NCBI GenBank assembly: GCA_025451535.1
Contig: JANWKE010000136.1
Coordinates: 1-51,608, forward strand
Direction of reading: 5' to 3'
Source: Verrucomicrobiia bacterium
GTDB lineage: Bacteria > Verrucomicrobiota > Verrucomicrobiia > Limisphaerales > UBA11358
DNA: 51,608 nucleotides
Part shown: piece after piece, positions 1 to 51,608 of the stretch
Position numbering within the stretch: position 1 is the stretch's first letter
Layout of the letters: every line of letters starts with the position of its first letter
Translations under genes and position numbers: made by a program
The notes under the pieces: generated by a model
Seen by the model: only the letters and a program-made list of their open reading frames with translations
Database searches by the model: none
Told to the model about the DNA's origin: nothing

Positions 1-270
1 CCGGCTACTCCGTCCGCCCCGCTGAATCCCATTGTGACGCCTGACAATTCACTTACGGCCAGAGTCGCTTCCTACAATTCCGCCGGCCGCTTCGTTGTGC
101 TCAGCTTCCCCGTCGGCCGGATGCCGGCCATGGATCAGACCCTGTTCTTGTATCGTAGCGGGTTAAAGACGGGTGAGGTCAAAATTACCGGCCCCCAGCA
201 TGACAGCGACATTGTGGCCGACCTGATTACCGGAACCGCCCAGGTGGGTGATGAAGTGCGCGACCAATAA
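1..270 (+). CDS. C-terminal part of an unrecognised protein (cut by window edge)
   Basis: The reading frame is open from base 1 to the TAA at 268-270, so the gene almost certainly starts outside the window. The first in-window start codon is a GTG at 34. The visible 89 residues hold a Pro/Ala-rich stretch and then a compact soluble domain ending in an acidic GDEVRDQ tail. No membrane segment or known motif is visible. The phrases RFVVLSFPVGRMP and VADLITGTAQVGDEV look like the C-terminal domain of uncharacterised verrucomicrobial proteins, but I cannot name a family or function. The next gene is convergent, 24 bp away. Confidence 0.6.
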   Translation, partial: PATPSAPLNPIVTPDNSLTARVASYNSAGRFVVLSFPVGRMPAMDQTLFLYRSGLKTGEVKITGPQHDSDIVADLITGTAQVGDEVRDQ

Positions 271-294
271 GGCCCAGGTTCCCGTCCCCAACTT

Positions 295-612
295 TTAATC
301 GTGGGGTTTGTCGCTGAACGACTTGACGGTTTTGGGCAGTGCTGTTTTCCGATAAGGCGAGTGAAGGTTGAAGTAAATGCCGCACAACGGGCGGGCTTCG
401 TCGCTCTGGCTGAGAATGATGGTCACCTGCTTATCGAGCGCAATGCCATGGCGCAATCCTTCACCGCGATTCTCGTAGGCCTTGATCGCCTTGGTCATCA
501 GAGAGGTGAGTGACGCCTCAAAATCCTCCGGCGTTTTGTCAATGCACACAATGTAATGCTCATAAGCCCTGACGGCTTCAGCGATCTCCCGTTTGTACGT
601 CTCGATAGTCAT
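295..612 (-). CDS. Small hypothetical protein (105 aa)
   Basis: An ATG-started frame of 105 residues. It has an N-terminal amphipathic helical part (TIETYKREIAEAVRAYEHY) followed by mixed alpha/beta sequence with a KQVTIILSQ strand and a basic, Lys/Pro-rich tail ending near position 295. There is no signal peptide, membrane segment or cysteine cluster. It is convergent with the truncated gene at the left edge and lies 57 bp downstream of yggS on the same strand, so it could share that transcript. I do not recognise the family. Support is from ORF length, start codon and fit between neighbours only. Confidence 0.55.
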   Translation of the reverse strand: MTIETYKREIAEAVRAYEHYIVCIDKTPEDFEASLTSLMTKAIKAYENRGEGLRHGIALDKQVTIILSQSDEARPLCGIYFNLHSPYRKTALPKTVKSFSDKPHD

Positions 613-669
613 TACGGTAAAGATATGACATCTGGTGCGAATTGCACCAAAAATTCGAAATTGAAATAT

Positions 670-1377
670 TCAATCTGCTGACGGGCGTAATCCGGCTGTG
701 GGGCGTGGGCCGAACAAGGCCGAGCCGATCCGGACCAGGGTCGCGCCTTCTTCAATCGCCACTTCAAAATCGCCGCTCATACCCATGCTCAAATGGGGCA
801 GGGGCGCACCGAGCTTTTGCTCACATTGAGTTTTCAGTTCGCACAAGCGTCGGAAATGTGGCCGCGATCCTTCCGGATCGTCCGACCAGGGCGGGACGGC
901 CATCAAACCGTGAATCTCAATCCGTGGCAGTTGATTGATCGTTTCCAGTTCTGCCAGCAGTTTTTCCGGTGGATAGCCGAACTTGCTCGCTTCGCCCGCC
1001 ACGTTGACCTCCAGCAAAATCGGCATGGTTTTGGCCGCCTGCCCGGCGCGGCTGCTGATTTCCTGTGCCAGCGACAGGCTGTCCACGCTCTGAATCATTT
1101 CAAACAATTCCACCGCGTCACGGCATTTGTTGGATTGGAGGTGGCCAATGAAATGCCAGCGCAACCGGCCCGGACTCAACGGGATTTTCGCCTTCGCCTC
1201 CTGTACCTTGTTTTCGCCGAAAAGGATCTGTCCACACTCCGCCGCGGCGCGGACCACCTCCGGCGGCTGGCTTTTGGTCACCGCCAGCAAAGTGATCGAA
1301 TCCGGTCCGCGTTCACGGCGGTCGCACGCCGCCCGAATCTGTTGCTGGATTTTTTCAAAGTTTTCGGCCAAGCTCAC
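670..1377 (-). CDS. yggS: YggS-family pyridoxal-phosphate homeostasis protein
   Basis: A 235-residue protein of the YggS/PROSC (PLPBP) family, which binds PLP on a TIM-barrel fold and buffers intracellular vitamin B6. The hallmarks are present in order: LLAVTKSQP near residue 30, where the Lys is the PLP Schiff-base lysine; GENKVQEA near residue 55; WHFIGHLQSNK near residue 75; LLEVNVAGEASKFG near 120; and the C-terminal LSMGMSGDFEVAIEEGATLVRIGSALFG, which forms the phosphate-binding end of the barrel. The start is a GTG at 1377, and the length is normal for the family. The 34-bp divergent gap to the EVE gene is largely made of 7-bp repeat units. Confidence 0.95.
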   Translation of the reverse strand: MSLAENFEKIQQQIRAACDRRERGPDSITLLAVTKSQPPEVVRAAAECGQILFGENKVQEAKAKIPLSPGRLRWHFIGHLQSNKCRDAVELFEMIQSVDSLSLAQEISSRAGQAAKTMPILLEVNVAGEASKFGYPPEKLLAELETINQLPRIEIHGLMAVPPWSDDPEGSRPHFRRLCELKTQCEQKLGAPLPHLSMGMSGDFEVAIEEGATLVRIGSALFGPRPTAGLRPSAD

Positions 1378-1384
1378 GCCGCCA

Positions 1385-1414
1385 TCGTAAATTGTAAATG
1401 CCGAATCGTAAATG
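1385..1414 (+). repeat. Heptamer array (CGTAAAT type) at the yggS/EVE border
   Basis: Four degenerate 7-bp units read CGTAAAT, TGTAAAT, GCCGAAT, CGTAAAT on the plus strand. The last unit runs into the ATG of the EVE-domain gene at 1412, so the start codon is part of the array. The same motif next to a start codon recurs before mnmE (27360-27370) and before bioF. Confidence 0.75.
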
Positions 1415-1825
1415 AACTACTGGCTCGTAAAACAGGAACCGGAAGATTACTCGTGGTCTGACTTTTGGCGGGACGGGGAAACGGCCTGGACCGGGGTCCG
1501 CAGTTTTCCGGCCCGCAAGAACCTCCGCGGCATGAAAGCCGGTGACCTTCTTTTCTTCTATCACAGCGGCGAGGCCAAATCCGTCATCGGTCTGGCGCGG
1601 GTTGCCAGGGAAGCCTATCCCGACCCGACCGCCGGTGAGGAGGACTGGGCAGCGGTCGACCTGGTGCCGGTCAAACCCCTGGTGAAGCCGGTGACGCTTT
1701 CGCAAATCAAAGCCGACAAAAGTTTAAAAGCGATGGTGCTGGTGAAACAGTCCCGGCTGTCCGTGATGCCGGTGACGCGCGAGCAGTTCACGCGGTTGCT
1801 GGAGTTGTCGGAAACGGAGATTTGA
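1412..1825 (+). CDS. EVE-domain protein
   Basis: A 137-residue single-domain EVE protein, of the PUA-like fold that reads modified bases in nucleic acid. The N-terminal WLVKQEPEDYSWSDF is the family signature, followed by W-x-GVRSFPARKNLRGMKAGDLLFFYHS near residues 26-53 and the IGLARVAREAYPDP strand near 60. The C-terminal half, with LSVMPVTREQFTRLLEL, is typical. EVE proteins often sit beside YggS or unrelated housekeeping genes, so context does not define a substrate. The ATG lies inside a heptamer array and has no clear Shine-Dalgarno. The 3' end overlaps the convergent OpgC-like gene by 38 bp. Confidence 0.9.
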   Translation: MNYWLVKQEPEDYSWSDFWRDGETAWTGVRSFPARKNLRGMKAGDLLFFYHSGEAKSVIGLARVAREAYPDPTAGEEDWAAVDLVPVKPLVKPVTLSQIKADKSLKAMVLVKQSRLSVMPVTREQFTRLLELSETEI

Positions 1826-2972
1826 CGTTTTTGGCTGCCGCTGCCGCTGCGATTTCGCCGTGACGGCGTTTATGGTATTCCCAGCCGCCCGCCCACGGGA
1901 AAAGCAATGCAATCACCAAAATCCCAATAACCGTCTGCCACGCGTTGGCCGGCACGAACATTTGAATAATGGTGGTTGCGGCGATGACCAGCGGCAGGTG
2001 AAAGGAAAACACCGCCAGGGAGTGCCGCCCCAGCAGCGCGGCCGGAGCCAATAAACGGGCGGGCGGGTGGGGGTTCCAGGCGAGCAGAAGGGCGGTCCAT
2101 GCCCCGAAGTCGAGCAGGCGCAGTGGTCCGAGCGTCCATTTGTCCATCCAAAGGAAAAGGTCGGGATTGATCCACGTCTGCGGCCAGAAGCCCCATCGCA
2201 AAAGCAGCGCGCACAAAACAACTGCCGTCGCCGTTCCAGCCACTGCCAGACGATATCGAGGCCCAACGATTTGTCGCCGGAGAGAAGTTTCTCCAATGGC
2301 CACACCACAAACCCAGAGGAATTGCCAGGCGAGGAGATCAAAGGACCCCCAACGCAGCGGCAACAGATGCGTTGGATCGCCGATAAAGCGGACATCCAGT
2401 TTGAACTGAGCGGCCAGCCAGCCCAGCGCCGAGACGGCCAGTAGAATTCCCCAACCACGCCGGCGGGCGAAGGACAACAACCATGGCGTCACGCCTAGGA
2501 AAATGACGTAAAGCGGCAGAATGTCGAACAGCGGCGGCTGGTGCAGCAGCAGCGGCATCAGCGCCAGGCTGCCGAAGGGATGTCCAAGGAAATCAGAAAA
2601 GTGAACAGCCAGCGGCGGCATTTGATTGGCCGACACCCAGATGATCAATACGACCGGCACCAATACCGCCAGGTGAACCACGTAAATCAACCGGGTGCGT
2701 GTCCAGATGCGACGCGACATTACTGTCCAGTCCCCTTGCAGGTAAACCTTGCCATAAACCCAACCGGCCAGGCAGGCGCTGAGAAAGATAAAACCCTCCG
2801 CTGCACCGTTGCAGCCCAGGGGATCCTGAAACACATGGGACAAGGGCGTCGGCACATGCACCCCGGCCATGATAATCAAAAACAGACCCCGCAACGCGTC
2901 CAGTCGCGCGTCGCGTTTCTTCATGCCGAGCGCCGGCGAGCCGGCTGACCGGGCCTTGGTACAACTATTCAC
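1788..2972 (-). CDS. OpgC-like membrane acyltransferase
   Basis: A 394-residue polytopic membrane protein. The N-terminal R-LDALRGLFLIIMAGVHVPTPLSHV, followed by GAAEGFIFLSACLAGWVYG, is the OpgC/acyltransferase-3-like signature. About ten hydrophobic segments follow, and a LAVFSFHLPLV motif lies near the C-terminus. OpgC in Proteobacteria succinylates periplasmic glucans; the substrate here is unknown. The frame begins with GTG at 2972, but the ATG at 2924 (MKKRDARLDALRG) starts right at the conserved domain and may be the real start. The C-terminal tail is low-complexity, with a run of Ala and then Lys/Pro/Thr, and overlaps the convergent EVE gene. Confidence 0.8.
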   Translation of the reverse strand: MNSCTKARSAGSPALGMKKRDARLDALRGLFLIIMAGVHVPTPLSHVFQDPLGCNGAAEGFIFLSACLAGWVYGKVYLQGDWTVMSRRIWTRTRLIYVVHLAVLVPVVLIIWVSANQMPPLAVHFSDFLGHPFGSLALMPLLLHQPPLFDILPLYVIFLGVTPWLLSFARRRGWGILLAVSALGWLAAQFKLDVRFIGDPTHLLPLRWGSFDLLAWQFLWVCGVAIGETSLRRQIVGPRYRLAVAGTATAVVLCALLLRWGFWPQTWINPDLFLWMDKWTLGPLRLLDFGAWTALLLAWNPHPPARLLAPAALLGRHSLAVFSFHLPLVIAATTIIQMFVPANAWQTVIGILVIALLFPWAGGWEYHKRRHGEIAAAAAAKNVKSPFPTTPATA

Positions 2973-3081
2973 AGCAAAACTTCATGATAACGGAATTCCC
3001 GTTGAGTCAACGCCTTTTGATTTTGGTGACTGGACAATTCTTGCTGTAACCACGGCATTTTTGACAGGGTAGGAGACAGGC

Positions 3082-3110
3082 TTGACCGAATGGTTGAGAC
3101 TGGGTAGTTA
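3082..3110 (+). promoter_or_regulatory. Probable sigma70 promoter of the acetate transporter gene
   Basis: TTGACC at 3082-3087 and TAGTTA at 3105-3110 are separated by 17 bp. The initiation site would fall near 3117, giving a leader of about 35 nt before the ATG at 3152. It lies in the only substantial gap between two divergent genes. Confidence 0.5.
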
Positions 3111-3151
3111 TCTGGCGACCACCGGCAAAAACCTTAACCCAAAACTCATAT

Positions 3152-3754
3152 ATGACCGAGTCAAACACGATTCAAATCAAGGATACGACCGCCAATCCGG
3201 CTCCCCTGGGACTGCTCGCGTTCGGGATGACGACCGTGCTGCTCAATTTGCACAACGCCGGTTTTTATGAGCTCAACAGCATGGTATTGGCGATGGGAAT
3301 ATTTTACGGCGGCATCGCCCAGGTTATCGCCGGCGCGATGGAATGGAAAAAGAACAACACCTTCGGGACCACCGCCTTTACCTCCTACGGCATGTTCTGG
3401 CTCACGCTGGTGGCACTGGTGCTGCTCCCCAAAACCGGTGCGATTGGCGCGCCCGACGATAATGCCTGGGCCGCGTACCTCGCCATCTGGGGATTGTTCA
3501 CGGCCGTGATGTTCGTCGGCACGCTCCGGCTGAACCACGCGTTACAGGTGGTCTTCGGCACGTTGACGTTGCTGTTCTTCCTGCTGGCCTATGAACATTT
3601 CAACAGTGCAGGCGTCAGCACGGGCTTCAAACATTTCACCGGCTACGAGGGGATTGTCTGCGGCCTGTCTGCGATGTATGCGGGATTGGCCCAGGTGCTC
3701 AACGAACTGGCGCGTCGAACCGTTTTGCCCCTGGGTCCGGTCCAGGCAGGTTGA
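3152..3754 (+). CDS. GPR1/FUN34/YaaH family acetate/succinate transporter
   Basis: A 200-residue membrane protein with six predicted transmembrane segments. The family motif [14 protein letters not shown] is at about residues 15-28, as in SatP/YaaH. It is followed by [39 protein letters not shown] (residues 34-72), the conserved half-repeat of the acetate-uptake channel, and a mirrored [27 protein letters not shown] near the C-terminus. Members move acetate or succinate across the inner membrane, usually proton-coupled. The gene stands alone with its own promoter, so transport of acetate rather than a dedicated pathway is all the context supports. Confidence 0.9.
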
Positions 3755-3779
3755 TTCAAAATCAGCGGGTCGTTGAAAA

Positions 3780-3854
3780 GCAGAAGACGACGTAAGGAGT
3801 CTCTGGCCGGGTTTGCGAATCTGAAGAAATGTGAGGCCTGTCACCTCGTGTCCT
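3780..3854. repeat. Palindromic element, family A copy 1
   Basis: Imperfect terminal inverted repeats of about 24 bp: the left arm has AGACGACGTAAGGAGTCTC and the right arm GTCACCTCGTGTCC. Both arms match those of the element inside the radical SAM gene (24563-24655). It fills the convergent gap after the transporter and runs into the 3' end of bioA. The bioA stop codon and last residues (GQDTR) are encoded by the right arm. It could also serve as a two-way terminator hairpin. Confidence 0.7.
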
Positions 3855-5286
3855 GCCCGAACGCTGTTCGCACACTGTCACCCAGGGCCGCGACCATGCG
3901 CCTGACCTGGGTGCGAGTGGCGCAATACGGTGGCATCAGGACAATCACGCTGCCGATAGGACGCGTGAGCACGCCGCGTCGAGCCATGGCCTCACATACC
4001 CGGATGCCGGCGCGTTCGCGCAATCCAAACGGCTCACGCGTTCGCCAGTTTTTTACCAGCTCGATGCCGGCCATCAGACCAACTTGCCGGATGTCGCCGA
4101 CGTTCGGCAAGGTCCAGAGCGTTTGCAGCTCTTCCTGCAGGTTTCTTTCCAACCCCTGTCGCGCGCGGATGGATTCCGGGCTTTGGAGGATTTCGAGGCT
4201 CGCCAGCGCCGCGGAGGCCCCCAGTTGGTTGGCGGTATAACTGTGCCCATGAAAAAAGGTTTTGAACTCGTCGTATCGGCCGAGGAAAGCGTTGAAAATG
4301 TCCTGTGTTGTCAGCGTGGCGGCCATCGGCAGGTAACCGCCGGTCAGGCCCTTGGCCAGGCATAAAAAGTCCGGCTGCAGACCTTCCTGATGTGAGGCAA
4401 ATACAGGTTCGGAGTCCGGAGTCCGGAGTCCGGAGTTGGGGCCGCCCGTGCGCCCAAAGCCGGTCATCACCTCGTCGGCAATCAGCAATGTGCCATGGCC
4501 GCGCGCAATGTCCGTGGCGCGTTTCAACCAGCCCGGCGGTTGCGGGATCATGCCCGCCGCGCCTTGAATCAACGGCTCAAATACAAAAGCCGCGTAGGAA
4601 TTTCCTTTCTTCCTTTGCGCGGAAAAGTTCTGTTCGACCTTGCCGATGCATTCCCAGTGGCACTTGCGATATTCGCGCGCGTCGGCGCGTTCAGGCTTCG
4701 CCCGGTTGAACGGACACCGATAACAGTACGGCGACATGACCTTGTCCGTTTTGAACAACAGCCCGGAGTAACTTCGGTGAAACAAATCGATGTGGCCGAG
4801 TGCGACCGCACCCACGGTATCGCCGTGGTATGCGCCTTCCAGGGAAAGGAATGCTGGCTGTTTGTTCCGGCCGGCGCGCCGGGCGAATTCGTAGGCGAGT
4901 TTGAGGGCGACCTCAAGGGCCGTGGAGCCGTCGTCGGAGAAGAAAACCTTGTTCAATCGCGGAACGCGGAGTGCGGAGTGCGGATTAGCCGTCTTGACCA
5001 GTTTTGCCGCGAGTAACGAGGCCGGTTCATTGGCCAATCCGAGCGCGGAGCTGTGCGCAATTTTTGCAAGCTGCCGCCGGATGGCCGCGTTGATTTGCGG
5101 ATGATTGTGCCCGTGCAAATTCGTCCAGATCGAGGCGTTGGCGTCGAGATATTCCCGGCCGTGAATATCGCGCAAGATCGCGCCCCTGCCTTCCGCAATC
5201 ACAATCGGCTCGCGCTGCAACCAGTCGCGCATCTGCGTGAAAGGGTGCCAGACGAATTGGCGGTCCAGTTGGGCGAGTTTGTTCAT
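3841..5286 (-). CDS. bioA: Adenosylmethionine-8-amino-7-oxononanoate aminotransferase
   Basis: A fold-type I PLP aminotransferase that converts KAPA to DAPA in biotin synthesis, using S-adenosylmethionine as amino donor. Visible motifs are VWHPFTQMRDW at the N-terminus, VFFSDDGSTALEVALK, SLEGAYHGDTVGAVALG, LLIADEVMTGFGRTG, CLAKGLTGGYLPMAATLTT (with the PLP Lys) and the FFHGHSYTANQLG segment. I chose the ATG at 5286; an in-frame TTG at 5295 is only 3 codons upstream. Two in-frame heptamer insertions add peptide: one near 4959-4986 (before LNKVFFSDDG) and one at 4408-4437 (after GFGRTGG). The last codons come from a palindromic repeat. It is the second gene of a bioF-bioA operon. Confidence 0.95.
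   Translation of the reverse strand: MNKLAQLDRQFVWHPFTQMRDWLQREPIVIAEGRGAILRDIHGREYLDANASIWTNLHGHNHPQINAAIRRQLAKIAHSSALGLANEPASLLAAKLVKTANPHSALRVPRLNKVFFSDDGSTALEVALKLAYEFARRAGRNKQPAFLSLEGAYHGDTVGAVALGHIDLFHRSYSGLLFKTDKVMSPYCYRCPFNRAKPERADAREYRKCHWECIGKVEQNFSAQRKKGNSYAAFVFEPLIQGAAGMIPQPPGWLKRATDIARGHGTLLIADEVMTGFGRTGGPNSGLRTPDSEPVFASHQEGLQPDFLCLAKGLTGGYLPMAATLTTQDIFNAFLGRYDEFKTFFHGHSYTANQLGASAALASLEILQSPESIRARQGLERNLQEELQTLWTLPNVGDIRQVGLMAGIELVKNWRTREPFGLRERAGIRVCEAMARRGVLTRPIGSVIVLMPPYCATRTQVRRMVAALGDSVRTAFGQDTR
4408..4437. repeat. In-frame heptamer array in bioA (CGGAGTC type)
   Basis: Four 7-bp units, three identical CGGAGTC and one CGGAGTT, sit inside bioA. They encode roughly SGLRTPDSE on the bioA strand, between GFGRTG and the conserved FASHQEGLQPD, where homologues have only a few residues. 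Confidence 0.8.
4959..4986. repeat. Second in-frame heptamer array in bioA
   Basis: Units GAACGCG, GAGTGCG, GAGTGCG and the start of GATTAGC form a 7-bp periodic stretch. It encodes NPHSALRVPR-like residues just before the conserved LNKVFFSDDG of BioA. Confidence 0.65.
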
Positions 5287-5291
5287 TTGCG

Positions 5292-5318
5292 CCAAAGTCT
5301 AAAGTCCGAGGCCGAAAG
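5292..5318. repeat. Heptamer array at the bioF/bioA junction (GGACTTT type)
   Basis: Units AAAGTCT, AAAGTCC, GAGGCCG, AAAGTTT on the plus strand span the last codons and stop of bioF and lead into the bioA start. In the bioA sense this reads CGGACTTTAGACTTTGG, nearly the same sequence as the array before the DUF309 gene (15864-15903). Confidence 0.65.
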
Positions 5319-6474
5319 TTTTGAGCGCGCGGATCAGTTCGGAAACGTCTTCCGATGAATGCGAGGCTGTGAGCGTCACCCGCAGGCGCGCTTTCCCGCG
5401 CGCGACGGTCGGATAACGGATCGCCGGAACAAAAATGTTTTGCTCGCGCAATTTTGCGGCGGCCTGCACGGCCTGGTTTTCGTCACCAATGATCATGGGA
5501 ATAATGGCGCCGGGGATTTGTGATTTACGATTTGCGATTTGCGATTGAAATTCGCCGACGCGTGACCACAGCAATTCCTGCCGCACCCTGCCTTCGGCAG
5601 ATTGAACAAGCAAAATCGCCGCTTGGGCGGCGGCGGCGGCGGCGGGGACGGGTGCGGTGGAAAAAATAAAACTCCGGGCGCGGTTGACGAGAAAATCAAT
5701 CAGCGTGCGCGAGCCGCTGATGTAACCGCCACTCGCGCCGAGCGCCTTGCCGAGCGTACCCATTTGAATCTCGATCTTGTCGTTCAACCCAAGCTCTTCC
5801 GCGAGCCCGCGGCGATGCTTTCCGTAGAGCCCGGTCGCGTGAGCCTCGTCCACCATGAGCCACGCGCCGTATTTCTCTTTGAGCGCGGCGATTTCGCGCA
5901 ACGGCGCGGCGTCGCCATCCATCGAGAAAATGCTTTCTGTCGCGACAAGTATCTGCCCGCCGTTTTGGGCGGTATCGGCCCATTTTAATTTGTCTTCGAG
6001 GTCATCGGGATCATTATGGGCAAAGACGCGGATTTTTGCGCCGCTGAGCCGGGCGGCATCCACCATGCAGGCGTGAACCAGTTTATCCAGAATGATGATG
6101 TCATTCTTGCCGAGCAGGGCGCAGATGGTTCCCATGGCCGTGGCGTAGCCGGATGAAAAACTCAACGCCGCTTCGGTGCCCTTGAACCGGGCGAGGGTTT
6201 CTTCCAGTTCCTGATGCGGTGCCAGTGAACCGCAAATCAGGCGCGAGGCGCCGGAGCCGGCGCCAAATTTGTCCACCGCCCGGATGGCGGCTTCCCTGGG
6301 CAATGGGTCATTGGCGAGCCCGAGATAATCATTCGATGAAAAATTCAGCAGGGTTTGCCGGCCGACCTGGATGCGCGTGCCTTGCGGTGAGTCTACCGGG
6401 CGGAGTTCGCGAAGCAAACCCTGGCCGCGGATGGCATCGAGGCGGTGTCGCAATTCTGCATCGAAAGAAAGCAC
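5299..6474 (-). CDS. bioF: 8-amino-7-oxononanoate synthase
   Basis: A 391-residue member of the alpha-oxoamine synthase family. It condenses pimeloyl-thioester with alanine to give KAPA, the step before BioA. Motifs are NFSSNDYLGLANDP (residues 41-54), GSGASRLICGSLAPHQELEE, ALSFSSGYATAMGTI, DKLVHACMVDAARLSGA, MVDEAHATGLYG, and GTLGKALGASGGYISGS with the PLP lysine. The start is a GTG at 6474. Its upstream region (6481-6510) is a CGTAAAT heptamer array that leaves no clear Shine-Dalgarno. A second array (5517-5547) encodes the SQIANRKSQIP stretch. bioA follows 12 bp after the stop; no other bio gene is in the window. Confidence 0.95.
   Translation of the reverse strand: MLSFDAELRHRLDAIRGQGLLRELRPVDSPQGTRIQVGRQTLLNFSSNDYLGLANDPLPREAAIRAVDKFGAGSGASRLICGSLAPHQELEETLARFKGTEAALSFSSGYATAMGTICALLGKNDIIILDKLVHACMVDAARLSGAKIRVFAHNDPDDLEDKLKWADTAQNGGQILVATESIFSMDGDAAPLREIAALKEKYGAWLMVDEAHATGLYGKHRRGLAEELGLNDKIEIQMGTLGKALGASGGYISGSRTLIDFLVNRARSFIFSTAPVPAAAAAAQAAILLVQSAEGRVRQELLWSRVGEFQSQIANRKSQIPGAIIPMIIGDENQAVQAAAKLREQNIFVPAIRYPTVARGKARLRVTLTASHSSEDVSELIRALKTFGLGL
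5517..5547. repeat. In-frame heptamer array in bioF (GATTTGC type)
   Basis: Units of the form GATTTGT, GATTTAC, GATTTGC, GATTTGC, GATTGAA. On the bioF strand they encode the SQIANRKSQ stretch, in a surface loop upstream of the conserved IIPMIIGDE strand. Confidence 0.75.
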
Positions 6475-6480
6475 GCCGGA

Positions 6481-6510
6481 AATTTACGATTTACGATTTA
6501 CGGTTTACGA
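6481..6510. repeat. Heptamer array upstream of bioF (CGTAAAT type)
   Basis: Four TTTACGA/TTTACGG units on the plus strand, reading CGTAAAT on the bioF strand, end 6 bp before the bioF GTG. The orientation relative to the gene is the same as before the EVE gene and mnmE. Confidence 0.8.
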
Positions 6511-6569
6511 GCAAAAAGCGGGCAAGGTGGCGATTGGCAGCGGAACCTCCAATCACCATCAGCCCCAAA

Positions 6570-7814
6570 TTACTGCGGGGGAATCACCCAGCGCCCGTCA
6601 ATCATACTCACCTGGACCGGGCCGTCATGGGCAAGCACGGTTTCATAAACATCCGCGGATTTGCCGGAGTTGCGAATCGCAATCAAATCAGCGAGGGCTT
6701 CCCGGCGGAGTTCGCCGACTTTTCCGCGCCGGCCCAACGCCCGCGCCCCGTTGACAGTCGACATCCGGAGAGCTTCCGCCGCAGAAACCGCCCGGTCGAC
6801 GTCAACCAGCGCGCGCATTTCTTCAAACATATTCAATTCGGGTTTTCGCCTGCCGCTGACGCGAACCGTGGCGAGACTGTCCGTGCCGAGGCAAAGGTTG
6901 GCGCCGGCATTGGCCAGCCGTTCGCGGGCGAAGGGCGGGTGACGAAAATAAGCATGGCTGCGGGGGCAATGAACAACGTTCACCCGGTGTTTGCCAAGCA
7001 GGGCAGCGTCGCCATGCGCCAGCACGTTCGCGTGGACGGCGATTAAATTTTTCCCGAGCATCCTGCTGCGAGCGAGATGTTCCACGGGCGAACCCAGTCC
7101 GCAATCGCTCATGTCGCGAAAATTCCGATTCAGCCAGTCATACATCGCTCCGCCGGCGCGGGCGAACATTTCAAATTCCTGCTCGGATTCGGCCACATGG
7201 GTGCACAGTGGCCAGCGGCGTTGGCGGGCAACCCGGGCGCTGGCCTGCAACAGTTCCGGCAGCGTCGAGTAGGGCGCGTGTGGTGAAAGCAAAGCGGAAG
7301 AGCGCGCGTGGGAGAGCGAATCAATTTTCTCCAGCGCTTCGCGCAGGATTTCCTTCGGTGCCCGCCGCGCGCGAATACCAGTCATTTCGAGAAAGGAAAA
7401 AACCCGCAACGGCGTGGCATCCCACACTTCGGGCAGGAGGTCGGGCATGGCTTCGATGTCGGCAACGGTCGTGGTTCCGTTACGCAACAGCATGTGCGCG
7501 CCGCGCAACCAGGAATGCGCGTAGTCGGAGTAGTTCCAGCCGGTTTTGGCGGCGGTGATGAGTGGAATCCAGTCGGTAAAGGTTTTGGGCGGGGGCAATG
7601 TGCCGGCCATGTCGGTGTAGTCGAGGTGGCAATGGGCATTTACGAGGCCGGGAAGTAGAACCACTTCGCCTAAATCATGAATTCCCTCTCCGGCTTCCGA
7701 TTTCAGATCGGCCCACGAACCAACCGCATGAATGCGATTGCCGGCAATGTGCACCGCGCCGTTTTCGATGGGTGGCCGGCAGATGGGTAAAACCGTTCGG
7801 GCACGAAGAATCAT
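6570..7814 (-). CDS. Amidohydrolase of the TRZ/ATZ-SsnA-MqnF type
   Basis: A 414-residue metal-dependent hydrolase with a TIM-barrel amidohydrolase fold. The N-terminal beta-sandwich leads into LPGLVNAHCHLDYTDM with the HxH metal pair near residue 65. Then come LSPHAPYST near 195, THVAESEQE near 220, IAVHANVLAHGD near 265 and CLGTDSLATV with the metal-binding Asp near 325. The family includes cytosine/guanine-type deaminases, SsnA and the aminodeoxyfutalosine deaminase MqnF of menaquinone synthesis. The HCHLDYT form and length suit an MqnF-like enzyme, but no other futalosine gene is nearby, so this is a guess. ATG at 7814 shares one base with the hpf stop (TGATG), so translation is probably coupled. 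Confidence 0.85.
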   Translation of the reverse strand: MILRARTVLPICRPPIENGAVHIAGNRIHAVGSWADLKSEAGEGIHDLGEVVLLPGLVNAHCHLDYTDMAGTLPPPKTFTDWIPLITAAKTGWNYSDYAHSWLRGAHMLLRNGTTTVADIEAMPDLLPEVWDATPLRVFSFLEMTGIRARRAPKEILREALEKIDSLSHARSSALLSPHAPYSTLPELLQASARVARQRRWPLCTHVAESEQEFEMFARAGGAMYDWLNRNFRDMSDCGLGSPVEHLARSRMLGKNLIAVHANVLAHGDAALLGKHRVNVVHCPRSHAYFRHPPFARERLANAGANLCLGTDSLATVRVSGRRKPELNMFEEMRALVDVDRAVSAAEALRMSTVNGARALGRRGKVGELRREALADLIAIRNSGKSADVYETVLAHDGPVQVSMIDGRWVIPPQ

Positions 7815-8167
7815 CAAAGATTGGATTCCTGACGGCGTGATTTGGTGCGAGCCGCCAGGTTGCGCTTTTTCGCGGTCCGCTTGTTGTGGCGCTTGCGAAT
7901 TTGCTGTTCGATTTTTTTCGTTACCTGGTCAATGGCAGCATAAAGGTCACTTTCGCGGTCTTCGGCGAACAAATCCGGGCCGCGCACACTCAGGCGCATG
8001 GAACAACTGAATTGTTTCTCAGGCGCCCGCGTGTGGTCGTGTTCCAGAGTGACGCGGGCATCCACGGCGCGTCGGTCAAAATGGTCGAGTTTTTGCAGCC
8101 GGCCGAGCACATGTTCTTCGAGGGCCTTGGTCAGGGTGACATTATGCGTCGACAGAATCAGTTTCAT
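7814..8167 (-). CDS. hpf: Ribosome hibernation-promoting factor / RaiA family
   Basis: A 117-residue protein of the short HPF/YfiA family, which binds the 30S decoding region and stabilises idle 100S or 70S ribosomes in stationary phase. It shows the N-terminal beta-strand KLILSTHNVTLTKALEEHVLGRLQKLDHF, the VDARVTLEHD strand, and the C-terminal DLYAAIDQVTKKIEQQIRKRHNK helix. A very basic Lys/Arg-rich tail follows. There is no long C-terminal dimerisation domain. In Proteobacteria hpf is co-transcribed downstream of rpoN; here it is divergent from rpoN, with a 121-bp shared upstream region, and forms an operon with the amidohydrolase gene. Confidence 0.9.
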   Translation of the reverse strand: MKLILSTHNVTLTKALEEHVLGRLQKLDHFDRRAVDARVTLEHDHTRAPEKQFSCSMRLSVRGPDLFAEDRESDLYAAIDQVTKKIEQQIRKRHNKRTAKKRNLAARTKSRRQESNL

Positions 8168-8288
8168 ACGGGAAAGATGGATTTAAAGGGCGACAAAATC
8201 CAGTTTTTCCGTACATTTACGCGATGCAGCGAATGTTGTGCCATTTTTGCTTGTACTTTAATGGAACTGAGTTAAAATAAAACTGCCG

Positions 8289-9815
8289 ATGGTGCAAAGT
8301 TTACAACTATCAGCTCGCCTCACTCAATCCCTGGTGCTGGCGCCGCAATTACAGCAGTCGCTGGCATTACTGCAAGCGCCGACGCTGGAATTAAAGGCGC
8401 TGGTTGAGCAGGAATTGCAGCAGAATCCCGTGCTGGAAGAGGTGTCATCGCCCGAATCCGAGCTGAACGACCGAGCGGCCGCCGACGGGGAGGAAACCGA
8501 TGCGCCGGCCGAACACTCAGAACCGTCGTCGGATAGCACCGGTGATACGACGGTGCTCAATGACACGACCCTGTTGAGGAACGGCGAGACCAACGACACC
8601 CCTCCCGACGATTTTCAAGCGGAATTTGACCGGCTGGTGCAACTCGACCAGGAGTGGCGTGATCATTTTGCGCAGGCCAATATTCCCATCCGCCAGTCCA
8701 CCGAAGATGAGGAAAAGCGCCAGTTCATGTTCGATTCACTGGCCGCGGGTACTACGCTGGCACAGGTTCTCATGGATCAGGTGCGTGAAACGGATTTGAG
8801 CGAGGAACAACGGCACATTGCGGAGTTGATTATCGGCAATATTGACGATTATGGCTACCTCAAGTCCACGGTGCCGGAAATGGCTGTGAGCGCCAACCTG
8901 CCGGAACAGAAAATTTCAGAGGTGTTGAACGTGATTCAGACCTTCGATCCGCCGGGGGTAGGCGCGCTCGACTTGCGCGAATGCCTCGTGCTCCAACTGC
9001 TACGCGCCGGCCGGCAGGATTCGCTGGAATACCGTATTGTGCGCGATTTCATGGACGCGCTTGGCAAACGGCGCATTCCGGAAATCGCCCGCGGCACCGG
9101 CTACACGGTGGAGGAGGTTCAGGACGCCCTTGGTCGCATTGGCCGCCTGGAGCCGCGTCCGGGACGGGCCTTTTTGCCGGACACCGACCATTACGTCCTG
9201 CCCGAGGTGTTCGTGCAGAAGGTGGGCAGCGATTTTGCTGTGACCACCAATGACGAACATATTCCCCATCTGCGCATCAGCAATATTTACAAAGACCTGA
9301 TGTCGCAGGGTGAAAATTCCGCCGAGGTGAAGAATTACATTCGTGAAAAAATCCGCGCCGGAAAATTTCTCATCAAGAGCCTGCACCAACGCCAGCAGAC
9401 CATCCTGAACATCGCCAAGGAAATCGTGAAACGCCAGCGCGATTTTATGGAAAAGGGAGTGGCTTATTTGCGGCCGATGACGATGGCGCAGGTGGCCGAG
9501 GTCGTCGGGGTTCATGAAACCACCGTGAGCCGCGCCGTTTCCGCCAAATACATGCAGACACCCCAGGGCGTGTTTGAAATGAAATTTTTCTTCACTGCCG
9601 GCTTGCAGACTGCCACCGGCGACGGCGTGTCCAATACCAGCGTGAAGGACATGATTGCCGAAATTTTCAAAAATGAGGAACCGACCAAACCATTGTCGGA
9701 CCAGGAAGTCGTGAAAATGCTCGGCGATAAGGGCATCACCATCGCGCGCCGCACCGTCGCCAAGTACCGCTCCGAACTGAACATCCTCCCCTCAAACCTG
9801 CGGAAGGTTTACTGA
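8289..9815 (+). CDS. rpoN: RNA polymerase sigma-54 factor
   Basis: A 508-residue sigma54. Region I is the Gln/Leu-rich SLQLSARLTQSLVLAPQLQQ with LLQAPTLELKALVEQELQQNPVLE (residues 4-50), which contacts the activator ATPase. An acidic Glu/Asp/Thr-rich region II follows (about 50-120), then the core-binding domain with FDPPGVGALDLRECL near 218. The DNA-binding part has an HTH, with VAEVVGVHETTVSRAVSAKYMQTPQGVFEMKFFF (about 402-436), and the C-terminal RpoN box ARRTVAKYR near 485-493. The start ATG has no strong Shine-Dalgarno. No enhancer-binding activator is present in the window, so its targets lie elsewhere. Confidence 0.97.
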   Translation: MVQSLQLSARLTQSLVLAPQLQQSLALLQAPTLELKALVEQELQQNPVLEEVSSPESELNDRAAADGEETDAPAEHSEPSSDSTGDTTVLNDTTLLRNGETNDTPPDDFQAEFDRLVQLDQEWRDHFAQANIPIRQSTEDEEKRQFMFDSLAAGTTLAQVLMDQVRETDLSEEQRHIAELIIGNIDDYGYLKSTVPEMAVSANLPEQKISEVLNVIQTFDPPGVGALDLRECLVLQLLRAGRQDSLEYRIVRDFMDALGKRRIPEIARGTGYTVEEVQDALGRIGRLEPRPGRAFLPDTDHYVLPEVFVQKVGSDFAVTTNDEHIPHLRISNIYKDLMSQGENSAEVKNYIREKIRAGKFLIKSLHQRQQTILNIAKEIVKRQRDFMEKGVAYLRPMTMAQVAEVVGVHETTVSRAVSAKYMQTPQGVFEMKFFFTAGLQTATGDGVSNTSVKDMIAEIFKNEEPTKPLSDQEVVKMLGDKGITIARRTVAKYRSELNILPSNLRKVY

Positions 9816-9842
9816 CAGACTCCCGGTTCCCAAACAAAGGCG

Positions 9843-9977
9843 GGAGCAACGTCAGGCCATGCGCTGAATTCCACCAACCTGACGGTAAAAGCAATTGCCG
9901 CGGCGTTGGGGTATACGGATTCATTTTATTTTTCCCGCCTGTTCAAGTCGGTTCATGGCATCGCGCCGGCAAATTAG
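9843..9977 (+). pseudogene. Orphan C-terminal fragment of an AraC-type regulator
   Basis: Directly after rpoN, the frame ending at the TAG 9975-9977 encodes TNLTVKAIAAALGYTDSFYF followed by SRLFKSVHGIAPAN. That is the second helix-turn-helix of an AraC-family protein. There is no start codon and no first HTH, so it is a remnant. It closely resembles the matching part of the AraC-type gene at 11612-11995 (TNMPVNKVAATLGYKDSLYF, SRVFKSILGAAP), suggesting duplication and decay, or a stranded end left by a rearrangement. The rest of the 433-bp gap up to the histidine kinase has no other coding sequence that I can support. Confidence 0.7.
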
Positions 9978-10152
9978 CAGCGGTCAGGGCAACCAGGGTA
10001 CGCCTGTGCCTCCCCCCAATGACCCTGGCTCCGCTTCCCCAGGCGCCCGTGCTGGCTACCGACCAGGCAACGAATAATCAGAAATAGCGTTGCGCGCTCG
10101 CGGTGTCCTGCTATAAGACATCGTCAGAGTTAAAAAGCAGAATGACAATCTG

Positions 10153-10212
10153 GCTAATGATTAGCAAGTCGCAAGATTAATAATATATTAGCGAATACAA
10201 GGTGGCGCTAAT
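10153..10212. promoter_or_regulatory. Cluster of GCTAAT/ATTAGC half-sites upstream of the histidine kinase
   Basis: A perfect inverted repeat GCTAAT-G-ATTAGC (10153-10165) is followed by ATTAGC at 10187-10192 and GCTAAT at 10207-10212. These are four half-sites within 60 bp of AT-rich DNA, ending 36 bp before the kinase start. They could form an operator for a dimeric regulator. No binding protein can be assigned; the AraC-type protein 1.4 kb downstream is one candidate. Confidence 0.4.
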
Positions 10213-10248
10213 TCTGCTTTCAACCGTTGGACGCTTCACGTTTCACCT

Positions 10249-11574
10249 ATGAATACAGCCGATAACGACATCCAGGTGCCACTGGTCGGGGCGGTCCCTT
10301 CCGTGCCCAAAGGGTATTCGGCAGAGGGATTGGCAGGCTCAAAAAAGGTCGAGCTCAACGCACAACTGGCGCGGGAAAACGCAACGCTGGCGCAGGAAAT
10401 TGCGGAACTGGCGCAGGAGCGGGATTTGCTGCGCACGGTCATTGATAATTTGCCGGACAAAATTTACGCCAAGGACAAGCAGGGACGATTCGTATTGAAC
10501 AATCCCACGCACGCGAAAGCCTTCGGGTTGGATTCACCCGAGGAAATGAAAGGCAAAACCGATTTCGATTTCTTCCCCCAGGAACTGGCCGCGCAGTTTT
10601 ATCTTGATGAGCAGCGAACCATTGAAACCGGCGAACCGGTGATCAATCAGGAACAGTACAAGAATAACCCCCGTGACCCCAACAGCCCCAAACGCTGGTC
10701 GATCAGCAGCAAAGTCCTGTGGCGCGATCGGCGGGGCGGCATTTTGGGTACGGTGGGGGTTACCCGTGACATTCATGAGATGAAGACAGCGCAGGAAGCG
10801 CTGCACAAAAGTGAGGAGAAGTTGCGCCAACTGGCGGCCCAGCTTGAACGGAGTAACCGCGAATTGGCGGATTTTGCTTATGTGGCATCGCACGACTTGC
10901 AGGAACCATTGCGAAAGATCACTGTCTTTGGCGAACGCCTCAAGGAACAAAATCCCAATCTGACCGCCGAGTCGGCGGACTGTCTTAACCGGATGCAAAA
11001 GGCCGCCGGCCGCATGCAGGTTCTGATCAACGACCTGCTCGCCTTCTCACGAGTTACGACCAAGGCCCAGCCCTTCACATCGGTCAATCTGGCGGAAACG
11101 GCCGCCGGCGTATTGGAAGATTTGGAAGGCCGCATCGAAATGGTCAAAGGACAGGTTGAGGTGGGCGCGCTACCGGTGATTGACGCGGAACCGCTGCAGA
11201 TGCGGCAGTTGTTGCAGAACCTTATCGGCAATGCGCTTAAATTCCGTCGTCCCGAATTGGCACCCGTGGTGAAAGTCGAGGCGCAGATCATTCCTGATCC
11301 CGACCTGCCCGGAAGGCAACTTTGCCGGTTAACAGTGTGCGATAATGGCATTGGTTTTGATGAGAAATACGTGGATCGCATATTCAACGCCTTCCAGCGG
11401 TTGCACACCCGTGACGAATATGAAGGGACCGGAATGGGGCTGGCCATTGTTCGAAAGATTGCTTTGTACCATGGCGGGGATATCACCGCCAAAAGCAAAC
11501 CGGGTGAAGGCTCCACTTTTATCCTGACCATACCCGTGGTTCATCCCCGGAAAGCAAGTCCGGAAACCAAATAG
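10249..11574 (+). CDS. PAS-domain sensor histidine kinase (phytochrome-type HisKA)
   Basis: A 441-residue kinase with no membrane segment, so probably cytoplasmic. A coiled-coil Glu/Ala/Leu region (about 33-63) leads into a PAS domain (LLRTVIDNLPDKIYAKDKQGRF onwards, about 64-180) ending in the PAC-like GTVGVTRDIHEMK. A second short coiled coil is followed by the HisKA box FAYVASHDLQEPLRKI, whose His is the phosphoacceptor near residue 214. The catalytic domain shows NLIGNALKFRRPE (N box), CDNGIGFD (G1), GTGMGLAIVRKI (G2) and GEGSTFILTIP. The HisKA type is that of bacteriophytochromes. There is no response regulator gene nearby, so it is an orphan kinase. An AraC-type gene is convergent. Confidence 0.9.
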   Translation: MNTADNDIQVPLVGAVPSVPKGYSAEGLAGSKKVELNAQLARENATLAQEIAELAQERDLLRTVIDNLPDKIYAKDKQGRFVLNNPTHAKAFGLDSPEEMKGKTDFDFFPQELAAQFYLDEQRTIETGEPVINQEQYKNNPRDPNSPKRWSISSKVLWRDRRGGILGTVGVTRDIHEMKTAQEALHKSEEKLRQLAAQLERSNRELADFAYVASHDLQEPLRKITVFGERLKEQNPNLTAESADCLNRMQKAAGRMQVLINDLLAFSRVTTKAQPFTSVNLAETAAGVLEDLEGRIEMVKGQVEVGALPVIDAEPLQMRQLLQNLIGNALKFRRPELAPVVKVEAQIIPDPDLPGRQLCRLTVCDNGIGFDEKYVDRIFNAFQRLHTRDEYEGTGMGLAIVRKIALYHGGDITAKSKPGEGSTFILTIPVVHPRKASPETK

Positions 11575-11611
11575 CCCCGGTAATTGACGGCTCTTACCTG
11601 GAGACCACCCG

Positions 11612-11995
11612 TTATTCGGCATGTACCGGAACCATTGGGGGAGGCAAGGGCACGGTCTCTGATCCAGCCACCCGATATAGTGTTGGGGCCGCGCCGAGAA
11701 TGGATTTGAACACTCGTGAAAAATAGAGTGAATCTTTGTATCCCAGGGTCGCGGCGACCTTATTTACCGGCATATTGGTGCACTTGAGCAAGTGGCAGGC
11801 TTGATGCATTCGCAGACGCATTAGAAAATCAACCGGAGCGTAGCCGGTCTTTTGCTTGAATAACGCCCAAAAGTACGAGGGGGAAAGATCGGCCATTTCA
11901 GCCAGTTGGGTCACTTTTATCGGCTCATTGAGGTGCTGTGAAATAAAAGCAATACTTCGGGCAATCTTCCGATCGTTTTTTGTTTCTCGGCTCAT
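11612..11995 (-). CDS. Stand-alone AraC-type helix-turn-helix regulator
   Basis: A 127-residue protein that is essentially only the AraC/XylS DNA-binding domain. The first HTH is IKVTQLAEMADLSPSYFWALFKQKTGYAPVDFL (about 26-58), the connecting helix is MRLRMHQACHLL, and the second HTH is MPVNKVAATLGYKDSLYFSR. It ends with a Pro-rich tail. AraC proteins normally carry an N-terminal sensor domain; here stop codons lie just upstream of the ATG in this frame, so the short form is real or the sensor part has been lost. The ATG has no Shine-Dalgarno, whereas an out-of-frame ATG 34 bp upstream has a strong one (see the leader ORF). Confidence 0.8.
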   Translation of the reverse strand: MSRETKNDRKIARSIAFISQHLNEPIKVTQLAEMADLSPSYFWALFKQKTGYAPVDFLMRLRMHQACHLLKCTNMPVNKVAATLGYKDSLYFSRVFKSILGAAPTLYRVAGSETVPLPPPMVPVHAE

Positions 11996-12029
11996 AAACT
12001 GGAAAGCAACTCGCGTTTATCATTGTCAT
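11925..12029 (-). CDS. Possible 34-codon leader ORF overlapping the AraC-type gene start
   Basis: GGGAGG at 12036-12041 is spaced 6 nt from an ATG at 12029, the best ribosome-binding site in this stretch. The frame (MTMINASCFPVYEPRNKKRS onward) runs 34 codons to a TGA at 11925-11927. It overlaps the first 71 bp of the AraC-type gene in another frame. The peptide has four Cys/Tyr-rich positions and no recognisable family. It may be a leader ORF controlling the regulator, or the relic of an original start that suffered a frameshift. Expression is unproven. Confidence 0.35.
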   Translation of the reverse strand: MTMINASCFPVYEPRNKKRSEDCPKYCFYFTAPQ

Positions 12030-12075
12030 GAACTGCCTCCCAATGCAAGGCCGCCAGTAGAGCATTGTGCCGGAA

Positions 12076-12645
12076 TTATTTCTTTTGCAACGCCGCCTTG
12101 GTGTCGGCTTGGAGGGCGTCCAGTTGTGGACGCAACTCTTCCTTGGTCGCCTTGTCCATGCGGTCGATGAACAGAATTCCGTTAAGGTGATCCACCTCGT
12201 GTTGGACCACGCGCGCGAGCAGCCCGCCGCCGCGAAATTCCACCGGCTTGCCTTTCTCGTTGAGCGCCTTCACGTCAACGGATTCGGGTCGCGCAATCTC
12301 TCCGAAAATTTCCGGAAAACTCAGGCAGCCTTCCCCGCCGGAAACAAATTCGCCGAGCGGCGTGATTTCGGGGTTGATTAAAACCAGCGGCATGAAGGCA
12401 TTCAGGTCAGCAGGTTTGCCGTCGAGTTCGAGCCATGACGGGCGGTCCTTCACGTCACGCACGTCAATGACCGTCAGCTGCAATGCCCGGCCGATTTGCT
12501 GGGCGGCCAGGCCGACGCCTTTGTTTGCGCGCATGGTTTCCAGCATGTCCTCGGCCAGCTTTTTAATTTCCCGGGTGATGCCCTCAATGCGCGCGCCCTT
12601 TTGCCGGAGCACGGGATGGCCGTATTTGACGATGTCTAAAATCAT
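12076..12645 (-). CDS. def: Peptide deformylase
   Basis: A 189-residue metallo-hydrolase that removes the formyl group from new N-termini. The three family motifs are intact: GVGLAAQQIG (motif 1, about residues 43-52), EGCLSFP (motif 2, with the metal-binding Cys, about 104-110) and QHEVDHLNG (motif 3, with HExxH, about 149-157). The C-terminus is a charged Lys/Gln tail. The start ATG at 12643-12645 overlaps the stop of the four-helix-bundle gene (ATGA), so the two are coupled. The usual partner fmt is not next to it. The bases upstream of the ATG are a CGTCACC heptamer array that also encodes the C-terminus of the upstream gene. Confidence 0.96.
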   Translation of the reverse strand: MILDIVKYGHPVLRQKGARIEGITREIKKLAEDMLETMRANKGVGLAAQQIGRALQLTVIDVRDVKDRPSWLELDGKPADLNAFMPLVLINPEITPLGEFVSGGEGCLSFPEIFGEIARPESVDVKALNEKGKPVEFRGGGLLARVVQHEVDHLNGILFIDRMDKATKEELRPQLDALQADTKAALQKK

Positions 12646-13115
12646 GGCGAGTGACGGGTGACAGGTGACGGGTGACGAGAAGTGACGTTCGGCGCGTTCC
12701 CGGCACTCTTTTGTCTCCCTTCGATGGTAGAGATGGTTTTAGTCAACCCGCCGATGATATGGTCAAGCGTGGCAATCCGGCTGCTGACGATTTCTCCGTC
12801 GAGCAGATGGCGGCAGCGTTTAAACCGGCCTTGACTTTCCCGCGCCTCGCCTCGCGCGATTTTCAAGTGCTGCGGCAATTCTTTACCAAAACCGCGGCCA
12901 AAGCCTTCTTCAATATTGGCACAAATGGAATCAAGACTGCGCACCTGTTGCCGGGCCAATTCGCGTCCGCGAAAATCTTTGTCCATAATTTCGGCGTCGC
13001 GCCAAAAGTCTTCGAAGAGTTGGCTCGCCAGTTGGTAGATGCCAAAAGACTCGAGTCGGTCGACTCCTGAGCTTGACCTGGTTGAATTCGGCTCCATAAA
13101 CGGTTGTCTGGTCAT
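12642..13115 (-). CDS. Four-helix-bundle protein, S23 intervening-sequence (IVP/Avd-like) family
   Basis: A 157-residue protein of the TIGR02436-type family. It has the typical run LESFGIYQLASQLFEDFWR, then LARQQVRSLDSICANIEEGFGRG, EARESQGRFKRCRHL and an amphipathic C-terminal helix LDHIIGGLTKTISTIEGR. Relatives are encoded inside split 23S rRNA genes of spirochaetes and accompany diversity-generating retroelements (Avd); most stand-alone copies have no known role. The C-terminal SRHPSPVTRHSP is encoded by a heptamer array, and a long array of the same type in opposite orientation lies upstream (13141-13230), so the gene is bracketed by inverted arrays. It sits between pfkB and def. Confidence 0.85.
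   Translation of the reverse strand: MTRQPFMEPNSTRSSSGVDRLESFGIYQLASQLFEDFWRDAEIMDKDFRGRELARQQVRSLDSICANIEEGFGRGFGKELPQHLKIARGEARESQGRFKRCRHLLDGEIVSSRIATLDHIIGGLTKTISTIEGRQKSAGNAPNVTSRHPSPVTRHSP
12648..12687. repeat. Heptamer array (GTGACGG type) at the def start
   Basis: Units GTGACGG, GTGACAG, GTGACGG, GTGACGA and a final AAGTGACG on the plus strand. On the def strand it reads CGTCACC and ends within 3 bp of the def ATG. It also codes the last residues of the four-helix-bundle protein. Confidence 0.85.
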
Positions 13116-13140
13116 TCAGTTGACATCGCTATTCAATCAC

Positions 13141-13230
13141 GCCACAAGTCACTCATCACTTCTAACTCCACTGTCACCTGTCTTTTCCTTTTCGTTTCCC
13201 GCCACTCGCCACTCGTCACGCGCCACTCTC
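13141..13230. repeat. Heptamer arrays (CGCCACT/GTCACTC type) between the four-helix gene and pfkB
   Basis: Two sub-arrays, 13141-13181 and 13200-13230, contain units such as CGCCACT, CGCCACT, CGTCACG, CGCCACT. Their orientation is opposite to the array at 12648-12687. The pfkB stop codon and its last residues (ESGA) are formed by this array. Confidence 0.8.
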
Positions 13231-14346
13231 ATCAGGCCAGTCGCGGAGCATTTTCGCCAGGTCCGGCATGGCGGGACTTTGCGCGGTGCGGACGTAATGG
13301 CCGCTGGTGGTGACGCCGGTCAGCACGCATTGCGCATTGTCCAAACCCAGCAGTTTGCCGAGACAAAAACCGGAATTAAAATGGTCACCCGCGCCGGTGG
13401 TGATCGCGGGCCTGGGGGTGAACGGCCCCTGGACCAGGGAAACGACACCATTACTCGCCGCCAGCGCATAGCTCACGGGATGAACAACCAGCGTGTTCAC
13501 CGGGACCCGCCGGCTGATTTCCAAGGCCAGCGCGGAAAGCGCATCCGAGGATTTGCCGGCTGTCTGCAATCCCAACACTTCGCCGATTTCGTGCGCCTCT
13601 TTTTCGTTCAGACCCAGGATGACATCAAAGTATTTCTCAAATTCCACAATGGTCTTGAGTGCCTGCCGGATGTCGTCCGGTTTGCGTTTTTCCGGGTCGG
13701 CCAGGTCGAAAAACATCACGCGCCGTTTGCCGTTCAGGACAGGACAAATTTCCCGGAGCACGGCCTCCCAAATCTCCCCCATGTGGGTCAACATCGTCCA
13801 GTTCACGAAGCCCACCAGATCGGCGCTGCCGAATCGGGCGACAAATTGGTCGCGGCCATAACGCGATTGAATATTCGGCCAGTTCACGTCATTGAGCGAC
13901 TGAATCTTGCCAATCATGATTTTGCCGTCGTCGAATTCCAGCGCGTCCGTGTGGCCGGGTTCGGCAATGGAATGCACCTCGGCGCGTTTGGCGAAATCGG
14001 CGAAGACCGGGTGCAAGTTCGGCCAGCCCAGATTGCCGAGGTAGGTGACCTTCAGGCCAAAGCTCGCCAGGGCGTTGGCCATGATGGGTCCGTTACCGCC
14101 AAGCTTGGTGACGCGGTTGACGATTTCGATGTTGGTGCTCCTGCCCGCAGCGGCCGCCAGGCGCTCGGCCAGTTTGGAAATCGTCGCCAGGCGTTGAAAT
14201 GAATCCGGGCCGTCGCGTTTGTCCACGACATGAAGGATTTCATCCACGAAGCCGTCCAAACCCACGAAAGCCGTCATGCGCCCGGCTGCGGCGGCGCCCG
14301 CGAGAAGTCGTTGGGCGCACTGTTCGCGCAGTTCCGGTGTGTTCAT
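13216..14346 (-). CDS. PfkB-family carbohydrate kinase
   Basis: A 376-residue sugar kinase of the ribokinase/PfkB fold. FVGLDGFVDEILHVVD at the N-terminus and KLGGNGPIMANALASFGLKVTYLGNLG (about 80-107) are the substrate-binding GG motif region. The catalytic signature TTGAGDHFNSGFCLGKLLGLD (GAGD, with the catalytic Asp) is near residue 325. A FFDLADPEKRK segment and a LGLNEKEAHEIGEVLG helix fit the lid. The sugar substrate cannot be told. The ATG at 14346 is preferred over the in-frame TTG at 14385, which would nearly abut parB. It is downstream of parB on the same strand with 42 bp between, and its 3' end is in a heptamer array. Confidence 0.85.
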   Translation of the reverse strand: MNTPELREQCAQRLLAGAAAAGRMTAFVGLDGFVDEILHVVDKRDGPDSFQRLATISKLAERLAAAAGRSTNIEIVNRVTKLGGNGPIMANALASFGLKVTYLGNLGWPNLHPVFADFAKRAEVHSIAEPGHTDALEFDDGKIMIGKIQSLNDVNWPNIQSRYGRDQFVARFGSADLVGFVNWTMLTHMGEIWEAVLREICPVLNGKRRVMFFDLADPEKRKPDDIRQALKTIVEFEKYFDVILGLNEKEAHEIGEVLGLQTAGKSSDALSALALEISRRVPVNTLVVHPVSYALAASNGVVSLVQGPFTPRPAITTGAGDHFNSGFCLGKLLGLDNAQCVLTGVTTSGHYVRTAQSPAMPDLAKMLRDWPDESGA

Positions 14347-14388
14347 TCGTCTTGAAATTTTGCGAAAACCGCACGCGGCGCGCAATTT

Positions 14389-15327
14389 TTAATCCGCGTT
14401 GACGCCAAGAATTTGTAGAATCCGCTCAAGCTCCTTGTCGCTGAAAAAGGAAATTTCCACCGAGCCTTTGCCTTCCGCGTAATGGAGTTGCACCCTGGTG
14501 GCGAACACTTCGCGCAAGCGGTCTTCCAAATCAGCCACGTGCGGGTCACCCGCAGGCGCGGCTACTGTCTCGGGTTTAGGCGCTGTTTGCCTGGAGCTGC
14601 GCTTTTGCAGCCGGGCCAGCAACCCCTCGGTTTGACGGACGTTCAGGCCTTCTTTGATGACGCGCTCCGCAACCAGTTTTTGGTCCCGCTCGCTGGCCAG
14701 CCCCAGAATAACCTTGGCATGGCCGACGGAAAGCCGGCCATCGCGGATGAAATCCTGCACGGGGGGCGGCAGTTTCAGTAACCGCAGCGCATTGGCGACC
14801 ACGGCCCGGCTTTTGCCGACTTTGCCGGAGATCTCCTCCTGGGTGAGCTGGAATTGTTCGGCGAGTTGGGCATAGCCATGCGCCTCTTCAATCGCGTTCA
14901 GATTTTCACGCTGAAGATTTTCGATGAGCGCCAGTTCCAGCACCGCGCGGTCGTCGGCCTGCCGGACGATGACGGGTACTTCCGGAAGTTGCAGCATTTG
15001 CGCGGCGCGCCAGCGGCGTTCACCCGCAATCAATTCAAAATAACCGTCACGGTCGCGCACGATCAGCGGCTGCACGATGCCTTGCTCGCGGATGGAATCA
15101 GCCAGTTCGCGCAGCGATTCTTCGGAAAAATTCTTGCGCGGCTGAAGCGGACACGGGCGGAGGCGGTCGAGTGCCACGCGCTGAACGCGCTCGCGCGTGT
15201 CGGGCGTGGCCATCGGAACCGGGGTTGGAGCAGGGGACTGAACACCTGGCGTCGGGGCAGGCTGGGTCAAAACCGGGCTGCCGCCCAACAACGCGCCGAG
15301 GCCGCGTCCCAAAGCAGGTCTTGCCAT
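14389..15327 (-). CDS. parB: Chromosome-partitioning protein ParB
   Basis: A 312-residue ParB/Spo0J, a parS-binding CTPase clamp in chromosome segregation. It starts with the typical MARPALGRGLGALLGG. A Pro/Thr-rich linker leads to the N-terminal domain with LRPCPLQPRKNF, SIREQGIVQPLIVR and ELIAGERRWRAAQ (the CTP-binding GERRxR motif near residue 102). The HTH region is LTQEEISGKVGKSRAVVANALRLLKLP (about 165-191), followed by GHAKVILGL and a C-terminal dimerisation domain. parA is not adjacent on either side, which is unusual because parAB are normally paired. No parS-like palindrome was noticed nearby. Confidence 0.95.
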   Translation of the reverse strand: MARPALGRGLGALLGGSPVLTQPAPTPGVQSPAPTPVPMATPDTRERVQRVALDRLRPCPLQPRKNFSEESLRELADSIREQGIVQPLIVRDRDGYFELIAGERRWRAAQMLQLPEVPVIVRQADDRAVLELALIENLQRENLNAIEEAHGYAQLAEQFQLTQEEISGKVGKSRAVVANALRLLKLPPPVQDFIRDGRLSVGHAKVILGLASERDQKLVAERVIKEGLNVRQTEGLLARLQKRSSRQTAPKPETVAAPAGDPHVADLEDRLREVFATRVQLHYAEGKGSVEISFFSDKELERILQILGVNAD

Positions 15328-15442
15328 GCGCGCAGAGTGTCGCAGGACAGGGGAGTTGTCAACGGGAAGCGTGCTGCTCCTTCGTCAGGCACAATCGTTT
15401 TCCAAATTCGTCTTATGGCAGAATTCCGATGTAACCGGGGAG
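15328..15442. other. Upstream region of parB, nothing recognisable
   Basis: First part of a 586-bp stretch without an intact gene. I see no convincing promoter, RNA or ORF in these bases. Confidence 0.3.
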
Positions 15443-15553
15443 AATCGGGTGCCACTAACAAACACCCCTTCGCGCAATCTAAGCAATTTGAATAACGAGG
15501 TGGTTCTTTCGCCGTCCAACAACAGCAGCTTCTTCCGGCTCGTCGCACAATAG
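15443..15553 (+). pseudogene. Possible C-terminal remnant of a secreted verrucomicrobial protein
   Basis: The frame ending at the TAG 15551-15553 reads PLTNTPSRNLSNLNNEVVLS followed by PSNNSSFFRLVAQ. It resembles the recurrent C-terminal repeat (W..V..TN....RFYR) seen three times in the TIGR03790 protein at 30980-33982. No start codon or upstream domain is present. It could be the last scrap of a deleted exported protein or a chance similarity. Confidence 0.3.
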
Positions 15554-15654
15554 CCGGGTCATGATGGTTGTCCCGCAGCTGCGAATTCCACCCGTGCCCG
15601 CGCTTGGGAATTGGTTCAACAACCGTCCTCATCCGCAGGATTTGCTCTAACCCA

Positions 15655-15855
15655 ACAACCCTCACCCGGCCTTGGGCCACCCTCTCCCGCTCCCGCGGGC
15701 GAGGGAATTTGGCCCTCTCCTCCAGGAGAGGGAGGATCGTTCGCCGCCCTTCTGAAAAAGCCAGCGACTGGATTTGCCAGGTGGTCATCCATAAAACCAA
15801 AGGCGGACTGTAGCTGTTCCTTCTCCCGGGGGAGAAGGTCAGGATGAGGGCGAGC
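15655..15855. repeat. Intergenic palindromic (REP-like) element
   Basis: The stretch contains CCCTCACCC, ACCCTCTCCCGCTCCCG with GGGCGAGGG, then CCCTCTCCTCCAGGAGAGGG and CTTCTCCCGGGGGAGAAGG. These are at least three adjacent inverted repeats. It is the common CCCTCACCC...GGCGAGGG type of dispersed element found in many genomes. A related piece lies within the radical SAM gene (23580-23650). Confidence 0.6.
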
Positions 15856-15863
15856 GTTAAATC

Positions 15864-15903
15864 TGGACGACTTTGGACTTTAGACTTCAGACTTTGGACT
15901 TTA
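15864..15903 (+). repeat. Heptamer array (GGACTTT type) before the DUF309 gene
   Basis: Five to six units (GGACGAC, TTTGGAC, TTTAGAC, TTCAGAC, TTTGGAC) end 10 bp before the GTG at 15914. The CGGACTTTAGACTTTGG-like core is shared with the array before bioA, in the same orientation relative to the gene. Confidence 0.75.
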
Positions 15904-15913
15904 CCTTGCCTCC

Positions 15914-16345
15914 GTGAGCCGCAAGAGCAAACGCATTGCCGGAATGACTGCCCAGCATCACGGTCAGAAACTGGACCCGCATTATCTCGGCTATTTCCAT
16001 TGTTTCAACCATCAGCTTTTTTACGAGGCCCATGAAGTGTTGGAACATCTCTGGATCGGGGACCGGCATGGCCCGAACGGGGCATTTTTCAAAGGGCTGA
16101 TCCAGTTGGCCGGCGCGTTTGTCCACTTGCAGAGAAACCACCCACAACCCGCCGCCGCGTTGTTCAAGCTTGCCCTGGCCAATCTCGATAAATATCCGCC
16201 CATCCATGAACATTTAAGCGTGGAAGTGACCTGCCAGTTGGCCCGGAAATGGCTGGAAGAAATGGAGCGGACCCGGTTTGAGGTCAACCCGTTGACGAGC
16301 CAAACCACACCGAAATTGAAGTTGGAAAGGACCAGTCATGAGTAA
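15914..16345 (+). CDS. DUF309 family protein
   Basis: A 143-residue helical protein. The DUF309 signature is clear: YFHCFNHQLFYEAHEVLEHLW (about residues 27-47), then GAFFKGLIQLAGAFVHLQ (about 56-73) and a helix AAALFKLALANLDKYPP. The invariant His and Glu of FYEAHEVLE suggest a metal site, but the biochemical role of the family is unknown. The frame begins with GTG at 15914; an ATG at 15944 (MTAQHHGQ) is an alternative. The 3' end overlaps the next gene by 8 bp, so the two genes are co-translated. The upstream region is a heptamer array. Confidence 0.85.
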   Translation: MSRKSKRIAGMTAQHHGQKLDPHYLGYFHCFNHQLFYEAHEVLEHLWIGDRHGPNGAFFKGLIQLAGAFVHLQRNHPQPAAALFKLALANLDKYPPIHEHLSVEVTCQLARKWLEEMERTRFEVNPLTSQTTPKLKLERTSHE

Positions 16346-17252
16346 AAGGCGTATCGTGCTTGCCGGTGGCAACGGCTTTCTGGGCCGGTCGCTCGCCAGA
16401 AAATTGCTCAAAAAGAATTACGAAGTGGTGGTGCTGACCCGTACGCCTCATGAACGCAAGGACGGGGTGGTGGAAGTGGCGTGGAACGGAAAGTCACTTG
16501 GCGACTGGGTGGAATCCGTGGATGGCGCTCATGCCATTGTCAATCTGACCGGTCGCAGCGTGAATTGCCGGCATACGCCCGAGAATGTTCGCGAGATCAA
16601 CGAATCGCGCATCAACTCCGTGAATACCGTCGCGGCGGCGCTCCACAACGTGGCGCATCCGCCGGGCGTGTGGGTGCAGGCCGGGTCGCTCGCGTTTTAT
16701 GGTGATTTGGAGGATCAATGGTGTGAGGAGAACACTCCATCCGGCCAGGGTGAAGCCGTGGAAACCTGCCGGCTTTGGGAGAGTACGTTCAAAATCGTTC
16801 CCCTGGCCAACACGCGCCGGGTGCTGTTGCGGATTGGCCTGGTACTGGCCCGCAATGGCGGCGCGCTTTCGGTGCTGGGCAAATTGACCAGGTGGTTCCT
16901 GGGCGGCGCGGCCGGGAGCGGCCGGCAATACGTCAGTTGGATTCACCTGGCGGACATGAACCAGATGTGGCTGGACGCCATCGAACGGGACAATGTCGTC
17001 GGTGTATTCAATGCCACCAGCCCTAATCCCGTCACAAACGCGGAATTCATGCGCGAACTGCGTCGGGCCATGCACCGGCCCTGGTGCCCGCCGGCCCCGA
17101 TCTGGGCGGTGCGGCTCGGTTCGCGATGGCTGCAGACCGAACCGTCACTGGCGCTGACAGGGCGGCGGTGCACACCCAGGCGTTTTCTCGAAATCGGCTT
17201 CGAGTTTCAGTTCCCGGAATTACCCGGCGCTTTGGCTGATATTTACGGCTGA
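16338..17252 (+). CDS. TIGR01777 family NAD(P)-dependent epimerase-like protein
   Basis: A 304-residue extended short-chain dehydrogenase of the TIGR01777 (YfcH/SulA-like) family. The Rossmann motif GGNGFLGRSLARKLL is at residues 9-23, AIVNLTGRSVNCRHT near 67 is characteristic, and FYGDLEDQWCEE holds the Tyr region near 120. The C-terminal DUF1731 part reads RWLQTEPSLALTGRRCTPRRFLEIGFEFQFPELPGAL, typical except for extra Thr/Arg. The substrate is unknown. The start overlaps the DUF309 stop. It is convergent with the large FAD/Fe-S gene, and a palindromic family A element lies between them. Confidence 0.9.
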   Translation: MSKRRIVLAGGNGFLGRSLARKLLKKNYEVVVLTRTPHERKDGVVEVAWNGKSLGDWVESVDGAHAIVNLTGRSVNCRHTPENVREINESRINSVNTVAAALHNVAHPPGVWVQAGSLAFYGDLEDQWCEENTPSGQGEAVETCRLWESTFKIVPLANTRRVLLRIGLVLARNGGALSVLGKLTRWFLGGAAGSGRQYVSWIHLADMNQMWLDAIERDNVVGVFNATSPNPVTNAEFMRELRRAMHRPWCPPAPIWAVRLGSRWLQTEPSLALTGRRCTPRRFLEIGFEFQFPELPGALADIYG

Positions 17253-17266
17253 CAGCCGTTCGATTT

Positions 17267-17353
17267 GTAGCAGCCGACGTGCGGAGGCTCTGATCAACTG
17301 CAGAGTGCGAATCCCGGATTTTCCAGATAGAGCCCCGTTACCCCGGCTCCTAC
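17267..17353. repeat. Palindromic element, family A copy 2
   Basis: 87 bp between convergent genes. The left arm GTAGCAGCCGACGTGCGGAG and the inverted right arm (GTAGGAGCCGGGGTAACGGG on the minus strand) match the 24-bp terminal repeats of the copy in the radical SAM gene at most positions. The core (CAGAGTGCGAATCCCGGA) is heptamer-like. It may act as a terminator for both genes. Confidence 0.65.
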
Positions 17354-17360
17354 AATTGAA

Positions 17361-20234
17361 TCAAGCGAGAGATTCGGCCAGCACTTCGGCCATGTGCCGC
17401 AACCGGACGGTTGCCAGATGTTGGATTTGCTGGCGGCAGCTGGCGCCGGAGGCGACGACAGTGGTTCCAAAAGGCTGGTTCATGACCTTTTGAATCAGCG
17501 GTTCCGCGACCTTTACCGAAAGTTCGTATTTTGATTCCAGCATGCCGAAGGCGCCCGCCATGCCGCAGCAACCCGAGTCCAGCAAAGTCACCGTCTTTTC
17601 CGGCAACCGCTCGGCCAGTTGTCGCATGAGGTTGGGATTGGACAGCGCCCGGGCATGGCAATGCGGATGAATTATCAATCGCCCGGCCCGATTGTTGAAC
17701 GTGAGTCCGCCGGGTTCCCAGCTCAGAAAATTTTCAATGAAATCCTCAAACAGGAAACAGCGGCGTGCGACATTTTCCACGTCCGGCAGGTTCAACTCCC
17801 GGTAATCCTCCGCGAACATCGAAAAACACGATGGTTCGAGAAAAATAATCGGCGTGCCGCCGGCATCGGCGTTCAACAACGCGAGATTGTGCCGGGCCAA
17901 CCGGGCGACTTCGTCGAGGTTGCCCTGGCTGAAGGCGGGCCGCCCGCAACATTGGCGCTGCGCCGGCACCGTGACTTCAAAACCCGCCGCCTCGAGCACC
18001 GCCACGGCGGCCAGGCCGATATGTGGCTCGTAATATCGCATGAACGTGTCGTCCCACAGGATGACCCGGCCCCGGGTCGCGGGCGCGGCCGGTTGATGTT
18101 TGGCAAACCAATGGTCGAATCGTACCGGCGCAAAACGCGGCATCGGGCGCCGGGTGGTGATGCCCCAAATGCGGTTTCGCAGCAATCGCACCGGGAAGAA
18201 TTCCATCAGCGCATTGGCCAGGCGCGGCATTTTGCAGCCCCAGCGACCCAACTGGTCCACTGAACTGAACAGCCGTTCGCGCAGTTTCAAACCGTCGCGG
18301 CGGATCCGCGCGTTGAGCAGTTCCGTTTTCAACAGCGCCAGGTTCACGTTGGAGGGGCATTCCGCGGTGCATGCTTTGCACGACAGACAGTTGCTCAGGG
18401 CCGCCTCCATTTCCTGTGAGCGCAACGGGTCACCTTTGATCTCGCGCAATTCCAGCGCCGCGCGAATCGCATTCGCCCGTCCACGGGTGGACATGATTTC
18501 CGTGCCGGTGGCGATGAAAGTAGGGCACATGGTCGGTGTTTGCTTCAAGCAACCGCCGCAGCCGTTGCACTGTTCCAGATTGGCGGTAAACGAACCGTCC
18601 TTGGCCGCAAACGCGAGCATCGGTTCGAACGGCAGTTTTAACGAATACCCTGCGCCCATACGCAAATGGCCGTCAATTTTGTAGCGACCGTCGGAAATGA
18701 TTTTGCCCGGATTGAACAAATTGTCCGGGTCGAAAGACTGTTTGATTTCGCGCATGAGCTGGTAAAGCTCCTCGCCGACCTGGCCCTTAAGGTATTCCGT
18801 ACGGGCGATGCCGACGCCGTGCTCACCGGCCAGCGTGCCTTTGAACTGCAATATCAACGCCGCCACTTCATCGGCAATCTGCCGGTATTTCTTCAAATCG
18901 TCCGCGCTGTGCAAATCCAGCACCGGTCGCACATGCAACAGTCCTGCCGCGGCGTGCCCGTAATAGGACGCCTGTACGCCCACCCGCGCCATCAACCTCT
19001 GCAAACCGGCAAAGTAGGCAGGCAAATCCCGCGGGCGCACCGCTGTGTCTTCAACGAAACAGGCGGGTTTGGCGGCACCTTTGCACCCGGTCAACAATGA
19101 AAGTCCAGCCCTGCGCATGGCCCACACCAGGTTGGCTTCGGCCTGGGTCCGCAAAATCAATTTGCGCAAACCTAACCGGCGTTTCTGTAACTGCGCGAGC
19201 CGATCGCCGGCATTCTCGAAAAACTCGACAATCAACATTGCCTCGCAGGGTTTCGCGTCGAGCTCCAGCAGATCGCGCACCGCCTGAAAGTCGCGCTGGC
19301 CGCGGGTTTGCTCGAACAACAGGCTGTCAACATGCTCTATGGCCGCCGGCATCAAATCCAGCAGCTCCGTAGTGGCCTGCATCGCCTCGGCCACAGAAGC
19401 AAAAAAGATCAGGCCGGCGCCGCGCTCGGGGGGCAGGGGAACAATTCTCAAATCGGCGGAAACGATCGCCGCGAGCGTGCCTTCGCTGCCGGAAAGGACA
19501 TGGACCAGATTGCCGGGCTCGTTCGCGGCACGCGCCAGCGCATAGCCCGGCCACCGTTTCAGCAGACCCGGCGGGAAACGCTCCGTGATTTGCAGCGCAT
19601 TCAGCGACAGCAGGTCTTCGATCAAATTCCGCTGCCGGGGCAGATTCTCGCTTCCGGGACCGAGCTTCAGGACCTCCCCGTCGGCCATAACGATTCTCAA
19701 TTCATTGACATGCATCCCCGTCGTCCCATAAAACGGCGCGTGTGCGCCCGACGAATCATTGGCAATCATGCCGCCCAGCGTCGCGCGCGAACTCGTCGCC
19801 ACATCCGGGCCGAAACAAAAGCCCTGCGGCCGCAGAAAATCGTTCAGTTGATCCAGCACGACGCCCGCGCCGACGCGGATGCTGCGGTTTTCCGGGTTGA
19901 ACTTGCTGATGAGCCGGTTGTACCGCGCGAAATCAATCACCAGGCCGTCGCCAACTGCCCCGCCCGCCAGTCCGGTGCCGGCACCTCGCGGAACCACCGA
20001 GACACCGGCTTGCGCCGCAGCCTGGATGATGGAACTGGCTTGCGTTGCGTTTTTCGGAAAAGCCACCGCCAGCGGCACAACCTGGTAAGGCGACGCATCG
20101 GTCGCATAGAGCTGCCGTGTCAGATTATCGAAAGCGACTTCACAATTCGCCGCATTCAACGTGGCCATCTGCTGGGCGGGCATCATAGTAATCGCCCACA
20201 AGCTATCGTCGTGACAGTCCGTTGACAATTTCAT
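17361..20234 (-). CDS. Fused FAD/Fe-S dehydrogenase (GlcD-GlpC type, D-lactate or glycolate dehydrogenase)
   Basis: A 957-residue fusion. The N-terminal FAD-binding type 4 domain has PKNATQASSIIQAAAQAG, VPRGAGTGLAGGAV and the substrate-side DVATSSRATLGGMIANDSSGAHAPFYG. The FAD-oxidase C domain has LAGEHGVGIARTEYLKGQVG and SFDPDNLFNPGK. Two ferredoxin clusters follow, CNGCGGCLKQTPTMCP and CLSCKACTAECPSN. A GlpC-like C-terminal domain carries two CCG motifs (CCGRPAFSQGN and CCGMAGAFG). Such enzymes oxidise D-lactate, glycolate or other 2-hydroxyacids and feed the quinone pool. The start at 20234 is set by a GAGG Shine-Dalgarno 8 nt upstream; ATGs at 20186 and 20168 are alternatives. The divergent gene starts only 12 bp away. 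Confidence 0.92.
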   Translation of the reverse strand: MKLSTDCHDDSLWAITMMPAQQMATLNAANCEVAFDNLTRQLYATDASPYQVVPLAVAFPKNATQASSIIQAAAQAGVSVVPRGAGTGLAGGAVGDGLVIDFARYNRLISKFNPENRSIRVGAGVVLDQLNDFLRPQGFCFGPDVATSSRATLGGMIANDSSGAHAPFYGTTGMHVNELRIVMADGEVLKLGPGSENLPRQRNLIEDLLSLNALQITERFPPGLLKRWPGYALARAANEPGNLVHVLSGSEGTLAAIVSADLRIVPLPPERGAGLIFFASVAEAMQATTELLDLMPAAIEHVDSLLFEQTRGQRDFQAVRDLLELDAKPCEAMLIVEFFENAGDRLAQLQKRRLGLRKLILRTQAEANLVWAMRRAGLSLLTGCKGAAKPACFVEDTAVRPRDLPAYFAGLQRLMARVGVQASYYGHAAAGLLHVRPVLDLHSADDLKKYRQIADEVAALILQFKGTLAGEHGVGIARTEYLKGQVGEELYQLMREIKQSFDPDNLFNPGKIISDGRYKIDGHLRMGAGYSLKLPFEPMLAFAAKDGSFTANLEQCNGCGGCLKQTPTMCPTFIATGTEIMSTRGRANAIRAALELREIKGDPLRSQEMEAALSNCLSCKACTAECPSNVNLALLKTELLNARIRRDGLKLRERLFSSVDQLGRWGCKMPRLANALMEFFPVRLLRNRIWGITTRRPMPRFAPVRFDHWFAKHQPAAPATRGRVILWDDTFMRYYEPHIGLAAVAVLEAAGFEVTVPAQRQCCGRPAFSQGNLDEVARLARHNLALLNADAGGTPIIFLEPSCFSMFAEDYRELNLPDVENVARRCFLFEDFIENFLSWEPGGLTFNNRAGRLIIHPHCHARALSNPNLMRQLAERLPEKTVTLLDSGCCGMAGAFGMLESKYELSVKVAEPLIQKVMNQPFGTTVVASGASCRQQIQHLATVRLRHMAEVLAESLA

Positions 20235-20242
20235 TAACTCAA

Positions 20243-20246
20243 CCTC
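20243..20246 (-). promoter_or_regulatory. Shine-Dalgarno of the FAD/Fe-S gene, abutting the divergent start
   Basis: GAGG on the minus strand lies 8 nt before the ATG at 20234. It abuts the GTG start (20247) of the gene on the other strand. It decides the start choice for the dehydrogenase. Confidence 0.6.
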
Positions 20247-22175
20247 GTGAGCGCCGCCAAACGGTCGGAAGCATTTCTCAAAGTCAGCCGCCAGTTCAAC
20301 CTGGGCGCACTGGTCACCGAATCGTCCCATCCGATTACAGCCAATTTGAGTGAAATCGCCCGGCAGGACATCGTCGCCGGGCTTAAGCTGCTCTTTGCGG
20401 TGGATGGCGACGTGGTCCGCCGGTTTCGTGAATTTGTCCAATCGGGCAGGGCGGAGGAAATCAAGGAGGCGATCGTGCATTCGCTTGCAAACGCCGGACG
20501 GATTTTCTTCACCGGCTGCGGTGCGACCGGGCGGCTGAGCATTTTGCTCGACTCCCTCTGGCGGGATTTTTGGAAACGCGACCGGCAACGCGGGCCGGCT
20601 CCGACTTGCTCGAATCCGGGAAAAGGCGGACTTGCGTCCACTGCCACAAAGTCCGGCGTGAAAAATTTTGAGGACCGCACCTTCAGTGTCATGGCCGGCG
20701 GTGACTGCGCTCTTATTAAATCCGTCGAAGGCTTCGAGGATTTTGCGGCGTTTGGGCGCAAACAGCTTCGCGACCTGGGCGTGCGGGCGGGCGACGTCGT
20801 TTTTGCCATAACCGAAGGCGGTGAGACGCCATTCGTCATCGGCACGGCGCGGGAAGGCGTGGCGGCGGGCGCAAAGGTTTATTTTGTTTATAACAATCGC
20901 GACGACATCCTTTGCCGGCATGTCGAACGCAGTCGCGAAGTCATTGAGGACACGCGGGTGGAAAAGATCAACCTGACTACCGGTCCGATGGCCATCACTG
21001 GTTCCACGCGGATGCAAGCCACTTCCATCCAGCTTTGTGTCATGCTCACGGTTTTGGAAATGGTGGTGCAGGAGTTGGCAGGGACAGCGCGCGGCGCCGT
21101 CCGGTCATCGCACAGCAATGACCCCGGCGATGTTCCCGGGCAGTTCCTGGCCGGGCTGGAAGAATTGCACGCGAACCTGCAGTCGCCGGAATTGCTTGTG
21201 CCATTGGCGAAACTGGTCGAGTTGGAGGAATCGGTTTACCGGGGTGGGCACAGGAATAATTACTTTGCTGACCAGCTCGGCCTGGATGTGCTTACGGACA
21301 CGACCGAGCGCTCACCGACGTATTGTACGCCGCCATTTCGCAAAGCCGATGACAGCACGGCGGCGGAGTCCTGGGCGTTTTTGTTTTTACCACCACTGGA
21401 AACGCCGGATGCCTGGCGGCACATCTTGAAACGTGAACCTCGCGGCATTGAATGGAGTGAAACCGACGTGCAAAAACTCGTCGGCGATGACCAATCCGCG
21501 CGGGCATTTGAGACCATCCGGAAGATCCGTCAGCCGGAATTGATGCGGTTTAAAATCGGCCGGGATGGGCTCAAATACCGCCCGCTGACCAAAGGTGATT
21601 GTGCCATTGCCATCGGCTCGGAAACCGGGGAAAAAAGGCCAACGGCCCACGAATTTTTTCGCGTTGAGCTTGAAATCGCGCGAACGGCAGGCGCGCGAAC
21701 GGGTTTGATTAATTTTAAAAACCCGGGCGGAAGGCGCTTTGTCACTTCCCAAACTTCCCGGGAGGACGAGGGCACTGACAAAGCAGCGCCCGCCGGAGAC
21801 ATTATGATTTCCGTGCCGGTTCCTGAAACAGATTTTCTGCTGGATGGCCTGACACGTGTTGCGGCAAAGCTGGTGATGAATGCGCTGTCCACCTGTACCA
21901 TGGTCCGCCTGGGACGGGTGATGGGCAATACCATGATTTGGGTTGTGCCATCGAACCTCAAGCTCATTGACCGGGCGACACGATACATCGTCCAGCTCGG
22001 CGGCCTGACTTATCAAGTGGCGAATCGCCGGCTGTTCGAAGTCCTCGAACACGTTGAGCCGCGCATGAAATCGGATCAGGCCTATCCGCCGGTGGTGGGT
22101 CTGGCTGTCCTGCGCGCGCGGCACCAGTGTTCAAATGAGGAAGCGGAAAGGAAGTGGGCGGAAGAAGTCAGATGA
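20247..22175 (+). CDS. Large SIS-domain protein related to glucokinase regulatory protein and MurQ
   Basis: A 642-residue protein. The N-terminal half matches the MurQ/GCKR layout: ESSHPITANLSEIARQDIV, then GRIFFTGCGATGRLSILLD (sugar-phosphate-binding SIS loop, about residue 90), AGGDCALIKSVEGFEDF, VFAITEGGETPFVIGTA, and TTGPMAITGSTRMQATS. MurQ etherases are about 300 residues; this is twice that, as in GCKR, and the C-terminal half has a second SIS-like part ending with NALSTCTMVRLGRVMGNTMIWV. The function could be MurNAc-6-phosphate cleavage or sugar-phosphate sensing; I cannot tell. A palindromic element (21724-21796) adds about 24 residues (GGRRFVTS to GTDKAAPAGD). The GTG start lacks a Shine-Dalgarno. 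Confidence 0.8.
   Translation: MSAAKRSEAFLKVSRQFNLGALVTESSHPITANLSEIARQDIVAGLKLLFAVDGDVVRRFREFVQSGRAEEIKEAIVHSLANAGRIFFTGCGATGRLSILLDSLWRDFWKRDRQRGPAPTCSNPGKGGLASTATKSGVKNFEDRTFSVMAGGDCALIKSVEGFEDFAAFGRKQLRDLGVRAGDVVFAITEGGETPFVIGTAREGVAAGAKVYFVYNNRDDILCRHVERSREVIEDTRVEKINLTTGPMAITGSTRMQATSIQLCVMLTVLEMVVQELAGTARGAVRSSHSNDPGDVPGQFLAGLEELHANLQSPELLVPLAKLVELEESVYRGGHRNNYFADQLGLDVLTDTTERSPTYCTPPFRKADDSTAAESWAFLFLPPLETPDAWRHILKREPRGIEWSETDVQKLVGDDQSARAFETIRKIRQPELMRFKIGRDGLKYRPLTKGDCAIAIGSETGEKRPTAHEFFRVELEIARTAGARTGLINFKNPGGRRFVTSQTSREDEGTDKAAPAGDIMISVPVPETDFLLDGLTRVAAKLVMNALSTCTMVRLGRVMGNTMIWVVPSNLKLIDRATRYIVQLGGLTYQVANRRLFEVLEHVEPRMKSDQAYPPVVGLAVLRARHQCSNEEAERKWAEEVR
21724..21796. repeat. In-frame palindromic element, family B copy 1 (in GCKR-like gene)
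   Basis: Two linked hairpins: GGCGGAAGGCGCTTTGTCAC on the left and GGGCACTGACAAAGCAGCGC on the right. It aligns along its length with the element in the radical SAM gene (23662-23733), 19 of 24 bases in the left arm, and is read in the same frame to give GGRRFVTS and GTDKAAPAGD. Confidence 0.7.
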
Positions 22176-22191
22176 CCGCCGTAACCGGGGG

Positions 22192-22404
22192 CTAGCCCAG
22201 CCGCCAGACGATCCGCGCCTTGTTCAAATCGTATTGCGACATTTCCATTTTTACGCGGTCGCCGACCGTCAGGCGGACGAACCGCTTTCGCATTTTGCCG
22301 GAAATGGTTGCGAGCACCTGATGCTTGTTGTCCAGCTCAACGCGAAACATCGTGCCCGCCAGCACGGAAATGATGCGTCCTTCGACTGCTATGTGTTCTT
22401 CCAT
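22192..22404 (-). CDS. infA: Translation initiation factor IF-1
   Basis: A 70-residue OB-fold protein. EHIAVEGRIISVLAGTMFRVELDNKHQVLATISGKMRKRFVRLTVGDRVKMEMSQYDLNKARIVWR covers the whole IF-1 fold, with the family hallmarks G-x-I, F-V-L, GKMR-(K)-I/V-R and GD-V--E/M-S-YD---G/A-I--R. It occupies the ribosomal A site during initiation. It is convergent with the GCKR-like gene (16 bp apart) and lies downstream of the RRM gene, separated by a terminator. It is not in a ribosomal-protein operon here. Confidence 0.95.
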   Translation of the reverse strand: MEEHIAVEGRIISVLAGTMFRVELDNKHQVLATISGKMRKRFVRLTVGDRVKMEMSQYDLNKARIVWRLG

Positions 22405-22433
22405 GAAAAATTAATTCTGCGGACAGAACAACA

Positions 22434-22464
22434 CGGGGCGACGCTCATTTCGAACGTCGCCCCG
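22434..22464 (-). terminator. Hairpin after the RRM gene
   Basis: A perfect 10-bp inverted repeat CGGGGCGACG / CGTCGCCCCG with an 11-nt loop sits 21 bp downstream of the RRM gene stop on the minus strand. It is followed by a moderately T-rich stretch. It would separate the RRM transcript from infA. Confidence 0.65.
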
Positions 22465-22484
22465 CGCAAGCTTGCTATCTGTGA

Positions 22485-22817
22485 TTAATAACGCTCCCGA
22501 TGACCACCACCGCCACCGCCACCGCCGCGAAATTCACGGCGCGGGCCGCGGTCACCCCGGGGACGCTCCTCTTTCGGGCGCGCGATGTTCACCGTGAGAG
22601 CCCGGTCGCCGAGCGTTGCGCCGTTCATGGCCGCAATCGCCTTCTGCGCTTCCTCGGGCGTGGACATGGTGACAAAGGCAAAGCCGCGGGAGCGGCCGCT
22701 CATCCGGTCCATCATCAGGTTGGTTTCGACGACCGTGCCGTGGGCGGCGAACGCCTCCTGCAGGTCATTTTCGGTCGTGTTGAAGGAAAGATTTCCTACA
22801 AACAATTTCGTACTCAT
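22485..22817 (-). CDS. Glycine-rich RRM RNA-binding protein
   Basis: A 110-residue protein with one RRM fold. RNP2 is LFVGNLSF at residues 5-12 and RNP1 is RGFAFVTM at about 44-51, with an NGATLGDRALTVNIARPK end. The tail (residues 86-110) is Arg/Gly-rich, with an eight-glycine run, like cyanobacterial cold-induced Rbp proteins. It likely binds single-stranded RNA in the cytoplasm, perhaps as an RNA chaperone at low temperature. A promoter about 130 bp upstream implies a long untranslated leader, a feature shared with cold-shock genes, although no conserved cold-shock element could be tested. Confidence 0.93.
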   Translation of the reverse strand: MSTKLFVGNLSFNTTENDLQEAFAAHGTVVETNLMMDRMSGRSRGFAFVTMSTPEEAQKAIAAMNGATLGDRALTVNIARPKEERPRGDRGPRREFRGGGGGGGGHRERY

Positions 22818-22951
22818 TTGATGATTTACTGTTCAATCTAGCTGCCTTTCGCGGACCGTTCCCGACTGCCGGGTTTCAAATCATCACTGAACCAAGTTCA
22901 CTTGAGGATTTTCCATGACCGTAAGAGACAAGTTATTTAATCGACGGATAA

Positions 22952-22980
22952 ATTTTAACCGATGCTCTAGCCCGTGGCAA
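22952..22980 (-). promoter_or_regulatory. Probable sigma70 promoter of the RRM gene
   Basis: On the minus strand TTGCCA (22975-22980) and TAAAAT (22952-22957) are 17 bp apart. Initiation near 22945 would give a leader of about 128 nt before the ATG at 22817. No other ORF lies in 22818-23074. Confidence 0.5.
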
Positions 22981-23074
22981 GCTAAATTGATGTTATTGGA
23001 ATTCAATGGCTTAGGGTGAGTCGCCGGCAAGTTGTTATTCGGCGCCAGCACGATCGGATTGGAAAATTACTGGA

Positions 23075-23197
23075 TTATCGCAGGGTTGGCGATAGAAACA
23101 GGAAAACCGTCAGGAATAGAACTCCGCAAAGGATAAGCCCCACCACGATGGCAGTAACCGCGTTTATGACCTGACTTCTGTCTCTCGGAAACATCAT
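23075..23197 (-). CDS. Possible 40-residue membrane protein
   Basis: Between the RRM gene and the radical SAM gene a minus-strand frame of 40 codons starts with ATGATG. It encodes a short charged head (FPRDRSQVINA) and one strongly hydrophobic helix of about 24 residues (VTAIVVGLILCGVLFLTVFL), ending SPTLR. This is typical of small single-pass membrane proteins. The Shine-Dalgarno is weak. No family is recognised, and it could be spurious, but the hydrophobic run in an otherwise empty gap is not random-looking. Confidence 0.45.
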   Translation of the reverse strand: MMFPRDRSQVINAVTAIVVGLILCGVLFLTVFLFLSPTLR

Positions 23198-23287
23198 GAG
23201 TTCTAAAAGCTATCTCTAACAAATGTCCGCGTGGTATAAAGGAAAAAAGGGAGAAAGTTGTTAACAGCCTTTTCGAGAGACTCGGAT

Positions 23288-25054
23288 TTACACCAGATGC
23301 CGGGCCTGGCGTTTGGGTAAAGCCGCCTTCGTCTTGTGCCATGAAATAGTCATATCCTCCACCGGCAGAAAATCTCTCAGGAACATCGGTTTGTCGCGGC
23401 GCCCGCCGCGCCGGTAATCGCGCCACAAAGTTTCAGCGACTTGCTTCGTATCAAGCCGGAGTTCGCCCGTAAGAAACTCAAAAAGCAAAGCCATCAGCCG
23501 CGTCAGCGCGATGCTGTCCGTGCGGCCGGTTCGGCCGTACAGCCATTCAGTGAAATGGAGGAAGGCGTGGAAGGGGGATGCATCCCTCCTCTCCCGGTCT
23601 TCAGTCACCCTCTCCGTCGTCGCCGAAGGCGAGGGACGCGGAGATGAGGCACCCTTTCGATCCGCGGAGGGCACTGCTTCGTCAGTGCCCTGACTTCCAG
23701 AAAATGGGGAAGCGACGAAGCGCTTCCCTCCAGAACTCCAAATCAACGGCGTGGTTTCAATGAAATTGCCGCTGTTGCCGACCAGATCCCAGTAACGCGC
23801 AAATCGGCGCAATTTTTGCATCGTGGCGAAATCAATTAGTTTGTTTTGCAGGATTTCGTAGGGTGGATGCGGATTATAGACCATTTCCCACTCGGCGCCG
23901 TGCCGGGCAATCGGCGTGCCGCGCAAGCGCTTTAGAATGCCGACTTGGATTTCCTGCGGGCCCAGCGCGATCAGGCGGTCGAATCCGGCGCCAAAACTTG
24001 CCAGCGTTTCACCGGGCAGGCCGGCAATTAAATCCGCATGGATATGGACGCCGGTTTTGCGGCGCAGGAAATGGAAATTGTCGGCGAGCTTCTCGTGATT
24101 CTGCCGGCGTTTAATGGCGGTGCTGACCTCCCCGTTGAATGTCTGGATGCCGACCTCGAATTGCAGTGCGCCCGGCGCGAATTTGGCAATAATTTCGCGC
24201 AACGATTCCGGCAGCCGGTCAGGAATCATTTCGAAATGGAAGAAATGGCCGGGTTGATAACGCTCCAGAAGGAATTCGAGAATCGTTTTACTCACGTTGA
24301 CGTTCAGGTTGAACGTGCGATCCACGAACTTGAACTGCTTCAGGCCGCGGTCGAGCAGCCGTTGCAATTGTTCGAGCAAGGCAGGCAGCGGAACCGGGCG
24401 CACCGGAATATCAAGCGATGATAGACAAAACTCGCACGTGAACGGACAACCGCGCGACGCCTCCACGTAAATGATACGATGCGCGATGTCGTCATCGGTG
24501 TAGAGGTCGTAGGGCAGGGTAAGTTGGGAGAATTCCGGCAATTCGGCGGGAATGATTTTGGGGTAGGAGACGACGTGAGGAGTCTCTTTCTGAGATTCTG
24601 AACTCCGGGCTCCGAAATCCGAATTTGGATGGAGACTCGTCACCTCGTCTCCTACAGGTGAAGCAAGCAAAACCCGGCATACCTCGGCAAATTTCAGGTC
24701 CGCTTCCCCCGTGATGACGTGGTCGGCGAGTTGGACGATGGGCTGGTTTTCAGTTTCGTAACTGACTTCCGGGCCGCCGAGGATGATTTTGATGTCCGGC
24801 CGGACGCGCTTGATGGTGGCGATGACTTCGGCGGTCGGTTCGACGTTCCAGATGTAAATGCCAAAGCCGATGATTTTGGGGTTTCGCGCAAGCAGGATTT
24901 CCGCGATGTCGAGCGGACGCTGGTTGATGTCAAACTCGGCGAGAACGGCGTGCGACTGCAATTTGCCCAGATTGGCCAGCAAATAGCGCAGCCCGAACGC
25001 GGCGTGGATGTATTTCGCGTTGAGCGTCGTTAAAACAATGTCCGCCACGCTCAA
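23288..25054 (-). CDS. B12-binding domain radical SAM protein (DUF4080 type)
   Basis: A 588-residue protein. The N-terminal cobalamin-binding domain (about 1-130) has [21 protein letters not shown] and GFGIYIWN, with [10 protein letters not shown]. The radical SAM domain has [16 protein letters not shown] (CxxxCxxC cluster near residue 205) and [17 protein letters not shown] and [10 protein letters not shown] further on. The C-terminus (WYDLVG-like [21 protein letters not shown]) fits DUF4080. Its substrate is unknown; relatives methylate or rearrange unactivated carbons. Two in-frame repeat insertions are visible: a 93-bp family A element (residues 134-164) and a compound family B/REP insertion (about 441-490). 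Both interrupt conserved stretches. Confidence 0.9.
23580..23650. repeat. REP-like piece inside the radical SAM gene
   Basis: CACCCTCTCCG with GGCGAGGG flank a short palindrome, and CTCCTCTCCCGGTCTTCAG forms the other arm. It encodes the basic [20 protein letters not shown] stretch. It is related to the intergenic element at 15655-15855 and directly abuts the family B element. Confidence 0.55.
23662..23733. repeat. In-frame palindromic element, family B copy 2 (in radical SAM gene)
   Basis: Two hairpins, GGGCACTGCTTCGTCAGTGC and GGAAGCGACGAAGCGCTTCC, are joined by a short spacer. On the gene strand it encodes [12 protein letters not shown] and [10 protein letters not shown], nearly the same peptide as the copy in the GCKR-like gene. 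It sits between conserved TPLIWS and [13 protein letters not shown]. Confidence 0.75.
24563..24655. repeat. 93-bp in-frame palindromic element, family A copy 3
   Basis: Terminal inverted repeats of 24 bp with two mismatches (GTAGGAGACGAGGTGACGAG at the gene-sense start). The length of 93 bp is exactly 31 codons, residues 134 (Val) to 164 (Tyr) of the radical SAM protein. The core is a heptamer array (GAACTCC, GGGCTCC, GAAATCC, GAATTTG). Confidence 0.8.
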
Positions 25055-25288
25055 AGTCTAGCAACGGCCAAATGCCGATGCAATGCACAGCGCCGTCAAG
25101 GAACAATTAATTTGCGCGGCCAAAACTCAGTGGTTTGGCACGAATTTTCACGAAGTTAAATTCTTCTTAAGCATGAATGAACGCGGATGAACATCGATGA
25201 GTTACCCGGATTGGCCATCCATGGTTAAAACTTTGCACCCTAATTTTCATTCGACCCGATGCGGTGGCCTTGTTACCCTGCAGTCGCT

Positions 25289-25849
25289 ATGACACCCGAC
25301 GACATTTTGCTGGAAGCAGAAGACAAGATGATCAAGACCGAGCAGGTGATTGTGAACGAGTTTGCCGGCGTGCGCACCGGCAAGGCGTCCGCCACGCTGG
25401 TCGAAAATATCATGGTCGAAGTCTATGGCGCGCAGATGCGCATTCGCGAACTGGCCAGCATCACCACGCCGGAACCGCGCATGCTGGTGGTGCAGCCGTG
25501 GGACGTGAACTCGCTGCATCCGATCGAGAAGGCGATTCAAAAGGCGAACATCGGTTTGAACCCGACGATCCAGGGCAAAATCATCCGGCTGGCGTTTCCG
25601 GAATTGAGCCAGGAACGGCGGCAGGAGTTCGTCAAGCTCATCAAGAAGATGGCCGAGGACGGGCGCGTGGCCATCCGGCACGTGCGCCGCGACGCGATGG
25701 AGCGGTTGAAGAAACACGGGCACGACAGCGGCATCACCGAAGACCAGGAAAAGCAGGCGGAAAAGGACTTACAGAAGCTGACCGACCAGTACATCGCCAG
25801 GATTGACACGCACGTTGCGAGCAAGGAAAAGGAAATAATGACGGTCTAG
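25289..25849 (+). CDS. frr: Ribosome recycling factor
   Basis: A 186-residue RRF, which with EF-G splits post-termination ribosomes. It has the three-helix/two-domain pattern: MTPDDILLEAEDKMIKTEQVIVNEFAGVRTGKAS with the VRTGxA motif, then VYGAQMRIRELASITTPEPRMLVVQPWD, IEKAIQKANIGLNP, IRLAFPELSQERRQEFVKLIKKMAEDGRVAIRHVRRD and a long C-terminal helix. I chose the ATG at 25289; the frame is open further upstream, but homologues begin here. pyrH and tsf are not adjacent. The 3' side is an inverted heptamer array. Confidence 0.96.
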   Translation: MTPDDILLEAEDKMIKTEQVIVNEFAGVRTGKASATLVENIMVEVYGAQMRIRELASITTPEPRMLVVQPWDVNSLHPIEKAIQKANIGLNPTIQGKIIRLAFPELSQERRQEFVKLIKKMAEDGRVAIRHVRRDAMERLKKHGHDSGITEDQEKQAEKDLQKLTDQYIARIDTHVASKEKEIMTV

Positions 25850-25850
25850 G

Positions 25851-25926
25851 AATTTATGATTTACGATTGATGATTTATGATTGTTGTTCAGCAGTGAGGA
25901 TGCGCTGCCGTTTTCAAATCATAAAT
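25851..25926. repeat. Inverted heptamer arrays between frr and the FtsB-like gene
   Basis: After the frr stop, units ATTTATG, ATTTACG, ATTGATG, ATTTATG, ATTGTTG (25853-25884) face an inverted partner AATCATAAAT (25917-25926) just before the stop of the convergent gene. The two arms can pair, so the block may act as a two-way terminator. Confidence 0.75.
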
Positions 25927-25928
25927 GT

Positions 25929-26246
25929 TCACCAGGGGGGGGCGTTGGTGGCAGGTTCAAAATGGATCACGGTTTCGCCGGGCCTGGCGTAACCGAGTTT
26001 TTCGCGTGCCAACCGTTCGATGGCATTGGGATCGTTTCGCAGTTCATCAATCTGGGCCTGGAGCTGCTTGGATTTGGCTTCCTCGATTTGAAGCTGGGTT
26101 TGCAGCCGCAGAATGTCGGCGCGCATCCGTTCGTTTTGCTGCAGCAATGGCAGAAACTTCATGCCGATCAGCAGCAACAGGGCCACGATGACCAGGCCCA
26201 CGGCCACTTTTGTCAAAATACTCCAGATGCCGACGTTTACATTCAC
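25929..26246 (-). CDS. FtsB/DivIC-like septum formation protein
   Basis: A 105-residue bitopic protein. A short cytoplasmic N-terminus leads into one membrane segment (VAVGLVIVALLLLIGMKFLPLL, about residues 14-35). A coiled coil follows (NERMRADILRLQTQLQIEEAKSKQLQAQIDELR), then the FtsB/DivIC motif DPNAIERLAREKLGYARPGETVI. Such proteins join FtsL and FtsQ in the divisome. The GTG at 26246 was chosen because it begins just before the hydrophobic segment; the frame is open further upstream without family similarity. Its neighbours are not other division genes. Confidence 0.8.
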   Translation of the reverse strand: MNVNVGIWSILTKVAVGLVIVALLLLIGMKFLPLLQQNERMRADILRLQTQLQIEEAKSKQLQAQIDELRNDPNAIERLAREKLGYARPGETVIHFEPATNAPPW

Positions 26247-26287
26247 AAAGCGAGTTAAACATGAGCCCCACGCGGGCGGAAGCAGAT

Positions 26288-26638
26288 TTATTTGGCGAAT
26301 TGTTTCCACGCTTTCAGTTTGCCGTCGGCACTGAACGTCAGCCGCAGGAAGTAAGCGGGCGCGTACGTCTCGGTATAACCGGGCGTGTCCGGGCCAAAGT
26401 AGCCACCCGGTCCCAGAAAATATGGTTCCGGTGCCACGATGATCCGGCTGGATTGCGTGAGCCATTCATCCACGACGGTGCCATCGGACAGCTTTGCGGA
26501 CTTGTCGGGCGGGCCCATATCCGTGATGGCCTGGTCCTGCGTGTACTGGCCGATGCGCGCCGGCCAATCCACCGTTTGGGTGACGCACCCGGTGAGCAGG
26601 AACACGGCAAGCAATGACAGGGCAATTCGTGTCATCAT
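26288..26638 (-). CDS. Small lipoprotein of unknown function
   Basis: A 116-residue protein starting MMTRIALSLLAVFLLTGC, a type II signal peptide with lipobox LLTGC, the Cys near residue 18. The mature part has QAITDMGPPDKSAKLSDGTVVDEWL and a Gly/Pro/Tyr-rich PYFLGPGGYFGPDTPGY, with LRLTFSADGKLKAWK at the end. The GPPD-K...DGT.VDEW pattern is shared by SmpA/OmlA-like small outer-membrane lipoproteins, but I do not claim that function. I used the ATG at 26638 rather than an upstream start at 26677, because it starts the signal peptide. Confidence 0.75.
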   Translation of the reverse strand: MMTRIALSLLAVFLLTGCVTQTVDWPARIGQYTQDQAITDMGPPDKSAKLSDGTVVDEWLTQSSRIIVAPEPYFLGPGGYFGPDTPGYTETYAPAYFLRLTFSADGKLKAWKQFAK

Positions 26639-26711
26639 GTGGTTAATTAAAGCTATACTGGCGATGCCCGAAAGCAATCAATAGGGAAAGTGTTTGCGAC
26701 AGCCAATCCAA

Positions 26712-26780
26712 GGAGCGCGGACAGCCATGTGCGCGAGTTCCAAGGCTTATGAACCGTGCGCACAAAGCTGTCCGCGCTCC
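26712..26780. repeat. 69-bp palindromic element (GGAGCGCGGACAGC type)
   Basis: The left arm GGAGCGCGGACAGCCATGTG and the inverted right arm GGAGCGCGGACAGCTTTGTG (read on the minus strand) differ at only two of 20 bases. It lies in the gap before the 85-codon gene and creates a spurious extended frame upstream of it. MITE-like in form, it encodes no protein of its own. Confidence 0.75.
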
Positions 26781-26887
26781 CGTTGATCACTGGCTTGCGC
26801 CTTAAGCTCGCGGGTTTGGGTTCGGTAAGCTTCTTCAAACGCGGATTCAGTTGTCAGGACGGGAGTAAATCCAGTATTACTGCAGGT

Positions 26888-27145
26888 GTGGAAACGCCAT
26901 TGACAAAGAATTTGCTGAACGCGCTGGTGCAATTGGATGCTGCCGTTAAAGCCCTGCCGTCGGCCAATCCCAAACCCGATTTGCTGCCGTTCTTTGCGCG
27001 CATCGATGAATTAGCGAAACAATTGCCACCAGATACGGACCCGACCCTGTTGCATTATCTACACAAGAAAAGTTACGAGAAAGCCCGGTGCTATTTGCAG
27101 GGCCGCGACGCGGAAAATCAGGCTGGAAATTGCCGGCACATTTAA
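26888..27145 (+). CDS. Small helical hypothetical protein (85 aa)
   Basis: An 85-residue protein whose frame extends upstream through the palindromic element at 26712-26780. The GTG at 26888 is taken as start because the upstream part is encoded by that repeat. The sequence is helical, with LLNALVQLDAAVKALPSANP, LLPFFARIDELAKQLPPDTDP and LLHYLHKKSYEKARCYLQGRD, ending in CRHI. There is no signal peptide or catalytic motif. The regular helices suggest a small soluble bundle. No family is recognised. A heptamer array follows 1 bp after the stop. Confidence 0.65.
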   Translation: METPLTKNLLNALVQLDAAVKALPSANPKPDLLPFFARIDELAKQLPPDTDPTLLHYLHKKSYEKARCYLQGRDAENQAGNCRHI

Positions 27146-27146
27146 A

Positions 27147-27226
27147 TTTATGATTTACGATTGACGATTGATGATTGTTAACGGGCAGATGGTCGTGCGG
27201 CGTACAAACCATGAATCATAAATCGA
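27147..27226. repeat. Inverted heptamer arrays downstream of the 85-aa gene
   Basis: ATTTATG, ATTTACG, ATTGACG, ATTGATG, ATTGTTA (27147-27181) and an opposite CATGAATCATAAATCG (27209-27224) form an imperfect inverted pair in a 222-bp gap before mnmE. Confidence 0.7.
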
Positions 27227-27342
27227 GACTTCTGAAAAACTGCAGCAGTGAACATGAGTCCGCTCTCATTTCACTCCGAACTGGCCGAAAAATGGAGACA
27301 GCTTACGTCGGCTGCCGCCTGAAATTGAGGTTTGCAGAGATC

Positions 27343-27370
27343 TCAAATTATAGATCGAAAATCGTAAATG
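27343..27370 (+). repeat. Heptamer-like stretch at the mnmE start (CGTAAAT type)
   Basis: ATAGATC, GAAAATC, GTAAATG. The ATG of mnmE (27368) is formed by the last unit, exactly as at the EVE-domain gene (AATCGTAAATG in both). Confidence 0.6.
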
Positions 27371-28744
27371 TTTTCTGACACGATTGCTGCCATTGCCACG
27401 CCGCTGGGCGAAGGCGGATTGGCTGTCATCCGGATTTCCGGCTCACAGGCGCTCGCAGTCGCCGAGAAGAGTTTTTTCCCACTCGGACGGAATTCGCGGA
27501 AGCCTTCCGCCGCAGCGTCGCATACTATTCAATACGGCAAAATTGTTCAGGGCGGGAAAACCATCGATGAAGTTCTGCTGGCCGTCCTGCGTGCCCCGCG
27601 CACTTACACGTGCGAGGACACAGTGGAAATCACCTGCCACGGGGGCATCCTGGCGGCCAAACTCGTCCTGGACCCGATTCTGGCCAACGGGGCGCGCCCC
27701 GCCGAGCCCGGCGAAATAACCCCGCGCGCCCTTCTCAAAGGCCGCATTGACCACACACAGGCGGAGGCCCGCGCCGATTTGATTAATTCGCGCACGGAAC
27801 TGGCGCTGGCGGCCGCCAACGAACCGCTCGCCGGCAAGTTGTCGCAGCGCATCAATGAACTGCGTGATGAGCTGATGCAGACGCTGGCGCACGTCGAAGC
27901 GCACATTGATTTCCCCGACGAAGATATCGCGCCCGACACCAGGGAGCAGTTACTGAAGCGTTTGTCGGGCGGCGTGAAGTTCATGGAGGAACTGCTGCAA
28001 ACGGCGAACGAGGGACAAATCCTGCGCCGTGGCATCCGCGCCGCGATTGTGGGTCGGCCCAACGTGGGCAAATCGAGCCTGCTCAATCAACTTCTTGGAC
28101 GTGACCGTGCCATCGTATCGCCGATCCCGGGAACAACGCGCGACACGATTGAAGAGACAGCGGACATCCGCGGCCTGCCGGTCGTGTTCATCGATACGGC
28201 GGGTCTGCGGGAAGCGCGCGATGAAATTGAACAGGAAGGCATTCGCCGCAGCCACGAATCGCTTGCCCGGGCGGAATTCATTTTGCACGTGCTCGATGCC
28301 AGCGAACCGTTGGCGGACGCGGATGAAAAATTCCTGGCCGGGTTTGCGGGCAAGAAACGGATTCTGGTGCGGAATAAAATGGATTTGCCGGTGAAACTTG
28401 CCGGGTTCCGAATTCCGAGTTCCCAATTCCGGGTTGTGGATGTTAGTTGTTTAAGCGGGCAGGGGATTGAAGGGTTGAAGGACGCCATCAAGGAACTGAT
28501 CTGGTCCGGCGAAATCAAGGCCGAGATGTTGCAGGTGATGATTAACTCGCGACATCAGGACGCGCTGAACCGCGCGCGCGCGGCGACGCAAAGGACGATT
28601 GAAGCGTTGCGCACCAACGTGACGTTGGAACTGGGGGCTTTGGACTTGCGCATCGCCGTTAATGCCATCGGCGAAATCGTCGGCAAGACGGCGACGGAAG
28701 ACTTGCTCGATTCCATTTTCAGCCAGTTTTGCATTGGCAAGTAA
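27368..28744 (+). CDS. mnmE: tRNA modification GTPase MnmE
   Basis: A 458-residue GTPase acting with MnmG (GidA) to place carboxymethylaminomethyl groups on U34 of tRNAs. The N-terminal folate-binding domain has DTIAAIATPLGEGGLAVIRISG and YTCEDTVEITCHGG. The G domain has GRPNVGKSSLLNQLLG (P loop, near residue 228), PGTTRDTIEE, DTAGLREA and NKMDLP. The C-terminal FCIGK box, with Cys, ends the protein. Residues near 346-358 (GFRIPSSQFR) are encoded by a heptamer array between NKMDLP and DVSCLSGQGIE and are absent in most MnmE. The family length is otherwise normal. Confidence 0.97.
   Translation: MFSDTIAAIATPLGEGGLAVIRISGSQALAVAEKSFFPLGRNSRKPSAAASHTIQYGKIVQGGKTIDEVLLAVLRAPRTYTCEDTVEITCHGGILAAKLVLDPILANGARPAEPGEITPRALLKGRIDHTQAEARADLINSRTELALAAANEPLAGKLSQRINELRDELMQTLAHVEAHIDFPDEDIAPDTREQLLKRLSGGVKFMEELLQTANEGQILRRGIRAAIVGRPNVGKSSLLNQLLGRDRAIVSPIPGTTRDTIEETADIRGLPVVFIDTAGLREARDEIEQEGIRRSHESLARAEFILHVLDASEPLADADEKFLAGFAGKKRILVRNKMDLPVKLAGFRIPSSQFRVVDVSCLSGQGIEGLKDAIKELIWSGEIKAEMLQVMINSRHQDALNRARAATQRTIEALRTNVTLELGALDLRIAVNAIGEIVGKTATEDLLDSIFSQFCIGK
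28405..28436 (+). repeat. In-frame heptamer array in mnmE
   Basis: Units TTCCGAA, TTCCGAG, TTCCCAA, TTCCGGG (one base off at the third). They encode GFRIPSSQFR between the G4 motif (NKMD) and the G5 region of MnmE. Confidence 0.75.
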
Positions 28745-28820
28745 TAGTTGCAAATTCCAGGTTAATTGGCTCTGGTCTAACAAGTTCTTAAGCCGCGGAC
28801 ACGCAACCCGTTGGCATGCA

Positions 28821-28877
28821 ACACAAGTCGTCGTGCCTGTTTCTTGTGTCACTGCCCCGCCTCGGAGGCGGTCGGGG
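28821..28877 (+). terminator. Two hairpins after mnmE
   Basis: ACACAAG and CTTGTGT (28821-28849) form a 7-bp stem with a 15-nt loop. CCCCGCCTC and GAGGCGGTCGGGG (28855-28877) form a bulged GC-rich stem. No long T-run follows, so it is a weak or rho-assisted terminator, or a REP-like pair. Confidence 0.4.
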
Positions 28878-28971
28878 TGTTAATACCTGAACAGTGATGA
28901 TTCATTACATATGATATATACCCTTTAGGGTAGTTTGGGCCTCTTTGCACTAAATCATGACAATAAATGTC

Positions 28972-29000
28972 TTGACTTTATACGCAAATGGCGCAATAAC
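28972..29000 (+). promoter_or_regulatory. Probable sigma70 promoter of the PEP-CTERM operon
   Basis: TTGACT (28972-28977) and AATAAC (28995-29000) have 17-bp spacing. The initiation point near 29007 precedes the ATG at 29036 by about 30 nt. A palindrome TACCCTTTAGGGTA lies 38 bp upstream and could be an operator. Confidence 0.45.
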
Positions 29001-29035
29001 GGGCGTAGAAGAAACCCAGAAACCCAAGCAATGAC

Positions 29036-29866
29036 ATGAAGATTTGTAAAAAGTCTTTCGCCAGCGAGGTGTGGTTATTTCAATGTGTTAGCATTGCGAT
29101 TCTACTTGGTGGCTCCGTTATTCAAAGCATGGCTTTGGTTTATACCATTAACAGTGGCACGTATAGCGCGAGTTACGACAGCTCACAAAATGGGTTTACC
29201 AGTTGGTCCGCGAGCGGGGCGAATCAATTGGCGTTGCAGACGTTATACTACAGTGCAAATGGAGGCCCGGTAACCCAACTGACCGGTGCGGCGGTTTCTA
29301 CGTCTTCCGGTTTTACGGCATCGATAACCGCCGCGTATTCAATTTCGGCTGGAATAAGCATCAACGATGTCTTGACCCTTAATGGCAGCACTTTGGGGGA
29401 GACCATCCAGTTTAACAATTTAAGCGGTAGCACGGTAAACATGAAAATATTCCAGTACTCAGATTTTGTTTTGGGAGGTCCGGGTGCTGCGGGCAGTCAG
29501 TCTGTCAGCATGACACCGGCTTCGGGTGGAGGATATGCGATTGCCAATCAGACCGGGGGAGGTTTGAAACTGGGTTGGCAGGGAGACGCGCCCGGCTATA
29601 CTACCTTGGTACAGGCCAATGGCAGTGGGGCGCCGTTTGGCCCTTTTATCGGGCTGGGCACGGATCTTAACAACACCACGTTAACCGCCATCAATACCTT
29701 TGCCGTTTTTGGTTATGAATTTTCCGGGAGCGTCGCCCAGGGTAACTTGCTTTCGGTCAGCGAAACTGCGGCTTATCCGTCTCCCGTGCCTGAACCCTCG
29801 ATCGTGGCCTTGATTTCGTCGGGAATGTTTGCCTTGGCCTTGATCTCCCGGCGACGCACAAATTAA
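29036..29866 (+). CDS. PEP-CTERM sorting-domain protein (first of pair)
   Basis: A 276-residue exported protein. An N-terminal signal peptide (IAILLGGSVIQSMAL near residues 18-34) precedes a Ser/Thr/Gly-rich beta-type body. The C-terminus is the PEP-CTERM sorting signal: VPEPSIVALISSGMFALALI followed by the basic SRRRTN. PEP-CTERM proteins are anchored or released by an exosortase in species making exopolysaccharide. No exosortase is in the window. The body has VNMKIFQYSDFVLGGP, a motif that also occurs in the next gene as FYQYSNFNL, so the two are paralogues. It is a likely operon partner of the next two genes. Confidence 0.9.
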   Translation: MKICKKSFASEVWLFQCVSIAILLGGSVIQSMALVYTINSGTYSASYDSSQNGFTSWSASGANQLALQTLYYSANGGPVTQLTGAAVSTSSGFTASITAAYSISAGISINDVLTLNGSTLGETIQFNNLSGSTVNMKIFQYSDFVLGGPGAAGSQSVSMTPASGGGYAIANQTGGGLKLGWQGDAPGYTTLVQANGSGAPFGPFIGLGTDLNNTTLTAINTFAVFGYEFSGSVAQGNLLSVSETAAYPSPVPEPSIVALISSGMFALALISRRRTN

Positions 29867-29930
29867 TAATATTTGATTCCGAGCATGGTGTACGTTAAAA
29901 GAATGGCTAACAAACAGAATCAGAGGATTT

Positions 29931-30833
29931 ATGAATCGCAATTATAAATTTGTTCCCAAAGTGAGTCACTTGGTACCGGTTTGCGCGGGCGTGGTCGCGG
30001 CAGGCGTTTTCTTTTTGTCAGGTGGCGCCATGGCTCAAGACATAACGATGAATAACGGAGGGTCCACGGCAACGTTGAATGTTGGCGGGGGCACCGGCAA
30101 TACCGGGATGAACAGTTGGAGTGTGGATACCATGCCGAACGTGAACCAATTGAATCAGCAGTGGTTTTGGTACTCAGTTAATGGCGCCCCACAGACGACC
30201 ATTGACCAAATTAGCGCAGCGACGGTTTATAACTTCAGCAATCCTTCAAGCCCGATTGATAATATCGGTGTGGTTTACCAAAACTCGCAACTGACAGTGC
30301 AACTTACATATGTCTTATCGGGCAGCGGGTCGGGTTCCGGTAACGCCGATATGCAAGAATATTTGTCAATCGTGAATAATAGTGCCAGCTCGATCAACTT
30401 GAGCTTTTATCAGTATTCCAATTTTAACTTGTTTCAGGACAACCAGAATACCGTGAGTATTTCCGGCGGTCCGGGCGCTTATACGGGTGCCTTGCAGACG
30501 ACCAGCACGCTTGGCGGGAACGGCATCGCAGAGGTTATTGACGCGCCGTACGCAAACTTTGCTGAAGCCGCTTCGGCGTATCAAACGGTGAATGCACTCA
30601 ACTCGGGAAGCTATTATACTCTTAATGACAGCACATCGGCTGGACCAGGTGATGTGACGTGGGCGTTTGAATGGACTGCTACTCTTGCGCCCAACGGACA
30701 AACCGGCGATACGTTGAACATAACCAAGGACAAAGGTTTATCCATTCATATTGTTCCGGAGCCGACAACATTGGCGATGATTGCGCTGGGAATGGGTGCT
30801 CTGGGATTGACGTTGCGGCGTAAGTTGTCCTGA
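29931..30833 (+). CDS. PEP-CTERM sorting-domain protein (second of pair)
   Basis: A 300-residue exported protein beginning with an ATG after a good AGAGG Shine-Dalgarno. The signal peptide is VPVCAGVVAAGVFFLSGGAM with a cleavage after AMA. The body is Asn/Ser/Gly-rich, with NGGSTATLNVGGG and FYQYSNFNLFQDN. The C-terminal VPEPTTLAMIALGMGALGLT and RRKLS tail is a full PEP-CTERM signal (motif, hydrophobic helix, Arg cluster). Base composition and codon use are more AT/Asn-rich than the housekeeping neighbours, as expected for exported repeats. The gene is followed by a strong terminator. Confidence 0.92.
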   Translation: MNRNYKFVPKVSHLVPVCAGVVAAGVFFLSGGAMAQDITMNNGGSTATLNVGGGTGNTGMNSWSVDTMPNVNQLNQQWFWYSVNGAPQTTIDQISAATVYNFSNPSSPIDNIGVVYQNSQLTVQLTYVLSGSGSGSGNADMQEYLSIVNNSASSINLSFYQYSNFNLFQDNQNTVSISGGPGAYTGALQTTSTLGGNGIAEVIDAPYANFAEAASAYQTVNALNSGSYYTLNDSTSAGPGDVTWAFEWTATLAPNGQTGDTLNITKDKGLSIHIVPEPTTLAMIALGMGALGLTLRRKLS

Positions 30834-30870
30834 GTACGGATTCAGCCGCTTGCAGTGTGGCAGATAAAGG

Positions 30871-30894
30871 GCCGGTCAATGACCGGCTTTTTTT
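30871..30894 (+). terminator. Rho-independent terminator after the PEP-CTERM pair
   Basis: GCCGGT-CAATG-ACCGGC stem-loop (30871-30887) followed directly by seven T (30888-30894). This is the clearest intrinsic terminator in the window; it ends the two-gene unit and separates it from the TIGR03790 gene. Confidence 0.9.
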
Positions 30895-30979
30895 CTGTAC
30901 CGGCGTGCGTTAAAGGTTTATGATGGAGGAGCTTTACCACCTGACAGTAAGCATCTCGTTTGCCTGAAGTGCCAAGTGT

Positions 30980-33900
30980 ATGCACAGCCGTTGTCGTTTC
31001 GGAACGCTGGGAATGGTTCTATTGACCTGTGCCTTGGCCTGCAAACTGCAGGCCGGCGGGAGCGGCCTGAACACGGTTGTGGTTGCCAACCAGAACAGTT
31101 CGAACTCCTGCGAGCTCGCCAATTACTACTATCAGGAACGTCAGGTGCCGCCGCAGAACGTGCTCTATATCAACTGGCCGGGTGGCAATACCCTGTGGAC
31201 CAGCAACGATTTTCAAACGAATCTGGTGACGCCATTGCTGAACATGCTGGCGACCCGCCGGCTGACAAATCAGATTCAGTACGTCGTTCTTTCGATGGAT
31301 ATCCCGTTTCAAACCAGCTTGGGCTCCACCATCAACAGTACAACTTCGGCCCTGTTTTACGGACTGAGGCTGGGCAATGGCAGCGATGCTTTCGGAGTGA
31401 CCAACAGTTATGCTGCCAGCGAGGGGGTCTTCACCCAGGGGACAGCTGCCGGCAACCCGGGATATTCTTTTCTGACCACCATGATCACTGCAACTTCACT
31501 CGCTCAAGCGGAGCAGTTGGTGAACCATGGAGTCATCAGCGATGGCACAAGTCCGCAGCAATTGGTAATCCTGGCGAAGAGTTCGGACCCGCTTCGAAAC
31601 ATCCGGTATCCTTATTTTGATAACGCCATTTTCAATATCAACGTCCTGGGGGTCTCATCCATTTTACGCACGAACACTGATTCCGTGTGGTGGCCGAGCC
31701 CATGCCTGGGCTACGAAACGGGCCTGGCGCAGTTCAATGTCCCGCAAAACTTGTTCGTTGCCGGGACTATTGCCGACAGTCTGACGTCCTACGGTGGGGT
31801 GATATTTGGAGCGAACAGCCAGACTAACTTGCTGGCTTTCATTAATGCAGGAGCGGCAGGGAGTTACGGCACGGTGGCGGAACCCGGTGCCGATGCGCAG
31901 AAGTTTCCCAATCCCCAGGTTTACTTTTACCAGGCCCGCGGCTTTAGCCTGGCGGAAAGCTATTATCAAAGCATCAACGTGCCGTATCTTGGACTCATGG
32001 TGGCCGAGCCGTTGGCGGCGCCATTTGCGATATACGGCTTCGGGGAATGGAGCACGAACCTGCCTCCCGGCACCGTATTGAGCGGCACTCCCATGCTTTC
32101 CGTGCAATTCTCCGCCAACTATGGAAACCATCCCCTGCAGCAGGTTGATTTATTTGTGGACGGCCAGTATTACAGCACTCTGACCAATTTGCCTCCCTGT
32201 CCGGGTAATTTGTTGACCGTCAATTTGAACGGATATCCCGTTACCTATACCGTCCCCACCAACTCGAACCTGGGCACGGTGGCATCGGGATTGGCAACCC
32301 TGATCAATGCCGCCACCAACGCCACCCAGGTGAAGGCCCTGGTTCATGGCGACCGTATCGAGCTACAATCCATTGCCACCAACCTCATGACTGTCCCTTT
32401 CTATGCTGTCAGCACCGCCCCGACGAACACGCCCAACCTTTCGTATGGCGTCAACTACCTCCCCGATTCCTTTCCGCCTGAGATGACTCCGGGCGGGCTT
32501 GATAAAAATGGAGCTTTCACGATGGAGCTGGGGGTTCCCAGCACATTGCCTTACGTCATCCTCGCCTCAACCAATTTGATGAACTGGCAGCCTGTCTTCA
32601 CGAATAATGCACCACCGGGGCTGGTGGATTTTACCGATTATGACTCCACAAATTATCCTGCCCGTTTTTATCGCATGACCTGGCCGGTACCGGATCAACC
32701 TCCCCAATTGACCACACCAGTCATTACCGTTTCGGGGGCATTCCAGATGCATGTGGACAGCACGCCCGGTTTGCCTTGTGCGATTCAAGTATCCACTGAC
32801 CTCGTCAACTGGACGTCCGTCTTCACTAATCAACTCGGCGGGGCAATGGACTTTATCGATGCCAGCATGGCAAATTCATCCGGCCGGTTTTATCGGGCAT
32901 GGCTGGTGCCTCCGGGCTCGGCTGGTTACACGGTGCTTGACCTGGCGTCAAACCTCACCCTGGTGCGGGTAGACAGCGCCATGCGGCCTTACACGATTGG
33001 GGTTTCCACCAACCCGGGCCAATGGACGGAGCTGGCAACCAATTTTGCCCTCGGCCGGATCCAAACCACCGCCGCCAGTGCGATTGGAAGCGGTAACATG
33101 CTCTCAGCTTTTCTAAACGCCAGCCAGCCCACGCTCCTGGCCTCGCAGGCATTTGGGATACAGGGATACTCTGAGTTAAGCAATGCGGTTCCCGCCAATT
33201 CCTGGATGCAGTTCACTTTTGTCAAAACCAACGGCCAGATTGTGGTCGTGGCCGTCACCAATCAATCGAGCGGGAATTCCGCTGCGCTCGCCGGCCAGTT
33301 GTACAACGCCATTAACGCGAACCCTGCCCTGCAGGGCGGTGACGGGGTTGTGGCGGGGGATTATGCTTTGAACCAATACGGCACGTTTTATTTCACCAGC
33401 TTTAATCTGTATGCCCGAAGCCCCGGCTACCAGGCTGCTGCAATAAAAGTCACGCCCGCGGTGTCGTCGGTACAGGTTCCCGCGTTCTCGACTATGGGCA
33501 GCACCCTCACTCAGAACCTGTCCGATCTCCAGCCCCGGAACCATCTTTATGTCACGGCCGGTGCCTCCAGTCTGAATGTGACTTTCCCTTTGAACAGCAC
33601 AACCTTGGCCGATGGATATCACAACTTGACGGCGGTTGCCTATGAAGGCAGCGATGTGCGAACTGAAACCCAGGTGACCGTGCCCGTCCAGGTCCAAAAT
33701 ACTTCCTTGAGCGCGACCTTGACCCTGCTCGACCTGACCAACCAAGCCCCTGCGCAGGGCACTTACCACATCCAGGTTGCCGCCAACACCAACGACGTGA
33801 GCTTGATTACCTTGTTCAGCACCGGCGGCGCGTTGAGCACGGCCACGAATGTATCCGCAGCCATTTTTCAGGTGAACGGCACCAATTTGTGGGCCGGACT

Positions 33901-33982
33901 GCATCCTTTCTATGCCCTCGTCGTGACGGCTGATGGGCTTCAATATCGAACACAAACGCAATGGGTCCAGCTCACGCCATGA
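30980..33982 (+). CDS. TIGR03790 family protein, large exported protein
   Basis: A 1000-residue protein with a signal peptide (MVLLTCALACKLQAG). Its N-terminal third (residues about 30-360) fits TIGR03790: VVVANQNSSNSCELANYYYQERQVPPQNVLYIN, with later GYETGLAQFNVPQNLFVAGTIADSLTSYGGVIFG and the GAAGSYGTVAEPG and PQVYFYQARGFSLAESYYQS blocks. The family has no assigned function and, as far as I recall, occurs in genomes that carry exosortase. The C-terminal part holds at least three copies of a STNLxNWxxVFTN...RFYR unit. There is no PEP-CTERM signal at its end. It has its own gap of 85 bp after the PEP-CTERM terminator. Confidence 0.85.
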   Translation: MHSRCRFGTLGMVLLTCALACKLQAGGSGLNTVVVANQNSSNSCELANYYYQERQVPPQNVLYINWPGGNTLWTSNDFQTNLVTPLLNMLATRRLTNQIQYVVLSMDIPFQTSLGSTINSTTSALFYGLRLGNGSDAFGVTNSYAASEGVFTQGTAAGNPGYSFLTTMITATSLAQAEQLVNHGVISDGTSPQQLVILAKSSDPLRNIRYPYFDNAIFNINVLGVSSILRTNTDSVWWPSPCLGYETGLAQFNVPQNLFVAGTIADSLTSYGGVIFGANSQTNLLAFINAGAAGSYGTVAEPGADAQKFPNPQVYFYQARGFSLAESYYQSINVPYLGLMVAEPLAAPFAIYGFGEWSTNLPPGTVLSGTPMLSVQFSANYGNHPLQQVDLFVDGQYYSTLTNLPPCPGNLLTVNLNGYPVTYTVPTNSNLGTVASGLATLINAATNATQVKALVHGDRIELQSIATNLMTVPFYAVSTAPTNTPNLSYGVNYLPDSFPPEMTPGGLDKNGAFTMELGVPSTLPYVILASTNLMNWQPVFTNNAPPGLVDFTDYDSTNYPARFYRMTWPVPDQPPQLTTPVITVSGAFQMHVDSTPGLPCAIQVSTDLVNWTSVFTNQLGGAMDFIDASMANSSGRFYRAWLVPPGSAGYTVLDLASNLTLVRVDSAMRPYTIGVSTNPGQWTELATNFALGRIQTTAASAIGSGNMLSAFLNASQPTLLASQAFGIQGYSELSNAVPANSWMQFTFVKTNGQIVVVAVTNQSSGNSAALAGQLYNAINANPALQGGDGVVAGDYALNQYGTFYFTSFNLYARSPGYQAAAIKVTPAVSSVQVPAFSTMGSTLTQNLSDLQPRNHLYVTAGASSLNVTFPLNSTTLADGYHNLTAVAYEGSDVRTETQVTVPVQVQNTSLSATLTLLDLTNQAPAQGTYHIQVAANTNDVSLITLFSTGGALSTATNVSAAIFQVNGTNLWAGLHPFYALVVTADGLQYRTQTQWVQLTP

Positions 33983-34091
33983 CGGGGTGAAACCTGTCTT
34001 TTGGGATTGGGCGTCGACGGAAAATTTGTTGAGCTCCCTCTTCAATCGATCTCGCATTTGGGAATAATTGCCGCAATTGGACCGGCACGGT

Positions 34092-35681
34092 TCATCGCAA
34101 GCCGCCGGCCGCTTCCGTCACCGGTTTCTGCGCCTTGCCAAGTACGTTGCCTTCGACGGTGACATCTTTCAATTCGCCCGGCGCAACTGAGAGGAATGTT
34201 CCGGTTCCGGGAAACGCCCGGCTGTCCCGGATAATGGCGTTGGGGCAATGTTCCAATCGAATCACCGGCGCGTTCGCCAGTGGCTTGCGTGAAGTGACAC
34301 CGTCCAATTCGAGTTGGCTGGAATCCTTCACCAGAAAGGCCGGACCGTTGTCCGCGTTTACCTGCAGGTCGTGCAGTTCCAAGGCATCCGTGAAGGAGCC
34401 GCGCATTCCGGTCTTTGCCGAGGCGATGACATCGCTGATTCTCAAGTCTGAAATCGGCATTTCCGGCAATCCTTCGATGTCAACCGCCGTCCGCGCTTGA
34501 TGGATGGTCATGTGGCTGATGGCAATGTTACGGAACACCGGCGTTCGTACCGAAACGGCTTCCTCGGATGTTTTGGTTTCACCCTCCATGAGGTAATAAC
34601 TGGTGACATTGATTCCGATGCCGACGTTTTCCATCGTCCAGTTGTTGAACCGGACGTTTTCGACCACCCCGCCGCGCCCGCGCCGGCTTTTGATGCGGAC
34701 GCCAATCTGGGTCCCGTCGCAGGTGATATTGTCCGCCACCACGTTGCGGATGCCGCCGGAAATTTCACTGCCCAGTGTGACCGCGCCATGCGCGTGATGC
34801 ACGGTACAATTCGAGATGGATACGTTTTCCGTCGGACGATTGACCCGCCGTCCGTCAGCATCCTTGCCGGATTTCAAAACGATGCCGTCGTCGCCGGTGT
34901 CAATGTAACAATCCGTGATCCGCACGTTGCGGCTGGAATCAACGGCAATGCCGTCCGTGTGCACACCGGGATAGGTCTCGATAATAACGTTCCGAACCAC
35001 CACGTTGTCCGCATAGAGCAGGTGTACCGTCCACATCGAAGAGCCGACAAAATGAACACCTTCGACCAAAATGTTTGTGCTATCCATAAAACGCACGAAG
35101 GAAGGCCGGAGTTCGAGCGCCGCCTTTTCATAATCCTCGGTCGGCGCCGGCGTTTTGACCTCAAGGTCCTGGAGCAAATGTTCCCAGTTGGTGCCGAAGG
35201 CGGTTCCGATGTCGGTTTCCGAGGAATTGATCCGGGGCATGAGCTTGAGCCATGCGGCGTTGTCGGTGGTGAGCACGCCGCGGCCCGTGATGGTGACGTT
35301 GTGCAAATGCCGCCCGCCGATCAGCGGAATCGGCGTGAGACATTCGATGCCTTGCTCGCGTCCTGGTGTAAATGGAAGTCGGGTGGCGGGAAATCTCAAG
35401 GTGGCACCAGCTGCAATATCCAGCTCCAGGTTGTTCGTCAGTTCAATCGGGCCGGTAACGTAAATTCCGGGCGGAATGTAAACCGTTCCACCGCCAGCGG
35501 CATTGGCTGCCTGAACGGCGGAACGGATCGATTCAGTCGAACTGGCCGAGCCGTCGTTGCGCGCGCCGTAATCCAGGACGTTGAAGAATGGAGCGGCAAT
35601 CATTTGGGTGACGCCGACTGACAGAAACAACATCAGTGGACAAAGCCGGCGGGGAATGGAGGAATGTGCCCGGGTGTTCAT
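34092..35681 (-). CDS. Glycoside hydrolase family 28 protein (pectin-degrading type)
   Basis: A 529-residue right-handed beta-helix enzyme, exported by a signal peptide (LCPLMLFLSVGVTQMIAA). The domain opens with FNVLDYGARNDGSASSTESIRSAVQAANAAGGGTVYIPPG. GH28 catalytic motifs are recognisable: HTDGIAVDS (usually NTDG), then DTGDDGIVLKSG with the Asp pair, AHGAVTLGSE for the GHG motif, and RIKS for the RIK motif. The first position is His instead of Asn, so activity or substrate may differ. GH28 members hydrolyse polygalacturonan or rhamnogalacturonan. The ATG at 35681 is preferred to an in-frame TTG at 35720. It faces away from the dus gene. Confidence 0.85.
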   Translation of the reverse strand: MNTRAHSSIPRRLCPLMLFLSVGVTQMIAAPFFNVLDYGARNDGSASSTESIRSAVQAANAAGGGTVYIPPGIYVTGPIELTNNLELDIAAGATLRFPATRLPFTPGREQGIECLTPIPLIGGRHLHNVTITGRGVLTTDNAAWLKLMPRINSSETDIGTAFGTNWEHLLQDLEVKTPAPTEDYEKAALELRPSFVRFMDSTNILVEGVHFVGSSMWTVHLLYADNVVVRNVIIETYPGVHTDGIAVDSSRNVRITDCYIDTGDDGIVLKSGKDADGRRVNRPTENVSISNCTVHHAHGAVTLGSEISGGIRNVVADNITCDGTQIGVRIKSRRGRGGVVENVRFNNWTMENVGIGINVTSYYLMEGETKTSEEAVSVRTPVFRNIAISHMTIHQARTAVDIEGLPEMPISDLRISDVIASAKTGMRGSFTDALELHDLQVNADNGPAFLVKDSSQLELDGVTSRKPLANAPVIRLEHCPNAIIRDSRAFPGTGTFLSVAPGELKDVTVEGNVLGKAQKPVTEAAGGLR

Positions 35682-35789
35682 GCGAATGAACAAGAGAATC
35701 AGGGAAGCCGGATTTTTCAACCTAAAACGACGGCGCCAACACGTAACCCTTGACCCGGTTTTATCCCGTCGGTGTCGTTCCCGGAGTGA

Positions 35790-36989
35790 TTACCATACCT
35801 CCACTGGCCCCTTCGGCACGGGAATTTGTTCGCGGTGAGCGACGGCGGGTTCGTCGCGCATGAAAGATGCAACCATCGGCGGTGGTTGAAAACGGGGCAA
35901 TAACTCACCGTTGCCGTCGAGAAACTGTCGCCGCCAGCGGTTGTAATTCTCCAGCACATCGTTGAATTCCGCACGGGTGGAGACTTGCACGGCGTGCTTG
36001 TTGAATTCATGGCAGGGACCGAACCGTTTGGAATACCACGGCGCGACTTTGCGAAACATCCGGCAGCCGAGTGGCTCGCCAAAAACCTCAATCATCAAAT
36101 CCAGATGCCGGGACATCACCCGCACCCGTTCGGCAAAGGAGGGTTCGGGCGGGAGGTGGCTGTCGTCTTTTGGTGGGGCGATGCTACTGAGGAGCCGTTC
36201 CGTTCGGCTCGCGAGGACGCTCGCCCCACCGGCGGCGGGCAGAGGACTGCCTGACCTACCCAGGTATTGCAACGTATGCTGGAAAATCCACGGGTTGTAA
36301 AACGCACCGCGTCCGATACTCACGCCGGCACAGCCGGTTTCGTCGAGCATCTTTGCCGCGGCCCGGGGCGTGATGATGTCGCCATTGCCAATGACCGGAA
36401 TCTGTTTCACGGCTGCAACCACCTTGCGGATGCCGGCAAGGTTGACCGTGCCATCAAAACCCTGTTCGCGCGTGCGGCCATGGACGAAAATCGCAGCGAC
36501 CCCGACGTCCTCCAGTGCCCGCGCCAGGTCCGGCGCGGTAATGTTTTGATCATCCCAGCCGAGCCGCATCTTGGCCGTCACCGGGATTTTGACGGCGTTG
36601 ACCATGCCACGGACAAGCCCGGCCGTTTTGGCCAGTTCGGTCATCATGGCCGAGCCGCCGCCTACGTTACAGACCTTGCGAACGGGGCAGCCCATGTTGA
36701 TATCAATGGCGGCGATGCCGCGCGCCTCCAGCACCTGGGCCGCATCGCGCATTTCTTCCGGGATGGACCCGAAAAGCTGGACGGCCAGCGGTGAATCGGC
36801 CGGCCGGGTTTCGATCAGCTTGAATGCCTTCGGGTTTTTCTCCAGGAGCGAGCGGGCATTGACCAAATCAGTGGTGCAAAGGCCGACGCCGCCGATTTCC
36901 CGCACGACGAGCCGGAAGGGCAGGTTGGTGTATCCCGCCAGCGGCGAAAGGAACAGGTTGGACAACAACGTCAGCGAGCCGATGCGCAT
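35790..36989 (-). CDS. dusB: tRNA-dihydrouridine synthase (DusB-type)
   Basis: A 399-residue FMN enzyme reducing uridine in tRNA D-loops. It shows LFLSPLAGYTNLPFRLVVREIGG at the N-terminus, LAVQLFGSIPEEMRDAAQVL, AAIDINMGCPVRKVCNVGGGSAMM (with the conserved catalytic Cys in MGCPV), PVTAKMRLGWDD, VHGRTREQGFDG and GNGDIITPRAAAKMLDETGCAGVSIGRGAFYNPWIF. The DusB/NifR3 family is about 330 residues; here about 35 residues are added at 36172-36230 by a palindromic element encoding GGASVLASRTERLLSSIAPP, between YLGRS and PPEPSFAERV. The C-terminal domain beyond that is intact. Confidence 0.92.
   Translation of the reverse strand: MRIGSLTLLSNLFLSPLAGYTNLPFRLVVREIGGVGLCTTDLVNARSLLEKNPKAFKLIETRPADSPLAVQLFGSIPEEMRDAAQVLEARGIAAIDINMGCPVRKVCNVGGGSAMMTELAKTAGLVRGMVNAVKIPVTAKMRLGWDDQNITAPDLARALEDVGVAAIFVHGRTREQGFDGTVNLAGIRKVVAAVKQIPVIGNGDIITPRAAAKMLDETGCAGVSIGRGAFYNPWIFQHTLQYLGRSGSPLPAAGGASVLASRTERLLSSIAPPKDDSHLPPEPSFAERVRVMSRHLDLMIEVFGEPLGCRMFRKVAPWYSKRFGPCHEFNKHAVQVSTRAEFNDVLENYNRWRRQFLDGNGELLPRFQPPPMVASFMRDEPAVAHREQIPVPKGPVEVW
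36172..36230. repeat. In-frame palindromic element in dus
   Basis: Perfect 10-bp terminal inverted repeats GGTGGGGCGA / TCGCCCCACC enclose an inner GAGCCG / CGGCTC hairpin, 59 bp in all. The same GGTGGGGCGAG end is seen at the edge of the element in metH (45653), and a GGTAGGGCG relative lies at 51511. Confidence 0.8.
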
Positions 36990-37091
36990 AGTGGCAAATA
37001 TAGCAGATTCATTTGGGCATTGGAGGGAAAAGCGATTTCGTGCATTGCGGAGGCGCAGAGGGCATGATAGCTTGGAAAGGCATTATCTCGT

Positions 37092-39119
<2,028 letters not shown>

Positions 39120-39136
39120 AAGTTTGCTTAATTACT

Positions 39137-39880
39137 TTACTGTGAACCTTTCGGTTCCAGCACCACGCGAAAACCGTAATCGTTTTTGGTCTTGTCGAGG
39201 GCTGAGTACTCGCGAAATTCGGGACGTGCGTTGATGTCAATATACGTGTCCCAAGCGCCGCCGCGAAGAACGTGATAAGGTTTGTCCTGCGGATCAAGGC
39301 ACCATTCCATCACATTGCCGCGCGTATCGTAAAGACCCAGACTGTTTGGTGCCAGGCTGCCTGCCGGCTCGGTGGAAGAGCGGCGCGGCATGCTCAGGCT
39401 CATCACCGCATCACTTGCCGGAGTGTCACCCGCCAGTTGTTCCCATTGCGCCTGCGTCGGCAAGGCATAGGCGAAGCGTTTTGGCAATTCGCCGGTTTTT
39501 TGTTCCTTTTCGGTCAGCTTTTGGCAGAAAGCCATGGCATCATTCCAGTTCACTGAATCCACCGGACGATCTCCGCCCTGAAAGGCGCTGGGATTGCTGC
39601 CCATCACTTTTTGATAGGGCTTTTGTGTCACCTCATACACCCCGGCCCAAAGGCCCGGTGAAATTTTCTTCAACACGATGCCAACCGTGTTGGTGACCTG
39701 GTCGCTTTTGAGCATCAATTCCTTGAGCGGCGCATTGGTGTCGCTGTCGGGAGTCGTGGCATTCTGATCGTTGTCAGACGTGGTGGTGTTTTGGGTATCG
39801 TCCTGGGCACGACCCAAAGTCGGCAGGGAAGATAACGAGGCGATGACCAAAAGTGTTAACATTCTCCGGCTCATTTTCAT
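39137..39880 (-). CDS. Exported formylglycine-generating-enzyme-like (SUMF1) domain protein
   Basis: A 247-residue protein with a signal peptide (MLTLLVIASLSSLPTLGRA). An Asp/Thr/Asn-rich low-complexity linker follows (about residues 27-55), then an FGE-sulfatase fold. That fold shows YEVTQKPYQKVMGSNPSAFQGGDRPVDSVNWNDAMAFCQKLTE, LPTQAQWEQLAG, NSLGLYDTRGNVMEWCLDPQD and the C-terminal RGGAWDTYID and YGFRVVLEP. FGE catalytic Cys pairs are not seen at the usual place, so it is probably a binding or structural relative rather than an active sulfatase activator. The ATG at 39880 is chosen; the upstream in-frame codon is TTG. Confidence 0.82.
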   Translation of the reverse strand: MKMSRRMLTLLVIASLSSLPTLGRAQDDTQNTTTSDNDQNATTPDSDTNAPLKELMLKSDQVTNTVGIVLKKISPGLWAGVYEVTQKPYQKVMGSNPSAFQGGDRPVDSVNWNDAMAFCQKLTEKEQKTGELPKRFAYALPTQAQWEQLAGDTPASDAVMSLSMPRRSSTEPAGSLAPNSLGLYDTRGNVMEWCLDPQDKPYHVLRGGAWDTYIDINARPEFREYSALDKTKNDYGFRVVLEPKGSQ

Positions 39881-39937
39881 AACGCAAACAAGGCTTGTGG
39901 TTGACAATCAACGGACAACATAGCAAGCCATGTGCCG

Positions 39938-40462
39938 TTACAAAGATTTCTCAGGATTCTTCAAGTCTTCTGCCAAAAAACGGGTCACGTCCTTGAAACG
40001 CACAACGTTATCGGGATTTACGTCCATCAGCGACTGGTGAGCTTCCAGACAGGTGCGTGTTATTTGCTGGCGCGTCGGGTTCACGGAATCCGGCGTCCGG
40101 GTCTGGACCTCGCCGGGTAATTGCAGGGTTCCTGCGGTGACTTTAAAAAGATGCAATGCGCCCAGGTTCTCGAGCAAATCCACAATCCGCGAGTTTGGAT
40201 TCTGCAATTCGATGCCGGGTTTGTCCGGCGCGGTGGCCTGGTTCAATTTCAAACCAAAGCCGGCCAGGATACCGAGGAAGGTGCTGTCCATGAGCGCGCA
40301 TTCCGAGAGGTCAATGATGAAATGACCGTAACCTTTGCGGATCAATTCGCTCAGCAGCGTTTTGAAATCAGGGCCGTAGGTGAAATTCGCACGGCCCACA
40401 ATTTTCACGCAGGCGAAATTCTTGCATGCCAGCACCAACATTTTTGCCGACGGTGTCGCCAT
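39938..40462 (-). CDS. STAS-domain protein (anti-sigma factor antagonist-like)
   Basis: A 174-residue protein. The N-terminal 110 residues are a STAS fold: CVKIVGRANFTYGPDFKTLLSELIRKGYGHFIIDLSECALMDSTFLGILAGFG, with the phosphorylatable Ser/Thr in DST near residue 59. The remaining 60 residues (from QTRTPDSVNPTRQQ) are not STAS and end in a charged helix. STAS proteins take part in partner-switching sigma control with kinase and phosphatase partners; no such partner is adjacent. It lies downstream of holA with 22 bp between, so a common transcript is possible. Part of the C-terminal region looks weakly heptamer-periodic (40086-40110). Confidence 0.85.
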   Translation of the reverse strand: MATPSAKMLVLACKNFACVKIVGRANFTYGPDFKTLLSELIRKGYGHFIIDLSECALMDSTFLGILAGFGLKLNQATAPDKPGIELQNPNSRIVDLLENLGALHLFKVTAGTLQLPGEVQTRTPDSVNPTRQQITRTCLEAHQSLMDVNPDNVVRFKDVTRFLAEDLKNPEKSL

Positions 40463-40484
40463 TTTTTAAATTCCTTTTAAATAT

Positions 40485-41624
40485 TCACGCTGCGGCTGTT
40501 TGTGGCGTGATAATTTGCACCAAAGTTTGCTGTAGCACCAGCGTTTCATCAAGGCCGCTGGACACCAGTCGCTGGTTGCAGCGCAACAACAAATCCATTG
40601 CCCGTATCAATTCAGCCTCGGCATACCGTTTTATCTGCGGCAATGCCTTGTAAAGCACGTACGGATTCAACGCCAGCGAGTTGTAACGGCGGTCGCCGGG
40701 CAGCTTGTCCGGCGGAACGTGCTGCAGTTGGGCCTTGAAACGGTTGTAATCCATCTCCGGCTTGATCCAGCCTTCCCGCAGCATCTCCTTCAGCAACAGC
40801 ATCGCGCGCACTTTCGCAATCAGACCGTACAGCAAACCAATTTCCGATTTTTTGGAATCGAACTTCACTTCCCACAATTCCTCGTCCAACCGCCGCAGCA
40901 GGCGGGGCAAATCACGGTCGCCCAGGGCGTCGCCCAGCGCAAATGCCCGCGCCGTCTTGTTTTGGATGCAAACCGAATCGACATCATCGGCTTCAATCTC
41001 TTTCCGTTCGCCGACGAACAAACAAAGCTTCTCAACCTCATTCTCGAGCTGGCGTGGATTGGGCCCGACGCGGTTCACCAATTCAGCCAGGGCCTCCTGG
41101 GAAATTTCCTTTTTCCGCTCCCGCACAGCTGTTTGCGCTGCAACCTCCGCCCGTTCCGCCCAATCGCGATCATCCGCCGACCACCCGGCGAAAGTTTCCA
41201 CCGAGCCGATTTTGTCGAGCGTCTTGAAAAAAGTTTTGCGCTTGTCCACCTTGCCCGCACTGATTAACAGCCGGATACCGCTGTTGCGCGACCACGCGAA
41301 ATGTTTCAGTTCTTCCGCCAGGTCGCCCAGCGATTCCGTGACGGCCTGGGCGGAGGCAACGCGTTCATCGCCAAGGAAATTGCAGTCGCGCAACCAGATG
41401 ACCTTGCCCGCGCCGAAGAAGGGCAGGGTTTGCAGGGCTTCGCGCAACCGGGCTATGGCCACCAGCACTTCACCGCTGTTGGTAACGGTGGCTTCGATGA
41501 TTTCATGGTCCATACCTCCGATTTCATCGCACCATTGCCGGTAGAGTTGCCTGGCGTGCTGCTTTACGGCGAACTCATCGTCACCGCAAATAAGAGCTGG
41601 CGATGGGGTTTTGGCGGCGGGCAT
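40485..41624 (-). CDS. holA: DNA polymerase III delta subunit
   Basis: A 379-residue clamp-loader subunit. The N-terminal region ALICGDDEFAVKQHARQL starts the AAA-like domain, with FFGAGKVIWLRDCNFLG near residues 68-84 and FAWSRNSGIRLLISAGKVDKRKTFFKTL further on. The Walker A is degenerate, as usual in delta. It contains PRQLENEVEKLCLF and the AFALGDALGDRDLPRLLRRLDE helix of domain III. The C-terminus with LAALNPYVLYKALPQIKRY-type sequence (LALNPYVLYKALPQIK) and LLLRCNQRLVSSGLDETLVLQQTL is characteristic of HolA. It is followed by the STAS gene and preceded by the bifunctional nuclease gene (1 bp apart). Confidence 0.93.
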   Translation of the reverse strand: MPAAKTPSPALICGDDEFAVKQHARQLYRQWCDEIGGMDHEIIEATVTNSGEVLVAIARLREALQTLPFFGAGKVIWLRDCNFLGDERVASAQAVTESLGDLAEELKHFAWSRNSGIRLLISAGKVDKRKTFFKTLDKIGSVETFAGWSADDRDWAERAEVAAQTAVRERKKEISQEALAELVNRVGPNPRQLENEVEKLCLFVGERKEIEADDVDSVCIQNKTARAFALGDALGDRDLPRLLRRLDEELWEVKFDSKKSEIGLLYGLIAKVRAMLLLKEMLREGWIKPEMDYNRFKAQLQHVPPDKLPGDRRYNSLALNPYVLYKALPQIKRYAEAELIRAMDLLLRCNQRLVSSGLDETLVLQQTLVQIITPQTAAA

Positions 41625-41625
41625 T

Positions 41626-42078
41626 TTACTCCGCCTCGCTGCCGGTTTCGTTGATTCGATTCAACACTTCGCTCATGTCTTCGACCTGGTCAAAGAGGGA
41701 GGCAGCCACAAAAATTGGCTTCTTCTGGGCGGCGGCCAGCGCCAGGCAGTCGCTGGGCCGAGCATCGAGTTCCACGATCTTTCGTGCCAGCTCGTTTTGC
41801 TGTTGTAAAATCAACCGTGCGAAGTAAGTTGAATTTTTTAAATCCGTGATCACCACGCGCTCCACGGTGATGCCGAAACCTTGAAACATCCGGTTGATGA
41901 GATCGTGGGTGAGCGGCCGTTCCTTCGGGGTCTGGCGCAGAAACATGCCAATGACCGCCCCCATTTGCGGCTCGACGTTGATGACAAAAACTTTTTCGTC
42001 GTTGCCGACAAAAAGCGCGCAACCGCTGTTGGCCGGAATAATCCCCCGAATCTGGACTGGCACCACATCCTGCTTCAT
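41626..42078 (-). CDS. Bifunctional nuclease family (DUF151) protein
   Basis: A 150-residue BFN-domain protein: VQIRGIIPANSGCALFVGNDEKVFVINVEPQMGAVIGMFL with TPKERPLTHDLINRMFQGFGITVERVVITDLKNSTYFARLIL and the strongly conserved ELDARPSDCLALAAA. This fold has been reported to have RNase/DNase activity in plants and thermophiles, but the bacterial role is unsettled. Its gene directly precedes holA on the same strand with a one-base gap, so both are probably translated from a common mRNA. The acidic C-terminus has DQVEDMSEVLNRIN. The start ATG and length match the family. Confidence 0.9.
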   Translation of the reverse strand: MKQDVVPVQIRGIIPANSGCALFVGNDEKVFVINVEPQMGAVIGMFLRQTPKERPLTHDLINRMFQGFGITVERVVITDLKNSTYFARLILQQQNELARKIVELDARPSDCLALAAAQKKPIFVAASLFDQVEDMSEVLNRINETGSEAE

Positions 42079-42125
42079 GCCTCCAATTTAGGCCGAATTG
42101 TGCGAAAAACAAGTCCGCCTTTGAA

Positions 42126-42374
42126 TCAGGTTGGCGAAGGCAATTCCACGGGTTTGGTCAGAAACCGGTCCTTGATAAACGTCCGGTAATACGCATCTTT
42201 GCGCGGCGCGGTCAGCAGGCTTTCATAACGGAAGCCCGGCACGTTGTCGAAGCAAAGCGCGGGCGAATTTCGGAATTTGATGTAAAGCCGCCGGTTTTTA
42301 GGGATGTAACCGACGGCCTCGAACAAATCCGCATCCACCGGCACCATTTTGACGGGTTGTGCTACAGTTGCCAT
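42126..42374 (-). CDS. KTSC-domain protein
   Basis: An 82-residue protein. The C-terminal two thirds FEAVGYIPKNRRLYIKFRN, then ALCFDNVPGFRYESLLTAPRKDAYYRTFIKDRFLTK fit the KTSC domain (Lys-x-Ser-Cys-like C-terminal region), a small fold of unknown role often linked to lysyl-tRNA synthetase neighbours or phages. The start ATG at 42374 follows a strong AAGGAAAG ribosome-binding site; the frame is open to 42452, but that part overlaps the 3' end of metH. It sits between metH and the bifunctional nuclease gene, all on the minus strand. Confidence 0.8.
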   Translation of the reverse strand: MATVAQPVKMVPVDADLFEAVGYIPKNRRLYIKFRNSPALCFDNVPGFRYESLLTAPRKDAYYRTFIKDRFLTKPVELPSPT

Positions 42375-42438
42375 AACTTTCCTTTTGCTGAATCTGGCGT
42401 TTTTGTAGGCCGAAACCCGCCTGCCGTCCAGTGTTTTT

Positions 42439-46359
<3,921 letters not shown>

Positions 46360-46458
46360 CAGCGGCCTCATGCATCAGCCCCAAAATAACGGAAACCGTG
46401 CCGGTGTGCAAATTAAAAATCAACGTATCATGATATGATGATATTAAAAGAACAACAA

Positions 46459-46478
46459 GCCGATGGCGGGAGTCGAAC
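46459..46478 (-). other. Sequence resembling the 3' end of tRNA-Leu
   Basis: On the minus strand, GTTCGACTCCCGCCATCGGC matches the T-arm and 3' acceptor strand of a typical bacterial tRNA-Leu. The 5' half of the tRNA and the paired T-stem are absent, and no CCA follows. It may be an attachment-site scar left by an integrated element, or a coincidence. It lies 1 bp from the ppdK promoter. Confidence 0.35.
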
Positions 46479-46479
46479 A

Positions 46480-46507
46480 TTGACATGACGAATGTCTTTG
46501 CTAGATT
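46480..46507 (+). promoter_or_regulatory. Sigma70 promoter of ppdK
   Basis: TTGACA (46480-46485) and TAGATT (46502-46507) have 16-bp spacing. Initiation near 46514 would leave a leader of about 54 nt before the ATG at 46568. A perfect consensus -35 makes this one of the strongest promoters in the window. Confidence 0.65.
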
Positions 46508-46567
46508 CGCCGCTCGTTTTTGGGAGTTTTTCCGGTTCATAACGCACAATCATTAAAAATTGATTTT

Positions 46568-49306
46568 ATGTCCAAAGCATCGAAGTACGTATATCTGTTT
46601 GGCAACAAGACGGCCGATGGCGACGGCGGCATGAAGCCGTTGCTGGGGGGTAAAGGCGCCAACCTGGCCGAGATGAGCCGGATCGGTCTGCCGGTGCCCC
46701 CGGGCTTCACCATCACCACCGAAGTCTGCACGTACTATTACCAGAACAAGAAATCCTATCCGAAGATTCTGGACGGCCAGGTCCAGAACGGCGTGGCCTT
46801 TATCGAGAAAATCATGGGTACCCGGTTCGGCGACAAGGGCGCCATGCCGCTGCTCGTCTCGGTCCGTTCCGGTGCGCGCGATTCCATGCCCGGCATGATG
46901 GACACGATTTTGAACCTCGGGCTCAATGACGAAACGGTCCTCGCGCTGGTAAAGGCGACGAAGAATGAGCGGTTCGCCTGGGATTGTTATCGCCGGTTCA
47001 TCCAGATGTACGGCGACGTGGTCATGGGCGTACAGAAACGGCCCGACGAAGATCATGAGCCGTTTGAAGTGGTGATTCACAAGCTCAAACACGAGCGGCA
47101 CGAGGACGACGTGGAGGATACCCGGTTGTCGGTGGTTGATTTGAAGGAATTGGTCAAGCGGTTCAAGGCCCTGATCAAAGAGCGCACCGGCGGTGAGTTT
47201 CCGCAGGACCCGTGGAAACAATTATGGGGTGCCGTCGGTGCCGTGTTTGGTTCGTGGATGAACGATCGCGCCATCGTCTATCGCCGCAAATACGGCATCC
47301 CCGCCGAATGGGGCACCGCCGTCAATGTCCAGGCCATGGTCTATGGCAATACCGGTGACAAATCCGGTTCCGGCGTCGCCTTCACGCGCGACCCGGCGAC
47401 GGGCGAAAAGGTTTTCTACGGCGAATTCCTGATCAATGCCCAGGGCGAGGATGTTGTGGCTGGTGTGCGCACGCCCGAGCCGGTGGCGCAGCTCAAGCGG
47501 CATCTACCCCAGGCGTTCGCTGAACTCGAAATTGTCCGCAAGACGTTGGAGTCGCATTTCAAGGACGTGCAGGACTTTGAATTCACGATTCAGGACGGCA
47601 AATTGTTCATGCTCCAGACCCGCAACGGCAAACGCACCGGCCTCGCGGCGGTCCGTTTCGCCATTGAGATGGAGAAGGAGAAATTGATTGATTGGAAAAC
47701 GGCGATCCGGCGCGTGCCTGCCGACCAATTGGATCAAGTGCTCGCGCCGGTGTTCGACCGCAAGGCGGTCAAAGCCGCCAAATGCATTGCCAAAGGCCTG
47801 CCGGCCGGTCCGGGTGCGGCTTCCGGCAAGATGTATCTGAATGCCGACCGCGCGGACGCCGCGGCCGCCAAGGGCGAAAAGGTCCTGTTGGTCCGCAACG
47901 AAACTTCGCCCGAAGACTTGCGCGGCATGATTGCCGCCGAAGGTATTTTAACGGCCAAAGGCGGGGTGAGTTCACACGCGGCACTCGTCGCGCGGCAGAT
48001 GGGCAAGGTCTGCGTCTGTGGCGCCGGCGCGCTGCAGATTGATTATCAGGCCAGGACCATGACCGTGGCTGGAACGACCTACAAGGAAGGTGATTTCCTG
48101 TCCATCAGCGGCACAGTGGGGGAGGTATATCCGGGCGAGATCAAAACGGCAGCTTCGGAGATTGTGCAGGTGCTGGTCGAGAAATCGCTCGAGGGCAAGG
48201 AGAGCGCGACCTATCAGATGTTCAAGAAGTTGATGGATTGGTGTTCGAAGGTTACCCGGCTCCAGGTGCGCACCAACGCCGACACGCCCGAACAAACGAC
48301 CAACGCGCTCGCGTTCGGGGCCACCGGTATCGGGTTGTGCCGCACCGAGCACATGTTTTTTGAAGGCAACCGCATTGATGCCATGCGTGAAATGATCCTG
48401 GCCGATAACCTCGCCGACCGGAAGAAAGCGCTGGCCAAAATCCTGCCCTATCAGAAAGCGGATTTCGTCGGCATCTTCAAGGAACTGAAAGGTCTGCCGG
48501 CGACGATTCGTTTTCTCGATCCGCCGCTGCATGAATTTCTCCCGCACGACCACGCGGCGCAGAACGATCTGGCCGAGAAGATGGGCGTGCCGGTGGAGAA
48601 GATCCAGCAGCGCGTCAAGGAACTGCACGAGTTCAACCCGATGCTCGGCTTCCGCGGCTGCCGGCTCGGCATCGTCTATTCGGAAATCTCCGAAATGCAA
48701 TCACGCGCCGTGTTCGAAGCCGCGGCCGAAGTGCAGAAATCCGGAATCAAGGTGAAACCGGAAGTGATGATCCCGCTCGTCGGCTTTAAGAAGGAGCTCG
48801 ACCTGCAAGTTGAGGTGGTTCATCGCGTGGCACGGGAAGTGATGAAGGAAAAGGGCGTGAAACTGGATTATCTCGCCGGCACGATGATTGAAGTGCCGCG
48901 CGGGGCGCTGACGGCGGATGAAATTGCGCAGACCGCGCAGTTCTTCAGCTTTGGCACCAATGACCTGACCCAGACGTGCCTCGGCATGAGCCGCGACGAT
49001 TCGGGCAGCTTCCTGCCGCCGTATACGGAACTGGAAATTATCAAGAAAAACCCGTTTGCGACGATCGATCAGACTGGCGTTGGCCAGTTGATGAAGACTG
49101 CGGTTGAGAAAGGCCGTTCAACGCGGCCGGACATCAAGCTGGGGATTTGCGGCGAACACGGCGGCGACCCCGAAAGCGTAAAGTTCTGTCATCGCCTGGG
49201 GCTCAACTATGTCAGTTGCTCGCCCTATCGCGTGCCGGTGGCCCGTTTGGCCGCCGCCCAGGCCGCCCTTGAAGAAGAAGCGGGCAAAAAAGCGAAGAAG
49301 AAATAA
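46568..49306 (+). CDS. ppdK: Pyruvate, phosphate dikinase
   Basis: A 912-residue enzyme interconverting pyruvate, ATP and phosphate with PEP, AMP and pyrophosphate. The ATP-grasp start has [31 protein letters not shown] and the phosphate-binding [15 protein letters not shown]. The swivelling His domain has [28 protein letters not shown], with the phosphorylated His near residue 470. The PEP-binding barrel has [57 protein letters not shown] and [36 protein letters not shown] (with the catalytic Cys). I start at the ATG 46568, the first that gives the family N-terminus. It probably runs glycolysis/gluconeogenesis with PPi and has its own strong promoter. Confidence 0.97.
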
Positions 49307-49315
49307 TTGAGTGCA

Positions 49316-49338
49316 GCGGCGACTCGAAAGAGTGCCGC
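49316..49338 (+). terminator. Hairpin after ppdK
   Basis: GCGGCGACTC-GAAA-GAGTGCCGC is a GC-rich stem with one mismatch and a tetraloop, 10 bp after the ppdK stop. It lacks a T-run, so termination is only probable. Confidence 0.4.
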
Positions 49339-49497
49339 CCGGATCAACACCGAGGGCGGTATTCTGCCGAAGGCCGCCACGGAATTCTGGTTGTTAACCA
49401 CGAAATACGTCCGGTGGGCCAAAAAATGAATCCGCCTCGCTGCAATTTCCGATAACCATTTGAAATTTAAGCGGTTGCCGATTACCATCGCCGCACC

Positions 49498-51465
49498 ATG
49501 TTTTACAAATCCATGCAAAACAGCTTCGTGCTGGTAGTGGCGTTGATTTTTTCCAGTGCGGCGCTGGCAGCGCAGAATTCCGCATTCCAGATTTCCAGCC
49601 CTGATGGCCGGTTGGCCGTTGAGTTCCATCTCAACGCCGCTGGCACGCCGCGCTACTCAATTCAACTCGACGGCCACCCGGCGCTTCAGGAATCGCGGCT
49701 GGGCCTCGTGCGCGACGATGTGGATTTCTCCAGGGATTTGCATCTCCGGTCCGCATCCAAAATCGACCACGTGCGGGACCATTACGAAATTCTTACGGCC
49801 AAGCGCCGGGTGGATGATTATCACGCGAATCGGCAGGTGTTTCATCTGCAGACCACCAGCGGCGCGAGCATGGACCTCCTCTTTCAGGTATCGGATGACG
49901 GTGTGGCATTCCGTTATTACTTTCCCGAAACCAATTCGGCCATTCATCATCTGACCGAGGAGGTCACATCATACCATTTTCTGGCGGGAACCAAGGCATG
50001 GCTGCAGCCGATGTCGGTGGCCAAGAGCGGCTGGTCCCAGGTGAACCCGTGCTACGAGGAATTTTATCAGAAAGACATTTCCGTCGGCACACCTTCAACC
50101 TTCGGTGCGGGCTGGGTCTATCCGGCGCTGTTTCGTTCGGGTGACACCTGGTTGCTCGTGACGGAAGGCTCGCTGCCGCGGAACTATTGCGCTACCCGGC
50201 TGCGGTCCGAATCACCGGACGGCGAATATTCCGTCGGCTTTCCCGATCCGCGCGAGAAAATCGGTGACGGCCCGGTGAATCCGCAATCGGAGCTTCCGTG
50301 GCTTACACCCTGGCGCATTATCGCCGTCGGCACGCTGAAGACTCTCATGGAATCCACGCTGGGCACCGACCTGGCGGACAAACCCGCGCCATCTTCGGTC
50401 CCGTTGCCCCAGCCGGGCAAGGCGTCCTGGAGCTGGCCGTTGCTCGGGGATGGCAGCGCCAATTACGCTACGCAGAAACAGTTCATTGATTACGCCGCCG
50501 ATATGGGCTGGCGCTATTGCCTCATTGACGCGTGGTGGGATAAACAAATCGGCTACGACAAGGTCAAGGAACTGGTGGATTATGCGCGCGGCAAAAACGT
50601 GAAAATCCTCCTGTGGTATAACTCGGGAGGCGATTGGAACGCTGCCCCGCAAACGCCCCGGGACAAAATGCTCACGCACGCCAGCCGCATCGCGGAATTC
50701 GACAAACTCAAGGCCATGGGCGTGGCCGGGCTCAAGATTGATTTCTTCGGTGGCGACGGCCAATCGGTGATCGATTATTACCTGGACATCCTTCACGACG
50801 CCGCGCCGTACGGCTTCGCGATGAATTTTCACGGGGCGACCCTGCCGCGAGGCTGGCAGCGCACGTATCCCAGCCTGATGACGATGGAAGCCGTTCGCGG
50901 CCTCGAATACATGACGTTTGAGCAAACCAACGCGGATGCGGAACCGACGCACGCGACCACACTGCCGTTCGCACGGAACATGTTTGATCCGATGGATTTC
51001 ACACCGATGGCGCTCGACCGTATCAATGATCGCGTTCAACGCCGTACGACCAGCGCCTTTGAACTGGCCCTGTCCGTTGTGTTCATGTCCGGTATCCAGC
51101 ATTACGCGGAAATTCCCGCAGGCATGGCCAAAGCGCCCAAGTATGTCCGTGGTTTTCTGCGGGGCGTGCCGAGCGTGTGGGACGACACGAAATTCCTGGA
51201 CGGTTTTCCCGGTAAATTCGTGGTGTTGGCCCGTAAAGGCGACGGCCGCTGGTATGTCGCGGGCATCAACGGCGAATCGACCCCCAAGGCGCTCACGTTG
51301 AATTTGAAGGAACTGCACGCTTCAGCTACCGGCACGCTCATTGCGGACGGTGGCGGCGGCAATCTTTCCTTCCGGCAGGAAATGGTTCATTTGCCCCGCA
51401 ACCGGGAATTTGCAATTACCCTGCCGCCGCGCGGCGGCTTTGTCATGGCCTTCGACCAAAACTGA
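49498..51465 (+). CDS. Glycoside hydrolase family 97 protein
   Basis: A 655-residue exported enzyme (signal peptide FVLVVALIFSSAALAA). GH97 architecture is clear: SPDGRLAVEFHLNAAGTPRYSIQLDGHPAL at the N-terminal beta-supersandwich, WLQPMSVAKSGWSQVNPCYEE, TPWRIIAVGTLKTLMESTLGTDLA, then the barrel SWSWPLLGDGSANYATQKQFIDYAADMGWRYCLIDAWWD. GLKIDFFGGDGQSVIDYY carries the Asp that is the nucleophile in the retaining GH97 branch, and TMEAVRGLEY the later acid/base Glu. I infer a retaining alpha-galactosidase-type enzyme, not an inverting alpha-glucosidase. It is alone, with no sus-like transporter nearby. Confidence 0.9.
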   Translation: MFYKSMQNSFVLVVALIFSSAALAAQNSAFQISSPDGRLAVEFHLNAAGTPRYSIQLDGHPALQESRLGLVRDDVDFSRDLHLRSASKIDHVRDHYEILTAKRRVDDYHANRQVFHLQTTSGASMDLLFQVSDDGVAFRYYFPETNSAIHHLTEEVTSYHFLAGTKAWLQPMSVAKSGWSQVNPCYEEFYQKDISVGTPSTFGAGWVYPALFRSGDTWLLVTEGSLPRNYCATRLRSESPDGEYSVGFPDPREKIGDGPVNPQSELPWLTPWRIIAVGTLKTLMESTLGTDLADKPAPSSVPLPQPGKASWSWPLLGDGSANYATQKQFIDYAADMGWRYCLIDAWWDKQIGYDKVKELVDYARGKNVKILLWYNSGGDWNAAPQTPRDKMLTHASRIAEFDKLKAMGVAGLKIDFFGGDGQSVIDYYLDILHDAAPYGFAMNFHGATLPRGWQRTYPSLMTMEAVRGLEYMTFEQTNADAEPTHATTLPFARNMFDPMDFTPMALDRINDRVQRRTTSAFELALSVVFMSGIQHYAEIPAGMAKAPKYVRGFLRGVPSVWDDTKFLDGFPGKFVVLARKGDGRWYVAGINGESTPKALTLNLKELHASATGTLIADGGGGNLSFRQEMVHLPRNREFAITLPPRGGFVMAFDQN

Positions 51466-51510
51466 ATCGGTGAGGATGGTTCGCCGGGCCGTCCGCTGGC
51501 GGCGCCAGCA

Positions 51511-51565
51511 GGTAGGGCGCGATGTCCCCATCGCGCCGCGGCGCGCGCGGAGAGCGAGCCCTGCC
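51511..51565. repeat. Palindromic element (GGTAGGGCG type)
   Basis: GGTAGGGCGCGAT and its inverted partner GGCAGGGCTCGCT (minus strand) match at 10 of 13 positions and surround a CCCATCGCGCCGCGGCGCG core. It shares the GG(T/C)(G/A)GGGC end with the elements in dus and metH. A perfect 15-bp palindrome GGACCAATTTGGTCC follows near 51588. Confidence 0.55.
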
Positions 51566-51608
51566 CAAACAATTCCACCGGCGGTGGACCAATTTGGTCC
51601 ATACGGCC

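Follow-up and report, generated by a model that had tools for sequence, protein, structure and literature searches.

Most S23 four-helix-bundle genes examined lie between inverted arrays of a repeat of their own, usually 7 nt long

Introduction

Genes of the S23 "four helix bundle" family occur in many copies in many genomes, and no function is given for them in the literature found. One such gene lies between def and a pfkB-type kinase gene in a contig of a Verrucomicrobiia bacterium (JANWKE010000136.1, assembly GCA_025451535.1; its 51,608 nucleotides are called the window here), with short tandem heptamer repeats on either side. A preliminary description, made from the sequence alone, took gene and repeats for a free cassette. 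The locus raises the question of whether the repeats belong to the gene, how general such an arrangement is, and what it might do.

The cassette between the kinase and def

The following parts and neighbours were recognised:

12642..13115, minus strand: S23/four-helix-bundle gene, 157 aa (PF05635 and TIGR02436 above cut-off)
12645..12680, no strand: downstream arm, GTGACGG-type heptamer array (TRF and lag-7 scan)
13197..13230, no strand: upstream arm, CGCCACT/CGTCAC array, reverse complement of the downstream arm (TRF and lag-7 scan)
about 13141..13182, no strand: degenerate inner heptamer stretch (GTCACTC-type) adjoining the upstream arm (read from the sequence; inverted matches)
12076..12645, minus strand: def (peptide deformylase), downstream neighbour of the S23 gene (PF01327)
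13216..14385, minus strand: pfkB-type/ketohexokinase-like kinase, upstream neighbour (PF25270 and PF00294)

The encoded protein scores 44.9 bits against PF05635 (cut-off 33.8), the only Pfam family in the cassette ORF, and 53 bits against TIGR02436 (cut-off 24), which bears out the four-helix identity first proposed. Its AlphaFold2 model has a mean pLDDT of 83.4; the top PDB matches in Foldseek are 2gsc_E (E 4.4e-3, TM 0.81 by target) and 2rld_B, none being at E<=0.001, and Avd is a further structural neighbour (4dwl, 8ub7-8ube). The described position between def and a pfkB-type kinase agrees with the profile matches on both sides, the best model for the kinase being ketohexokinase (PF25270), with PfkB (PF00294) weaker.

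The two arms (TRF rows 12651-12677, period 7, and 13200-13228) have opposite orientation and bracket the gene as had been claimed; the inner stretch at 13141-13182 was not called as an array by the lag-7 scan. The overlaps with coding sequence were also confirmed in the codon positions: the last residues of the S23 protein are encoded by the downstream (left) array, its stop codon (12642-12644) shares an ATGA with the start codon of def (12643-12645), and the kinase stop codon (13216-13218) lies within the upstream (right) arm. With an S23 ORF between terminal inverted repeats, the locus is indeed built like a 23S rRNA intervening sequence standing free.

To score inverted flanks, the 350 nt on the left were aligned locally with the reverse complement of the 350 nt on the right and the best score was taken; the threshold of 30 and the flank length are the analyst's choices. 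The window cassette scores 31, and 30 or more is found at 1.07% of 1500 random spots in its own genome. A chance origin of the arms was rejected on these random spots (about 1%) and on the lag-7 arrays, of which there are 11 in the window and 0 in ten order-1 Markov samples of it. The predicted RNA fold of the cassette is closed by the arms, with six pairs and one mismatch per heptad in the MFE structure (z -2.73; 1 of 100 shuffles equally good). No Rfam match up to E 0.1 was found at 12000-14000.

S23 genes of the same genome

The genome of the window (G000; 4.40 Mb, 188 contigs, the window being contig C136) has 16 TIGR02436 matches, corresponding to 13 genes and one weak match without arms; frameshifts break two of the genes into a pair of matches apiece, and one gene contains an in-frame stop. 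All 13 genes reach an inverted-flank score of 30, each with its own unit. By eye the units are GTTGAAA, GTTGATA, CAGTCCA, AGAATGC, GTTAAAT, ATTTACG, AACATCG, TGCGGAG, a 21-mer, a hexamer, GTGACGG, TAGTCAG and ATTTATG; same-strand unit copies are present too at locus L003. The copies are diverged and give no sign of a recent burst (13-61% identity to the first sequence among ten). Five pairs of arrays 430-511 nt apart were found in 331.6 kb outside the window, in contigs picked for having hits and mostly S23-bearing, and all five enclose an S23 gene.

Generality across bacteria

Bracketing is common well beyond this genome. A score of at least 30 is reached by 127 of 160 distinct S23 genes from many phyla: 13/13 in the own genome, 20/28 in the order, 59/77 in the set genome_contigs and 35/42 on viral contigs. 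Thirteen of 21 further loci of the genus, counted apart from the 160, reach it as well. The order loci are the 30 best-scoring matches of those listed, and the genome_contigs loci the best 80 of at least 565 confirmed, from a pattern scan with ten canonical proteins; one genome per species was sampled, many of them MAGs. Identical genes were removed at six sites (171 to 165), and five loci with a flank below 100 nt (L074, L076, L109, L148, L230), L016 (24.2 bits, score 21) and L060 (flank cut) were left out. L018 was counted as a miss, its bounds having taken in the arms; with domain bounds it scores 40. Among the 33 genes below threshold, 20 low-scorers were inspected and several show short or degenerate arms. 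One query of the INPHARED phages gave no S23 match.

Controls stay far lower. The threshold is reached at 0.93% of 1500 random spots in the order, at 1 of 26 def genes, and by 1.67% of 5760 mismatched flank pairs, which stand in for random spots in other phyla; with flanks compared in direct instead of inverted orientation, 13 of 77 loci reach it. As 11 of 16 isolate-derived loci score at least 30, the bracketing is not a product of MAG assembly. Lag-7 arrays as such are fewer in S23-poor genomes: in a count over ten genomes, 180 kb of those with 0-1 S23 matches gave 3, and 220 kb of relatives having 6-14 gave 18. The bracketed architecture is a rule of the S23 family, each cassette having its own unit. 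No paper linking S23 or GxxExxY genes (see below) to such arrays was found in the open-licence literature searched.

Anatomy of the arms

The best period of S23 arms is 7 in 109/127 and 8 in 12/127, and in 117 arms identity averages 0.69 at lag 7 and 0.68 at lag 14, against 0.23-0.31 at the other lags from 4 to 13. Copy number is narrow too: 90 period-7 pairs have medians of 4.57 and 4.5, and runs of 4.5 units (about 31 nt) make up 34/90 upstream and 38/90 downstream. Read in the direction of the gene, 74/90 upstream arms contain more G than C.

Two stronger regularities held only in part. An AG in every unit, universal to the eye, proved to be an enrichment: AG recurs at a fixed phase in 55 of 103 arms, where column permutation gives a mean of 31.9 and, in 200 rounds, a maximum of 44. 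Exact in-register mirroring of unit variants between arms was expected and found to be partial: 52 of 63 pairs lie above the permuted value, 25 of 63 at p<=0.05, and the alignment-based comparison is biased because the alignment chooses the best register.

A second family with another period

GxxExxY genes (TIGR04256; PF13366 of the PD-(D/E)XK nuclease superfamily in three genes tested) are bracketed too, with scores of at least 30 at 48 of 57 loci, namely 23 of 28 usable in the order and 25 of 29 in a phylum-wide draw (L267-L296 and L301-L329, the 30 best matches fetched per draw; L288 and L290 left out). Their arms typically consist of three cores 8-10 nt apart, e.g., CACAGAT or CGCTAAT. The best lag is 9, 8 or 10 in 38 of 42 GxxExxY arms (<60 nt), against 7 or 14 in 105 of 117 S23 arms, and the GxxExxY periodicity is less pronounced, identity averaging 0.33-0.36 at lags 8-10 and 0.22-0.27 at the others. 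Neighbour strands are (+,+) at 27 and (-,-) at 2 of 45 clear sites. On viral contigs, GxxExxY genes were found at only 4 loci. Of all the observations, the contrast of periods between the two families hints most strongly that arm and protein belong together.

Filled and empty sites

A def match was present in 38 genomes, and 30 def loci were fetched. Relatives do not uniformly hold an array-free gene here, the finding that would have spoken against a cassette: the S23 gene is present at 2 of the 30 loci, those of G000 and its closest relative G024, both with GTGACGG-type arrays, and the two proteins are 79% identical. At the other 28 loci, the kinase adjoins def in 5 and parB in 23, with gaps of at most 171 nt. 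Several of these gaps (L021, L023, L028-L030, L038 and L041) contain gene-less inverted repeats or arrays. In four relatives (L021, L023, L028 and L029) the position upstream of def that is taken by the S23 cassette in this genome has gene-less inverted CACAAAGA-like units resembling GxxExxY arms.

Further filled and unfilled sites were found elsewhere. On a plasmid of Nostoc edaphicum, nrdA and nrdB are separated by an antisense cassette with unit AGTAGGG, and at the orthologous site on a Calothrix plasmid the two genes are 40 nt apart, without cassette. Nine of the 10 S23 matches of G024 were examined: four are at loci common with G000 and three correspond to no G000 S23 locus. For the G024 loci L249 and L250, the corresponding G000 region was seen without cassette; the counterpart of the L250 cassette is a gene-less GTTAAAT hairpin, and GTTAAAT is the unit of a G000 cassette 1.2 kb from it. 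Where G000 has this latter S23 cassette between genes (L005, 1295-1975), G024 has a GxxExxY gene with arms of its own (L250, 2797-3245), and a stretch kept in G000 beside its S23 cassette resembles the right arm of the G024 GxxExxY gene. Filled and unfilled sites are too diverged to fix the junction base in a check for target-site duplication, and neither transposition nor target duplication was observed in the loci compared.

Units and proteins co-vary. Unit similarity is 4.97 of 7 letters for protein pairs at least 60% identical (62 pairs) and 3.3-3.8 below 60%; similar-flank pairs were left out, and many of the close pairs come from related viral contigs, for which blastn may fail to show that the locus itself is common to both. 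In records labelled Bacteroidota and Betaproteobacteria, S23 proteins 68% identical have units alike in 6 of 7 letters (both are MAGs, where contamination is possible). Horizontal transfer of gene and arms is likely from such comparisons, and gene and arms behave as one cassette. Their mobility is supported only indirectly, by filled and unfilled orthologous sites, the likely transfer and the gene-less relatives.

In five S23 ortholog pairs dN/dS is 0.06, 0.08, 0.05, 0.10 and 0.23 (0.06 for the window gene with G024; 0.10 for def), values that are rough because dS exceeds 1 in four of the five; they indicate that S23 proteins are under purifying selection. Orthologous cassettes have been kept in place across 70-85% DNA identity. 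The strands of the two neighbours relative to the gene, taken from longest ORFs at 122 clear sites, are (+,+) at 77, (+,-) at 20, (-,+) at 14 and (-,-) at 11, a sense bias to be read with the caveat that ordinary operon genes are mostly co-directional too.

Two comparisons may be added. The IMG/VR contigs L239 and L241 are identical where aligned, except for a tandem duplication of most of the S23 cassette with its junction inside the arms. Two plasmids of Calothrix brevissima NIES-22 (L190, L191) carry the same block, about 3.6 kb long, in which there is an integrase gene and also an S23 gene; GGTGTAG-type arrays in inverted orientation can be read on either side of the S23 gene.

In-frame cassettes inside host genes

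At 6 of 150 sites the cassette lies inside a long same-strand ORF, and the frame relative to the S23 gene is always identical. The hosts are N6_N4_Mtase methylases (L078, L110), Eco57I-type methylases matching BREX PglX (L088, L204), and DNA polymerase III alpha-type proteins with the cassette between the NTPase and finger domains (L113, L199). Gemmobacter and Planktothrix plasmid homologs align in two pieces around the cassettes of L110, L078, L204 and L088; L110 is without arms by score. The +2 frame of S23 genes is open in 14 of 153 (3.8 expected), an excess that is not specific, since one antisense frame is in excess too (12, with 4.3 expected).

Gene-less hairpins and solo arrays

Solo lag-7 arrays are common in this genome (the window has 11, and stretches outside it 8.2 per 100 kb). 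Those without an S23 gene in the window are:

4405-4441, 4956-4988, 5515-5548, 6479-6511, 15868-15902: lag-7 arrays
25852-25882: lag-7 array, with a short partner at 25916-25926
27145-27181: lag-7 array, with a partner at 27346-27369
28401-28430, 43405-43436: lag-7 arrays

The units of these nine resemble those of S23 cassettes elsewhere in the genome. Compared with the genome's own cassette units (two of the 13, the 21-mer and the hexamer, left out), 24 lag-7 arrays outside S23 cassettes match 5.88 of 7 letters, against 5.09 +- 0.12 for units of other genomes, 5.19 +- 0.06 for units of the order and 5.11 +- 0.18 for letter-shuffled units; 0 of 1000 in each comparison set fit as well. Hairpins with loops of 9-37 nt account for three more array pairs in G000 and for another four across 400 kb from relatives. 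When gene-less hairpins were sought through base pairing only, 22 were obtained, but no more than 4 of them show period 7, and 2 show period 8-10.

Discussion

The reading that we hold to be probable, though well short of certain, is that of an array-ended gene cassette whose arms are putative multivalent sites for the S23 protein encoded between them. The stretch 12642-13230 is one copy, made of the gene and two inverted arms of about 4.5 private 7-nt units each, and would have settled between kinase and def in an ancestor shared by this species and G024. The arms would be multivalent binding sites, one pentameric S23 ring engaging one arm with one subunit per unit, and bound, complementary arms would define the cassette ends, as DNA or as an RNA stem. 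Host machinery could then copy or move gene and arms together, and the hairpins and solo arrays that lack a gene would represent relics or non-autonomous derivatives. The entries 2gsc and 2rld hold five chains each, and a homopentameric torus is stated for S23 in PMC4990558. Five contacts of 3-4 nt at 7-nt steps span 4 x 7 + 3.5 = 31.5 nt, the commonest arm length; the five-chain crystals and this fit are what led to the suggestion of one ring per arm. Slippage or pairing by itself fixes neither period, copy number nor the difference between families. Against this reading stand the lack of a known transposase in the cassette, the 33 of 160 genes below threshold, the divergence of the copies within the genome, an AG that is enriched but not universal, the partial mirroring of unit variants, and the sequence diversity of the arms, which a specific binder must accommodate.

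The main rival, because the arms close a stem in the predicted RNA, is an RNA-level role as a free-standing intervening sequence: the arms would pair in the mRNA, the stem of about 30 bp would be cut (RNase III) or looped out, operons would tolerate the cassette, and the tandem repetition would be secondary. The fold statistics of the window arms (z -2.73, 1 of 100 shuffles as good) speak for it, as do the Coxiella intervening sequence, with a 28-bp terminal stem and an S23 ORF (PMC4990558), and the 77 sites with both neighbours co-directional against 11 with both opposed, of 122 clear. Pairing, however, could do without tandem repetition and without a set period, and it leaves the different GxxExxY period unexplained; antisense insertions occur, as on the Nostoc plasmid, co-direction is usual for ordinary operon genes, and in-frame cassettes keep the host ORF open, as if translated through. 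We regard this role as unlikely, if still worth serious attention. Rather less credit is given to a resident, non-mobile regulatory unit, in which the arms would be operators by which S23 controls its own operon, a ring wrapping the 5' array. TRAP is a ring protein that wraps RNA with regularly spaced short motifs, and the proposed S23 ring reading spaced motifs would resemble it, although TRAP is an unrelated protein and serves as an analogy only. Purifying selection (dN/dS 0.05-0.23 in five ortholog pairs), cassettes in place over 70-85% DNA identity and the sense bias of neighbours fit such a unit; sites filled in one relative and unfilled in the next, neighbours that change from cassette to cassette, dispersed gene-less hairpins and solo arrays, and 68% identical S23 proteins with alike units in Bacteroidota- and Betaproteobacteria-labelled records do not.

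That the cassette is a retro-mobile element, for which the host supplies the reverse transcriptase and S23 acts like Avd as its partner, appears very improbable. The structural nearness of Avd to the model (4dwl, 8ub7-8ube), the resemblance of PF05635 to Avd given in PMC10053308, and one RVT_1 gene in G000 are in its favour; 24 of 40 genomes searched are without RVT_1 (MAGs may be incomplete), some of these having 8-14 S23 matches (G001, G005, G026 and G024 10-14), so that a resident RVT_1 is not required. That the repeats are ordinary slippage-born simple sequence, incidentally placed beside S23, can hardly be believed: solo lag-7 arrays are frequent in G000 (11 in the window; 8.2 per 100 kb), but inverted arms stand at 13/13 own and 127/160 of all S23 genes against about 1% of random spots, all five array pairs 430-511 nt apart enclose an S23 gene (in a sample of mostly S23-bearing contigs), and S23-poor genomes have 3 arrays in 180 kb against 18 in 220 kb of S23-rich relatives.

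The preferred reading of arms as sites for the encoded protein may be carried further, to a generalisation that we consider plausible but somewhat less likely than not. S23 rings with 7 nt x about 5, and GxxExxY with three cores 8-10 nt apart, would belong to a whole class of elements reading their own ends, period and copy number mirroring protein geometry; many unexplained heptamer and nonamer repeats and hairpins in bacterial genomes would then derive from such cassettes, as their end pieces, as relics or as offspring without the gene, the rRNA intervening sequence being the special case in which 23S was the landing place. The finding gives S23 genes a genomic anatomy and a testable job, and provides separately described heptamer repeats with a likely owner. 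The array geometry predicts nucleic-acid binding, and since a second family, of nucleases, differs in period, a single comparative assay could put the rule to the test.

Relation to known elements

REPIN/RAYT and MITE-type elements combine a gene-bearing form with dispersed gene-less hairpins, and the cassette may be like them in having both forms with resembling ends; gene-less hairpins sharing ends with a gene-bearing copy amount here to one clear case (GTTAAAT) and the statistical match of solo arrays. Unlike REPIN/RAYT, the cassette has no Y1-type transposase (PF05635 alone is found in its ORF), and its ends are tandem arrays of a unit that differs from copy to copy within one genome. It differs from insertion sequences and DNA transposons in the same respect, no transposase lying between the terminal inverted repeats. 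We know of no element with ends formed by private tandem arrays of a protein-family-specific period.

The closest likeness is to the 23S rRNA intervening sequence, for which an S23 ORF, inverted repeats at the ends that can pair into a stem of about 30 bp, a sporadic distribution and suspected mobility are described (PMC4990558). The window cassette differs in lying between the protein genes def and kinase instead of within 23S rRNA, and in having arms that are tandem arrays of a private 7-nt unit. In a stricter reading, it may be a variant of the intervening sequence.

Heptamer repeats resembling the cassette arms are already in print. Tandem 7-nt units are described in Xanthomonas and Nostoc, with 70-75 inverted pairs in Xanthomonas (PMC4692102), a short tandem repeat TAACTGA in Beggiatoaceae (PMC4679880), and a P6b stem built from 7-nt motifs in Nostoc trnL (PMC4476775), all as far as the accessible parts of these papers go. 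Those parts draw no link to S23, and the terms S23 and four helix have 0 occurrences in the accessible text of PMC4692102 and PMC4679880; the link between S23 and the arrays would be the new part.

The S23 model is also related in its four-helix fold to Avd of the diversity-generating retroelements, in line with PMC10053308. Unlike such a retroelement, the window locus had no reverse transcriptase, template or variable repeat identified. A context of this kind was considered for the arm-less viral family L203 and dropped, its two largest flanking ORFs having no Pfam match. The sole RVT_1 gene of G000 lies at C101:3828-4484 (L244), far from any S23 cassette found, and the 576-aa ORF there looks like a group II intron-type reverse transcriptase.
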